From NCBI GenBank assembly GCA_015179025.1, contig WHUX01000087.1, forward strand, positions 1-64,000: a DNA stretch of 64,000 nt, written 5' to 3'. This stretch comes from Terfezia claveryi. Its lineage: Eukaryota; Ascomycota; Pezizomycetes; Pezizales; Pezizaceae. Below are positions 1-64,000 of the stretch, piece by piece. The translations under genes and the position numbers were made by a program. Every line of letters starts with the position of its first letter. Position 1 is the first letter of the stretch. The notes beneath the pieces are model-generated. The model saw only the letters and a list, made by a program, of their open reading frames with translations, was not told where the DNA came from and searched no databases.

Positions 1-199
1 ATGGACGCGAGATGATAGAGGCTCGTGCTGCTGGGCTGGCGGTGGCCTAGCATATGATGCAGTTATGGACGGAACGAGGGAGCATAATCCTGGTGTGCGC
101 CAGAGGGCCACAGCGGCCGACATGCTGCGGCTGCCACAACCTGAGCCAGAGGCCTTAGAGACAAGAAGCGTTGTATTTGGGGGGTGGGGAAAGAAAGAT

Positions 200-533
200 G
201 TGGGGGTCCATTGAAGTAGTGCAAATCGTAGATTTAGTTAGGAATAAAACTAAATATATTGAATGTTAACAGGTATATAAGAGCCATTTGACACCTCGCG
301 TTAGATTCCAAACCTCCACATTCATCATTCATCTCATTCCTCTCATTCCTCCGCATTCATCTCGTTCCGCATTCATCTCGTTCCACATTCATCTCATTCC
401 GTATTCATCTCGTTCCTCTGCATTCATCTCGTTTGCATTCTATCAGAATTAGTACCTTGCATTCTATCAGAATTGGTATCCTACATCCTATTAGAATGGT
501 GCCTTGTATCCTCTCAGAATTGTGCAAAAAGTC
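200..533. repeat. Short tandem repeats upstream of the DUF6532-like gene
   Basis: Two simple arrays lie here. From about 318 to 432 an ~15 bp unit, ATTCATCTCGTTCC with small changes (Cs for Gs, CTCATTCC variants), is repeated about eight times. From about 433 to 520 a ~22 bp unit beginning GCATTCTATCAGAATT is repeated three to four times with drift. They sit immediately upstream of the first ATG of the next gene, so they are part of its promoter or 5' leader. The rest (1-300) shows no supportable gene. Confidence 0.7.
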
Positions 534-1645
534 ATGATGGGCCGCAAGTCGACTGGCAAGCATCGTGCAATAGAAGAAGAACCCTCCACTTCAGAGAGCC
601 GCAAACGACCTGCTACGCAAGCATCCCGAGAAGCTCCCTTGATGTCAAATCAGTTAACCTTCTTGGATGAGGTATGTAGAGTGTTATACTATACAAGAAT
701 GGATATTACTAACTTCCAACAATGAAGGATGATAATGATGAGACGAATTCAGACTCTGATACTGGAGACAGCACCTGTGTAATCGCACCAGGCCTTGGGA
801 AAAATACGAGGGCCTTTTCCAGTATTCTAGGTCACTATCAACACATGACTAGTATTGCTCGAACGGTGGTGGAGAATTATACTTTGTACCGGACGCCATT
901 CCTAACCCCCGGTGAAACACTGCTATTGTTGCAAAGTGCTTGGCATAAAGCACAAGGGAATCGATATGTTGAACGGATCAAGCCAGTTGATACCTATGTA
1001 AAGTTAGCCACTTCCACCCCTTAGCATTGGATTATTAACCGTATACAGCTGAAAAGCATACATACGAGAACTCGTGCACATCTAGTTGCCGAGTGTCGAC
1101 ACACAATTATTAAGGTGCATGGCCTTAATCACCTCTGTAAGGATGACCTAAAGATCGAGGTTGAAAAGTTATTGGACAATGATCGGTTCATATGCAGGCA
1201 GGCGACGAGAGAAGTATGCGATTCCAGCAGTCAAATATCTGACTCTAACAACCTGACTGTCTTCTTAGGAGCTCAAAAATCGTTTCCGTGCAGAGGAGAT
1301 TGTGAAAGTGATCTTCCAAAAGTATTTCTATTCCAAGAGAATGAAGGGGAATCGAGACCCCGGATTTTTGGAGAGGATAAATGGGGTTTTTATCTGCTTT
1401 GTGTCAACAGCTATGAGGCACTGCCTGAAGATGTGGAAAACGGGGGAGTATAAAGACAATGGGTTGGAATTCAAGTACGAGACAACCTGGCGTAAGTGTA
1501 CATATATCGTGGGAGTGGGCAAAAGAACTGTTGGAGTCGGATAAAAGCTAACAGAAATAGTCTCATACAACAGGCTGTGGTTAACCTAGAATGGAAACAA
1601 ACCAGAAATTCAGGACCTCCTCGTTAAGAATATCAAAGCAGATCT
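534..1645 (+). pseudogene. DUF6532-like gene, 5' part, split by an inserted element
   Basis: Function is unknown; DUF6532 proteins are common multi-copy proteins of filamentous fungi. My model is exons 534-671, 728-997, 1049-1213, 1269-1491 and about 1561 onward, with introns of 51-69 nt that all have GT..AG ends and TAAC-type branch sites and keep the frame. The product starts MMGRKSTGKH, has an acidic stretch (about residues 47-60), then the part I compare to DUF6532: a basic helix around 1049-1120 (THTRTRAHLV-like), 'EKLLDNDRF', and 'KGNRDPGF...KMWKTGEY' before the usual C-terminal F..Y segment. In this frame a TAG occurs at 1587-1589, only 56 bases before the insertion, so the gene may have been damaged before or after the element arrived. 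Its 3' part is at 4644-4967. The family call rests on remembered pattern, not on a search. Confidence 0.55.
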
Positions 1646-1734
1646 ACATCAGCAAAAAAAAATGTGCGTCAGGACGTACCACCAAGCGTCCGGATGCAAG
1701 TTTGCGTCCTGTGCGTCCTGTGCGTCTGGACGCA

Positions 1735-1930
1735 CTAGAAGGTTGCCCCCTCGCCTGTGACGCAACACCAATGCTGGGCAGTTGCTCTCGCATCTGGATG
1801 CACTGGAACGTTGCCCCCTCGCCTGGGACGCAACACCAATGCTGGGCAGTTGCTCTCGCATCTGGGATGCACTGGGATGTTGCCCCCGTACCTGGGACGC
1901 AAGCATACATGCAACCTTTGTCCCGACGCA
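1735..1930. repeat. Subterminal ~66 bp tandem repeat, left arm
   Basis: About three copies of a ~66 bp unit (GTTGCCCCCTCGCCTGGGAC...GCATCTGGGATGCACTGG) rich in GGGACGC / GCGTCC words. It lies just inside the outer TIR, where a transposase would be expected to bind. The matching right-arm array at about 4270-4545 has more copies, which accounts for the unequal arm lengths. Confidence 0.75.
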
Positions 1931-2104
1931 CTTGGTGGGTAAACACAACCCGCTTACAGCTTGCATCTGCTACGTTCTTACACCAGCCAGCTATGTAGCC
2001 GGGTTTGCAACCTTTGAATATGCGTGCAGCAGAAATATTCATTGTATTTGCCAATTATTATATACACAGAGAGGTATTTAGCAATAGATATGTACACGGA
2101 ACAT

Positions 2105-2250
2105 GTGTGCAGCAATACTCGCTCTAACCCTTGGCCTAAGCTTCGCTCTAACTCTCATTGTATCCATCGCTCTAACTCTCGCTCTACTAACCAGACTACT
2201 CTCGCTCTAATGCTTGCTCTAATTCTCGCTCTAAGCTCTCTTTAATACTC
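2105..2250. repeat. Degenerate 12 bp repeat (CTCGCTCTAACT), left arm
   Basis: Repeats of CTCGCTCTAA / TCTAACTCTCGC, about 10-12 units with drift. The inverted counterpart (TTAGAGCGAG...) is at about 3930-4065 in the right arm. Confidence 0.7.
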
Positions 2251-2559
2251 GCTGTAATATGCTGGGAATAACGGGGAAGGGAAGTATATATACAGGAAAA
2301 CCATAGTTGCCAAGGCTGACTGCTAAGGCCGACAATTTAGACTTTCCGAAGACAATGAGATAGGGGATAATAAGAGAAGTGGCACGACAGTAATCAACGG
2401 CGCTCAGCCCCTCTTTCGCACGCGGGTGCCGTACTACTCAATGCCTGGCCTGGTAATAGTCATATTGGGAAATCGTAGTCGTGGTACTGCGAACGAGACA
2501 AGTACTGCGATATGTGCGGAGTTCACGCTTTGTGATATATCCCGTAGGAATTCATGCAT

Positions 2560-3600
2560 TCACGGGCATATATATATAAGTATCCGAAAGCACGAGTTTC
2601 TCACATATATATATAAGTCTCCAAAAGCACGAGTTTCTCGCATATATATATATAAGCCTGCGAATGTATGGATTTCTCACATATATATATATATATATGT
2701 CCCAAAAGCACGAGTTTCTCGCATATATATATAAGCCTGCGAATGTATGGATTTCTCGCATATATATATATAAGTCTCCAAAAGCACGAGTTTCTCGCAT
2801 ATATATATATAAGCCTGCGAATGTATGGATTTCTCACATATATATATATAAGCCTGCGAATGTATGGATTTCTCACATATATATATATATATATGTCCAA
2901 AAGCACGAGTTTCTCGCATATATATATAAGCCTGCGAATGTATGGATTTCTCGCATATATATATATAAGTCTCCAAAAGTACAAGTTTCTCGATATATAT
3001 ATATAAGCCTGCGAATGTATAGATTTCTCACATATATATATATAAGCCTGCGAATGTATGGATTTCTCACATATATATATATATATGTCCCAAAAGCACG
3101 AGTTTCTCGCATATATATATAAGCCTGCGAATGTATGGATTTCTCGCATACATATATATAAGTCTGCGAATGCATGGATTTCTCGCATATATATATATAT
3201 GTCTCCAAAAGCACGAGTTTCTCCCACATATATATATATGTCTCCAAAAGCGCGAGTTTCTCGCACATATATATATATGTCTCAAAAAGCACAGTTTCTC
3301 GTATATATATATATATAAGCCTGCGAATGTATGGATTTCTCACATATATATATATAAGTCTGTGAATGCATGGATTTCTCGCATATATATATATATGTCT
3401 CCAAAAGCAGAGTTTCTCGCACATATATATATAAGTCTCCAAAAGCACAGTGTCTCGCACATATATAAATAAGTCTCCAAAAGCACGAGTTTCTCGCATA
3501 TATATATATGTAAGCCCGCGAATGCATGGATTTCTCGCATATATATATATAAGCAGCGAGCACATGGGTTTCTCGCATATATATACTTATATGAGCCCGC
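2560..3600. repeat. AT-rich composite minisatellite at the centre of the foldback element
   Basis: About 28 units of ~37 bp. Each unit has an (AT)n core (ATATATATAT), followed by one of two alternating cassettes: A, 'AAGTCTCCAAAAGCACGAG', or B, 'AAGCCTGCGAATGTATGG', and then TTTCTCGCA or TTTCTCACA. Long reading frames on both strands are by-products of the period and should not be annotated. The AT cores are self-complementary, so the array can form small hairpins as well as the loop of the large inverted repeat. Confidence 0.9.
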
Positions 3601-4269
3601 GCATGCATGAATTCCTACGGGATATATCACAAAGCGTGAACTCCGCACATATCGCAGTACTTGTCTCGTTCGCAGTACCACGACTACGATTTCCCAATAT
3701 GACTATTACCAGGCCAGGCATTGAGTAGTACGGCACCCGCGTGCGAAAGGGAGGCTGAGCGCCGTTGATCACTGTCGTGCCACTTCTCTTATTATCCCCT
3801 ATCTCATTGTCTTCGGAAAGTCTAAATTGTCGGCCTTAGCAGTCGGCCTTGGCAACTATGGTTTCCCTGTATATATACTTCCCTTCCCCGCGCTTTTTCC
3901 CTTTGCTCATTATTCCCACATATTACAGCGAGTATTAGAGAGAGCATTAGAGCGAGCATTAGAGCGAGAGTAGTCTGGTTGGTAGAGCGAGAGTTAGAGC
4001 GATTGATACAATGAGAGTTAGAGCGAAGCCTAGGCCAAGGGTTAGAGCGAGTGTTGCTGCACACATGTTCCGTGTACATATCTATTGCTAAATACCTCTC
4101 TGTATATATAATAATTGGCGAATACAATGAAGATTTCTGCTGCATGCATATTCAAAGGTTGCAAACCCAGCTACATAGCTGGCTGGTGTAAGAACGTAGC
4201 AGATGCAAGCTGTAAGCGGGTTGTGTTTACCCACCAAGTGCGTCGGGACAAAGGTTGCATGTATGCTTG

Positions 4270-4545
4270 CGTCCCAGGCACGGGGGCAACATCCCAGTGC
4301 ATCCCAGATGCGAGAGCAACTGCCCAGCATTGGTGTTGCATCCCAGGCGAGGGGGCAATGTTCCAGTGCGTCCCAAGCGCGGTGGCAAAGTCCCAGTGCG
4401 TCCCAGATGCGAGAGCAACTGCCTAGCATTGGTGTTGCGTCCCAGGCGTGTGAGCAACGTCATAGTGCATCCTAGACGCGAGCGCAACTGCCAAGAATTG
4501 GTGTTGCGTCCCAGGCGTGTGAGCAACGTCCCAGTGCGTCAGGAC
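4270..4545. repeat. Subterminal ~66 bp tandem repeat, right arm
   Basis: Inverted counterpart of the array at 1735-1930, about four to five drifted copies carrying GCGTCCCAGGC and GATGCGAGAGCAAC words. The extra copies relative to the left arm suggest expansion after insertion or unequal exchange. Confidence 0.7.
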
Positions 4546-4643
4546 GCTAGCGCAACAAGTGTTCACGTCCTGATTTTGAGTTATCGTCCCGTGCGTTACA
4601 TGCGTCTGACGCACAGGACGAAAATATTATTTTTGCTGATGTA

Positions 4644-4967
4644 GCATGCCGGATTGCGGCCAATGTGAAGATCGTTGAGCTTGAATCAGGGGAGCCTCCT
4701 GAAGTAGAAGACCAGCTGAGTTTTGAAGTCAACTTAAGAAAGGAGCTCAAACACTCATACAAGAGATTGGAGGTCTCAGAAAACAAGCGACTCAGAGTTG
4801 GAGGGCTATTGCGAGATTCTTCAGTAGAGCTAGCAGATCCTTTGAGTCCAGCGGTTGACAATAGTATATTGGGTGAAGAAGAGGCGGAGACACAAGATCA
4901 GGAGAATGCGGCAGGTCAGGAGGATGCCGAAGCTGAGGAGAATGCTGGAAGTGAGGATGAGCTTTAG
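4644..4967 (+). pseudogene. DUF6532-like gene, 3' part, beyond the inserted element
   Basis: This open frame starts directly at the right TA of the element and ends with a stop at 4965-4967. It continues the frame of the 5' part (GAT CTA | GCA TGC), giving KADLACRIAANV across the repaired junction. The segment has a charged helix (RKELKHSYKRLE) and a strongly acidic, low-complexity C-terminus ending GSEDEL. It has no start codon of its own that I trust (the first in-frame candidate is a GTG at 4665), so it is most likely a severed tail, not an independent gene. A chimeric transcript driven from the element cannot be excluded. Confidence 0.6.
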
Positions 4968-5575
4968 CGACTAAGGGGGTCGGAATTGAGTTGCGCTCGG
5001 CAAGGTATTTTGCATATATCACAGGCGTAGCATTCTCTCCTCTTATGTTTTTGCTATTTTCTCGCTCTCCTGTTTTCGTGCTCTTCCTTGTTTCCTTGCT
5101 GTTTTATCACTCTCCTGTTTTCATGCTCTCCCTTGTTTCCTTTTGTCGTCGGTATCTCCTGCTGTGAATTTTGTGTGATATCTTTTATTTCCTATTATCG
5201 CTTTTTTTCTAGAATTATTCTGATGTAATGGTTATCGCTTTTTTTCTAGGAATATTGTTTCATGGGCTGGTTGTTAGAATTAGATAGAGATTAATTTTTG
5301 AGCCTAAGAGTATAAGGTATGGACAGGGTTGGATTTAGTGGGTGGAGTTGTCATTTGTTGATTGGAATATGTATTATGTATTTGCTCGAGAAGTTTAGTT
5401 TGGATCTAGACTAGGACAGTCGTTAGAATGAGAAACAATTTGGGAAATACTAGTTCGTGTGATGATACCTTAGCAAACAACATAGTATATAGGAATGAAA
5501 TGAAGAACAGGCTAAATGAAGAACAGATTCTGCTAGATAAAGAGATTAGAGGATGCAGTGCTACATATGGTGAGT
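4968..5575. other. Intergenic, T-rich, no gene seen
   Basis: Short imperfect repeats (CTCTCCTGTTTTCRTGCTCTYCCTTGTTTCCTT at about 5066-5142, twice; GTTATCGCTTTTTTTCTAG twice at about 5199-5250). No convincing coding sequence. Confidence 0.6.
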
Positions 5576-6420
5576 ACAACAGAGATGTTTGCTAAGGGGA
5601 GGATTAGGGAATGCAAGACATTTCACAGAAAGTTGACCAGAGAGAGCACTAGTTATGTACCGTTGGTTACTCTCAGCGTCGGATAATCGGTAGTATAGAG
5701 ACGTTTACTAATAGGAGGATTAGGGGATACAAGATGTTTCAAAGAAAGTTGACAAGAGATGGAAACAGTTATGTAACGAGAGTGACGCGTAATGTTGGAG
5801 AATAGGTAGCACATAGAGGTTAGATAAGGGACGGATTAGAGTATATAAAGCATTTTATAGAAAGTTGAGCAGAGATAGTACCGTATATATAACGTGGGTA
5901 AATAGCAACGTCTATATATAACATGGGTTAATAGCAACGTCGGACGATAGGTATCGTGTAGAGATTAGCTAAGGGTAGGATTAGAGGGTACGAAGTATTT
6001 TATGGAAAGTCGAGCAGAGCTAGTACTGTATATGTAACGTGGGGGACTAGCAATGCCGGACAATAGGTAGCGTGTAGAGGTTAGCTAAGGGAAGGATTAG
6101 AGGGTACAAAGCATTTCATGGAAAGTCGAGTAGAGATAATACCGTATATATAACGTGGGTAACTAGCAACGTCGGACAATAGGTAGCTCGTAGAGGTTAG
6201 CTAAGGGAAGGATTAGAGGGTACAAAGCATTTTATGGAAAGTTGAGCAGAGATAGTACTGTATACGTAACGTGGGTGACTAGCAACGTCGGACAATAAGT
6301 AGCATGTAGAAGTTAACTATGAGGGGGATGAGGGAATGCAACGCTCTATGAGGGGGATGAGGGGGTGCAGAGCGTTGCACGGAAACTTGACCAGGGATGC
6401 ACGTAAATGGGCAGCACGAG
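5576..6420. repeat. ~116 bp minisatellite, about seven units
   Basis: Consecutive units begin near 5582, 5704, 5820, 5964, 6079, 6195 and 6312. Each carries TTAGCTAAGGGAAGGATTAG, then a GCATTT..GGAAAGT segment, ATATAACGTGGGTAACTAG, and AACGTCGGACAATAGGTAGC. Units 4-6 are nearly identical; the outer ones have drifted, with some C/T and G/A changes. One unit (5820-5963) contains an internal ~26 bp duplication around ATATAACATGGG. No coding potential. Confidence 0.85.
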
Positions 6421-6639
6421 TAAAGGTAGGTGTAGGATAGAGAGTTAAACGGAGAAAGAGACACAGGATGAACACAGGCAAAGAAGATCTAGAAGTAGAG
6501 GTGTGAGTAAAGAAGAGTAAAAAACGGAAGCATGGTAGATACAAAGCACTATGCAACGTATTCTATAAATGTGCAGTGAAAAGAATTTAATTGCAAGAAG
6601 AAGGAATTCAACACGTCGCGTTAACGAAGAGACACAAGA

Positions 6640-6755
6640 GAAAGGCGCGTCAGGAAGCTAGAATATAGAGCACGTCGCTACATATACTGAGGTTTTGCAA
6701 AAGCACTTTATAGGCTCAGGAAGCACCTGACGCAGATTTCGTGTTTACTGATGTA
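6640..6755. mobile_element. Solo terminal motif related to the foldback element (end at 6753, TA at 6754-6755)
   Basis: The sequence CCTGACGCAGATTTCGTG followed by TTTACTGATG and TA reads, in reverse complement, TA-CATCAGTAAA...TGCGTCAGG. This matches the foldback element's end, TA-CATCAGCAAA...TGTGCGTCAGG. A GCGTCAGGA word also occurs at about 6646. I cannot find the partner end with confidence, so this is a decayed or partial copy. Confidence 0.5.
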
Positions 6756-6829
6756 GGTGGGGTTGAACCTGCCCACCGCAGCAGGTATTCTCGAGCCGGG
6801 TTTGGCCCGTGGGGCATATTTGGCCTGGC

Positions 6830-6960
6830 CAACAGAGGCAGGGAAGGTGGACACCTGGCGCCCGGAGGCAAGGAAGTTAGACACCTAGTGCCCCGAGGCA
6901 GGGAAGGTGGGCAGCTGGCCTCTAGAGGCAGGGTAGCGGGTGCCGGGCATCCTGACGCAG
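6830..6960. repeat. 30 bp tandem repeat, about four copies
   Basis: Units GAGGCAGGGAAGGTGGACAC.. start near 6833, 6863, 6893 and 6923 with decreasing similarity. It lies between two terminal motifs of the foldback family and may be internal sequence of another member. Confidence 0.65.
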
Positions 6961-7114
6961 AGGAGCTGAACACTTGGTGTCGGGGGAAGCGAGGTGGAGA
7001 AGGTTGGCGTCAGGATGCCATGTATTTCTTGCTCATATACAGGTTGCCCTGGGAGGCAACTGGGCAGAAGGGCATGTTCGGGGTGCCCGGGACGCCACAT
7101 GGGGAAGAGTAAAA

Positions 7115-7175
7115 AACGGTGGCGTCCAGACGCCTTTGCAGGGCGTCCAGACGCCAAAATTTCTTTCCTGATGCC
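7115..7175. mobile_element. Second solo terminal motif of the foldback family (end at about 7173)
   Basis: A repeated GGCGTCCAGACGCC pair (about 7124 and 7141) is followed by AAAATTTCTTTCCTGATG. In reverse complement this is CATCAGGAAAGAAATTTTGGCGTC, resembling the element end at 1647. It is not followed by TA, so either the end is decayed or the next bases have changed. Confidence 0.45.
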
Positions 7176-8640
7176 CATTTGCTCATATTCAAGGCTGCTG
7201 CCCTAAAGGCTATTTTGAAATGAATATAGATACCAGGTAATGGCCTTCTAGTTATTACAGGCTCACCCACTAGGTACCTGGCCTATATGGGGGGTTGAGA
7301 AGAGAGAGGTCAGTCTTCGGCAAGGTTGTATTGGAAGAGGAGATATTGAGTCTTTGGCTAATATTGGTAGGATATAAGTACAACCAGATTATAGAGCATA
7401 CTCGTTTCCATAGATATGCATTTAGCTAAAATCACTAGGCTCATGATATGTCATGAGTTGTGGCTGGAGACGCTGTTGCAGGGGGGTTTGCAGAGGTGAT
7501 CACTAGATGGTGGCTGCTCACTAGTAGGCTTGCAGGGATAGTCCTTTTGTAACCAAAATACACAAAATTTCACAAATCACAAAAATAACTTTTTATTCCC
7601 TATCACACTGTACCGGTAGCCTTAACTACAGAATCCAAATGTGTGTGATTATTCATTATCCACCTTCATCATCTTTATTATTCTTTTCCCCGCCATTTCA
7701 TTATTCGGCTGACTCTTCCCCCGAAACAACGCCATAATGCCTCCTTCTCTTCTTCCCCGAGTACTTCGCACTTCAACTCCTCTAGTCCGTCATCTGCATC
7801 CAGGTTAAATCACGGGAATTTCTACCCCGTATTTCTCCTCTTACCAACCTCGTTTGTGGCCTGTTCTTGACTTAACCTGGCCAAGCTTTCGGGTTCCTTG
7901 AGCCCGGCCAGCTCTTCCTTGTATATTTCACGGAGCCCTTGGTGATAGACTTGGGTCTTGGATGAAATCTCCTTCAGGAAGTAGAGGGGTTATATAGCCT
8001 TTTTTTTTTTTTTTTTTAGGGGGGGGGTTCTGGATTCATTCAGTTTGTCTTTCTGCTACTTCTCGCCTTGAATACTTACTTGGTTTATTATTATTTCTCA
8101 TCCTGTGGACTCGTGTAAAAAGTAATCTGAATTATTCTTCAGTGTTTTTTTTTTTCTTTGATTTTTATATACATATATCAACAAAGTAAAGCAAATAAAG
8201 GAAGATATCTTGGAGTTTACTTTCCGTATGACCGGTGGATCAAAGGTGCTCAATTTCCAGATTGAGAAACTCTCTTGGCAGTATAAGTTGTGGGTAGTTA
8301 CTTTAGGAGGGTTGGAGGGAACAAACATTTGTGACAAATAAGTATATACATGTATATATGTAATTATGTAATTACTAGGCTGGTAACAAACTTCTTATGA
8401 GGAATACCATTTTCCTTTTTTTTTTTTTTTTTTTTTTCCTTCACTCACTTTTTTAGTTTCTTAAACGACTTTAAAAATCTTAATGCAGGTGACTACGAGA
8501 GGTGGCCTTTTGGCCATTTTGGGTGTTTTGACTAAGACTTTTTTTGTCCACGGGCTGTAACGATGATCTTTTTCCGTGGGGCCACCGCGCAGCGGCTTGC
8601 ATTTCGTATCACCTGCGAAAAACAAAACCTGAAAGATAAA
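7176..8640. other. Intergenic, poly-T tracts, no gene seen
   Basis: Contains T runs of about 20 bases near 7999-8020 and 8417-8438. Reading frames here are short and lack recognisable domains. A reverse-strand stretch at 8098-8337 is AT-rich and not convincing. Confidence 0.6.
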
Positions 8641-9053
8641 TTTCCCACCCCCAAATAATGATTCATTTCCAGAACCTGCCAACTCAACCCTATCAAGTGG
8701 CAATTGTAAGGGACTACCCCCCAATAAGAGCTTTATGCATAGATTACCCTATTATTGAGGCCGGTGTGCAAATCCCAACTGTTGTTGTGCAAGCTTTTTT
8801 TCGTTATAAGTCAATTGGCCCGTATGTACATATGTTTCGGCATGAGGAGGCGAAACAATTAAGTAAGTACATACCTACCTCGTATGCGGTGCCCGATAAT
8901 AATAATTGGGATTGCACTACATATTGTAGACGCATACATCGCTTCAGGCTACAATATGTAAAATCTGTAGATAAGGATGGAGATACCTACCTCGGGAAGG
9001 GGGCCAGGGAGGAGGCGGCTGACCTACCTTGCTATGCTGCAGTTGGGCCTTGA

Positions 9054-12000
9054 ACGTAATGTATTAAACATGAAAAGCTAGGTATGGTGTGGTTAGGTAT
9101 GGTTGTAGGTAAATACCCCCCAACCACAACGCTGAGCTCGGATAAGGATCCGGATGACGGGATCTACATACACAATGTGTAAGGATTCAGAGTAAGACTG
9201 AATTCCCTATTGAGTTTGCATGGATCGTTTGATGAAACATGATATGCAATGCGGATCTTCCAGGCAGGGAGTAGAGCCCTGAACAAACTCGTCTAGCATA
9301 TCGTTTATAATAGTGGGGCCAGAAATTTGATATTTCGGAGCTCTGAGAAAAAAAAAAATCAACTGGGGTTCAAAACACGAGGGCTGTACCTAGGTAAAAT
9401 CTCTTGGCAACCCAGATCTAGTGTAGTATACATATGTACTACTTACTAACCTGATTCAGCCTGATGCTCCATATCAGAAGGTCGAGCAAGTCAAAAAGTG
9501 ACTGGTGAGGAAGGGCTTTGGGGGCTAAACATGCATATTCAAACTGTCAGTTACAACGATTGATCTGATGAGAAAAGAGAAGAACCGGTCCCTACATAAC
9601 CTACAGTAGGTACTAGTATGAGGTACTTGTGTTGTATCTATGTATGAGTTGCGACATAGAGATGCAAGTGGATTGTCCCTTAAGTTCCAGTCAAAAATCT
9701 ATGACTACATTGCGGCCAGGACTATTGTTGTAGCTCCACATACCTAAACTTCAAAGATCAAGCCTGTTAAAGCCTGTCTGAGAGGAGTCGGGAAATGCAG
9801 ACTGATTATAAAAAATGGAGTAATGCAGTGGATCGAGTGAATCCAACGTGGATATAGTGTCGAAGGATTTAAATTTACCGATTCAGAGTGGCAAAGTACA
9901 AACAAATCGAATGCAAGACTCCACATAAACTCTCGCAAACTAGCACCTTCTCACTTCACTTATATATAGCAAGAATGCAACTATTACCGTACTGCCAGAT
10001 GTTTAGTACTCTTGTAGCTATTTTCGGAGCTTGAAGGCTATTCCTCAGCCAATGAACATCCACTACTACAGCCCGCAATACAACTTTGCAGCTCGTAACC
10101 AAGGCCCATTTTACAGTGGAGGCCAGGCCTAGGGAAACCAAGGAATGCTCGTTGTTTGCCAGTATATCGTTGTGATGATATTGCCAGAGCGAGTGGATAC
10201 AAAAGATCTAGACAGTAAACCCGATTCGGCCCGCTGTTCCATATCAAAAAGCTAACCAGACTAGTCTGCTTAGGGTTAGAGAACCAGATTACGGTTGGAG
10301 TAACATTATTGGGATCACGGACTTCATCAAATATGTAACCACTACAAATATGTGTCTGTTAAGTTTTTTGTGACCTTCCTGAAGTCTTCCAAAGCTTCTC
10401 AACAAATATAGGAAAACTGATATTGCTCCAGAACTCTACCGCGGCTACATTTTCCGACGATTTGATAGTGCTAACCCGTTAGTCTGGCTGCAGAGACGAC
10501 TCCGATGGTCGGATTTGGTCAAACTGTAGAGAGAAAGCCCAAACCCCGAACTTAGCCACCGCATCTACACCAGACAGGCTCAAGAGCATTTGCTTTAATA
10601 TACTAAGGTAGTACTTACACTCCTGGTGGACTCTCAGAAGGAGGTCCGTCAAACGATTCCAAGTCCCAGTATCACCGTACTAATATTACATCCTGACCTC
10701 CAACACTTCACGACTACTATGCGGGTTAAGCTTTAAAAAGAGTCTACCTGTATTGAAGCAAGGATGAGTGAGGGCGTAATCTAGTCTGCTTGCACTAGAT
10801 TGCCACCGTAAAAGTGGCAGAGCGCGTCGGTTGATAAAATCACCTTATCCCCAGGCCGTGTTGCTTTTGGCCAAAAGCCCTAGCAGCAACCACGCGCCAA
10901 TGACCTAGTCTGGCAATGACCCCATAGTATCGATAGTTCTTACTAGTTTGTATACTACTTGTATCTAAGTGTGTGGGCTCAACGGATCCCTAGTCTGGTT
11001 GGCACTGGGTGGTTTTCCCAATTCTGGAAGCTCTCATCAGATGCGTTCGGCCTAACCTTCGGGACTAGTTCAGTACGTGGAGCGGGAAGAGATGGAAGTA
11101 CAGATAGGAGAATGCTTGGAGGCATAGTAGTCAGATGCAGTATACAGCAGAATATGATAATAGTGATATAAAGGAATTCAAAAGAGTTTAGACTCACCAC
11201 AGAAAAGTCAAAAGCTACAAGTTCTTGGGATAATGAGGGCGCTCAACTGTACACATCGACTGACTTCCAGGATATATAATTTGGGGTTCAGGGTAATAAT
11301 GATCCACTAGTCACGGTCACTCATGAAGGAGCACAATTATAACCTACAATTTTTATTCAGTGATAGTCAAAGTTACTATGGGATTGGTACTACCCTTTTA
11401 TTTTTGGCGGAGCTCGTTCACGCTGTAAACTAGACATATGTGGTAAGTACAGCGTTATCTGCGTACGGATCCTATGCACATTCAAGTAAACGTATTCATC
11501 CTGATATGTTGTTTTGTGACCTTTCCTGAAGCTCTCCAAAGCTCATAACCTGGAAGACGCAAGAGTCACTGAGTTTCAATGGAATTCTTAGTCCACAACG
11601 TGCGTCGATGAAAGTAAACTATAGCAAAACTTGGTACCGCATTCCTGAGTTAGCAAACAGCGTCACATGGTTTGATGAGTTATGGAATACCTCATAGTAT
11701 TGTTCGAGGTGTATGAATATTCGTTCCTACCTAGATGTTTGGCAGCCGATCTCTCTAGAATGGTTCTTTTCTCTGGCAAGGTCGAGGGACAGGTCTACTT
11801 TGGTAATTTATATTTGAGATTGAATTCAATTTACTCATGTACCCGTACTCCTGATCTCCTGATCTACCAGCCATTAAAACAAATTGGAACAACCTCTATT
11901 CCATAGCCTAAAGGTGTTACCCCCAAAACCAAACATTCATAAAGCATCCTGTCTTTTTGATGGGTTGATGGTTCTAGGGGTATGCACATTCCAGTACCTT

Positions 12001-13542
12001 TAATGCAGCTCTAGAGGACTTTGCAGATCACATCACCAGCTCATGCATATTAGTCTCGAGAGCAATGCAGGTTAATGCAAATATGGTAGTGATCCTGACT
12101 GAATCCTTTTCGATGTTCGAGAAATCCTGACATCAGCATTCATTTTTGGTTGACGTCAGCCTAAGGAGCTGCAGTCCAACACTGTCCAATGAATCAGAGA
12201 CTCGTTTCCTTCTTTCCAGGGCCGCAGCTGTAGCGTGAATGGCTTGATTACAGTCCTTCCGTTAATTTGGCCCCGTTGGTTTGTTCATAGCGAGTACACT
12301 TGGTTGTTCTCACGGTGCCATTTGGGGTTGTATGCAGGCAGAACTAGCTTGTTGGGGCTTGGTTTGTGTGCAGGCGTGGGCTTGTGAGTTGTGACCAGTA
12401 CTCGAAAAACTCTCCACTCCCAACAGCCCTCTACTTGTTTCTCCCCCCCTCACTGCGCTCTGCCCCATACTGCTTCCACCCGCAGCAATTTTTTCAACCG
12501 CCTGTTTTCCACACACAAGTACGCCGCTCCTGCTCTGTCGGCGTGTGATTCCCGGCAGTGTTTGAATCTGCTCGGCACTCGGCCAGTTTGAAAGTTAGGT
12601 AAGGAAATTACATCCCGATACAGAGGATTCTATTCTATCGTGCTTTCTGCTGGCTGTGCTGCAAATGCAAAAGTTATCTCCTGGATGTCTTCCAACCCCA
12701 CAATTTTCAGAGCATCTCTTCATCATGTACCTATCCCCTCGCACAACCACCACTACCACCCACCACCACCCACCACCAACTACCACCACGGCCCATCTTA
12801 CCCCCCCCCCCCCCCGACTCATCCCCCCATCCCCGCAACCAGACTACCCCATCCTCGCACACTCCTCGGGTTGGCGCTTTTCTACCACTGCCCGCCCTCC
12901 ATACCTTTGTTCTGTGGTCTGATGCAGCGAATTATTTCGTGATTGGCCTCTCCAAACAAAAGCGTGCCTCTCTATTTCTCTACACCCCACCACAGAACTT
13001 CGCTGTCGGACTACTTTGCAATCGCCTCTCCCCCATAAATTCCTCTGGTGCCAGGCATCTGGGCAGTGAAGAACATTAGAGCTTTGTTTGAAGCTCCTCT
13101 CGAGAGAGAGACGTCGTTACCTTCCCTCTCTCTATCGGATCGCTCGAGGATATTTTTTGTTTCCCATTCCCGAGTCTCAAGTTTTTCTTTTTCTTGTTCT
13201 CAAGATCATATCGTTATTGTCGGCGCATTGGGCTCAGTTGCATTGACCGTTAGATCTCCAGGGTTTCCAAGTACAGGAGGTGCAGGTCCGTTCCGAGATC
13301 CCCGATTTGTTGTTTTGTCCTTCTAGAACCTTATTTGGACGTCTTGGATTTTAGCACGATCGTGAACATAGACCTGTGGGACCTACTCTAACTGCTGAAA
13401 TAGATTTCCGACAAACATTTTCCAGCACTCACAACTAATACACTCCCCCGACACAAACGGATTCCCCCCCCCCAACGGCCGTCAACGTCCAGCTCTTCCA
13501 GGATACCCGTAGCCAGGCCGCTAGGAAACGAAGGTCTCAGCA
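9054..13542. other. 4.5 kb gene desert with diverged repeats; includes the Kap104 promoter/leader
   Basis: No domain-bearing frame on either strand. Two diverged repeat pairs are visible: about 9450-9495 with about 10215-10260 (CCATATCAGAAG / CCATATCAAAAA and neighbours), and about 10362-10400 with about 11512-11550 (TTTTGTGACCTTYCCTGAAG, CTCCAAAGCT). Differences are mostly C/T and G/A. From 12700 to 12850 there is a CCA/CAC-rich simple repeat with a C run of about 14. The last ~600 bases before 13543 are pyrimidine-rich, as expected of a fungal promoter and 5' leader. Confidence 0.55.
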
Positions 13543-16500
13543 ATGGAGTGGCAACCCGTGGAAGAGCCTTTGACCCAATTGTCAGGCTACCTTCGAGACA
13601 GTCTGAACGGCACAGATCCTGCTGCCCAAAAGCATGCGACAGAGGTTCGTGGTTCTAACCTCCGTGATCCCCTATACATAGATTGTGTCAATGGACATGT
13701 ACAACGAGAACGTTACTAACAATAAGCTCTTAGGTCCTCAAAGAAGCAGAACGCTCGCCAGATATCAACAACTATCTCACCTATCTTTTCATCAGAGCTG
13801 ATCCACTACCGCGGTTTTCAGCCCAAGAATGGCTTCTTGTCCGTCAAGCTGCCAACTTGCTTCTGAAGAATCATGTGAAACAAAATTTTAACCAATTCCC
13901 ACCGGAAAATCTTGAATACCTCAAATCAAAGATATTATTAGGGCTACAGGATCCTCACTTTCAAATTCGAGGTCTTACTGGAAATGTTATCACCGAGCTA
14001 GTTCGTCAAGGAGGGATTCTATCATGGACAGATTTACTCGCACGCCTTCTTACAATCGTGGAAGGCAGCGACCCCTCGTTGGGCGAAATCTCCCCAGGTG
14101 CCCAAGAAGGTGCAGTGTCGGCTCTAGCGAAAGTCTGTGAAGACAACAAACGATCCTTAGACAGAGATTACAACGGTAATCGCCCGCTTAACGTCCTAAT
14201 TCCCAAGTTCTTACAATTTACTTCATCACCACATCCGAAAATCAGGGCATACTCCCTTGGCTGTATTAATATCTTCCTTCCAAGCAAGACTCAGAGTGTC
14301 CTTGTGCACATTGATAGTCTAATAACGGTTATCTTCAGCCTGGCACAGGATAACTCCAATGCCGTTCGTCGAGAGGTTTGCCGTGCAATGGTGCACTTGG
14401 TGGACATTTGCCCTGACAAGATTTACCCCCACCTTGGTGGAATTGTCGAATACATGATTACGCAGCAGCTGAAGGTGGAGGAGCCAGATTTGTCGCTGGA
14501 TGCAGCCGAATTTTGGCTAACAGCCGGTGAACATGATCAATTGAAACTGGGGCTTGGGCCATACTTGGATAAAATTGTCCCAACTCTGTTGAAGAGCATG
14601 GTCTACTCAGATGAGGACATTGCTCGGTTGGCAGGGCAAGGGGATGATGCTGATGTTGAAGACAAAGCCGAGGATATCAAGCCGGTTTTTGCGAAATCGA
14701 AGCAGAGGTTGCCTAATGGCGAGAATGCTGACGTCGGGGACTTTGCAACCAATGGGGCCAAGAGTGCTGGCGAGCAAGCCATAGACGACCTTAGTGATGG
14801 AGAAATTGATGAGCTCTCTGAAGATGAAGATGGTGATGAAGACCCTGAGGACCGCTGGAACCTTCGAAAATGCTCAGCGGCAGCGTTGGATGTCTTGGCC
14901 AGCGTGTACCACCAGCCGATCTTTGACATTATCCTACCCTACCTAAAAGACAATCTGCGATCTGACCAGTGGCCTTACCGTGAGGCAGCTGTTCTCGCCC
15001 TAGGAGCAGTTGCCGAAGGATGTTTAGACGCAGTGGTGCCCCACTTACCGGAACTGATCCCTTACCTTCTGACTCTCCTCAATGATGGGGAACCTTTGGT
15101 GCGACAGATCACTTGTTGGACATTGGGGCGATATTCGAGATGGGCTGCTACGCTCCCAGACGAGTCCCTCAAACAAAGATATTATGTGCCTATGATGGAG
15201 GGCTTACTGACAAAAATGTTGGATGGTAATAAGCGTGTTCAAGAGGCTGGTGCATCTGCATTTGCAAGTTTGGAGGAGCAGTCGCAACAGGAACTCAAAC
15301 CATTCATTGAGCCTATACTGCGGCAATTTGTTGTCGCAATGGATAGGTACAAAGACAGAAATATGTTCATCCTCTACGATTGTATTCAGACACTAGCCGA
15401 GCACGTCGGACAGGCCTTATCGGAGAAGCCCCATGTTGATATCCTTATGCCGGCTCTTATCAAGCGGTGGGAAAAAGTGAAAGACAACTCTCGCGAACTG
15501 TTTCCCTTGTTGGAGGCTCTCTCCTACGTCGCAACTGCCCTGGGCACGGTTTTTGCACCTTTTGCACAACCTATATTCTACAGATGTGTCCGTATCATTC
15601 ATCAGAACTTGGAACTGTACATTCAAGCAGCAAAAGTGGATGCAAATGGCACGGAAGGAGCGGAATGGCCCGATAAGGACTTCTTGGTATGCAGCTTGGA
15701 CCTGTTGAGCGCAATCATTCAAGCGCTGGACAGCACCAGCGATCAGCTTGTTGCAAGTGCACAACCCGGTTTCTTTGACTTGTTGGTAGTGTGTATGGGT
15801 GTAAGTAGGCCTTTATCAAAGAACGAGGGGTTGTTGCTTATATTCTGCATCAGGACCCCAACAATGATGTTCGACAGAGCAGCTATGCATTACTGGGAGA
15901 CTGCGCAATTTATGTATTTCCACAGTTGCAGCGGTACCTGCCTCGAATTATGCCTTTATTGATCGAGCAGCTCGACATGTCTAATAATGAGCCCGAGTTT
16001 GATGAACTTGGAGCAGTGGACGCAGGCTATAGTGTAGTAAACAATGCTTGTTGGAGCTGTGGCGAGATTGCGTTGAAGCAAGGTTCGTTTTGTTTTCTCT
16101 ACCTACGACCGACGCATATATACTGATCCATACATCCAGGCCCCGGCATGGCTCCATATGTTGAAAGCCTCTACACTCGCCTTTTGTCCATTGTTCAAAC
16201 CCCAGATATCCCCAGCTCTGTCACTGAGAATGCCGCGATAGCTATTGGGCGACTTGGACTTGGATCTTGTGATGATCTTGCACCCCATTTGGAGGACTTC
16301 GCAAGGCCTTTCTTGGACTCGATTAAGAATGTTGCAGAGACAGATGAGAAAGACACCGCGCTTAGGGGCTTTGCAATGATTGTTGGCAGGAACCCAGAGG
16401 CAATGGAGTCCTGTTTGATCCCATTCTTCAAGTGCATAGCCAAATATAGAGAGCCGAGCCCAGAGCTTCACAACCTATTCCAGCAGGTAAGGCTTTCATT

Positions 16501-16650
16501 CATGATTATAAAATGGGGATTTGAGGAACTAAACTTGTCGATCTGCAGACTGTCACTGGATACCAGGGGTTCATCCAAGACTTTGGTGCCTTTATAAGCC
16601 AATTCCCACCCGACGTTCAGAATGATCTCCAGGAGAGATATAGGCTATAA
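13543..16650 (+). CDS. kap104: Transportin / karyopherin beta-2 (Kap104 family)
   Basis: Nuclear import receptor that carries PY-NLS cargoes (hnRNP-type RNA-binding proteins) through the pore and releases them on Ran-GTP. Model: exons 13543-13644, 13734-15800, 15854-16082, 16140-16486, 16549-16650, all introns GT..AG and phase-consistent, giving 948 aa; family members are about 890-950. The start MEWQPVEEPL fits the N-terminal HEAT repeat of transportins (human MEYEWKPDEQ-type). HEAT repeats run throughout. The acidic H8 loop is clear (about residues 336-406; DLSDGEIDELSEDEDGDEDP) and is followed by the conserved WNLRKCSAAALD. The end (GFIQDFGAFISQFP...LQERYR) matches the family C-terminus. 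The first exon is short (34 codons). Identity is firm; intron borders are by inspection. Confidence 0.95.
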
Positions 16651-18568
16651 TAATTTGGCCTGAGATGTGGAAAGATTTTATTTCTCGATTTGTTTTAAAT
16701 GCTGAAGATTTATGTGCCGTGTGAGATTGGGTGCTATATTATGAACTGTAAAGGGCTTTTTTTCTCCCTCCCTCTTTCCTACTTTTTTCCTTTTCTATGT
16801 GACGATGAACATGAGATGAAACATGATGTCTGTCTGGGCTCTTCTTTTGCTTCCTTCTATTGACAAAAAAGTGGCATTTGTGTTTGGCGAATACTGGGTA
16901 TTTGAGTTTTGATAGCCGGGGTCCTTGCAATTAGAGTAGGGGAAGAGGTGTGGGGTTGGGTGTGGTGTCAGCTTGTATATGAACCGGCGTAAGAGGAGGA
17001 TTGTTAAAGCCCAGGTTGGGCTGCTTTTGATAATTACGGACCGACATCATTAAAGAGGAGGGATTCATAATTTTCTTTCTCTTTGTGCACTTTTGCCGTT
17101 TTTCTTCCTGTCAACTCATCTGTGGCAGCATACAACTTAGTAGGATAATAGTATCTTACTCCACCTTCAACCTGATTATAATCCATCCCCAGGGCGGTTT
17201 AGAGTTGATCACGATTCCACAATCAGACTACCTCTCTCCTCTTTTATGAGAGCCCGGCTTAGTCTAGCAGACTTAAGCCCTGTAGTCGTATGTAGGTAAC
17301 TCACCAGACTACCACCTACACTCTCCAGCAGTGACATCAAGTACAGACCATCTCCACTGGTTGGTTTTTGTGGGTGTGTGTTTTTTTTTTTTTTTTTTTT
17401 TTGGGGGGGAGGTGGGTGAAGGCAAGGAGAATATAAAGATTCAAAATTATTTTTTTTCACAGTTTGTACTACTCCGTACCTGATTTTTCTTTTTTTTTGT
17501 TCGTTTTTTTTTTTTTCTCAGTAGGAGGAGGGGAGGGGGGGAATGTTAGGTAGGTGATTTCACCAAGCCGGAGGTTAAGTTAAATATATATATATATACA
17601 GTACATCATTACACATCTATAGATAAACATATTTCTTATTATCTCCCTCCAAAAATATATATATATATGTATTTCTTTCACACTCCCTCCCCTCTTTCCT
17701 TTCCCTCCCTCCCCCTATTTTTTAAATCTAAAATAATTGATAATTAATCCCCGGGGGTCCCTCGAAACTTTACCCTCAACAGGGGTGGGGGGGAAGGAAT
17801 CTGCACAGCCCTATGTAGTTAGCAACTGTATGTACATATCTACTCAGGTTTAGTTTTTTCTTTTGCATCCATGCATCTGATCCTTGCAGGGGTGCCACAT
17901 GAGCAACGGCTAATTACGTCATCGTGCATGTGCAACCTCATCGCAACCAACATCACCTACGGATTTTGAGTTTGGCGATAGCGACTGAGTGAATTAAAGC
18001 GGGGTCTCACCATATGCGATAGTAATATAGAGATCCATCAGAAATTTGTTTAACTGAAAAAACACCTAGAATCGGCATTGACCCCAATGATATTTTGCAA
18101 CGTAACTTCACAGCAATACTCTTTTCAATTCTCCCAGCCCCCGCCAAAGCCACACACAGAAGATGCCTATATACAGCGAACAGAATGAACGGCGAAGCTA
18201 AACTGACAAAACAGAGAAGAAATGGTATATATAGTAACTAACCAAACACCATCAACGACATACATCGTCCCATGTGGGAAAAGTGGGAAAGGAGGAAGGG
18301 TTAGTCGGCCAAAAGGGCCAAAAGAGAAGAATAACACTTTAGCAAACACCAAATGTGAGAGTGCTTCCGAAAACCTTAAACGAGACCAACTCACAACTCT
18401 TCTCCTTCCAATCCCCAAGAAAGTCAAACCCTCCTCAAATCATCAACACAAACATTGCTGGCTACAACAACATCGCTCAACCAGAGCAATGAGAATCCAA
18501 TCCAATCCGTGAACTTGTCATTAGTCATTGATTCTTCTTGACGTGCTTCCGCCTTCCATCCGAGTATA
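16651..18568. other. Convergent intergenic region, simple repeats only
   Basis: Lies between the 3' ends of Kap104 and the KEN-box gene. T runs near 17380-17402 and 17490-17517, TATATA tracts near 17586-17600 and 17656-17668, and CCTCCC-rich stretches. No gene seen. Confidence 0.6.
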
Positions 18569-19885
18569 TTATCGCATCCTTCCGATGCCAGCTAATCCCA
18601 CCCTCGCACTGCTCACTCCGGCAGTGACTCCCGCTGCCCTCTTTAAGCTACTGTTTGCTTTGCGCGCGGTAACCTTCGTCTCCTTTGTAGTGGTAGTGGT
18701 GGTTGTCACAGACTTCTTTCTCGTTACAGCCTTTGTGGGGGCAGCAGCAGTGGTATCTTTCAAAACCATCTTTCCCTTCTCCGAGAGCTTTCCTCCCTCA
18801 AACACCTTTTTCATAACATATGCAGTGTTCGCACTCTTTGCACCCAATCCAACTCGGCTGACCTTTAATGGTGATGGAGATGGCTGGACTTTGCTGACAC
18901 CTGCAAAATGTTTTGTTCCGGAGAAAGGCGAGGACTGACGAGTGGCCCTTGTGCGAGCTGGTTTAGTTACAGAGTTTTCCGCACTTCTCAGCATGATATC
19001 TGGAGAATAATTCTCGATTGAATCCAAAGAAGTTCTGACTGCCGGGTGTTGCTTTTTCGCAAGTGCTGCTCTCGTGCGTGGGCGTTTGGCAGAATCAACA
19101 ACCGTCTTTTGAGCTGCAGCAATGATGGACTCCATGCTGGCAGTCAATCTCTCTTCCGAGTCACTGTGCCGAAGGACCTTGAATTTCTCAATCTTGGGCT
19201 TGTACACAACAAGCGGTGACTCTGGCTCGGCTGGCTTGTCAACTTCGGTCTCTTCGGGAACATTGGGAGAGGAAGATTCGGCGGCTTCTGGGCGGGCAGT
19301 TTCATGTGCGAGGAAGGACTAAACCACGACTTTAGCACACAGACGTTTCCAAAAGACGATAAGGAACACACATCAAAGATGACCGAGTCCCCTAAACTAT
19401 CAAGCAAGTAGTTCTCTCCACTAACTCTCCTTCTCCTCAAGTCACCCATCACAGCTTCATCCCGCTCAAACACTTCTGCCTCGGTCAATTCTCGAAGTGG
19501 CTGGCGCTTAGCCCGCTGCACCCTTGATTTACCGAATGGCTTCTTTCCCACACCATCTGCTTTTCGTGTTAGACAAGTGTCGGAAGGATAAGAATTGAAT
19601 TCACTTACCCTTTTTCATACGAGACGGAGAGATGGGGTTTGCTCGGGAAAGAAAGCCAGGGCGAGGAAGGATAGGGTAGTTCTCTTTGTTGGCACCAGTG
19701 GGAGTGCGACTGAGGGAGGATCTCAATACTCGAGTGCTACTTGAAACCGTCGTCACCTTACGGCGAGGGCTAACATGTCGGGCGGTTGAAACGTTTGCTG
19801 TGGTCCTCGATGCTTTTGGCACCGGGATTCGGGAGATGGGAGGCCCAGCAGGCGCCTTACGGACGGTGTTTCGTGTTGATGGCAT
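18569..19885 (-). CDS. Basic, disordered protein with KEN box and D-box-like motif; function unknown
   Basis: I do not recognise this gene. Model on the minus strand: exons 19885-19609, 19556-19372 and 19318-18569, with introns of 52-53 nt, all GT..AG and in phase; 403 aa. The product is rich in Ser, Thr, Arg, Lys and Pro and looks disordered. Residues 67-69 are KEN followed by YPILP, a good KEN-box context, and an RxxL motif (RSSL) lies just before at 55-58; together they suggest an APC/C substrate turned over in mitosis. 'SRIPVPKASR', many SP/TP sites and 'RPRTRAAL' fit a cell-cycle or chromatin protein. A securin or sororin-like role is possible but I see no separase-binding or FGF motif. 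The Ser-Thr-rich C-terminus has a run of eight Thr (about residues 370). Confidence 0.7.
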
Positions 19886-20074
19886 GATGTCAGAAGGTGT
19901 TTGAAGCCCGAGTAGGAAAGTTTTAAGGAATGGACGAAGAAGTGAAGAGCAAAGGCCAAAAGTAATATGACTTCTGAACTCTCTTTCGGGGGTTGCCCTG
20001 GATGAAACAGAGAAAGGAAGAGAGGGGAAGTGAAGGGGAAGAAGGTGCCTCTACGATCCCCTACAACAGCATGA

Positions 20075-20135
20075 GAAGGGGGAAGGGCTGGGGTGGTACG
20101 GGTATGGGTGGTACGGGTATGGGTGGTACGCCTGC
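20075..20135. repeat. 15 bp tandem repeat (GGGTGGTACGGGTAT)
   Basis: Three to four copies in the divergent intergenic region upstream of the KEN-box gene; the reverse strand reads as YHPYPYHPYP, which is not a gene. Confidence 0.75.
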
Positions 20136-22710
20136 CGCGTATAGTGCTTATTAACTCCCGAAGACTGGCGACAAGAATAGGAAATTGTGCCTGCTGCCCT
20201 GCTGCTCTGCTGCATTGTGGAATTGGAACGAATTAGAAAAAATCCTTCATTCAATAATATATCAAGCCAAGAATGGAGACTAGGAAACGTTTCAATGGGA
20301 ATGTTTCGCCACATACCTTTTATTAGCAGTGGGCCTTAATAGTAGGTTTTCTGCTGATATTTAGAGATAAAGATATCCCGAGATTCACGGGGCCGTGTTT
20401 AGTATATTCTGTTTTGCGTGTGGTGATAGTTTTGTGATTGATACACCAAGCAAGACCTCTGACTTTCTGCAAGACTTTGCTTCTCACTGGCCCAGCAGCT
20501 CGCTTTTTGACCAAACGCGCGAGACAATGAAACGATAATGCAAGGGGAATCTAGGTTTTTCCTGTCGATGCCAGTTTGACTGCTGAGGGGCTGGGTAAAT
20601 AAACTATGCACTCTCTACGCGTTTTTGAGCAAGAGAGAAGATACGGAGATACAAGTGTCGGCTTCCGGCGTGGCTGGTATAGCTAGCAGGTTTCTTTGAA
20701 TGATTCTGTGGGCGAGCTGTATTCAGTCTGATCGATCCGATTGTGTGGGTTGCGAGAGAGTTTATTCAATTCGTTGATAGCGCTGCTGCGGGTGAAGCTG
20801 CCAGTCTTGCCAAACCTGCCGTTAGTTAGTTATCGTTGTGCCCTTTTTTTTTATTCCTCTGCTGCCGACACTATTCAGCGGCTGCAAACGACAATAAACG
20901 TACGGCTTTACAATATGAAGATGAAATTTGACTGAGTAGGATCACAGGGGAGAAAGAACAGTGGTAAACCGAGGAGGCACAGATAGTACTGGAAGGGGAA
21001 GCCAACAGACAGGGGGGGGGAGGGGGGAGGGGAGATGTTTCACCACAGAAATCAAGCTCTATGCGGTGTGAGAACAACTAACTTTTATGTTTGTCTTATC
21101 CTATGATTGGTTTTTGTTAAACGGGGGTGGGGGGGGGGGGGGAAGATTGCAAAAGTAACAGGTACAGCAGATTTGAAAGTATTCCCAGCTACAGTAAGCC
21201 TTACTGGCGGCCACCTCGGAGGACGGGGCTGTGATCGGGGAACCGCCTGCTTGCTTGCTAGGTGTGTGCTTACTTCAGTTCGTCGGGTCTAGCCGGGCCC
21301 AGTCCTATCGAGATTGAGGCAAGGGAGCCGGGCAATGCAAGAGGAGCTGTTGTCTCTAGGATTATAATCACTACTCTGTGGGGCCCTGTGCTGTGGGGCC
21401 CTGTGGTGTGGGCCGGGGTGGGACGCTTGGGATGGAGAAAGAGAGATATGCTGTGTGGTTCTTGTTTACTTGTTGAGCTGAAGAAATTGGAGCAAGATGA
21501 TGTCGATGTCGAAGGCTGAACAGTATACAAGTACAGTACATACAAGTGTTCAATCACGGCACAACACTCAGTGCGTTGTTTGGTCATTGGCCTCGAGGGC
21601 GCTCGCGGCTGGCTACTTACGGCTACGCCTCGATCTTTGACTGCAATCTCAGACTCCTGGGCTGCTGTATTTTTATATCAAGGGTGCGCCTGCAGAACCC
21701 AGGCTTATGCCTTCACTTGTTTTGTAGTTTAGTTTGGGCTCAGGAGGAGCCGCAGAGTTCTTATAGGCAATACCGGTACCTAAGGGCTGGACAGGGCCGA
21801 CTGGAATAAATTGTGCTCGAGGATGATCCGGAGAACTCCGCGGCCGGTCCTGGAGCACCCATCTCATTTAATGGGCACTCAGGGCTGTCAAGGATACGGT
21901 CGCAAGGTCTCGGATATATGGCATCAAAAACTCCAGATGGCGATCCTTAAAGCCAAAGCATACACTCGGACCGAGTGCATATGTATTCCTTTCACCGAAC
22001 CCGAACTCTTAGGTAGTACCGGTACTGTAGTAGTTAACAAAGGTTGGCACAGAATACTGGAAACTCTTCGCTCACGAGAACCCCCCTTCCGCCCCCCCCT
22101 GCCTCAAAATAGATTTGGGGTGCAACTAGGAATACAGCCCCCAACAGCTGGCAATGGGGGTAATGTTACTGGCATCCGGGAGGCCCTCCGAGCGAATCAT
22201 GATCACCGTTCCTGCCCCGGCCGGTAGAATGTATACGTATTCCGTACCCATCAATTGGGCGCATATGTGCACATGACAAGCACCAAGCAGTTTGCTTACA
22301 GCTCTGTTTACATACATTCTGGTGGGGAATTCGCCGATCTCGTTGGCACGGCAACATCAACGCGCCTGTAGATCTTGGCACCAGGACCCGTTCTTTGTTG
22401 TGGTCACAATAGTAACAATATACACGGAGGGCTACGCAGCATTACTCAGCTATATACCCACTTCGCTCTTATCCATACTACTGCCTTTTCCAAACACCAA
22501 ACACGAAACAAACGCCCAGAGCCGAGAACAACTTTATTGTTCGTGACGTTTCAGCCTATTACGCTTCCGACGTAGGGGCCAGATTCAGGTGTATGTGGGT
22601 CCATACAAGCAAAGTTCCCAACCCACGTTAACCACAAGCAGCTCATCAACAACAACATAGGCCTGTGAAGACCCCCACCTCATACGCCGAGCTACACATT
22701 ACAGCTCACA
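20136..22710. other. Divergent intergenic region, no gene seen
   Basis: Holds G runs (21018-21030, 21128-21142), a short duplicated palindromic word TGTGGGGCCCTG at 21377 and 21392, and promoter sequence for the gene at 22711. No frame has recognisable domains. Confidence 0.55.
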
Positions 22711-25434
22711 ATGGCCGAAGAGAACCTCGACCCAATCAGCGTTCCACTCCCAGCCACGGACGACACTGTATACCTCAATAATGCTGGGGCTATTCTGTCG
22801 TCGGACTTGCACAGCAATGCTTCTGGCAGTGAAGATGAAAATGACGATGATGATGTGATTGATGATGAAACGAAAAACACCAACGTGAACAAGAACGTCT
22901 CGGACATCGAGGAAGAGGATGAGGAAGGAGAGGAAGCTGATGAGGTGACCGACCTTCCCACGCCTCGGGGGAAAATGGTAACCCTTACCCCTTCGTTTAA
23001 TTGGAGCTCTCGCAGCAGAAGAGTTGAACCATCTATTGAGCTGTCACAGACAAGGTCTGTGGTGGACGAACAGGGTGATCACGAGATGAGTGATGAGGTG
23101 GGGCCTGGTAGCTATGAGAAGGAGGATGAGGAGATGGAAGACGATGAAAACGATACAATGCATGCACATTTAGAAAAGAGAAAAGTCAGGCGTGGAGTAG
23201 GAGGGAAGGTTAGGAATCATAGGGAGGCTGCGGTGGCGCAGCGAGGGGATGGAGATCATAATATTAATGCTGAGGAGGAAGATACTGAGGAGGACGAGGA
23301 GGAAGTTCAAGAAGGAGAGGAAGAGAAGGAGGAAGATGACGAAGAGGAAGACGGGAGTGGCAGCGAGCTAGAAGACTTCGACAGGACCATCAAGATCCCA
23401 ATGCATACTCCCAGCCGCTCAGCTGTACCCAAGCGCCTGCTAGGCAACACCTCTCCTGGACGCACCCCGATAGCTCGTGCTCGCGCTCGCTCTGCCACTA
23501 CAACCAACACACCAGCAGGACGCTTTCCGTCACTAGACTTCACCACCCCCGGAATTGCTGCTACCTCCTTTGCCGCCACAGTTGGCCGTCATGATTTACG
23601 CACGCCGTTCCTTTACCATGGTACTCCCATCAATATTTCCCGCCCGAGTGCAGTCCAGCACCATCAACTTGCGGTACAAAATGAATTGCTATTCGATGAG
23701 ATCAAGGAGAAAGAGGCACAGATTAAGTACCTACAGGGATTGGTTGAGTCGGCTGCGGCTTCACCTTTGGCTGACCCGCCACCACTAACTGATGCGGAGA
23801 TGGAGGAGCTTGTTTCGTTTGATGACTCGCCAGGGGGGAAGAGAGTTAGGTTGTCGGTGGGGGGGTTTGCGACGCCAAAAGCTGGGGAGCTATCTGTTCC
23901 GAAGACGAGAGGAAAGAGCGTAAACGTGAGTGTAGCCGCTACTCCTGTACTAGGGTCAGTAAAGAAGGGTAAAATGAGTACTATTGCAACCCCACAGACA
24001 GCATTAAAGGGCACACCAGTCAAGACATTGTTTGAAAATATGACCATGACGCCCTCTAGGTTTTCTGTGACTGCGGATAACTTGTTTGGAACGCCCACCA
24101 GAATTCCAATGCCACAATTTGAAATGAAGACAAAGAGGCAAAGAAAGGAGGATAAGCGAAGGAGGATGACTGCGCAATTGAGGGAGTTTAGCGAAATCAA
24201 CATCGATATGTTGAAGGGGTGGTTACCTACTGATGGGGCTGTCCCGGAGGAAGCCGAAGAGGATGGAAGTCTTCCCGTTGGCCCTAAATCAGTTCCCGTT
24301 TCGACATTCACTACTGTTGTTGAAGAGGGAGAAGAGGACGAGGAAGATAAGCCACAGGGAGAAGAGCTGGAAGAGGAGAAGCCGCAAGAGGCTCAGGATG
24401 AGTCAGCTGCTGAAAAGGACGAAGACCAAGACATGGCTGACGTTGCTCTCGCCGTTGGAGGGCCAGTGCCGCTTCCTACCACAATTTCCGCTCCAGCGCA
24501 AATCCCGGCGCGCCAGCTCAAGATCCTCCCGGCTGATCAGGTTCTTACGACGCGCAAGCGCTCAAATTCCGCCCCTGCCGTGCCTCACGTCCCTACCACC
24601 TCTGAAGAAGAGGAAGATGACGCAGATATTTCAATCTCTCCCCTTGCGCAAGAGATGATCACCGCCCTCCAACAGAGGTGCTTGGCCCTCGAGCGGGAGA
24701 TTGAAACCTCCAACACGGCTTTACAAAAGGCAACAGCTCAACTTGTCGGCGAGATGCGTGCTAGAAAGGCTGCGGTGGAGGTTAGAGAGTTTTTGGAGAC
24801 CGAGAAGAAGTTTGGCGTGTGCTGTGACGCTGCAAGGAAAGCAGTTGAGGTGCAGGCAGTGGAAAAGAAGAGGAAGGCTTCTGCTGCGGTAGCGAATTCA
24901 ACTATGCCTCCGCCTGCTGCGGGGAAGAAGCGAACTAGGGATGAGCGTGAGGCGAGTACACAGCCGGAACACAGGGCCGCAGCAGTTAGGCCTACGTCCC
25001 GTGCAGCAGCTGTTCGCCCACCTTCTCGTAATACGGCGAGTCGGCTTGCGGAGAAGAGGGTTCACTCTGGACCAGCCGCTGCCGCTACAGCACTACCACC
25101 TACTCGTCCTACCCGTGCCACTGCTGCTAGGGCTGCAGCAGCGAAGAAACCATTGGGGAAAGCTACGATAAATGAGCAGCCAGCTCGCCATCCGCCCATT
25201 ACGACAGCGATGGAGAAGCCTGCTGTTAGAGGAGGGACCCTTCCTAGGCCGACGAGCAAGTTGGCGGATAGAAATGAGGAGCCGGCTGCGGGGAGGACTA
25301 CGAGGGCGAGGTCGAGGAGTACGGCGGGGGATGGGGCGAGGCCGATGAGCAGGTATGGGGATAGGCCCGTGAGGAATGTGGATACGGGGTTGGATGTGTT
25401 TGGGAGGTTGGCGACTGGGGCAAGGAAGCGGTAA
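22711..25434 (+). CDS. Large acidic/disordered protein with coiled coil, function unknown
   Basis: A single uninterrupted 907-aa frame with a good start context (CACAATGGCC). I do not recognise a family. The N-terminal ~230 residues are acidic and low in complexity (long D/E runs). A middle part has many TP and SP sites (e.g. 'HTPSRSAVPKRLLG', 'RTPFLYHGTP'), then a helical stretch near residues 325-345 (NELLFDEIKEKEAQIKYL). A basic patch (KTKRQRKEDKRRRM, about residue 470) precedes a second acidic block. A stronger coiled coil lies near 645-720 (EMITALQQRCLALEREIE), and the C-terminal ~180 residues are Arg/Ala/Pro-rich, ending VFGRLATGARKR. Composition suggests a nuclear, phosphorylated scaffold; that is inference. 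The lack of introns is unusual next to its neighbours. Confidence 0.75.
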   Translation: MAEENLDPISVPLPATDDTVYLNNAGAILSSDLHSNASGSEDENDDDDVIDDETKNTNVNKNVSDIEEEDEEGEEADEVTDLPTPRGKMVTLTPSFNWSSRSRRVEPSIELSQTRSVVDEQGDHEMSDEVGPGSYEKEDEEMEDDENDTMHAHLEKRKVRRGVGGKVRNHREAAVAQRGDGDHNINAEEEDTEEDEEEVQEGEEEKEEDDEEEDGSGSELEDFDRTIKIPMHTPSRSAVPKRLLGNTSPGRTPIARARARSATTTNTPAGRFPSLDFTTPGIAATSFAATVGRHDLRTPFLYHGTPINISRPSAVQHHQLAVQNELLFDEIKEKEAQIKYLQGLVESAAASPLADPPPLTDAEMEELVSFDDSPGGKRVRLSVGGFATPKAGELSVPKTRGKSVNVSVAATPVLGSVKKGKMSTIATPQTALKGTPVKTLFENMTMTPSRFSVTADNLFGTPTRIPMPQFEMKTKRQRKEDKRRRMTAQLREFSEINIDMLKGWLPTDGAVPEEAEEDGSLPVGPKSVPVSTFTTVVEEGEEDEEDKPQGEELEEEKPQEAQDESAAEKDEDQDMADVALAVGGPVPLPTTISAPAQIPARQLKILPADQVLTTRKRSNSAPAVPHVPTTSEEEEDDADISISPLAQEMITALQQRCLALEREIETSNTALQKATAQLVGEMRARKAAVEVREFLETEKKFGVCCDAARKAVEVQAVEKKRKASAAVANSTMPPPAAGKKRTRDEREASTQPEHRAAAVRPTSRAAAVRPPSRNTASRLAEKRVHSGPAAAATALPPTRPTRATAARAAAAKKPLGKATINEQPARHPPITTAMEKPAVRGGTLPRPTSKLADRNEEPAAGRTTRARSRSTAGDGARPMSRYGDRPVRNVDTGLDVFGRLATGARKR

Positions 25435-26375
25435 GTAGGGGTTCGGGATGGAGTTGTTGGGAGGATGTTTTGAGTCTCGGGAGGCTTGGGGTTCAATATT
25501 GCGCATGGGAAATTGCTATGGTTTGCTTCTCTTCGGGCTTTTTGCTTTTCAATGCTGATTCCCCATCTTTCGTTCTTGTTTATGTTTCTACTTTGGTACG
25601 CTTATTGGCTCAGCAGGCCGGAGGCGGTAATAGGCGCATGGGCAAGGCTGTCTGGAAAGGCTATAGTGTCCTCTGTTTTATTTAACTTGGTTCCTTTGCT
25701 TTCTTCATTCGTGTTGTGTTGCTTTTCCTTGTTTGCTATATGTTGTTTTCCACCAGGAAAATTCGTACGAGTGGCTTCTTTTTTTCATGCAAGATAAATC
25801 CTTTGGAGCTCACTCCTAGTCACTGGATAGCTGGATACAGGGTGGGGTATTAGAGGATACGGTAACCTTGTCTAGCTTAAGGATGCATCAGTTGATCTAG
25901 TAGGTTTGATAGCTGTAGAAAAGGATTTGCTGTGGCTTTTAAGCAATTACTTAGCCCTTGATACCTAATGGGGATTTGATTATTCTTGAAGGGGACTAAT
26001 TATTGTTTTTTAATTATTTGCAAGAAGGATGTATTTTGTTGGTCGAACGTCGAAATAAGCTTTTCTGCCAAGACGGGAACTAGGGTAGCCGCGTGGAGGT
26101 TGGCGCGTGATCAGTTACTGTACATATGTGTAACCGTACAGTTGGACCGGCATAAGTAATCGGGACAAGACTTTGGTCGGAGATGATATGGAGGTTATTT
26201 ATAGATCTGCATTTCCCCGAGATTTAAATGGGAATGATTATTTGTACCGCTACAATTGCCTGTTTCTCTCGTGCGCTTACTTAGGGAATAGTTAGGTTAG
26301 GTATGGGCTTACGTAAGCGTAAGTGTAACGCCCGGTTTGTTTTGTTTGTTTACAAGCTATTTCAACCTCGTCACT
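25435..26375. other. Intergenic, no gene seen
   Basis: About 0.95 kb between the 3' end of the disordered-protein gene and the peptidase leader. A TAGGTTAGGTATGG-type stretch occurs at 26290-26305. Short frames just after 25434 are shadows of the 3' UTR. Confidence 0.5.
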
Positions 26376-26377
26376 GA

Positions 26378-26448
26378 GCACAACAACAACAGCAACAACA
26401 ACCGACAACAGCAACAACAGCAGCAACAACAACAACAACAACAACGGT
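26378..26448 (+). repeat. CAA/CAG trinucleotide repeat in the peptidase leader
   Basis: About 23 triplets, mostly CAA with CAG and AAC interruptions. If translation began at the upstream in-frame ATG (26337) this would encode an Asn/Gln tract; with the ATG at 26454 it is 5' UTR. Confidence 0.9.
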
Positions 26449-26453
26449 TAGCA

Positions 26454-28079
26454 ATGGTCACCAAACGCGCCCTTCACCCCTCCGTGGCGGGCGATCCAAC
26501 CCAACACCTCACCCTCCTCCTCACCCTGCCCACCTCCTCAATCACCCTTCCCCCCCCACACACCACCGCTACCCACCCCACCCCTGCCACAAAATACCCC
26601 TCCAAAACGCACTGCATCAACGTCTCCTCCCGCCTGCACTACATCTCCCCCACCGTCCCTCGCTCCCTAATCTACCTCCCCTCCCAACGCACCACCTACC
26701 CTCCTTACTCCGACCAACCAACCCCATTTAGACAACTCCGCCATTTCTACTACCTCTCTGGCTGCGACCTGCCCGATTGCCATCTTACTTATGACGTGCA
26801 GAAACAGAAATTGACGCTGTATATCCCGCCTCTAGATCCGAGGGAGGTGTTGTGGACGGGGATGCCGAAGGGGAAGGTGGAATTGATGAAAGAGTTGGAT
26901 GTTGATGATGTGAGGTTTAGTGATGAGCTAAGGGCTGATTTAGATGAATGGGTATCTGCATGCTACTCCGCTGGCGGTGTGGTATACTGTTTGGACAAAC
27001 AAAGTCTTCCACCACCGCCACCAGAGGCGGCAGGGATAGGCCTTGATGAGTGCGCGCTCGCGGAGCAAGGGTGGGGATGGACTGCGATGCGCGGAGTAGT
27101 GATCGATACCACTAGACTTCTCCCCACAATCGACGACTGTAGAGTATTCAAAGACTCCCACGAGATATCCTTACTCCGCCAGGCGATATCCATCACCCGC
27201 CGCGCGCACATCTCAGTCATGGACCTCCTCCGTACGACCCACGGCCCGAACCCAAAGTGCTCAATCACAACCCTAAATGAATCCCACCTCGAAGCAACAT
27301 TCACCTCCACCTGCATTTCCCTGCACGCCCGCACGCAAGCCTATGAGCCAATTATGTGCTCGGGCAGAAACTGCGCCACGCTACACTATACATCAAACTC
27401 TGCCCCTCTCGCGGGGAAACAACTCCTCCTCATCGACGCGGGCTGTGAGTTCCATAACTACGCATCAGATATTACCCGTACATACCCCCTCTCCGGGACT
27501 TGGACTCCCGCAGCCAAAGCGGTCTATGACATTGTCGACCGCATGCAATTCCACTGCATCGCCCGCACCATCGCAGGGGTATCTTGGCGGGAAACGCACA
27601 TTCTCGCCGCCAGGCTCGCGACAGAGGGGCTCCTCAGCCTAGGCATCTTCCATCACGGATCTATCGACGAAATCCTCAAAGCCGGTACTTGGACGGCATT
27701 CTTCCCCCATGGACTAGGCCACATGCTTGGCTTAGAGACTCACGATGTCGAGGGAACCCCCGACAATAATGGTGGGTATGATCCACACTTCCTCTTCAAC
27801 AGTGGCAATTCACGCTGGGAAACAACACCGGAAATGGATACTCTAGTCAATAGAATCATAAGGCCGAATATGGTTCTGACTGTTGAACCGGGAATTTACT
27901 TCTGTGAGTGGATCATCAAGCCATACCTCTCTGATCCTAAACATATGCATTTCATTGATGCAGAGGTCTTGGAGGGGTATTGGGATGTTGGAGGAGTGAG
28001 GATCGAGGATGTGGTGCTTGTGAATGAGGTAGGGCGTGGGAATGAGGTTTTGAGTAAGGATATTCCTAGGGGATGGTAG
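26454..28079 (+). CDS. Xaa-Pro aminopeptidase/dipeptidase, peptidase family M24B
   Basis: Cytosolic or mitochondrial metalloenzyme that removes residues N-terminal to proline. Intronless, 541 aa from the ATG at 26454 (context GCAATGG, start MVTKRALHPS). An in-frame ATG at 26337 would add 39 residues through a Gln/Asn repeat and is less likely. Residues about 50-180 form the aminopeptidase-P N-domain (HFYYLSGCDLPD). The pita-bread domain follows with all five metal ligands visible: Asp in LLIDAGCE, Asp in YASDITRTYP, His in FPHGLGHMLG (with ETHDVEG after), Glu in VLTVEPGIYF, and Glu in GGVRIEDVVLV. This set fits the fungal prolidase / PEPP group; which of the two I cannot settle. Confidence 0.9.
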   Translation: MVTKRALHPSVAGDPTQHLTLLLTLPTSSITLPPPHTTATHPTPATKYPSKTHCINVSSRLHYISPTVPRSLIYLPSQRTTYPPYSDQPTPFRQLRHFYYLSGCDLPDCHLTYDVQKQKLTLYIPPLDPREVLWTGMPKGKVELMKELDVDDVRFSDELRADLDEWVSACYSAGGVVYCLDKQSLPPPPPEAAGIGLDECALAEQGWGWTAMRGVVIDTTRLLPTIDDCRVFKDSHEISLLRQAISITRRAHISVMDLLRTTHGPNPKCSITTLNESHLEATFTSTCISLHARTQAYEPIMCSGRNCATLHYTSNSAPLAGKQLLLIDAGCEFHNYASDITRTYPLSGTWTPAAKAVYDIVDRMQFHCIARTIAGVSWRETHILAARLATEGLLSLGIFHHGSIDEILKAGTWTAFFPHGLGHMLGLETHDVEGTPDNNGGYDPHFLFNSGNSRWETTPEMDTLVNRIIRPNMVLTVEPGIYFCEWIIKPYLSDPKHMHFIDAEVLEGYWDVGGVRIEDVVLVNEVGRGNEVLSKDIPRGW

Positions 28080-28439
28080 AAGAGGGATGGTAGAAGAGGG
28101 ATGAAGGGGGGTCGCCATACTCTGTTCTTTTGTGTATTACCATTATCATTACCATTGCCGTTGTTGTCGGTTGTGTTAGCATAGCGTTTTTTCTGCCTGC
28201 TGTAAAGTATCTCTCTTGGTTCTCAAGGTTTTTGGGTCAGGGTACACTTCACTTAATACTTGGATTAATGGTTTTATTATGTGGGAGAGCGTTCAGCGTG
28301 GGTATAGTTGTGAGGTTTTATTCCTCTCACCGTTAATCAATTAAAATAATTTAAAGCAGGCTCCCAGCGCCAAACACCAAGTGCAACCTTTGACCACAAC
28401 TACCTCTCTCTCACATCACTTATTTTTCGGCGGGGAACC

Positions 28440-29742
28440 TCATAGAACCTCTTCCTCCTCATTTGGAGAACTGTCCTTAACAATTACTGGCTCCTCATGA
28501 AGACTCGCCATTGGACACGTGAGACCGGCATACTGAAGCCCGAAATGACCATCACAGACATGAAACCTGCGTAGTCCCGGTATATTTTCCGTATTGTCCT
28601 CCGGCTCATCCACGTCCATCTCATAGTCTTCCCTTGCAGAGGGTTCCTCCTGGGGTGGGCCTGTCGAGCGTGTCCCCATCGGATTCCGAATTTGCCGAAT
28701 CCATTCTGCTGCTCGTTCAGATAGGGTAGGGCTTGGGCTGTCCCCCTCGCTCTGGGATTGAACATTCACTTCCACCCGGCTATCCTCGTCGATACAGCCA
28801 TAATCGCTGAGGATTTTACCGTCTTCCATCTCATCGAACCTTATAGGAAAGACGCGGCCGTTTGGACCGAATCTTCTGTGGAGTAGGGTATATGTGGTTT
28901 GGAGCCTTGCTGCAGATGGGTGTTTCTTGAGGTATAACCGCTTGGCGATTTCCCTGATGTGAGAGACGGCAACGGATGGGTTGACGATTAGGTGCTGGGA
29001 AAATGTAAAGTTCGGTGTAACATTGGAGGGACTGAGATTGTGTGGTGTTTGGATGAGGAGGTGGAGGGAGAAGATGCTGACAAAGGGCAGAGCGAAAAAT
29101 AGCGAGGAGGGATCCGTATCATGTGCGGACCGCGCGACGCCCCGAGAAGGTGGTGAATTACTACTAACATTATTCACGACACCACCTGGCCTTGCAGCTG
29201 CACCTCCCTGCCGGGGGGCTGTCTCCCCAACTGCACTGTAGGGCGGAGGAGGAGGCAAGGTGAGCGGTTGTCCGGAGTCATCTAGCACCACTCCTTCTCC
29301 CTCTCTTTCCATAGCCTCTACTCCATCTTGCACAGTTACCACCACCTCACCCCTCGCCTGTGTAGCACTACCTTGATTGGGTCTTTCAAACTCAACGTGG
29401 AAAATCCCATTCTGGGTCAGAAACTCCCGGTACTGCCAAACCGATTCGTGGATGACATTTCGACGGTCAGAGACATAGTATAGGACGGGAGGGGAATCGT
29501 TGTGAAAGATGGAAGCTAGAATGGCTACGAACTGCCGCCAGGTAGGGATGGCGGAGACAGGGATCCAGTACCGGGTAGCCTGATCTGACTCAAGGGAGAC
29601 AAAAATTCGAGTCTGGTTTTGCTTTGTTAGCCGGGACGAGGGGTGAAGATGGGGAGGATGGGAGTGGTGTGTATACCACTGGCCGGTCCTCAGCGCCAGA
29701 GGAGGAAGCGGATGACGAGGGAGAGGGAGTAGCGGTCGACAT
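28440..29742 (-). CDS. Fungal protein with a ubiquitin-like C-terminal fold, function unknown
   Basis: Minus strand, exons 29742-29677 and 29612-28440 with a 64-nt intron (GTATAC..CCAG), both in phase 0; 412 aa. The N-terminus (MSTATPSPSS) is Ser/Pro-rich. About residues 23-110 form a compact globular segment (RIFVSLESD, YWIPVSAIPTWRQF, VLYYVSDRR). A Pro-rich linker with PPPPPYSAVG follows. About residues 215-300 look like a ubiquitin-type beta-grasp: 'IREIAKRLYLKKHP', then 'RFDEMEDGKILSDYGCID', then 'SRVEVNVQ', with the D-Y-G..S-x-V pattern of such domains. The tail is acidic. No family name is certain. It is divergent from UTP10 with 543 bp between the starts, which suggests a shared promoter. 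Confidence 0.7.
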
Positions 29743-30285
29743 AATGCGAGTAGTCCCAGTCCCCTCGTAGCATCAGAGGGAGGTGGAATGCATTCAGAAA
29801 ATGCCAGCAGTTTTCATCAGGTTGGGATATATTGAGGGCAATACGTATGGAAGGCCTCACCTCGCCTGTGTCCCAAATGGCCTGCCGTCGATGCATGCCC
29901 CTCCCTCCCAGGAAAGACTCCCTTACTTCATACCTCCATATCGTGATGGGAAATGTAGCAATGCCTTGAGTATCGTCTGGCTGGGCAACGCGAAGGTTGT
30001 ACAAAGGTATCAAAAACAGGAGAAACAATTATTATTACATATCACTGTGACACTCTGAAACTATTTGATGTTGACACCGACGTTCGGTTGCTGCTTGCTC
30101 CATCCACGTGACGTGGTTGCAAGTCTTGGCATCAACTTTACAGCGAAAAAAAGAAAGCGAAGGCAAACCCACTCTCACGCTTCCAATTTCGCTGCGGAAT
30201 TTCTCTGCAGGTTTTCTCTACGGGTTTTTTCGAGTCGGGAGCTCGCCCAGTATACTCCGTCAGTGGTGTGATAGCATCACCTGCA
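29743..30285. promoter_or_regulatory. Divergent promoter region between the Ubl-like gene and UTP10
   Basis: 543 bp between two divergent start codons. No clear motif beyond CA-rich and A-rich tracts (GCGAAAAAAAGAAAGCGAAGG at about 30140). A minus-strand frame at 29690-30028 overlaps it but has no domain. Confidence 0.5.
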
Positions 30286-33200
30286 ATGGCGTCCTCTCTC
30301 GCTCAGCAGCTGCAGCGCATTGCGGCAACTTCTGTCAATACCGTTTCCGCTGAAAGACAGAAGCAACTTCATTCTGTCTCGTTACTGTATACTCCAGGTC
30401 AGGCGTCGACGCAGGATCTCACCACTGTCTACTCGATTGCAGTTGAGGGTTTTCGGGAGTTGGTGGAGCTCGATCCGGCACTCCGCAAATACGAGAGGAG
30501 TCTTTTCTCCCCGTCTTCAATTAGCATTGACAGATTTGTACAGACCAAGGCAGAAAATCTGGAATTAGACAGGAGTATCGATGAATTCCTCGGCTTGGTC
30601 GGGCCGAGATTGCTTCTTAAGAGTTCTATCAAGGCATTGGAATGGCTCGTTAGGAAATTCAGGTGCGTTCATCCTTAGCCGTTGTGAATCTTTGATTATG
30701 GCTAACATCTGATCCTCCGGATAGAATCCATGAGCAAAACACTGTCTCCCTCCTTCTCACGTTCCTCCCCTACCATAGCCACCCTGTCTTCACCCGTATA
30801 ATATCAATCATCCCTCACAAGTCGCTTCCAATTGCACTCTCCTTTTTAATCCCACCCATCAGACCCCCCACTTGTCCTCCGCGGGCCAGCATCATCAAGT
30901 CGCTCACCGCTCATCCTGACTTCTTCAACCTCCTAACCACCCATGTTCTTGGAGTACTCTCACGCAACCACGCACATCATGCACTCGTCTCATTTTATAT
31001 CGCAGTCACAGTCGAGACGCTCAACCGCATGTGCACCCTCGCCACCTACAGGAAGAACCCGGAGGATATCATCATAAAAATCATGCCAACCCTTATACAA
31101 GGCTTGAAGGCGTGGAAGAATGCTGAGTTTCAAATAGGATGTTATATGATTATAACAGTCTTGGTAGCGAAATTGCCACTAGATGAAAAACTTATAGATA
31201 GTCTGATGGCAGGAGTGATAGATGGATGGAGCAAGGCGAGCGTTTCACCCGCTCTGGCTTGCGTCGCATTACTGGCTCAGGAAAGATCATCAAGAAAGCC
31301 CCTACCTCTTGAGGTAGTGAAGGGCCTTTCAAAGGTGGAAGGCTTAGGGCAGATGCTTGTCGAAATGGGATCCAAATACAGAGTTGATGAGCTTGCTGCT
31401 GGACTGGTTATCGGTATTCTATCTCATAAACGTGCATTCGGTGTGGAGAAGATCAGACTGGTGGAAAGAATCCTTCTGGAGGTTAATATGCCATATGTCC
31501 GGAGGAAGGACGTTTTGATCAAGTTAATTCAGGCTGCCACAAAGGCCGACTTTGAGGGTGAAGATGTCAGGATAGAGGTAGCAGAATTCTTCGTACGACT
31601 AGCAGAAGGTTCAAAAACTCAACAGGCGACCAAGATCTTGCATTCACTGTTGCAATCCGAGGGTTTAGATATCGAAACCCTTGAATTGAGTCTTCAGACT
31701 GTCATAAAACCAGTACTAACTGCGATTGAGGCACCCGTCGGAATTGCCCCTGCGGTCACGGCTAGTAAGGGCCTCAAGGAGTTGTTCCAAGAGCTCATTT
31801 CCTCTTTACCGAACGATACCACGGAGACGTCTTTCCTTGCCCCTTCTTCTTCTCCCTTGCTTCCAGTACTTTCTCAGACATTCCTTCAAGCTTCCTCACT
31901 CGCTTCAGATGTGGGGATGGACAAGCTCTTTGGACTTTCTCTATTTAGCAAGAGGCCTGCAAATGAGGCATTTACACTGACTTTCCTTGTCAAGATTTGG
32001 GCCTCTTCTACATATCCAGTTCTTTCTCGAGCAGCTGCATTGAGTCAAGCAAATAAAATTATTGCTACATCTACCGCGGCAAATGTCAAGATAGATTACC
32101 AAGCACTACTGCCATATGTCCTCATTGCACTAGCAGATCAGAGCAAAAAAGTTCGTGCGGAGGCTGCCAACCTGCTGATATCTCTCAACGCCTGTTTGAA
32201 GCTTGTCGAATCTCTCCGTAAGAAGGACAAATCCAGCCCTACGCAGATGTGGGCCTTCGAAACCCTCTTCGGTAAAGACACGAAGCAAACCGGAGATGTC
32301 AAATGGATGGAGACGGCCGAGGCCCGAAAGCTTATTGTAGGCCTGGGTATCGTGGACACCCTCGAGGAAGCAGTTGTCGACGGGGATGTTATTTACCGCA
32401 CCATGGCGCATGGGTTGGGCAGGGATGGAGAGGGATTGAAAAATAGTTTGAAGGGCGCAGCGATGGCATTTTTGGCCAGCCATGCCATAGCAACCCCCGA
32501 CCTATCAATGAAATTACAGCTCTTGAAGCTGGTGAACGCAGTTGTATCGGGAACCGCTGCTAAGGCAAAGCCAGCTGTGACAATAATCAGGGATTGGCTT
32601 AGTGTGGAGGATTACATAGTCAACCGGACTGAGAGGTGTGCACAAGATAAAGTGGATATTGTGGAGATGGAGAAAGAGATCGTATACTCAGTTGGAAAGT
32701 TCGACAAGGGAGAAGGAGTGGAGCTTCTGGTAAATATCATCAAGGGTGAATATGGTGTTCACCCGAACAAGATTGGTGGGATGAGGAAGGTTTCTTGTGC
32801 GAGACTGCGAGAGATCTGGTCTGCTCTCAAGGGTGAGGTTAAGGCCATTGCTTCCCAGAGGCTTCTTGACGTCAGCACCGAGAGTGAGGAAAACGAAGTC
32901 GATATTTCAGGCGAGGCTATGGATGTCTTGAGGAATGTCAACATTCCCATGGAGGTCTTTGAACAATGGCTTCAAGAGAGCCTCGTTGCCCTCAAAGGCT
33001 GGACTGCTAAGCTCGGGCGAGGTCCAGCGGCTGATAATGACACACCGGCAGCAAAGAGGGCCAAGGCTAGTTCCTCTGCTTATCCTGTTGGACTCAGAAT
33101 TAACCGTCTCACCATGGCACTAGAACTCCTTGAGTCTCGCATTGTCGGGGAGAAGGATGTTGGCTTATTGAAGCTTGGTTTCGGTGTTCTTGGCGAGGTC

Positions 33201-35988
33201 ATGAATGTTGCTGGTGAAATTGGCATTGGAGTCGGCTACCTTTTACAGCTGATCTTGGGCATTCTAAGCAGTATCGTAAATTACATCAAGGTACCTCATC
33301 AGCTCATACCTGTTGATGACCATAATGCTAACTTCAGATCTAGAACTCTGACAGTCCAAAACGTAAGCTGGATGGGAGCATCCGTGCCGATGTTCTAGTT
33401 AATTGTATTCGTTCAACCCAGAGCCCTCAGGTTCAGAATCGCGCCCTCCTACTGGTCGCTGCGCTCGCAGATGTGGCACCAGAAGTTGTTCTCCACAGTG
33501 TAATGCCAATCTTCACCTTCATGGGCGCCAACGTTCTCCGTCAAGATGATGAATACTCAGCCCATGTAATTGAACAAACCGTCCAGCGAGTTATCCCGCC
33601 CTTGGTCAAGTCTCTTCACCGACAAGCTCAAGCCTCCTCGGCTTTTGGCGTCGTTGCTGGAGTTGCAGAGTTGGTTTCAAGTTTCGTCACTGCTTATAGA
33701 CACATCCCGGTCCATAGGCGCTTGAGGTTATTCATCAAATTAACCGATACTTTGGGAGCAGATGAGTTCTTGTATGTTATCCTGGCTATGTTGGCAGAGA
33801 AGTACTTCGAGGTTGGACAATTCAGTGGATTGGGGGCCATTGAGAAGAACCAGGAAATTGTTACTTTTGGCAAGGGTGTAGCGAATGCTTTTGGGGAGGA
33901 AGCGCAACTACTGGCCGTGGTCAACTATCTTGATATCATCAACGAAGTGTTGCAAAATAAGCTGGGTGGTGTATCATCATACATCTTCGACAACATCAAG
34001 GAGGCTTCAACTGAGGCTCGCACCACAATGCTCTCAAGTTGCTTCGAATGCTTGCTTCGATTATAGAGAGCGAGAAATTACGTACACAAGTGGGCAGGAG
34101 ACTGGGAGAGGGTGATATGGATTCCGAGCGTATCCGCTCCTACTTCTCAAGTGCTCTTGAGAAAGTACTTGCACTCGGTCGCGAGTATCCAAATGGAAGC
34201 CTCCACGATGTTTTTGGTCTCGTGATGGAAAACCTACTGGGATTGCTGTCTACGCCTGAGTTTGTCAAGGTCATCGAGACACTCATTACAAATTCTCAAT
34301 TCCAGAGAAGTGCACTGGCTACCTTCAAGGAACGTGTGGCATCAGAATACCGAGCCGATGGTCCATCTAGACTCGCTGTCTTGGGTATTACACCCAAGAT
34401 TGCCGCGCTCCTCACATCAAATGAATGTCCAGTTGAGCTCAAGGCAGACGCATTATCCTGTATGACTGCAGTCACAACGAAATATGGCAAGCGGCAACCT
34501 GATGTCGTTTTCGACCTTGCTCAGGCTGTCATCGGTGAGGGTGCTTTGAGAAGCGCCGATCCAGGCTTGAGGGTTATGGCATTGGTGTGTCTTACCGATA
34601 TGACAGCTTGCCTTGCTGGAAGGATTCTGCCCATTGTGCCTAAGACGGTTCCATACTCCCTTGAACTTCTAGAGACTAGTGGTACTGGAAAGAATTTGGT
34701 GCATAATGCTGTATTTGCATTCCTAGAAGCTCTTGTTAATACAATTCCTTCATTTATGTCTAGCTACCTCCAGAAGATGCTTAAAGGTGCTTGGGCATCA
34801 ACTGTTGAGCCCGAGACTGACGAGGAATCAGATGACGAGGATGACATTGAAGGGAGTAATGACGAGATCACCCGAGAGCTGCGTACCGGCTTACTCGATA
34901 CGATTGCAAAGAAGATTGATGTCAAGGCTGTTATGGGTGCCATGGCGGCCACATGGACCGATGCAGTTAAGCTTGGATCTGCTGCCGTGAAGGAGCACCT
35001 AACTACCCTCAAATCCCTCTTGTCGACGGCGAATAAGAGTCAAGTCCAGAAGATGCATCCGCTGTTGGCGGGCTTCTTTCTGCAGGCATTTGATATAAGG
35101 AAGCAGGTATTTGGAAAATCACAAAAAATAGATATTGATGAGGCTGAGGTGGATGAGATTGAGGAGTTGTGCCTGGCTATAGGGTTACAGATGGTGATGA
35201 AGTTGAATGATACGATTTTCAAGCCGATGTTCCTGAAGTTCTCAGATTGGGCGGCGGATGAGTTCAAGTTAGAAGTGGATACGGGTGATAGAGATGTCTT
35301 GTTCCAGAGAAGCATTACTTTCTATAATTGGCTCACTTTATTAAGTGAGAATCTTAAGGTAATAATTCATCCCTCCTTCAACGTTGTTAGTAAACATGTT
35401 CTAATATAGTGTGCATATGTGCAGTCTCTCGTCACGGAATACTACTCCTTCATTCTCACTCCAACCATCTTCCTTCTCAGCACCGCTCTCTCACCAAAAG
35501 ACCTTCCATCCCCACACGCCATCACTGCCTCCCTCTCCGCCCTCCGCGCCCTCACAACCTCCTTCACGACCGACTCCCGCGATTTCTGGACCTCCCCAGT
35601 CCACTTCAACCAGATCTCCCCAGCCCTCCTCTCCTATCTCTCTCTCGTCCCTCTCTCTTCTCTCCTCGCCACCCCACTCACAACCGCAATCGTTGAACTC
35701 GCCTCGTCCTGCGCAAGCTCAGAAGATCAACTCAAGGCTATAAACACCGCTGTTTTGAAGGCTATGAGAAGCAAGAGTGTCGAGGTTAGGTTAGCTGCGG
35801 TGAAGGTGGAGATGAAATTGTATGAGAAGATGGGTGAAGAGTGGCTGGGCTTGTTGCCAGAGACGGTGCCGTATATTTCTGAGTTATTGGAAGATGACAA
35901 CGAGGAGGTGGAGAGGGAGACACAGAGGTTGGTTGGGAAGGTGGAGGAGTTTTTGGGAGAGGGGGAGTTGCAGGGGATGTTGCAATGA
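30286..35988 (+). CDS. utp10: U3 small nucleolar RNA-associated protein 10 (Utp10/HEATR1)
   Basis: Component of the t-UTP/UTPA subcomplex of the small-subunit processome; promotes rDNA transcription and early 18S pre-rRNA processing in the nucleolus. Start MASSLAQQLQRIAATS is the family N-terminus, with FLGLVGPRLLLKSSIKALEWLVRKF shortly after in the Utp10 pattern. Exons: 30286-30662, 30725-33290, 33344-about 34036, about 34039-35358, 35425-35988; about 1840 aa, normal for the family. HEAT-like repeats run throughout; 'PEVVLHSVMPIFTFMG' and the C-terminal BP28CT-like part (KMHPLLAGFFLQAFD) are recognisable. At 34036-34039 the frame changes: the upstream frame stops at 34064, and the downstream frame opens with LLRMLASIIESEKL. 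Either one base is missing or an unusual 68-nt intron (33971-34038, AAG acceptor) is used. The acceptor of intron 2 is TCTAG at 33343. Confidence 0.93.
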
Positions 35989-37748
35989 TGCGGAAGAGAG
36001 GTATTGGCCCGTGTAATTGTGAGGGGGGTTTTAGTAGTTATATCCAGAGGTCTGGCTTGATTTCCGAAATAATTCCTTCGCATGTTTGAGTTACTTTCCT
36101 TTGGAATTTTGCTGGGAAAAGTACAGAAAAAGTTGTATTGTTTTTTTAGGCGTTCGTTAATTCGATTTGAGTACTTTACTACTTATCACACTTTTTGTCT
36201 CGAAGAGGGTTTATCTTATCGAGCACATGGAATTCAAATCTAGTAGGTCGGAGACCAATATTATGCCAGCATGATATGGGCGCATATAACCGTATGGTAG
36301 TGCACACAAAGCAGTTTTGGATTATTGTCTCTTGTCATTTTGTCATTCAAACAACATGTCAAATACAACAATTCAAACCTTCAATATTTCAAATAACTAC
36401 AATCTAACTTATTTTGGATCGAGCAAAACGACCCCTCCCCCCTCCCCCCTCACTTACCCTCCTCATAAAAAGGCTACTTCTGTATTTAAAAAAAAAAAAA
36501 AAAAAATCAATAATAATAATAAAAAACAAAAATAAAAATAAAAACTTCTCCATTTTTTTCCCATGGAACAAAACACACTTATTTTTTGCATTCTATAATT
36601 CTTACAATGGGTACAATTAGGCTAGGGTTTCGATGATGTATTGCCAAAGAAAGAAAGATCAAAATGTTTTATGGATCCTTCTTCTTTAGTATTATGTACT
36701 ACAAAGATTTTTTTTTTTCGAACGAAAAAGAAATTCGTTTTAACCAGATTATACTGTAAAAAGCCCAGTTTTTTTTTTTTTCTCCAACCTAAGATTAATA
36801 TTAATGGTCACTTCTCCCTCCTCCCGAAAAAGATGAGCAACAATGCTAGTTTACTTTTGATTGCATTATCGAACGCCATATTAGAGTATATAAGAGTTGT
36901 AGTAATCCCTAATATCCCGCAAACACCTAGACTACTCGAAGACGTATCCCCCTCCCTCACTCCCACGGAAATTCCCAGCCACTGTACCCAAACAATCGGC
37001 AAGACAGATACTCAATAGAATGAGTCCGGATACGGGTTATATGAACCAGCACTTCCTGAAGTATTCCACTTCCACACTTTCACCTTGATGCATTATGCTT
37101 TCTCCTGCAAAGAGCTCATGGCTGCTGGAATAGCTAGCAAATTTATCAAGGCCTCCCTTGAGATCCCCCCCCCCCCCTCTCCCCGGCGCCGCTCAAAGAA
37201 CTGTAATTCCATTTATGCCTCCGCTGAATAACCCTCCGGGAGGGGAGGGGCCATGCGGGCCGTGTATATATCCGAAAACAGTTCATCCTTAGGGGTCCTC
37301 ATCTTTTTGCTGCGAGTGATTGAATATATTTTGATGCGAAAGCACAACGCCTGATTGATCTAGAAATAATCGGCAATCACAGGGTTATTAATAGTACGAT
37401 CTCCACCACCTGGAGCTGTGGGTGCCTGTTGTAGAAGCACCTACCGGCTCAAGGATGTACGCTCTGCCCTATACAGGATGGATTGAGGGTAATTCACTTT
37501 ACAACCAACGCAGTTGCTTGCTTCTGGGGTCAGAGAAGTTTCATTTTAACTACCGGCAACAACTTCATATCGTGGAAATATCAGTCTTAAGGGGCCTACT
37601 AGTACACCACAGTAATTCACAAAACCCGCAGAAATACTGTATACTTTGGTAACCAAATGCATGAGAAAAAAAAAATAAAATAAACGCCCACTCGGCACTT
37701 CAAAACAAAATGATAACGAAAGAAATACACCCACTCCACACCTACCCG
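35989..37748. other. Convergent intergenic region, no gene seen
   Basis: A-rich tract at 36488-36545 with (AATAAT)n and AAAAT repeats, T runs at 36708-36718 and 36770-36782, a C run at 37169-37179. No convincing gene. Confidence 0.6.
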
Positions 37749-38696
37749 CTAAAATGCTCCCCTGAACTGATCCAGAATCTGCCCCATCAACGGCCTTCTC
37801 TGCTGCACCCCAGCATCCCCTACCTGCGCTCCCGTCCCCTCCCTATCACCCTCCATAGCCCCCTCCCCCCTCTCCTCCGGCCCCGCAAACTCTCCTGCCG
37901 CTAGTCTCCTCCTCAAATTCTCATATTCCCCTCCACTCCTATCAAACAACCACCCTGGCACCCTCCACCGCGCTCCGGGAACAATCTCCGCGCGATACGC
38001 ATACCCAAATATCCACCCTACAGCTGCAGCAAGGAGTGAGCCCGGGGGTTGGGAAAACGCAAGTTGGGTTGCAAGGATGTATGTTGGGAGTTTATCTGTA
38101 AGAGTTATATCCAAACCCTCTGAGGCGGATTGTGATTGTGTTGCTTGTGGCTGCGAGGAGTATGATGATGAGGAGGAACCAGATGGTAAGAATTGAATAT
38201 TATAAATACTAGGCACAGCAGCATGATACTGTGCCAACAATGCAAATACCACTGCCGTTGGTCCTGGTGGTAAATAATTCCACTCCCATCTCCCCGCACT
38301 CTCTTCCCACCATTCATCCTTCCCTACGCCTCTCCCAGCTCCAGTTCCAAACCACCTCACCAATACATTAACCATACCTAAGACTGTCACCCCCGCAAGG
38401 CAAGTACCCACCCAGCTCACCACCATAAAACTCGCAAACTTCCTTGTGCCAAACATTCGCTCCACCACTCTCAGGTTATACAGCACCGCGCACGCAAATA
38501 GTAGCTCTCCACTGTTTGCATATATCGTCTGCCAGAGGAATATCCGTGTGAATTGGTGGTAGTGGAGGAGATGCGGGCGGAGCTGGAGGTGGAAATAGTG
38601 TTTTGTGTTTGTGAGGCTGATGAGGAGGGAGGCGAGGAGGAGGGCGAAGATTAGGAGGCGGGTGAGCGGGGTGCCACGGAAACCAGAGAGGTTCAT
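37749..38696 (-). CDS. dsc2: Rhomboid-like DSC E3 ligase complex subunit 2 / UBAC2 homologue
   Basis: Probable rhomboid pseudoprotease subunit of the Golgi/ER Dsc ubiquitin-ligase complex, which in fission yeast and Aspergillus acts in SREBP cleavage and membrane-protein degradation. Intronless, 315 aa, start MNLSGFRGTPLTRLL. At least four hydrophobic segments: about 12-30, 63-80 (ELLFACAVLYNL), 88-112 (ASFMVVSWVGTCLAGVTVLG) and 145-160, with another near 235 (LLAAAVGWIFGYAYRAE). 'LRVVERMFGTRKFASFMV' and 'FSQPPGSLLAAAVGWIFGY' follow the UBAC2/Dsc2 pattern. No catalytic GxSG serine is visible, as expected. The end (RRPLMGQILDQFRGAF) resembles fungal Dsc2; I do not see a clear UBA domain. The subunit name is from memory of the family. 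Confidence 0.75.
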   Translation of the reverse strand: MNLSGFRGTPLTRLLIFALLLASLLISLTNTKHYFHLQLRPHLLHYHQFTRIFLWQTIYANSGELLFACAVLYNLRVVERMFGTRKFASFMVVSWVGTCLAGVTVLGMVNVLVRWFGTGAGRGVGKDEWWEESAGRWEWNYLPPGPTAVVFALLAQYHAAVPSIYNIQFLPSGSSSSSYSSQPQATQSQSASEGLDITLTDKLPTYILATQLAFSQPPGSLLAAAVGWIFGYAYRAEIVPGARWRVPGWLFDRSGGEYENLRRRLAAGEFAGPEERGEGAMEGDREGTGAQVGDAGVQQRRPLMGQILDQFRGAF

Positions 38697-39222
38697 TTCT
38701 TCGTAGTAGGCTGGTGCGAGACTGTGGGGGGAATTGGCTGAATGGAATATGTATTTGCCGTGGTTGTGGCCGGTGGTTTGTGGGACGACCCTTGCGGGGC
38801 CAACGGTTGCTAATGGCCCGCTATCCTCTTGCCAATGAATCCTCTGTATATATCGGTATGGAGCTATTTCCGCCTACAAAGTAGTTACTGAGACTAATTT
38901 TTGCTGTAGCTGGCTCGAATATTTATGTTTTGTTCTCCGCAGTAATGTATTTGTTCAAGTAGTTTTGCTTGAATCTCGAATTCCCCTGTCAAGTTGCAAC
39001 GTTTACAGATAGGACATCTCTTGGCATGCTGCATGTCTTTGTGTCACGTTTCAAATATCCGAGACTAGTAATATCCGTGTATGAAACCGCCTAGTCTCGG
39101 CACCCGACCCTCGAGCTTGGCAACCACCCAATATTATAATAATAGCCAGACTCCAACACCCTACAGTAGATACAGCCCACTCAACAACATGAATGTCTAA
39201 GATGCAAGCAGCCCTTGATTAT

Positions 39223-39660
39223 TGTTGGAGACACCCCCCAATGAGCCACAGGCCCATATTGCACGCAAATTTGGGGTTCAATCAGTAACAATTAGGTCCT
39301 ATGATTAAATGGAACACAGGTCAATACATCGGGGCCACTAGCAATAAGCCCGTACGACATGAAATCGTAGTCTGGTTACCCCTCGCAGGAGATAGGTTAC
39401 TCAGTGCATTGAGTGAAGGATCACGGGAATTCGTTGGTGTCTTGGAAACGATCTATGCAGCTGGGCGCATTATCTCACCATTCATTATCTAACGTAGGCA
39501 AAACACATCGCTGGACTTGTTGTGGAGTCAGCTAAATCCAACTGCATTAATAATGAGAGACCCCGGCCATAAACGACTGATCTCTTTTGTATGAGGGACA
39601 AGACTCAGACTTGATCATCACGATAACATCATGTCTTACCGTAAATTCATAACCTTCTCA
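39223..39660 (+). mobile_element. Probable 5' LTR of a decayed Copia element
   Basis: Starts TGTTGGAGACACCCCCC and ends CTTCTCA, giving the TG..CA ends of an LTR of 438 bp. Directly after it is GGTTATGAGCC, which resembles the tRNA primer-binding site found just behind Copia LTRs (TGGTATCAGAGC type). A gag remnant follows 100 bp downstream. No 3' LTR was found in the window. The boundary is inferred from these three signals. Confidence 0.5.
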
Positions 39661-39744
39661 GGTTATGAGCCGGAGCCCTACCGCTGTCTTTTCTTCTTAT
39701 TCCACTTCACTCCATTTTTCTTTTCTGTTCCTTATTTCACCTCT

Positions 39745-40090
39745 GCCAAATGTCCATACCCAACAGCCTGTCTAGTGATCACCAAGCTCGATGGAGCCAA
39801 CTACCATGAGTGGAAAGTGATAATGTTTCGTTGCTTGTCCTCCGTGATCTTTCGGGCTGTATGGACAAAGATAGGCCCCCGGCTGTCCAAGCAGATGATC
39901 TGAAGAAATGGAAACGCTCTCAGGAAACATGCTCTCGCCTTAATTCGTCTCTCTTCTCAAAAACATTTGATCACTGATTCTAGGACTACTACAGAAGCAT
40001 GGGAAACTCTATCAAAAGCCTATGCTTCCACCGATGGGATTAACATCATTAGACTCGACAATCAGTTTGGGCGGGCAAAGGCCTATTAAT
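39745..40090 (+). pseudogene. Ty1/Copia gag remnant, frameshifted
   Basis: The frame at 39760-39850 reads VITKLDGANYHEWKVIM, the start of a Copia Gag (UBN2-type) domain with the L-x-G-x-N-Y-x-x-W signature. It then shifts frame; from about 39868 another frame reads DRPPAVQADDLKKWKRSQ, and a third (about 39950-40060) reads KHLITDSRTTTEAWETLSKAY, all in the usual Gag order. Stops follow, and no pol is visible. A dead fragment on the + strand. Confidence 0.7.
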
Positions 40091-41951
40091 TTTAATAAGA
40101 CAAGAGATCGGCCACTCTCCTGCAGCTTCGAAGTGGTAAACAATCAAATTAGCTGCTAGTAGGGAATATGTGGGTAAGGGAAGAGTGTTATGTCTAGAAG
40201 GAGGTTGATAAGGGCATTTTGCCAAGGTGACAAAGAAGAAATGATGAACAAAGCAAAGGCAATGCAAAATGCAGAAATATAAAGGGGCATGTAATTCTAG
40301 TAGGAGAAAGAAAGTGGTTGGGGGGGGGGGGGGGGGAGGAGCAGTTATTAGTAGGGATTGTGCTGGTAATGGGGTTGATATTAAGACCCTTGTCTTTTTG
40401 CATATGCTCATAGATACATAGGGCCTTAAGTGCAACCAGACTAGGGCCTTGAGTGATCTTTAGATACTTTCTATCTGGGTAAATTCTAGGCAGAATCCGT
40501 GATTTTAATATGGTATATGCACAAGAGGAGGGGGGAGGGCCCGGTATTGGGTGTATTTTTGATTCAAACACACTACATACTGGTATATAGTTTTTTGGGG
40601 CCCATTTGCTGAGTATGCACATATTTATTGTAGAGCAGGTTCGATATAGTCAGTGTACCACTTGAGCATGGATCTATATATCTTGATTGAATTTATCTTG
40701 GGGAATGCGGAGGAGTGCCAAGTATGGGACAACTAATGTAGGTAGGGGTTCATCTGTCGCTTCCGCCCCACCTGTCGCTTCCCTTCCTCGATAAGCGATA
40801 ACGATAACAACAACCCCTCAATTAGCTCGACCGCGAGAATGAACCAAATAAAACATCAATAAACTAGTCTCGATCAAACCCTCGTAGTTATCGAGACTAG
40901 CAATAAACATGACATTTATTTCTTGTAGAGGTTTGGCAACTACCGTGCAACATATAAGAGCCGCTGATATTGATCAGCCCAGGGAGTGCGGACAGCAGTA
41001 GATGGCCAAATCTGGGATTGGAGGGACATTCATAGACAAGGTTATTGTTCAGAGGCGCATAATATGTGGGGTACACAAGACGATGGTAGGAAATAAGGCA
41101 TCAATCATGTACATGACCAATCTTTTGAAACAAAGAAAAAGGTAAACCCACCCGAATTACATGCCATGAAAGAAATCCAGAATAGCAATTTTCCATACAA
41201 AGGAGATTATGTCGCGCTCAAAAAGAAATGGGGCTTCGCAGAAAGCACAATGGTTACATGAGGTGAATCTATCATAGCGCTGGTAGAGCTTTGAGGGTGA
41301 GGGCAAAGGGGGGGGTGTGTGTTTTTTTTTGGGGGGGGGTTAACATGAGGTGCTGAATCGGGTGTGGTGTGGGGTAAACGAAGCAGCAAACTTGGGGCTG
41401 GGATGGAATTCAGCTGGTTTGGGTACGGGATCGGTTCAAACTCAGCATGCCACCTTTGTGCCTCCAGTGTAGGAGGCGGAAGCGGCAAAAATTCCTGAGG
41501 GGGATGGCGCTGCACTTGGTGTCAGCGCCTGCAAATGGGAAGTAACTGGACAAGAAAGAAAAAACATACTTAGGGGTAGGCGACGAGGGGTAATGCTGGG
41601 GGAATAAAAAAGGAAAGATACATGGTTTATATTCTTCACATCTCTCCGACAACACAACACTGTAGAAAGTAAGAGAAGCGATACATGAGATGACTTTCCG
41701 AGGATACCATAAATTCAAGCCATTCTGCTCCGAAAGCAATTTCATTACAATAAAAAGATAGAGATTTCTAGGGCCTGTAACCAAGTTAAAAAACTCTGCC
41801 CAGGTGGACCATCCAAACGTAAAAAAAGTAAAAGAACCAAGGAGATATTTCCTTCTGAAAGCCCTATGTCGAGTCGTATGTGAAAACTAATAAACCCCCT
41901 CGTTGTTTGTTTCCCTTTGTCGTGTGTTCTTTCTTCGCTTGATTGCCCACT
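40091..41951. other. Intergenic with simple repeats; no gene seen
   Basis: G run of 15 near 40321, G runs near 41307 and 41331. The stretch 40195-40290, read in reverse, faintly resembles 39690-39770 (TTCTT..CACCT..GCAAAATGCCC), so it may be a second decayed piece of the Copia element. No gene. Confidence 0.5.
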
Positions 41952-44900
41952 CTACTGTTGTCGAGGAGGGAAGCTGAGTTGGCGTTTAACCTGCTCTCTT
42001 GCCCACCTAGCGGTGTCTCCAGTCCTGCCAAGTCCGTAGGTTTGGCGAGTTTCCTTGATCATACCCATTACCCAGTCGGCACGGAAGTAGTCGGCGATCT
42101 CTCCGTTTGGGAAGGACTCCGCCAGGTCACTGCTCCGATGATTAGTCCATTTGCTCAGTAGAGTGAGTCCTAATAAAATTACTTACCCAAGAACACCCAT
42201 GGCAGATCTCATTAACGCTTCTGACCTGTCCGGATCCATATTGACAACCGAGAGGAACCCGAATATCGGCGCCACATAGGGTGCAAGAAGTTGGGCTTAA
42301 GAATGGATTAGCATTCACGCCCACGTAGAGTCCATCAATGAGGTTGGGAATAGCACTTACTTTTATCCTTCAGTGCGATGACTATGCCATCGTATGCATC
42401 CATAATACCTTCTCGAAGAGATAGGACATACTCAATCATCTCATAGTTCTTGTCGGTGTTTCCGGCACTGATGGTGGAGGCTTGTTGGAGAACTTGCATC
42501 ACGACACCGAGATATGTTTCAAAATTCCCACCAATTGCCTGCGCAATATCTCCAAAACATTGAAGGATCGCCGGTTTGTATGTCTGACTCAAGGTGGAGC
42601 TCTGCATATCGGCCCTAGTTAGCAGGGCTAGAATCGTTTGTTTCGTGGCGGGAAATCACCTTGAGGTTATTGAGTAGATAATTCATGAAAGTATCGCAGT
42701 ACGGAAGAACTTGTTCCCCAATAGACCTAGCGATGTCACTAACTAAACCAATGGCCAGCGAGCAGAGTTGTTGCTCTTGCTCGTTTCCAAGGGCAGTGTA
42801 TAAGAATGGCGTGAATGCGTCCATGTACACAGTAAAATCCTGCTCCAAGGCGTTTGCGAGTGAACCAACTGTACCGAAAATTGCATCAGGGACGATGGAG
42901 CTGCTGGGAGATGCAGCCAAAATTCCTAAAAGAGCTTGCATAATTCTATCTGCTTGTGGTTTGATTTCTTTGTCTAGTCGCTGAATGATGCTCATGAGGA
43001 CGCTAGAAAGGGATGTTTGCATTTCCTCTAACGTGTTTTTGTCGTCCATGCTGACAACCTGGTTCTGCATACTGACAGTCTTCTCGAGCCTATCAATAAT
43101 GACAGTGCTTAGATGAGCTATCGTTGCCAACTGATCATGGCCTACGTTCATCACGAAAGAATTGAGAACCTCGTATGAGGCAGTTCGGAGGGCATTGTCT
43201 GCATCAGGTCTGATAATAAAGTTAGCGTCTCTCTGGGAATATAGCTTCATTATTCTATGGACTTGCCTCTCAGTAGCCTGCAATAGACTTCGCACACTGG
43301 ATTCGAAGTGAGCTGATAGTGGGTTTGTGTCCGCACCCACTTCCAGCCCGAAACGATCAGCAAGATTCATCAGTGCCCAGCAGCAAGAGCTCGCCATCTT
43401 TGGGCTATCATTCAATCCTGTAAATAGTGCTGATATCAAGCTTGGGAGGTGCATTGTAGCGTCAATTGCCGGTCCACAATTCTCACAGATTCTTCCAAGT
43501 GCATAAGCAGCGGAGTCCTTGACTATCACGACCTTATCTTCCATCATCCCCACCAAAACCGGGAGCGCCTGCTTGACAAGAGGATCCAATAATTTGAGCT
43601 CCGGTCCCTCCATGATAGCACCGAATGCAGAGACCGCAGCGTCTCTAAGTCGCCAATCTTCGTGTCTGAGATTTTGTTCGACAAAGGCAAGAACTGGGGT
43701 TATGATAATCCCTCCGACGCACTGAGAGTAGAGCTGGAGACACTGGTAAGCTGCACGAGAAACATTGTATTCATCATCCGATGCATCCTCATCTTGTTTC
43801 GTGAGCAGCTCAAGTAGAACTGGGACGACCTCAGTGGTGGCTACCCGTGCAAAACTGAAGAACGGTCGTGGCTCCATTCCAGTCTCAGTGGCCTATGCAG
43901 AGTCAGCACACTACCTAAAGTCTGAAAATCACTTGATAAATATACCGTAATGTTGTCATCCTCAATATTCATTTCTTCTTCGCAGACGGTGCACCAGAAT
44001 TCAATAGCTAACTTTGCAACCTCCTCTTCTTCATGCTTCATTCCAACGACCGTAAGCCCGAAAAGAGCCTTTTCCATGTAAAATCGCATCTTGTCGTAGT
44101 ACAGTGCCATGATTCTGTTCAAACATCCAAAAGCCGCCTGCTGTATCCGGAAGTCTGTACTCTGTGTGGCCTCGCAAATAACTTGCATTATGTAGTTCCT
44201 TTCACCCTCATTTTCAAAGTTGCTCTTGACGAACTCCAGGGAATCTCCCAATGCGGTCATCGCCGCAAACCGGACATCAGCATTTTCTTCTTCTTTTCGG
44301 GCACCTTGAACGACCGCAGTGAGAATTGCGTTCGAGTGTTGGTTCAAGGACGACCGTAGCTCTTCATCATCCGTTTCGCAGATATATCCAATCGTTGTGA
44401 GTGATGATTGTTTCAGGGAAACTGTGCCTTCACCAACGTTGCGAACCAGCTGCGGCATCAACTCAGGCCATTCATTCCGAGGAAGCTCGATAGCAGCAAC
44501 GGCTGCAATAAATTGTGCAGCCGCATTCCCAGCTTGATTTGTTTGAGAGCTTAGAGTTGTGAGGGCATTCTGTTTGACCTGGGCCTTTATTGTAGCATCG
44601 ACTTGTGATAGCCACTTTTGCTGAACTTCTTGAAGCCGTGTTTGCTCCCTAGAGGAAAAGGCGTTCTTGAGGGCCAGACCAGCAGCAGACCTAATGAAGG
44701 TCTGGTTCTGCTCATTCGCTAGTTCATCGGATAGAAGTCTGACATATTCGGCCTACGGGAACAATCAGCATTTTCCTATACGCAATAAAGATAGGTTTGG
44801 TCCCAACGTACAAAGTGCTCTGTGGCAGCAGAGCTCAGTTGTTGCTCGGCATTTTGACGGATGCCAGAATCTAGCTTGAAGTCAGTAACACCGTATTGTA

Positions 44901-44961
44901 GATTTATCCCTGGCTACTGACCTGAAGAGAGGGTGTTAGCCAACACCTCAGAGACATTCAT
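41952..44961 (-). CDS. kap95: Importin subunit beta-1 (karyopherin beta-1, Kap95 family)
   Basis: Carrier that, with importin alpha, imports classical-NLS cargo. Model on the minus strand: exons 44961-44922, 44870-44812, 44752-43946, 43892-42660, 42601-42361, 42295-42187 and 42129-41952, all in phase, 888 aa (family about 860-880). The start MNVSEVLANTLSS followed by DSGIRQNAEQQL is typical of the first HEAT repeat. Other conserved parts are QNRTFIRSAAGLALKNAF-like text in exon 3, 'AIEFWCTVCEEEM', the acidic-loop area 'DEDASDDEYNVSRAAYQCL', 'HEDWRLRDAAVSAFG', 'DSAAYALGRICE', and the C-terminus 'DLAESFPNGEIADYF...WAREQVKRQL'. The first intron uses a CTAG acceptor just after CTTCAAG; this choice is forced by frame. 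Confidence 0.95.
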
Positions 44962-46557
44962 GGTGGGCGGTCGTTAGTGTATTCGAGACGAGATCTATCT
45001 GTTCTAGAGAGTGGAGGAAAGTGGGAAAGGAAATGAAAGACAGTCCGTGTGCTTTTCTTGCTATCTTTTAGAGTGCGTTTGGATAGAAAAGGTTGGGGAT
45101 CAAAGTCGGAGGGGGGGGGGGGTTGTTGCTAGTGGTGAATGTTGTTGGTGGGTGAAGGGGTGCGGTGGGTGAAGGGGTGCGGTACAAAGAGGCTGCGAAC
45201 GTGTTAAGTGCTGACAAGAACCCACAGCCGCTGTACTGACTGGCACTGGGCTGTTCACTTTGAATCTCAACCCCTTCACTTCACTTGAAATTCAAATATA
45301 CGAAAAGAAAAAAAAAAAAAACGTTAATTCTAGGATGAAAAAAAAGTTAATCCTTTATGTTTTCTTTAACTTTTATTCTAGTGGTACATTTGGTCGACGA
45401 TAAAGGCCATTTTTTTTCTGTGCGGGGGGGGGGTGGTGACAACCTATGCCAATACAAAAATCCATCACCGTGAGCCAGCTCGTTTCCGCGGCTCTCACTT
45501 GCCCCTTAACACCTGTCAAAAGCCTTTCGCTCGTTGTTTGAGGCTGTGGAGGGTTAGGACAGCTGCAGCTCCATTGAGATAGGTTCTGGCCGGCTGAACG
45601 ATGCGATAGAGGGTCTTACGGCAGAACATCAACAGATCGACCTATCACTTTGCGCTATATCGCGCTCAAGTGAGATTCATGGCGCCCTCCAATAGCAACG
45701 TCCCCAGAAGCTACAACTCATGCATACTTACGCATGGTCTCGTTTATTTACCCCCTGAACCAAATTCCTCAGATAACCTCTTTCTTATGTTCCTGAAAAC
45801 TTATTCCTCAAGGCTAGGCAATACCTAATGTAGATGTTTGCGTAAGATGTAAAGACAGAGTTTGCGAGTGCGGGGGATAGTGTCTCTATAAGATCTACAC
45901 GTGAGCACCGGGTGCCCCTGTTTCGGGCTGTTCATTGCATAATTCAGGCCGGGTGGCCTCTTCTTGATGGCGGGAACTTCTCTTGTGATATTCCACATAG
46001 ATACTGCTGTAGACCTTACTTCTTCACGTGATACGTACTTCTTCACGTGATACACATGTACAAGTAATGTGCCAAGCCATGGTGATGCGGACATGAAATT
46101 TAAGTAACCACGGTCAGGCTAGTACATATCTCTCCAATCAATTGCATTATTATATCGCTTGTGTCTGTTGTATCCCATAGCTAAGTATGCATCTTGTCCC
46201 CCTGGTAAGTGTTTCTCATCCTCATTGATTCATTAGAGTTTTCGAAATCCTGAGAACCAGAGGTTTCGTAGCTAATTGTCACGGAATTGGTCATATTTAC
46301 TAGTTAAGGGTCCAAAGGTGTTTTGATAAGTTTACTAGGCAACAAGAATCCCTACCTACATGATCCTAACTCTATATACACCTCATCTGAAATCAGCAGA
46401 AACTAAGAGAGATTGTCTGCTTCGAGGGACGCAAGCTCGCGGGCTCTTTATCTCACTCACCGTGCGAACTTTGCAAGCTTGATGCTGCCTGACCCTCGTC
46501 ACAGGACCTAAACTTGGCCACCAAAGACCAACACACGAGAGTGTATATTCGAGTACC
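44962..46557. promoter_or_regulatory. Divergent intergenic region between KAP95 and PAN3
   Basis: 1.6 kb with no gene. G runs at 45107-45122 and 45423-45433. A tandem pair of ACTTCTTCACGTGATAC around 46018-46053 contains two CACGTG E-boxes, and a further ACACGTGAG lies near 45897. These are possible bHLH sites; no function is shown. Confidence 0.5.
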
Positions 46558-49300
46558 ATGATCGAACGCCCCTCGACAGCCTCGACGTTGCGGCCGGGCT
46601 CTGCCAATTCGACTACAGGTCGACCGGCGACGAGTGGTGGTGGTGGTGGTGGTGGAAGTTCAAGCTCCGGAAGAGGAACCCCACCTCCAAATGAAAACAA
46701 GCGAGTCGTCGCAGCGAATTCTTCGCCGCGGCCAAAATTGAAAAGTACTCCCACGGAGGTCCTTCCTCACAATTTCCACTGACTCTTCGTATAGCGGATA
46801 TACAAACAGCATGCCGGAATATTGTCATATATGGCTACTGCCGCTATCAGGATAAAGGTGTTATTCTCCGACGCTCGCGGATACGACTGAATACTGAAGG
46901 GAATTAGGGTGCACATTCAACCATGATACCGACTCGAGGAAACAACAACAGACCACAAGCGCATCAGAGAGGTTTGTTGAGCCGGTGGGTAGCTGCAGGC
47001 GGGGCTAAAAATTCCTTACGTTTAGTCTTAGGCGGAAACTCAATGTTGACTCTCCCACTTTCACACCGGCCTCCACGAAGTCGACCTTAACATCGAAAAC
47101 GGCTGATGCGGCACCGTTCACACCGTCGAAGTCTGCAGGTTGGTCATTTGTATTGTTCGTGGACTAAGGACATGAATGTGCTGACCTTAGGGGCTCTTGT
47201 CACAGCCCAGCTTGACGGGTAGGTTCACTCGCCAAAGTATGCGGAGGAATGGCATTGCTGATTGTGTATGGACCCAGGTTTTTACAAGCAGTAGAGCCAC
47301 AGGCATATCAAGGACTTCAGCAAGGGTTTGAGTCATTAGGCTTAGATTCTGTAGGTTCACTTTATCGAGGACAGTACAGCACTGATACATCTTCACCATT
47401 GAAGGCGACTGGAGCTGCGAATAGTATGTTGGGCTACACAGATTACGGAGCAGTGCAACAAGTTAACCCATATGCGCACAATGGGGGTGATCTATTTTAC
47501 CAGCAGCAAAGTAACTTCTCACAACCGGTAGGGCTTGCTCTTGATGATGCTGTGTTTAGTTTGTCCAACTTCTGACAGGTAACAGTTACAATACCACCTA
47601 TATGCGCCAATGGGGCCCCATAGACAGAACTTTGACCCAAACCAACGGAATATTCACAACCTGTTCATTTCTGACAATCTTCGAGAAGAACTCCAGCGGA
47701 AGAGCGAAGCAAGTCTCCAAACTCTCCAAAGTAGTACTGCCTCTTCATTGTCTCCACTTTCCTTTCTATTTGTTTCTCCGTCTCGAGATGAAAGGAGAAG
47801 ACGTAGTAACAGAAGAGCTAAAAACGTGGCAAATGGTCCTAAAGACGTCGGACTCCCACAAGTCGATGCATATCATTCCCTAGTCCCCTTGGATATGACG
47901 AATCAAAAAAGTACACAGATCTTTGGTTACCCTAGTTGGATTTATAAAGCTTTTTCTAGCGGAGATGGAAAAACGTACGCTTTGAGAAGAGTTGAAGGTG
48001 AGAATAATTCAATCCAGGAAATGATATCATTTAAGGATGGTAATTACTTACATTCTGTTCGGTTTCTCTCCTGGAACAGGGTTTCGTTTAAGAGATCCCA
48101 AAGACATAATGGTGGTACAGAGGTGGAAGAAAGTATCAAATGCAAATATTGTGACACTATATGATGCCTTCACAACAACACGTTTCCAGGACTCATGTCG
48201 GTTCCCACCCGACTCACTATCTCAACACTTCTACTGACGAAAAGACAGCAATCATATTTGTCTATGCATACCACCCATTATCAAAAACATTGGCAGATGA
48301 GCACTTTGGGCCGAATCCGAGGTATTTACCGCCAAGACACCCACAAGGCGGGCCAGCTGTTCCTGAGCCAGTTTTATGGAGCTATATGGTGCAAATTGCC
48401 AATGCATTGAGGACTATACACGGAAGCGGTCTTGCAGCGAGGGTCATTGATGCTTCCAAAATTCTCTTAACAAGCAAAATGAGGTATGACCATTTTAGTA
48501 GTGTTGTAGCTGAAGCTCTCCGCTGATCCTTTAGAATTCGATTGAACTGTTGTGGTATGATGGATGTTATTCATCCAGACGGACAGCGGAATATTCAGGA
48601 TCACCAGCAGGATGATATTGTTCAATTTGGCAGGTTGATCCTATGCATTGCCTGTACCACATTGGCTGCCGCACATAGTCCGCACAAGTCTATGGAATAC
48701 GTCGCGAAGTACTATTCAGCAGATGTGAAAAACGCCATAATGTATCTGATGGGAGTTATTCAGCAACCAAATATACCACCCAAATCCATGGATGAATTCA
48801 TCTCAAAATACGCATTTTCTTACATGGCAAATAACCTAGACAGTGCTTTGCAATACGAAGATACGCTAGAGTCTGAGCTCTGTCGCGAATTAGAGAACGC
48901 TCGCTTGGTAAGGTTGTTGAGCAAGTTTGGCTTCATCAATGAGAGGCCAGAGTTTGACCATGACAGGAATTGGAGTGAAAGTGGGGACCGATATTTTATC
49001 AAGCTGTTTAGGGACTACGTCTTTCATTCGGTGGATGAGCATGGCATGCCAGTCGTGGACATGGCTCACGTACTGTCATGCCTAAATAAGCTCGATTCGG
49101 GAGTAGATGAGAAGATTATGTTGGTGAGCCGAGATGAGCAAAACTGCTTCATTGTTAGTTACAAGGAGGTGAGTTGTTTGGCACGATTGGGCTGTGCGTT
49201 TATCCCACCATTCAGATACACTCGACTAATCTGCCATCAATAGATCAAGAGAGCCATCGACACTGCCTTCATGGACCTGACCAAGACTCAGAGACGATAA
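46558..49300 (+). CDS. pan3: PAN2-PAN3 deadenylation complex subunit PAN3
   Basis: Regulatory subunit that brings the PAN2 nuclease to poly(A) tails through PABP. Model: exons 46558-46744, 46810-46857, 46908-46971, 47032-47138, 47191-47218, 47278-47527, 47586-47997, 48080-48196, 48249-48483, 48535-49168, 49244-49300; all in phase, 712 aa. Residues about 64-84 are the CCCH zinc finger (CRNIVIYGYC, then C and H in GCTFNH). About 103-112 is a PAM2-like motif (LNVDSPTFTP). The pseudokinase domain follows ('KTYALRRVEG', 'KVSNANIVTLYDAF', 'FVYAYHPLSKTL'), then the coiled coil and C-terminal knob (LESELCRELENARLVRLLSKFG, EKIMLVSRDEQNCFIVSY). Exon 5 is only 28 nt. The stretch 47740-47835 (Ser/Arg-rich) lies between conserved blocks in frame and could be a retained 100-nt intron. 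Gly/Ser-rich N-terminus has a GGT run. Confidence 0.93.
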
Positions 49301-50211
49301 TCATCTGAAGTCCTTCACGCTGTCTTCAGATGAGGTGATCCTTTTTTGACGTGTATTCTCCAATGATTAATACCCTGTCAGCATTGCGCCTTTTGTTCAG
49401 ATGGTTTATCGCTTTTCCTTGCAATCCTCATCCTAATCACTAGTTTTTTGCTACTACTTATGCTTAATCTTCTGGTGATTGAGACTTTGACGGTATTGGG
49501 GGCACAGATGACTATGCCTCTGTGTATCCGTATTGTGGTGGTGGTTTGGGAGAGAACATTCTGGCTAGTGAAGTGAACATAATATGGCCGTGACAGGGGG
49601 CTTTTGTTTGCGTTGTTTGAACACCTTTTCCTGTACAGTATTTCTGCGAAGCGTGGATTGTTCAGCGAATTTGGGTTGGTGCAGATAAATGTGCATGTGA
49701 TGTTTTATAGGTAGAGCTAATTAATCTACGGTACATACTTTAGATATGTTCTCTTATTTCTGGTGGTCCCGGTTTTTGGTCAAAGAGGTCCCTCATGGCC
49801 CGAAAGCAAATCCAACTAGTATCCTTGTGTTCTCTCTACATACGAAACTATATTTACCAAGGTTTATATTTATTAGAAAACAAGCAATCCGATGTACAAC
49901 ATGCATGCTACGGAACCTGTACTTTGGGATCCATGGTTACTGTTTCCCAGGTTCGAGAGGCATATCGCGAAGTGATGTCAAGCGTTGCTTGGCTACGTCA
50001 ACGTGACGATATTGGGCAGACTGTAAGTCACATGATATGCACCCCCCCCCCCTTTCCCGATCGACGGTACCAGTTGTGAATATATATCCTGCCCCAATAG
50101 TACGCAGTTCAATTCAGTCTATTAACGGACATAACGTTTGATAATTCCTAACTTCTTTCAGGTGACAATTTCGTGAAAAAGTGAGCCTTTTTTTTTTTGG
50201 TTTATTGTGCA
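49301..50211. other. Intergenic, no convincing gene
   Basis: Overlapping frames at 49746-50079 have no domain. C run at 50043-50051. Contains the 3' UTR of PAN3 and the PSD promoter. Confidence 0.5.
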
Positions 50212-51817
50212 ATGGGGTTGATGAGCTATATACATTCGTGGGTGGACACTCTCCTCACGTGGGGGAAGATTGTGAGTTTTTTTTTTTTTTTTTTTTTTTT
50301 TTGATTTTTCCGTACAGAATCGTACGTTAGTTAGCTAACGAAAAGTCCCCCGTATTATAAAGGTCCAAAATCGGGAAGTTGGATGGCTTACTGTGGACAG
50401 AAAGGTATGTCCGGAATATTACTAACTATACCCACCGCATATATATATCCAACTTCCAACCCTTAGGGACTATATATAACGAATGGGGGAAAAAAAAGAT
50501 ATGTTAAAAAAAAGCCCTTTATTTTGCTAATAGATTGGCTGGGGGGCGTGGGATAGACTGGGAAGTATATGCGTGAGCAACAACCACTATGGAAGAAAAT
50601 CAAGTTGCTATTACTGTTCAACCCTTTGCTGGAATGGAGTATGTACTACCCCCAAAAAATTCTATACAGGTGATAAAGTTTTAACTAATAGTATATAGTC
50701 GATCGGACGAGGTTAATACGCTACTGGTGGCATGAGAAAGCGGAACGTGCTGGTATATTGGCCCAACAATATTTCGGTGAATGGCGATATGCTGAAAAAG
50801 ATTTTTGAAATGGAATAGGGAAATATGAATCTAGCCCAGCATCCAAGAAGCAAATCAAGGCCTTTGTTGACTTCTACGGGATCGATATGAGCCTATTTGA
50901 ACCTTCGGATATCAATGAATACCCGGTTGGTGTTACCCTGAATTCGTGTGTTCGCTGCATTCCGTGATTGACAATTCTTGCCTTACTCTATCAGACCTTC
51001 CAAGAATTTTTTGTCAGAAAGCACAAACCCGGAACCCGGCCAATCGCCGGCCCCGACGATGTACGCTCGATTCCCCCTCCCACCTAGCTACATTAAACTA
51101 ACCCACCCCCACATAGACCATTGCAACCTGCATTGCCGATTCCCGCCTCGTCGTCTACGACTCTCTCCCCCAAGCCCGCTCCATCTGGATCAAAGGCCAT
51201 CACTTCACCCTCGAAAATCTCGTCGGCGCTCAGGAGCCACTCAAAAAATGGGCCGACGCCGCCGTCGCTTCATTCCGTCTCTCCCCACAAGACTACCACC
51301 GGTATCATTCGCCCGTGACTGGGCACGTGAAGTGGTGGAAAAGCATTCATGGGGATTACTACGCTGTGGACCCACTGTGCATTCGGAGTGATATTGATGT
51401 ATTGACTAGTAATGCGAGATCCGTAGTGGCGATTCAGTCGGAGGAGTTTGGGGAGGTACTCTTCGTTGCGATTGGCGCGAAGGAGGTAGGGACGGTGAAG
51501 TATATCCCCCCCACCACCTCACTCACTCATTCACCCCCATTTGTTTTATTCTAACTCATTTCTTTTCCACCCACGGTAGGATCCATGAAAACTTCCAAAA
51601 ACCCGGCGCACATATCAAAAAAGGTGATGAGATCGGCATGTTCGAATTCGGCGGCAGCAGTATCATCGTCGCGTTTGAAAAGAACCGAATTAAGTTTGAC
51701 CATGATTTAGTCTACCACAGCAATCGCTCTGTGGAGGTCAACGTAGAAATGGGGATGACTCTAGGAAAGGCTACAATGCCCGGTGGAAAGAGTGAGCCTG
51801 TGGGACATACCGGTTAG
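50212..51817 (+). pseudogene. Phosphatidylserine decarboxylase-like gene with an in-frame TGA
   Basis: Homologue of the short, soluble-looking fungal PSD family that makes phosphatidylethanolamine from phosphatidylserine with a pyruvoyl group. Exons 50212-50271, 50363-50404, 50557-50638, 50699-50925, 50995-51060, 51117-51499, 51580-51817; all in phase, 366 codons. N-terminus VQNREVGWLTVDRKTGKY fits the family. The core holds CIADSRLVVYDS (Asp), RLSPQDYHRYHSPVTG (His), and FEFGGSSIIVAF, the GGSS form of the self-cleavage site. Exon 4 reads EKDF-stop-NGIGKYESSPASKK: a TGA at 50806-50808 sits inside otherwise normal coding sequence. It may be a nonsense mutation (CGA to TGA would fit C-to-T change) or an error; downstream exons are intact. 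The first intron has a T run of 25. The first exon is the least certain. Confidence 0.8.
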
Positions 51818-52351
51818 TCAAAGCAAGCATTGCAGGATATACCAGAAGCCAAGAGGCTGACGCTGGGATGGCGGCGTGGTGGTAAGGATGTCATTTAAAA
51901 ATTGAAGAAATGGGCTGAGAGATGGAAGAGAAATTGTGATTTGGTAGGTAGCTGGAAAATATGAGGTGTAATGATGAATGTAGTCGTCTGGTTGAAGTCT
52001 TACTAAGTAATAACTTCAGTTTAATAGTTACCCTGTGTGCTAACAATGCCGTTCGTGATTCCCTTCTCAATCTTACCACTACATCCATCAAAGGCTACAG
52101 TGATTCGTAGAATGGAATACGTACTTTATTTCTAGTAAACAGACAGCAAAATTCATTGAAACATAAATTTCATCACCATTGCATACCAAAATCGTGATGT
52201 CTCGTAAATGCTACAAGAAACGCTACTCCTTCATGATGTCATGACCCACTAAATGCCAGCCCTCTAAATCCAGTAGTCTAGCAGCCCAAAAAATTTTCGA
52301 CTCCTGTCGGAAAAGAGAGAGATGCTGGGTAGATAGGGCCAAATCCTTGGA
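51818..52351. other. Convergent intergenic region, no gene seen
   Basis: About 530 bp between the 3' ends of the PSD-like and GNAT genes; AT-rich, no frame of interest. Confidence 0.5.
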
Positions 52352-53292
52352 TTATGCGGGCTTCTTTATTTGGAGTTGTTTCCATAGACCAACCTACATC
52401 ACCCACAAATTAGTATCCAATCTCCAAAATATCTCTCAAGCATTAATTATACTCACATGTATAATCCCCTCCTCATCCCACTCCCCCATTCTCGGATCAT
52501 ACACGAATCCAAATTTCTCCCACATCCCCTTAACCTGTTTCTGCGAATGCACCAACACCTTCCCCTCCCACCCCCTCGTATTCGCAAACATCAGCGCTCC
52601 CAAATCTCCTACCCTTGCTGCATTCGCCGTCACAGAAATATCCCCCTTCACAACTGATGCTTTCCTCATTTGCTCGGTAATCGATACCCCACTCACGCTC
52701 AACCTCTTATTACTCTTGATATCCCCCATGATCTCTTCCGGATGTTCCGCAGCCCAATTGAGCGCCGTCTCCACAAGTAACTTGCCAATCCCCAACCCCC
52801 GAAACGCAGGAATAGTCGCTAGTCGTCCAAGTTTTATGTAATTTCCCTCCTCGTTTGCCCCTGGGGGTGGTGAGTCCGGGTGGTGATGAGGCGTCGGAGT
52901 GACCTGTGTGTGAGGCGCATGTGGTGGTGGGACCAACCTGATTGTCCCCACTGGGATCCTAGTCGTTGATGATCCCCCCCACCAGACCCCGGGTGGTGGT
53001 GGTGATGCTGTCGGTGTGGAGGAGTACATGCTGAGGCTACACTCGCATATACCACCCAGTGGAAGCTCCTATAGTCGTCTTCGTCGAGTTCATTTTCCAA
53101 TGGCACGCCTTGCTCCATGACAAAGACTTCTTCTCGTACGGTCATAGCATCCTGAAAGGCAGGATAGTTTGGGTCACTGGCACTGCGCTGGTTTGGGTCT
53201 GGTTCATTTGAATCGGGCAGCACGCATATGGGCGCTACTCCTGCGGGAATAAACGTGATGAAGGGAGTTGTAAATCCAGAAGTTGAAGGCAT
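52352..53292 (-). CDS. GNAT-family N-acetyltransferase with a frame break in a poly-C run
   Basis: Acetyl-CoA-dependent transferase; substrate unknown. Minus strand from ATG 53292 (MPSTSGFTTPF); last intron 52394-52456; stop at 52352. The first half has MTVREEVFVMEQGVPLENELDEDD and HWVVYASV, the second half PVGTIRLVPPP, YIKLGRLATIPAFRGLGIGKLL (acetyl-CoA loop, R-G-L-G-I-G) and, after a variable part, FVYDPRMGEWDEEGIIHVGLW. These lie in two frames. The change falls near the C7 run at 52974-52980 (poly-G on the coding strand), within a His/Pro/Gly-rich loop, where one base gained or lost would join them. Likely a homopolymer sequencing error or slippage; an intron is not available in that space. 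The gene tail HVGLWKQLQIKKPA is a separate exon. Confidence 0.75.
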
Positions 53293-53900
53293 TGTGGTCA
53301 GTCGCTCGGTGATTGCGCCGTGCTGGCTACAGACAGGGTAGAATGAAGAGGAATTGAGTGTCTGGCGCAACTAATCAAGCCAGGCTTATATCGATATCAA
53401 TAGTGGGGAAGAAAGGTTGGCGATTAGTTGGGGGTATTGTTATTCGCAGCGAGCTAGGGATTAATAGAGCAACCCATATGTAGTGGAAATGCATGCATAC
53501 GCCCCTGTTCAGTGAACTTTATCAGCTAAGTAAGGAATACTAGAACAATAATAGGTCTTATGCTGCAGGCGGTTGCGCTGTCGCCTGGAAGCCCGACGTT
53601 TTTGCCAACATCCATGCGACCATCTGCGACATGACGTTTTGTGCCAACGGGGCGAACCGAGATGGCCGGAAAAAGCAGTGTGAGAGCCGGAGCAAACAAC
53701 GTCAAAAATGCAACAGAAAACCACACAAGGAATGATAGGCAATAACCAACAAGAGAAGCATAAGTCAAATGCCAACAAATACGAAAAGATATAAAAGAAA
53801 ACTGCTCAACCCTTTTCCCCACATCCCCAACCGATGCACAACGCTCAAAGGGATAATTGTCCCGTGACCGCATAGTTCGTCTAGATTCCTCGCCTACAAT
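53293..53900. other. Intergenic, no gene seen
   Basis: About 600 bp between two minus-strand genes. Minus-strand frames at 53509-53873 have hydrophobic stretches but no start, domain or intron structure I can defend. Confidence 0.4.
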
Positions 53901-56120
53901 TCAAATTACCAACAGATCTTCATCTTCGTCCATCAAGCGTAGTGCATTCTTGGGGGGGCTCATGCAAATTAAGTCGTCATCTGCCTCGTTGATGTTGTCT
54001 CGGAGGAACTCATCAATGGATCCCAAAAGATCAGGCTGCGTCTTCTTTAGTTGAGGAGGATACATTGGAAGCTGGCGGCAGACGCGAGTAATACCACACA
54101 AGTCATCGTCATCGTCAGCGAGCGCTACACTACCAGCCCTGCTGCGGCTCGGTTTAGATGTAGGACTTCCAGGTCCGCTGGGGGTGACTGGTGTGTTTGG
54201 AGGTGGGACCTTTCCCTCCCGCTTCATGATTGTGCCTTCGAGACCTATGAGTCGATGGAAATTCTCCCCCGCTTGGGAATTCAAAGTTATTTTCGTGGAA
54301 GGTAACGTTGCCTGCTGGATGCGTAGAGCGTTGCTCGCTACGGTTAGAGGCAGCTGCCTTGCGGTAACGTAAGGTTTGAGGGCAGGAAATTCTACCCTTT
54401 TTTTCGGAGCTGTAGGCGATTTGATAGGAATTCCTAGACTGATAACCGCCTTTACAGTCTCGGGAGATAGAGCTTCCTTCGCTTTGGAGGTTACCTGAAT
54501 GGTACCTCGAGAATCATCTTCCGAGCTGCTGCGGGGTGTGATCGTTTGACTGCTTGGCTGGAATGGTTCCGCTTTTGCATTCAGTTTCTTCGACGGGCCC
54601 AGAGTTGGTTTTACCGTTGGTATATTATCGCTGCACACTTCCGTGAGAATTCCTACTCCATTGAAACTTGCCCTGATCTGGGCCACAGCATCAAAGAAAT
54701 GTCCCAAATCCGCAGACAATTGAGCAATTGTCACGCTGCCCCCAAAGATTGCAGACTTGATGGTTTGCTTCAGTTTTCTAGCCTTAACACTGACCTCCCA
54801 AGTTTCAACCAAGGATTTACTCTCGCAGATTTTGGTAATCGTGACTTTAACATCATCTCTGACAAATGCTGATGAATATTGTACTCTTGCCGATGGATCT
54901 TTCAACTCCTCCTTCGAACTAATAAGTGACTCTACGCCTTCTCGATAGCGGAAGTTATGGCATAGTCTACCACTGTGAAGGAGAAGTACTGAAGGAGTTT
55001 CCTTTTGGTAGATAGTAAATTCGGCATGGCAGTCGAGAACGTTGGACACACTATGGGTTGTTATGAGGCAAGTGCGGACCTCGTTGACTCTCACGTCAAC
55101 CATTTCCAAATGTCCTCTATATCCACCAGCTATACATTTAATTAGATAAGAGATTTAGAGTAAGGAATATCGTAATGGGGTTTCTTACTTGACGCCTCAT
55201 TAGGCTTTGCCACCCACAGGACCTCTTTGGCCCTTCTATCTGAAACTTCTCGATGAGAGATATATATCCTGGTCTTCTGGTCCAAAGACTTCTGATACCC
55301 AAGTAAAGCAAGTGCACTTTCAAGCTTGGCTAGAGTTGACACATCGAAGTTCAGATCGTAATGACAACTAATTTCTTTAGACTCGAGCAGTTGAGTAAGT
55401 TGTCCTGGTGTGAGCTTTGCCTCCGGCAATGTGATATCACTTGTGAAAGGTTTCGAAAATATGGACTTTCCGAGATTGAACTATTATAAGTAAGTTGACT
55501 GTACGTGGAAGGGAAGCGCAAAACTTACGTTCATCTTTAGACTATGATCTTTGCTTAATGCGAGGTAGGAAAACTTCTTCAGCAGTTCCGCAGAGACATG
55601 TTCGATAGTATGAGCCAAACTGCCATCTCCAAGCCCAAAGGATTCATCCACCAGAGAAGGCTGTAAGTTCCAGCTATTCTGGTCTTTTCCTGGTACGAAG
55701 GTCAAGCCATCCGCATACTCTTTCCCAAGTAAGACGAAATTGATCTCGTCGAAAGCACCACGTTCCCTGACCTTCTCCATCTGAATCCTGAATGCTTGGT
55801 TTGCAGCTCTGACACAACTGAGTTCACCACTGATGGCCACAGTGAGGATAGCTGGATTGTAAGACACGAGCGCTTGCGTGATTGATGCAATGCTGTTTCG
55901 ACCCATCAGCAACGGAGCACTGCGTCAAATTAGTCTTTCAGTAGTGTTCTTACTTTTTGAGGCTTATTTCATTGTCACCAATGAGTTTTTGAACCTCCTC
56001 CACTTCCATGCCTTTCAGAAAGATTTCAATAGCGGTATATATAACCGCAACATCTGACTTTTGATCATCCTGTCGAGCAGAACCTGCTTGTGAGGCCACC
56101 GCCTTGTGGTGTAGAACCAT
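53901..56120 (-). CDS. Unrecognised 692-aa protein with acidic C-terminus
   Basis: I do not recognise the family. Minus strand, exons 56120-55954, 55919-55529, 55480-55189 and 55129-53901; introns of 34-59 nt, GT..AG, all in phase. The predicted start MVLHHKAVAS lies in a longer frame that runs upstream to 56279; the shorter start is my choice. Residues 1-190 look mixed alpha/beta (AIEIFLKGMEVEEVQKLI; NPAILTVAISGELSCV). A beta-rich part follows (VDVRVNEVRTCLITTH, CHAEFTIYQKE, VKVTITKICESKSLVETWEV), then a Ser/Thr/Pro-rich linker with TPVTPSGPGSPTSKPSRSR, an acidic run (ADDDDDLCG) and an acidic end (EADDDLICMSP...DEDEDLLVI). It may be a nuclear protein with a short C-terminal peptide-binding motif; this is a guess. 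The first intron is unusually short (34 nt). Confidence 0.6.
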
Positions 56121-56484
56121 AGTGATAATAATAGAATTTCTAGTGTCTAGGAATTCTACGGTGAGTGGGAGCTGGTCTGGCTTTTCCCGAGGTGCTTGAA
56201 TCTGGGGATGAGTAGACCAGACAGGACGTTTGTAACTCAAGTTCAAATAGATGTATGGTTTGTGTACAAATGGGTACAAAGTGCATTAGTCTTGATTTGG
56301 AAGTACACTATACTGGTGGACCAAAACGGGATATACAAACAAGCAGCAGCTGAGGACGACGGAAAATCTGACCGCCTCTATCTAAAACCCAACCAGACTA
56401 TCAAAACCATACTTTTGGGTCACAGCTGTATTTTGGGTAAGTCACCCTTTCGAGATAGGGTGAGGTTAGGGGTTATGATCGTTA

Positions 56485-56675
56485 AAAATCAATATGCTCC
56501 TTTCCCCCCCTTTTTATTTTTCTCTCAGCGAAGCAGCCTCCCCTCTTTACCTCCAACGAAGTAGGTTTTTAACAAAATATATATATATAATTTTTTTTGT
56601 TAGAAAACTACTTATGCTCCTTACCCCCTTTTTTATTTTTCTCTCAGCGAAGCAGCCCTCTTCCCCTCTTTTTAA
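56485..56675. repeat. ~58 bp direct repeat, two copies
   Basis: About 56491-56550 and about 56610-56672 both read ATGCTCCTT..CCCCC, a T-rich run, then ATTTTTCTCTCAGCGAAGCAGCC and CCCTCTTT. They are separated by 60 bp containing AT repeats (TATATATATA, 56577-56590). No coding content. Confidence 0.8.
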
Positions 56676-56893
56676 ACAAATAATTTGACTTGTTAACCCT
56701 TGCATTCATGTACAATTCACTTCGCTGTCAAACATGGGAAGCCTGCAATTGAGTGAAAGCCGGATAACAATCTCAAACCAAACCCAAGGCCTTGTCAAAC
56801 GCTTCATACAAATGAACAAAGTTGACGGTAAGGTATATAACAGAATTTGAAGGCGAATCTACATACTATGAAGACAATTGTAGAGAACAGAAC

Positions 56894-59800
56894 TCAGTCC
56901 TCATCCATTTCACCCTCACTGTGAGGCGATGCATCTTCGAGCACATTGATCACCTTCTGCCTCTTGGAACCTCCTACCCCACTGATACCAGGATACAGAG
57001 CTGGCCCCCCCTCATCACCTAGATCTTCCAAAAAGTCTTCTAATGTTGTTGTATCGTAGACTCTTAGCTCCTTTTCTGTTGTAGCGATAGCAAGCACCTT
57101 CTTTAGTTCCTCAAAGCCAAGGACAGGCATAAGTTTTGTGAAGGCTAGCATTGCAATGTCTATCCAGTAATGTTAGGCTCCTCTATTAAAATAATTCCTG
57201 GAATCTTACCTTTTGACCAGGGGCAGCACCTCAGGGCTCTGAACAAGGCTAATTTTGCTCTTGTTGGCTCCCTTTCCCTGATCTCAAACTCAATATAGCG
57301 CTTCCATAGAGCAACACTCGCTTTGGTGGATGGACAATCGACGGCCTCGTCAAAAAGTTTTCTGACTGCATGTACATTATTGCCGGTCATTCTCGACTCG
57401 GCCCAAATGGCAAAACCATAACCAGCAACAGTGCTTTCCTTGCCCCCAGGCCCAATGACTTGATCCTTTAGCCAGCCTCTAATCCGGCCTTCGATGCGAC
57501 TCCGACCTTCGTTCCAGGCGTATAGTGACCACAAAAGAGTATTAACCTTTCTACTCGACTGCTTGACTTCCACGATCGCCTCTTCAAGGGCTTCTCGTAG
57601 AAATGCCATTCGAAATGACCTGGAGGTTCGAGCATGATGGTACAGTAACCGAATTTTACCGTTCATTAAGCCAATCTCATATGGCCTTGAGTTTGATAAC
57701 CCTCTGTCCCGTAGTTCTTTCAATAGAGAATCATATATGGGTAGGGCTGACGATACGTCCAAGGTTATGTTCTTCGATTCAGCAGAGGGGAATAGGTACT
57801 CCATGAGGGCCATCGCTTCATTGTAGGCAAATGCGTACTTTAAAGAACCCAGTGATGCTAACCTGTCTTGCTCCTCTTGTAAGAACTGATCCACCGAAAT
57901 AAGTATTCGTCAGCTCGTTTTCAGTCTATTATTGTTTGGGAACTCACCCTCTTTGCTCGTAATCGGGCTGCATTGCTGAAAGCAGAATCATGCTCCTCTC
58001 TGTCCCCAGAAAATCTACCACTTGGAATTGATAGAAGTACGCTCAAAGCCTCACTTTTATTCCCATCCATTATCTCTTCCCATGTCCATGTTCTCCATAG
58101 GAGAATGCTGTCTCGCCGACTGCCTTCAGAAGAGGAGCCACACATACCTAGAGCTGTGCTGAAGATTTTGCGTGCAGCATCGATGTTACCCATTCGCCAC
58201 TCAATCTGGGCATAAGCACTGTAGAGGAGAAGGCTTGTACGATACTTCTTCAAAAGTTTCTTCGCCAGTTTTTGAGCCCTTTGAGAGAATTAGCGCTGGC
58301 ATAGCATAAATCAATGCTATACTCACTTAACAGGGTCTGTCCACCATTCCAGAGCCCAGTAAAAGAGGGCCAACTTCTCGCTATACCGGTAGTCCATAAC
58401 AGGTCCATCAATCAACATCTTAAGCACTCTCCGTGCTATGTGAATGTTTGCTGTCAGTGGATCACCTGAATTTGAGATTTCTCTCAGAAAATACGCCCAT
58501 TCTCCGTTCTGTCTCCCAAATAGCATATCAGTGGTTATGGGGTATCCGTTATTGAGTTTGAACCCAAACAGCTCATCCATTATATCTCCTTGCCTCTCAG
58601 GCTCCATTCCTTCCCATGTTATCAGCTTACCAGGCTTTTCGTCCCGCTGTGGCCAGAACCAGCGCCCAGACCCCAGACCGTAACCACATAAGAAGGTGTC
58701 GAGATGAGAGTCTGTCTCTTTTTCTGATTCCTGCTCCTGGGCCAGGAAACATCCGGGAAGTCCACAGAATTCAAGCATACGGGTGACTAGCAATCTACGA
58801 ACATTCTCATTGCTGAGACAGAACATCCACCGCATAATATCAGTTGACAGCACGACGTTGAAAGGATCATCCTCTTCAGCTTCATCGACGACTCTAGCAG
58901 GCCACGCACCCCGTCTTTCAGTAGCATTTGTTTCTTTCTGTATCCACCACCCAAAGGGATCGTCCCTGTCGATTTCCATGTCGTCCTCTTCTGCCCCTTC
59001 TTTACGTACCCGTTCAGGTACGGGGCCCTCATTGCCCCTCTCAACATACCGGTACCACCCCTCAGCACCTTCCTCTCCAGCCCTAAGAACTTCGGCATCC
59101 CAGAAATCCCGTAGCTGCTCCATTGTGGAATCATAAGCTGCGTGGGAACTCAGTGGGTACTGACTCAATACATTCTTTGGCGCAAAGAGGTTTAATTCAA
59201 GAAGACCTTGCAGGGAGGCAATTGATAGCTCAATGTAACCGGCTTCACGCGTGAGAATTAGACCTCTGAAGATGACGTATAAGGCGATTTCCTCAAGGCG
59301 GGGAATGTCTGTCATACCAATGGTCAGTATACGTCTTAACATGACAGATTAAGCACGCTACCTTGATCGCTTTTGTCTTTGTTGTGGATGGCTGTTCGCA
59401 GGACTTCCAGGCATTGTTCGTAACACCCAATCATTTCTGAATATCTGAAGCTGTCGAAGTCTGTTTGCCGGAAGTTCAAGTACTTTACCCACACACTGTG
59501 CATTGTAGGGTACTGTCTCAAGGTCGACCGATACTTGGACAGTAACCTCTCAGGCTCCCATGTCTCCCCGGCTACATCAAACCAATATTCCCAGAGTGTC
59601 TCCCTCCCTTTCCAGTCATCTTGGGGGATTTTTCCCAGAGCCTTATCGAGAATACTAAGTTTAATTTCAGCTGTGCTCTTTCTCTCGGCTATTGTAGCTC
59701 TTTTCTTTCTTCCATCTCCACTGTATAATACTTTGTCTTGGTGGGCGACTAATCCTAGCCATGCTGAAATATCTGATGGGGTACTGTCCACCCTCCGTTG

Positions 59801-60964
59801 AATCTCCAATTGTTTCTGCCGGATCTGGTCAGAGTTCCAAGGAGACATTTCATCCATTTCATCATCAGACTCGCTTGCATACTCAAGGTCCTCATCTTCG
59901 GGATACTGATTTCGGTCTCCTGCTAAATGGAAAAGCAGCCGTTCATGCATATTTTCCTCATTACTATCCTGAACCCCATTCTTAATTCGCCTAGATAATA
60001 GTGGAACATATTCCAATCCACGGTCAAATTCTGTGCCTGGTTTTCCTCCTTCTCCACGATCTGCCTTCGTGATTACTTTCAATCTCCGGGTCCCGTTAGC
60101 GTCTGGGAGAGCAAATCGATACTTTCTCTCCCCATGCACTCCCCGTTTGTAATGTTCCGCATGCTCCGTCCTAGAAGCCAGGACAAGCCCCTTGCCGTCT
60201 CCCTTATCTTGTATTATTCGTATGTCTGGGGACAGCCCCACAATGCTGCCTTTGCCATAGCGGTGGTATTGTGGAATGGAATACCTGTGTATTGTACCAT
60301 ATATCAGGTTGGCTGGGTCACCTTTTGTGTTGATATAAAAAGGTTTTGCACCGGAAGGGTTTTCGTCATCCCAAGGTAGAATATCCCCAGTAGTCGCTTT
60401 TGGCACGGGTTCTTTCCGGTTTCGACTTTCATCTTCATCTACCTCCCTAGCCCTATGCCTTCTCGACAACTCTCGATCTCTATGCCGTTCCTTCTCTCTT
60501 TCTCTGATTTTACTCCTCTTTCTGTTGTCCTGGTGACTAGTTCTCTCTCGACTACCCTCCCGGTAATGTTCTTTATCATGCTCTCGGCGCCGCTCCTTAC
60601 TCCGGTGATGTCTATGGCCTCTCTCCCGACTTCGATCCCTATGCCGGCTGCTCGAGCGTTGGCAGTCGCGGTGCCTAGGCCCTGCACGATCTGAGTCACT
60701 GGCAGCATTAAAGGGAACAGAAGATTCTGGCCCCTGCACTGGGGGTATAAAACTCGAGAATTTGGGCACGGAGTGTTGAACGGGTCCGCCGGATCCGCCC
60801 GTCTGGTTCTCCGAACTGGTCGGTGGTGGCCGGAAACTAGAAAATTTAGGGATGGTCCTCACAACGGTCTCCTGCGGCTATTAGAACTGTCAGTATGCTT
60901 GAAATCCTCGAGACAGAATTTCGGGGGCAGCAGCTACCTCGCTTTCCCTTCGTGACGGAGACAT
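56894..60964 (-). CDS. nrde2: NRDE2 (nuclear RNAi-defective 2) family protein, DUF1740
   Basis: Nuclear protein of the NRDE-2 family; in other eukaryotes it works with MTR4/exosome and splicing factors in RNA processing and silencing. Exons (minus): 60964-60938, 60877-59362, 59308-58327, 58278-57948, 57885-57210, 57159-56894; every junction is phase-consistent, 1265 aa. A first exon of nine codons (MSPSRRESE) is needed because no ATG is available later in a good context. N-terminal ~170 residues are Arg/Ser/Glu/His-rich (RSSSRHRDRSRERGHRHH), then the NRDE2 core with YINTKGDPANLIYGTIHRY, HAT-like helical repeats, 'LLVTRMLEFCGLPGC', 'LFYWALEWWTDPVKAQKLAK', 'SIEW..GNIDAARKIFSTALG' and 'KLALFRALRCCPWSK'. 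Tail acidic. Only 475 bp separate its start from the next, divergent gene. Confidence 0.92.
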
Positions 60965-61438
60965 ATCTGCATGGATTTTCGAGTAACAAACACGGTCAGT
61001 CCGAGATTCCTATGAGATCGTCGTCAGTCTTGGCGTCAGCTAGATACATGAACCTCACGCATGCGCAGCTCCCGCGCAATATTCATTCCTCCTGCAGGCA
61101 CAATCTTTTCCGCAGCCCCCGGCCTACCTAGTTAATTGCTATCTCTTGCTCATGAAACCTTCGTTTGTATCTACAACTCGCCGTTTCCCCCCCTTGCAGT
61201 GGAGCATGATCCCGCGATTTCCTGTACTCTACTCTTGACCCCCTCTGCTGCACCGTTCAGATCCTACAGACACTAGGTAGCTGGTGAACTTCAAAGTAGC
61301 AAAGAAATAGCCTCAGAGCAGGACCCTGACTGCAGCTCCCCAATTCCTAGATTAAGCCTGAACAACAGCCTCTTCTTGACGCAGGAGACGGATTCGCGGA
61401 AAGGCATCAGCTCGAGCTCAGAGACATTTCGAGCCCCA
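60965..61438. promoter_or_regulatory. Short divergent promoter between NRDE2 and the DUF4484-like gene
   Basis: 474 bp between the two start codons, no gene in it. Expected to act in both directions. A frame open from 61275 to the ATG at 61439 lacks a better start. Confidence 0.5.
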
Positions 61439-63580
61439 ATGGGACCTCTGAAGGTGAAAACTACGAGAATTGGCTCCCATGCTGATGCAAGCCATCTTCC
61501 ACCGTTGTCTGCACTATTTGTCATATATTTCGATATCAAAGCCGGGTAGGTGAATATCATCAGATGCCTCTGTAAGCAAGCGGCCGCTAATGGTGGGGTT
61601 TACAGTTACACTATAGCATGGAAACAGACCGCGCAAGGCAGTGAGTTGTTCATGGCTCCCCATCAATGCATCTAGTGGATTTAGAGAGAGAAATAACCCA
61701 CTGATTACGAGAAAACAGTCTCCCTAGATGGCGTTGAGTTCAAGTCCCTTCCCTCCGGCCTTCATAACATCAAGGAAGACCTCGTCTACTTCGTTCATGC
61801 CTCCTTCGCCGGAGTCAGCGCTTTCATCAACCAGCCTGCGGCCGAATCGGAGCGTAACGCGATGATGGTCTCGGTCGGGATATTGGTACCTCTCAGTTAC
61901 GGAAGACTTGGTCGAAGCTGGAGGCACGCAAAAAACTTGAAAGAACTTGCTAGGTCGATTAGTGGATGTAAGAGCTTCTCGGAAGACACAACTCAACATC
62001 AAATTCTCTCGGTCTACTATGCTGCACACCGCGCTCCCTCTCCAGCGATCTCACCACCCCTCTCACCCGTCGACTCCCCGTCCTCCCTACGGTACCGGCC
62101 AGCCCCTTCTAGGGCATACAAGTCAAGTCCAGCCATGGAAGCTGTCAGGCCACATGCCCGTACACGCAGCATCTCGGATAGCACGCTTCTACCGACCCCG
62201 ACAACCCTGTTATCACCCCACCACCCCATATTGTCGCTTGTGGAGTTTCTCGATACTTTCGGCCCTTTAGTATTTCCCCTGTATAGGGCCGCCTTAGCCC
62301 GGAAGAGGATTTTACTCATCACCCAAGCTCCAGTGGAGACAGCATGCAATTTTGGTGAATCCCTTTTCAATCCATAATCTTTGTACAAGCCTATTAACTA
62401 TAGCAATTATAGTTTACAATATCTCAATCTTGTCCACCATCCCCCTCTCCGTTTCTTCTCTAATATATCCCGGCGTTTCTTCCGACCCCTCCCGTCTCCG
62501 CCCCCTCTTCTCCGTCGGCGTCCACGACATCCCCTTCCTCGAAGAGCAATCCCACCAACGAGCCCATGCCTCCTCCAGCGCCGGCCCCACCGTAGAATCC
62601 TACCCCTCGTGGGTAGCTTGCACAACCGATGGAGTCCTCTACCTTAAATCCTCCCTCTACGATGTAGTCGTCACACTCCCCCCTCCCACACAAAGCGAGC
62701 TAGTAAGAAAGCCTGGCCTAAAATCGAGTCCCCCGCTGGAGCCCCTATTAAGGCTACTCAGCGTGATCTTCGAAGATATAGGAAACTTCGGAAGGGTTTA
62801 CAACAATATACTGGTACCGCATACTGGCCGGGCTCCAATGCAGGGAACGGGGTAGAACACAAAACTACTGCGCACGAGGAGGAGGCGGTCTGTGAGAAAG
62901 CGTCGTGGGCGGAGCTGGCATACTCTGGTTTCCTGTGGTGGGCTAGCGCAGGGGAGAAAAGGCAGGATAATAATGAAGAAGAGAATGGAGATGGGGTAGC
63001 GCCTGCTGTAGGGAGGGTACCGCAGTGGGAGGAGCAGGAGGATCGGGAAGATCAGGTACCTGGGCCGGCTGGGGATGAGAGGGGCGAGGATGAAGATGGA
63101 GATAGCTACAACCAGCGGAGGAGCTCTGGTGTTGATAGCTCGTTGATGTTGCCTCCTGAGACACCAGGACTTCCGGGGCCGATGAGGGAGAGTAGTAGCG
63201 GGGTAGTAGAGATGGATATCATCGCGTATTTCCATCGATTGACCGCGCGAATCGTTGAGGGGATGGCGGAGGTTGTTGAATCCAGTGGGGTGGGCGACTA
63301 CCTAACCCAAGGAATTGCCGAGGAAGATGAAGGCGGGGATGAAGATGAAGGCGATTCTGCATCCGAGCGAGGGGATCTCCTCGATGGAAGTGAATTTAGA
63401 TCACAGCAGCCTACCAGGGGAGATTCTATGAATGTGCTGTTTTCGAAAGATGAGATGGTGAGATTGGGCCTGGATAGGTGGAATAAATCTGATGAGAGGT
63501 TTTTAGAGGAAATGGGGAGGACTTGGTGGAGGAGGGAAGTGGGCGTGGAGAAGGGTGGGGTATGTGGGTGTTTGTGCTGA
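61439..63580 (+). CDS. DUF4484/LCHN-like (DENND11-type) protein, with a frame break in a poly-C run
   Basis: Member of the fungal DUF4484 group related to LCHN/DENND11; probably a trafficking or small-GTPase regulator. Exons 61439-61545, 61606-61640, 61728-62354, 62413 onward. The early part reads LFVIYFDIKAGYTIAWKQT, GVEFKSLPSGLHNIKEDLVYF and VGILVPLSYGRLGRSW, the family signature; then LSVYYAAHRAPSPAISPPLSPVDSPSS, LARKRILLITQAPVETACNF, FSVGVHDIPFLEE and WVACTTDGVLYLKSSLYDVVV. After the C6 run at about 62680-62686 the frame moves by one base. The shifted frame gives KKAWPKIES, IKATQRDLRRYRKLRKGL, SWAELAYSGFLWWASAGE and the acidic tail to a stop at 63578-63580, all as expected. One base missing or extra in the run is the simplest reading; no intron fits. 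Homology is strong on both sides. Confidence 0.85.
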
Positions 63581-64000
63581 TCTCACGAAATTTGTGTAAT
63601 TGGATTTATGCAAGTGTGCGATGGCGGATGGGTGGGTGGGTACCTGGGTTGTTTGTTTGTCATATACATACTGTTACAAGATATTGTGTTCCTAATTTTA
63701 TGTTGGCCTTATGTTTTCTTGATTTGCCCTATGCTAAAGATTTCAGCAATCTATGGGCAAGCATATCTAATAAAGATTTTTTTGAGAACTGTCATGATTT
63801 CTTTGGCAATAATCCATCTCCGTCACTTAGAAAGTAATGTTTCTGGATCGCCATGATCCATCATGCTCGTTAATTTCTCGAATAAATGATATTGAGGTTG
63901 CTTTCACTCCGTGTCATACATACATAGAAGACATATTGGTGAACAGTGACATACTCAGGTCCACATGCCACTCCCGAGACAATACCACAACTCACACCCG

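Follow-up and report, generated by a model that had tools for sequence, protein, structure and literature searches.

The plant transposon En/Spm expresses both of its proteins from one transcription unit. The two proteins of this CACTA/EnSpm system are described as TNPD and TNPA (PMC2613891). PlavakaB elements, which belong to the CMCT clade, are reported to have 5′-CATCA..TGATG-3′ termini and target-site duplications of 2 or 3 bp (PMC12730594). In Drosophila, Galileo is a member of the P superfamily whose repeats carry extra transposase-binding sites (PMC4079207), and both Galileo and Tetris have very long inverted repeats, internal tandem repeats and a non-coding middle (PMC2775673, PMC4079207), as does the element described here.

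We analysed a 64,000-nucleotide stretch of the Terfezia claveryi contig WHUX01000087.1 (hereafter, the window), in which a 3-kb foldback element interrupts a DUF6532 gene (Table 1). We consider it highly probable that the account as a whole is correct, namely a foldback derivative of PlavakaB with an ~8.3-kb parent, the origin of its arms, DUF6532 as a second transposon gene and a presumed partner role for the encoded protein.

Table 1. Features of the element and of the interrupted gene in the window.
Feature	Positions	Strand	Basis
Right-hand part of the enclosing PlavakaB-type element	1..6753	+	Similarity to L019/L020 stops at 6752; ends
DUF6532 gene, with the element in its last exon	534..4967	+	Start 534-536, stop 4965-4967; annotated paralogs P0015-P0018
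Target-site duplication, left copy, TA	1645..1646	.	Sequence read; copies compared
Non-autonomous foldback-type PlavakaB element, 2,995 bp	1647..4641	+	Arms, ends, 2-bp duplications; no ORF ≥260 aa inside
5′ terminal segment, 86 bp, matching the ~8.3-kb Plavaka elements at their 5′ ends	1647..1732	+	Alignment, 8/8 elements
Left arm, which repeats the right side in inverted orientation	1722..2587	+	With GCGTC-rich 68-bp tandem subterminal repeats
Minisatellite centre, AT-rich, 39-bp unit, 26 copies	2568..3585	.	Arm alignment enters the centre by a few bases
Right arm	3573..4479	-	Arm alignment
3′ terminal and subterminal repeat region, 420 bp, common to the C390 ~8.3-kb Plavaka element	4222..4641	-	323/422 columns identical
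Target-site duplication, right copy, TA	4642..4643	.	Sequence read; paralog empty sites
3′ terminus of the enclosing element	6723..6753	-	CATCAGTAAACACGAAATCTGCGTCAGGTGC on the minus strand

The element begins with CATCAGCAAAAA at 1647 and finishes with TTTTTGCTGATG at 4641, in agreement with the boundaries and TA flanks that the sequence-only reading had given base by base. The same reading had proposed an insertion into an already existing gene, and this is borne out by the frame on either side (..IKADL before, ACRIAANVK.. after) and by the eight close paralogs of the interrupted gene, all of which have an empty site with a single TA. In this comparison, which set aside the 13 more distant of 22 DUF6532 matches, the left and right flanks were aligned separately, with no letters joined; since the paralog flanks meet and share exactly 2 bp (8/8), removal of the element together with one TA is supported.

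Alignment of element bp 76-941 with bp 163-1069 from the 3′ end gave 819 identical columns of 909, and the arms, of ~0.9 kb overall, include cores of 439 and 312 nt, each at 96% identity. The long arms and the minisatellite centre recognised from the letters were thus recovered, as was the lack of a transposase: no ORF of at least 260 aa was found inside the window copy (1647-4641), and none of the open frames inspected by eye in the longer copies L017, L022 and L027 was recognised as a transposase. Long inverted repeats, internal tandem repeats and a non-coding middle are therefore all present, which is the build of a foldback element. Most known foldbacks belong to Mutator/FB or to P/Galileo/Tetris, and Mutator target-site duplications measure 8-9 bp. 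The general build would fit a placement there (PMC4079207, PMC2775673), but duplications are described as 7 bp in Galileo and 8-10 bp in Tetris (PMC4079207, PMC2775673), against 2 bp in 19/19 copies here; the duplication length and the partner discussed below refute such a placement, to which we attach practically no probability.

The 5′ end of the element occurs at at least 40 places, the window included, and the 3′ end likewise at at least 40, the best 40 candidates having been scored for each. Among 22 foldback 5′ ends, 19 belong to complete copies; for L014, L022 and L027 the surrounding sequence compared contained no 3′ end, and these were excluded. All 19 complete copies are flanked by 2-bp target-site duplications, one of them lengthened by chance within an AT repeat, and the CATCA..TGATG termini are exact in 18 (L028 has one altered base at its 3′ end). 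Other copies with the same ends thus exist, whose absence would have counted against the sequence-only reading, but most of them are not flanked by TA: TA occupies 5 of 18 independent sites, and CG, TC, TG, AG, CA, TT, GG, GT or GA the remaining 13. Tc1/mariner elements show a TA duplication in all copies. A TA-targeted, Tc1/mariner-like foldback element would agree with the TA that flanks the window copy on either side and with the five TA sites, but the flanks of the copies reject it, as 13 sites carry other dinucleotides; additionally, the ends are PlavakaB-like and Plavaka matches lie in units with the same ends. This possibility is negligible.

Although the sequence-only reading could match the element to no named family, its ends and duplication length fit PlavakaB as described in PMC12730594, and eight transposase-bearing units carry both ends. 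Based on these ends and duplications, and not on a transposase tree, we assign the window element to the PlavakaB DNA transposons, as a non-autonomous member built as a foldback. As in PlavakaB (PMC12730594), we found CATCA..TGATG termini, duplications of 2 bp, within the 2 or 3 bp of that group, and PF18759 matches in units with the same ends (8/8). The Plavaka families reconstructed in that study are from Agaricomycotina, while the present ones are from a Pezizomycete; its main text, supplements aside, mentions neither foldback elements nor DUF6532. CACTA/EnSpm in the strict sense, defined there by CAC..GTG ends and a 3-bp duplication (PMC12730594), differs from the CATC..GATG ends and 2-bp duplications observed here. 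As for other possible sources, none of the EnSpm Transposase_21 matches (seven) or KDZ matches (nine) falls in a paired unit, among the matches listed.

These units were obtained by pairing the 30-bp 5′ and 3′ end patterns of the family with 0-2 mismatches, for which controls gave 0. The pairing used 100 of 109 5′ ends and 71 of 100 3′ ends, the 29 excluded 3′ ends starting with CATCACC, a different end. It yielded 35 short units of less than 6 kb, with no Plavaka match among those listed, and eight units of 8,284-8,315 bp, each with a PF18759 (Plavaka) match; the search for an autonomous relative suggested earlier thus led to candidates with the same ends. Two short pairs are doubtful, C234:10089, whose 3′ end is common to another pair, and C490, with two mismatches per end, so that the short units number 33 to 35. 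Two other pairs, C244 (8.9 kb) and C8 (9.7 kb), contain no Plavaka match, and C8, whose 3′ end is common to a short pair, is probably a false pairing. The Plavaka profile search scored 123 of 598 candidates; the Plavaka content of the pairs was checked first at 11 Plavaka places and then at all listed places on the contigs that carry the pairs; the outcome was identical. A 2-bp duplication flanks 7/8 of the ~8.3-kb units, C86 having no matching duplication.

The 5′ tip of the foldback element matches all eight ~8.3-kb units (77-81 identical of 84-86 columns, ~92%). In each of them the match breaks off at bp 85-86, and the inverted copy begins at bp 76. C390 was the unit read end to end, the other seven being read at their ends, plus the transposase frame of C184; no match was found between C390 and the inner arms beyond ~420 bp or the minisatellite. 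The foldback element most likely arose when the 3′ subterminal region of the parent was copied in inverted orientation and became attached to the parent's 5′ tip (~86 bp), and this produced the long arms. The origin of a foldback structure can be studied directly here, because the genome also contains the likely parent and the junction that formed the arms can be placed within about ten bases. In contrast, Tetris is described as having no autonomous partner found (PMC4079207, PMC2775673), whereas the window element has a CACTA-related candidate partner in its own genome.

Since the ends are common and the duplications equal in length, the element is most likely moved in trans, by cut and paste, by the proteins of the ~8.3-kb family, duplicating 2 bp of whatever sequence it enters. 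Several families of Terfezia claveryi have near-identical outermost bases, and the C31 and C35 elements agree with the foldback element at 74 and 76 of its initial 85 bases, so that another Plavaka family might mobilise this PlavakaB derivative. Nevertheless, the ~8.3-kb family is closer (77-80/85 and 115-121 of 138-140, against 74-76/85 and 101-103/129), and we regard mobilisation by another family as improbable. Sequence exchange between the arms seems to have followed their formation. The arm tree does not separate left from right arms into two clades: the side changes 10 times along it, and 0% of 200 bootstrap trees show such a split. Nevertheless, this number lies below the mean of 13 changes for shuffled side labels (32 and 23 of 500 shuffles reached so low a count), which amounts to slight clustering by side, and 8 of 35 inner branches are well supported, so the exchange is either incomplete or weakly shown.

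Exon 4 of the interrupted gene matches DUF6532 (PF20149, E 3.7e-9, over the cut-off), as the description of the gene as DUF6532-like had anticipated. The 3′ end of the enclosing element lies beside 8/9 close DUF6532 copies, the window copy included, and both limits of its family could be read from the flanks of two copies, a 15.1-kb one in C31 with a GA duplication and a 14.0-kb one in C774 with a TA duplication. Judging from these limits, the interrupted gene is part of a 14-15-kb PlavakaB-type element that ends at 6753 and whose transposase side would precede the first base of the contig. The foldback copy is thus an insertion of one PlavakaB-type transposon into a second, whose DUF6532 gene it interrupts. 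That the gene itself belongs to a transposon had escaped the sequence-only reading.

To our knowledge, DUF6532 is a fungal domain without known function. Related DUF6532 proteins also occur in Terfezia boudieri, Tirmania nivea and Kalaharituber pfeilii. DUF6532 matches, for which 150 of 235 candidates were scored, lie within 12 kb of 63/123 merged Plavaka matches, and 57 of these 63 are divergent; about 6 pairings are expected by chance from density, and 18.5 with shuffled contig labels (maximum 33 in 2,000 shuffles). Within the ~8.3-kb family, 6/8 units contain DUF6532 matches and a seventh, C390, contains exon segments; C196 has none among the matches listed. Given this pairing, the divergence and the placement inside units bounded by terminal inverted repeats, DUF6532 appears to be a second gene of PlavakaB-type transposons, divergent from the transposase. 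No such link was found in the literature searched. Alternatively, DUF6532 could be captured cargo that is dispensable for movement, or the pairing could reflect insertion near DUF6532 genes. The association is genomic, and 79/143 merged DUF6532 matches lack a scored Plavaka neighbour at up to 12 kb; however, missing partners are expected, because only 123 of 598 Plavaka and 150 of 235 DUF6532 candidates were scored. Furthermore, the divergent position is constant in units of near-constant length with common ends, and recurs in other families, and DUF6532 sits between the termini, which argues against nearby insertion. We therefore consider cargo or nearby insertion a serious but less probable explanation. 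If the assignment as a second transposon gene is right, the DUF6532 genes of Terfezia claveryi, and perhaps those of other fungi, are transposon genes and not host genes; it also suggests what the protein may be for and makes a function testable.

As in En/Spm (PMC2613891), this system would combine a transposase, a putative second protein, arrays of subterminal repeats and derivatives moved in trans. Unlike in En/Spm, with its one transcription unit, DUF6532 is encoded by its own gene, in divergent orientation. As a less certain step, the DUF6532 protein might act as a partner, comparable to TNPA of plant CACTA elements, by binding the GCGTC repeats of the subterminal regions; its structure model is all-helical, at low confidence (mean pLDDT 53.1, pTM 0.47). 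With the parent's 3′ subterminal array repeated in inverted orientation after its 5′ end, the foldback element would gain extra GCGTC sites and might compete for this protein. Our tentative proposal, which we put forward as a possibility, is that DUF6532 is a second PlavakaB transposition protein with TNPA-like binding to GCGTC repeats, and that foldbacks parasitise this step, compete for the partner and outnumber their parents. The first 300 bp hold 7-13 GCGTC sites in the 19 foldback copies, compared with 6 at a single counted parent end, and short units outnumber long ones among the paired ends by 33 to 35 against 8.

Exon 4 of the interrupted gene matches DUF6532 (E 3.7e-9), and the foldback element that it contains has the build proposed in the sequence-only reading, i.e., inverted arms around a minisatellite centre with TA flanks. 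Both ends can be read (see table), and the arms are mutually inverted, with 819 of 909 alignment columns identical and 96% identity in two cores (439 and 312 nt). The proposal that the insertion took place in an already existing gene, rejoined at one TA, is borne out by the paralogs. Nine close copies of the gene, including that of the window, show 89-100% similarity to the window across 317 bp. When the flanks to the left and right of the window insertion are aligned one by one to the other eight, they overlap by 2 bp in every case, giving a one-TA empty site. Since five of these eight paralogs share 97-99% identity with the window gene, the foldback insertion most simply postdates the duplication of the DUF6532 gene. 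The paralogs in L019 and L020, two genomic stretches around family copies, carry another family member elsewhere in their copy of the gene, with TT duplicated; the window gene is uninterrupted across that position.

Features read in the window and on contigs C31 and C774
Feature	Position	Size	Remarks
Foldback element	window 1647-4641	2,995 bp	ends CATCAGC..GCTGATG, TA on either side
Minisatellite between arms		39-bp unit	26 copies
Element with both ends read	C31 125230-140358	15.1 kb	GA duplicated
Element with both ends read	C774 56904-70892	14.0 kb	TA duplicated

The family is repetitive. With the best 40 candidates scored for each end, at least 40 genome places match the 5′ end, the window among them, and at least 40 match the 3′ end; copies sharing these ends, proposed earlier as a check, are thus present. 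Our survey of 20 genomic stretches plus the window contained 22 5′ ends and 19 elements readable end to end, all 19 with a 2-bp target-site duplication. Because L019 and L020 represent one insertion on two contigs, these correspond to 18 independent sites. The duplicated dinucleotide is TA at five of them and CG, TC, TG, AG, CA, TT, GG, GT or GA at 13, so the TA at the window copy is a coincidence, and its designation as the target base pair does not hold. The contigs with the shared insertion, C647 (L019) and C268 (L020), have a flank identity of 94% on the left and 99% on the right, and are either alleles, haplotigs or a recent duplication. At L011:3001-8711, two copies lie 91 bp apart, both in ATATATA-rich sequence that by eye resembles the minisatellite centre of another foldback copy. 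The 5.0-kb copy at L017:1201-6232 (reverse-strand numbering) has other tandem repeats in its centre and flanks resembling, by eye, a retrotransposon pol gene. The left arm of the copy at L027:1201-5977 (reverse-strand numbering) is split by ~3.9 kb of other sequence, mostly tandem repeats.

The Pfam Plavaka profile has at least 127 matches in the genome (123 of 598 candidates scored). Pairing the foldback family end patterns by position (≤2 mismatches; reversed controls, 0) yielded 45 pairs among the ends listed: 35 under 6 kb, eight of 8,284-8,315 bp, and two of 8.9 and 9.7 kb. All eight pairs of 8,284-8,315 bp contain a Plavaka match; judged against all Plavaka places listed on those contigs, none of the 35 short pairs does, nor do those of 8.9 and 9.7 kb. 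A 2-bp duplication flanks seven of the eight long elements, and none was found on inspecting the flanks of the C86 element. According to the accessible text of PMC8290104, autonomous Plavaka elements are defined by PF18759 and non-autonomous ones sorted by terminal motif and duplication length, an approach that we follow here. The portion of PMC12730594 available describes PlavakaB families with termini 5′-CATCA..TGATG-3′ and duplications of 2 or 3 bp; the foldback family is alike in its CATCA..TGATG termini and 2-bp duplication. On these descriptions, the earlier remark that the combination could not be matched to a named family gives way to an assignment to PlavakaB, with Plavaka present in eight same-ended units, which also provide eight candidates for the autonomous relative whose search had been proposed. 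This 8.3-kb family probably mobilises the foldback element in trans. Non-autonomous PlavakaB elements and the foldback build are already known as kinds. The literature searched, with subscription papers (including that in which Plavaka was given its name) outside it, contained no paper with both 'Plavaka' and 'foldback', and none combining 'foldback element' with 'basidiomycete'; CACTA and foldback are mentioned together in at least 10 papers. Other families with PlavakaB-type ends are also present, as CATCAGCAARAN{2,18}GCRTC matches 574 places genome-wide and its reversed control 2; CATCAGCAAGAAAAAAGTGGCATC is frequent among 100 listed of the 574 places.

All eight long elements match the foldback at the 5′ end over 84-86 bp (77-81 identical), the match stopping at bp 85-86 in every case. 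The right arm recurs in inverted form from foldback bp 76 onwards, and at its other end the foldback matches the 3′ end of the C390 long element over 420 bp (323 of 422 columns). The foldback thus consists of the 5′ tip of the putative parent fused to an inverted copy of its 3′ subterminal region, the arms having presumably formed by inverted duplication. For the inner arm and minisatellite, no match was found in the C390 element. In the 19 foldback copies, the terminal 300 bp hold 7-13 GCGTC motifs on the 5′ side and 6-11 on the 3′ side, with none at positions 1,000-1,300; the single parent counted has 6 and 6 in the corresponding end regions. The mean divergence is 2.2% between the two arms within one element, and between elements 3.5% for left arms, 2.5% for right arms and 3.1% for left versus right arms. 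On the arm tree, 10 changes of the label 'left' are required; shuffled labels require 13 on average, and as few as 10 in 32 of 500 cases, so the arms are still grouped by side to some extent. Left arms were united in no bootstrap tree. With good support at eight of the 35 inner branches, the arm data would fit a partial sequence exchange between arms.

With 150 of 235 candidates scored, the genome has at least 149 DUF6532 matches, several of which lie inside six of the eight long elements (C634, C86, C67, C385, C679 and C184) and inside the sister-family elements C31:6580-15750 and C35:465865-474143. The family profile identified five colinear DUF6532 exon segments in C390 (best E 7.5e-35), and the C196 long element has no DUF6532 match among the matches listed. 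With neighbouring matches merged, DUF6532 lies within 12 kb of 63 of 123 Plavaka genes, divergently in 57 of the 63 pairs; density predicts ~6 pairs, and in 2,000 shuffles of the contig labels the mean was 18.5 and the maximum 33. For 79 of 143 merged DUF6532 matches, no scored Plavaka lies within 12 kb. DUF6532 may act as a partner protein in transposition. In the accessible part of PMC2613891, TNPA binds subterminal repeats, and TNPA and TNPD are both required; the parallel between plant TNPA and DUF6532 is an analogy only. The available text of PMC8955403 has DUF6532 beside Plavaka in a domain list with no link stated, and is the sole one among 10 papers listed in which DUF6532 was counted, again with subscription papers outside the search; a Plavaka-foldback or Plavaka-DUF6532 link may thus be in print. 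A distinct end, CATCACCAAAAATATTATTTGCGTCC, occurs at C10:170051-170080, C699:8824-8853 and C9:178923-178952, ~1.2 kb past DUF6532 matches, and probably marks another Plavaka family built in the same way.

The similarity of the window to L019 and L020 ends at 6752, with the terminus ..TTTACTGATG of the enclosing element at 6753. Its 31-bp 3′ end occurs at 11 genome places (≤3 mismatches), eight of which adjoin eight of the nine close DUF6532 copies, the C27 copy being the exception. The C31 and C774 elements listed in the table each have a Plavaka match and a copy of the interrupted DUF6532 gene; the transposase side of the window's enclosing element would lie beyond the first base of contig C781. 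Since the window DUF6532 gene lies within this enclosing element, the foldback, itself a PlavakaB derivative, is nested within a second PlavakaB-type element, whose DUF6532 gene it interrupts. The 3′ part of the enclosing element holds 116-bp minisatellites (window 5581-6319); variation in their copy number would lead to length differences among the 14-15-kb elements. Contig C781, which begins with the window, belongs to the genome (72.6 Mb, 794 contigs) of the desert truffle Terfezia claveryi (Pezizomycetes). Conserved host genes are located at 31029-35406 (U3snoRNP10 and BP28CT domains) and 59339-60862 (NRDE-2), so that gene space follows the transposon-rich end of the contig.
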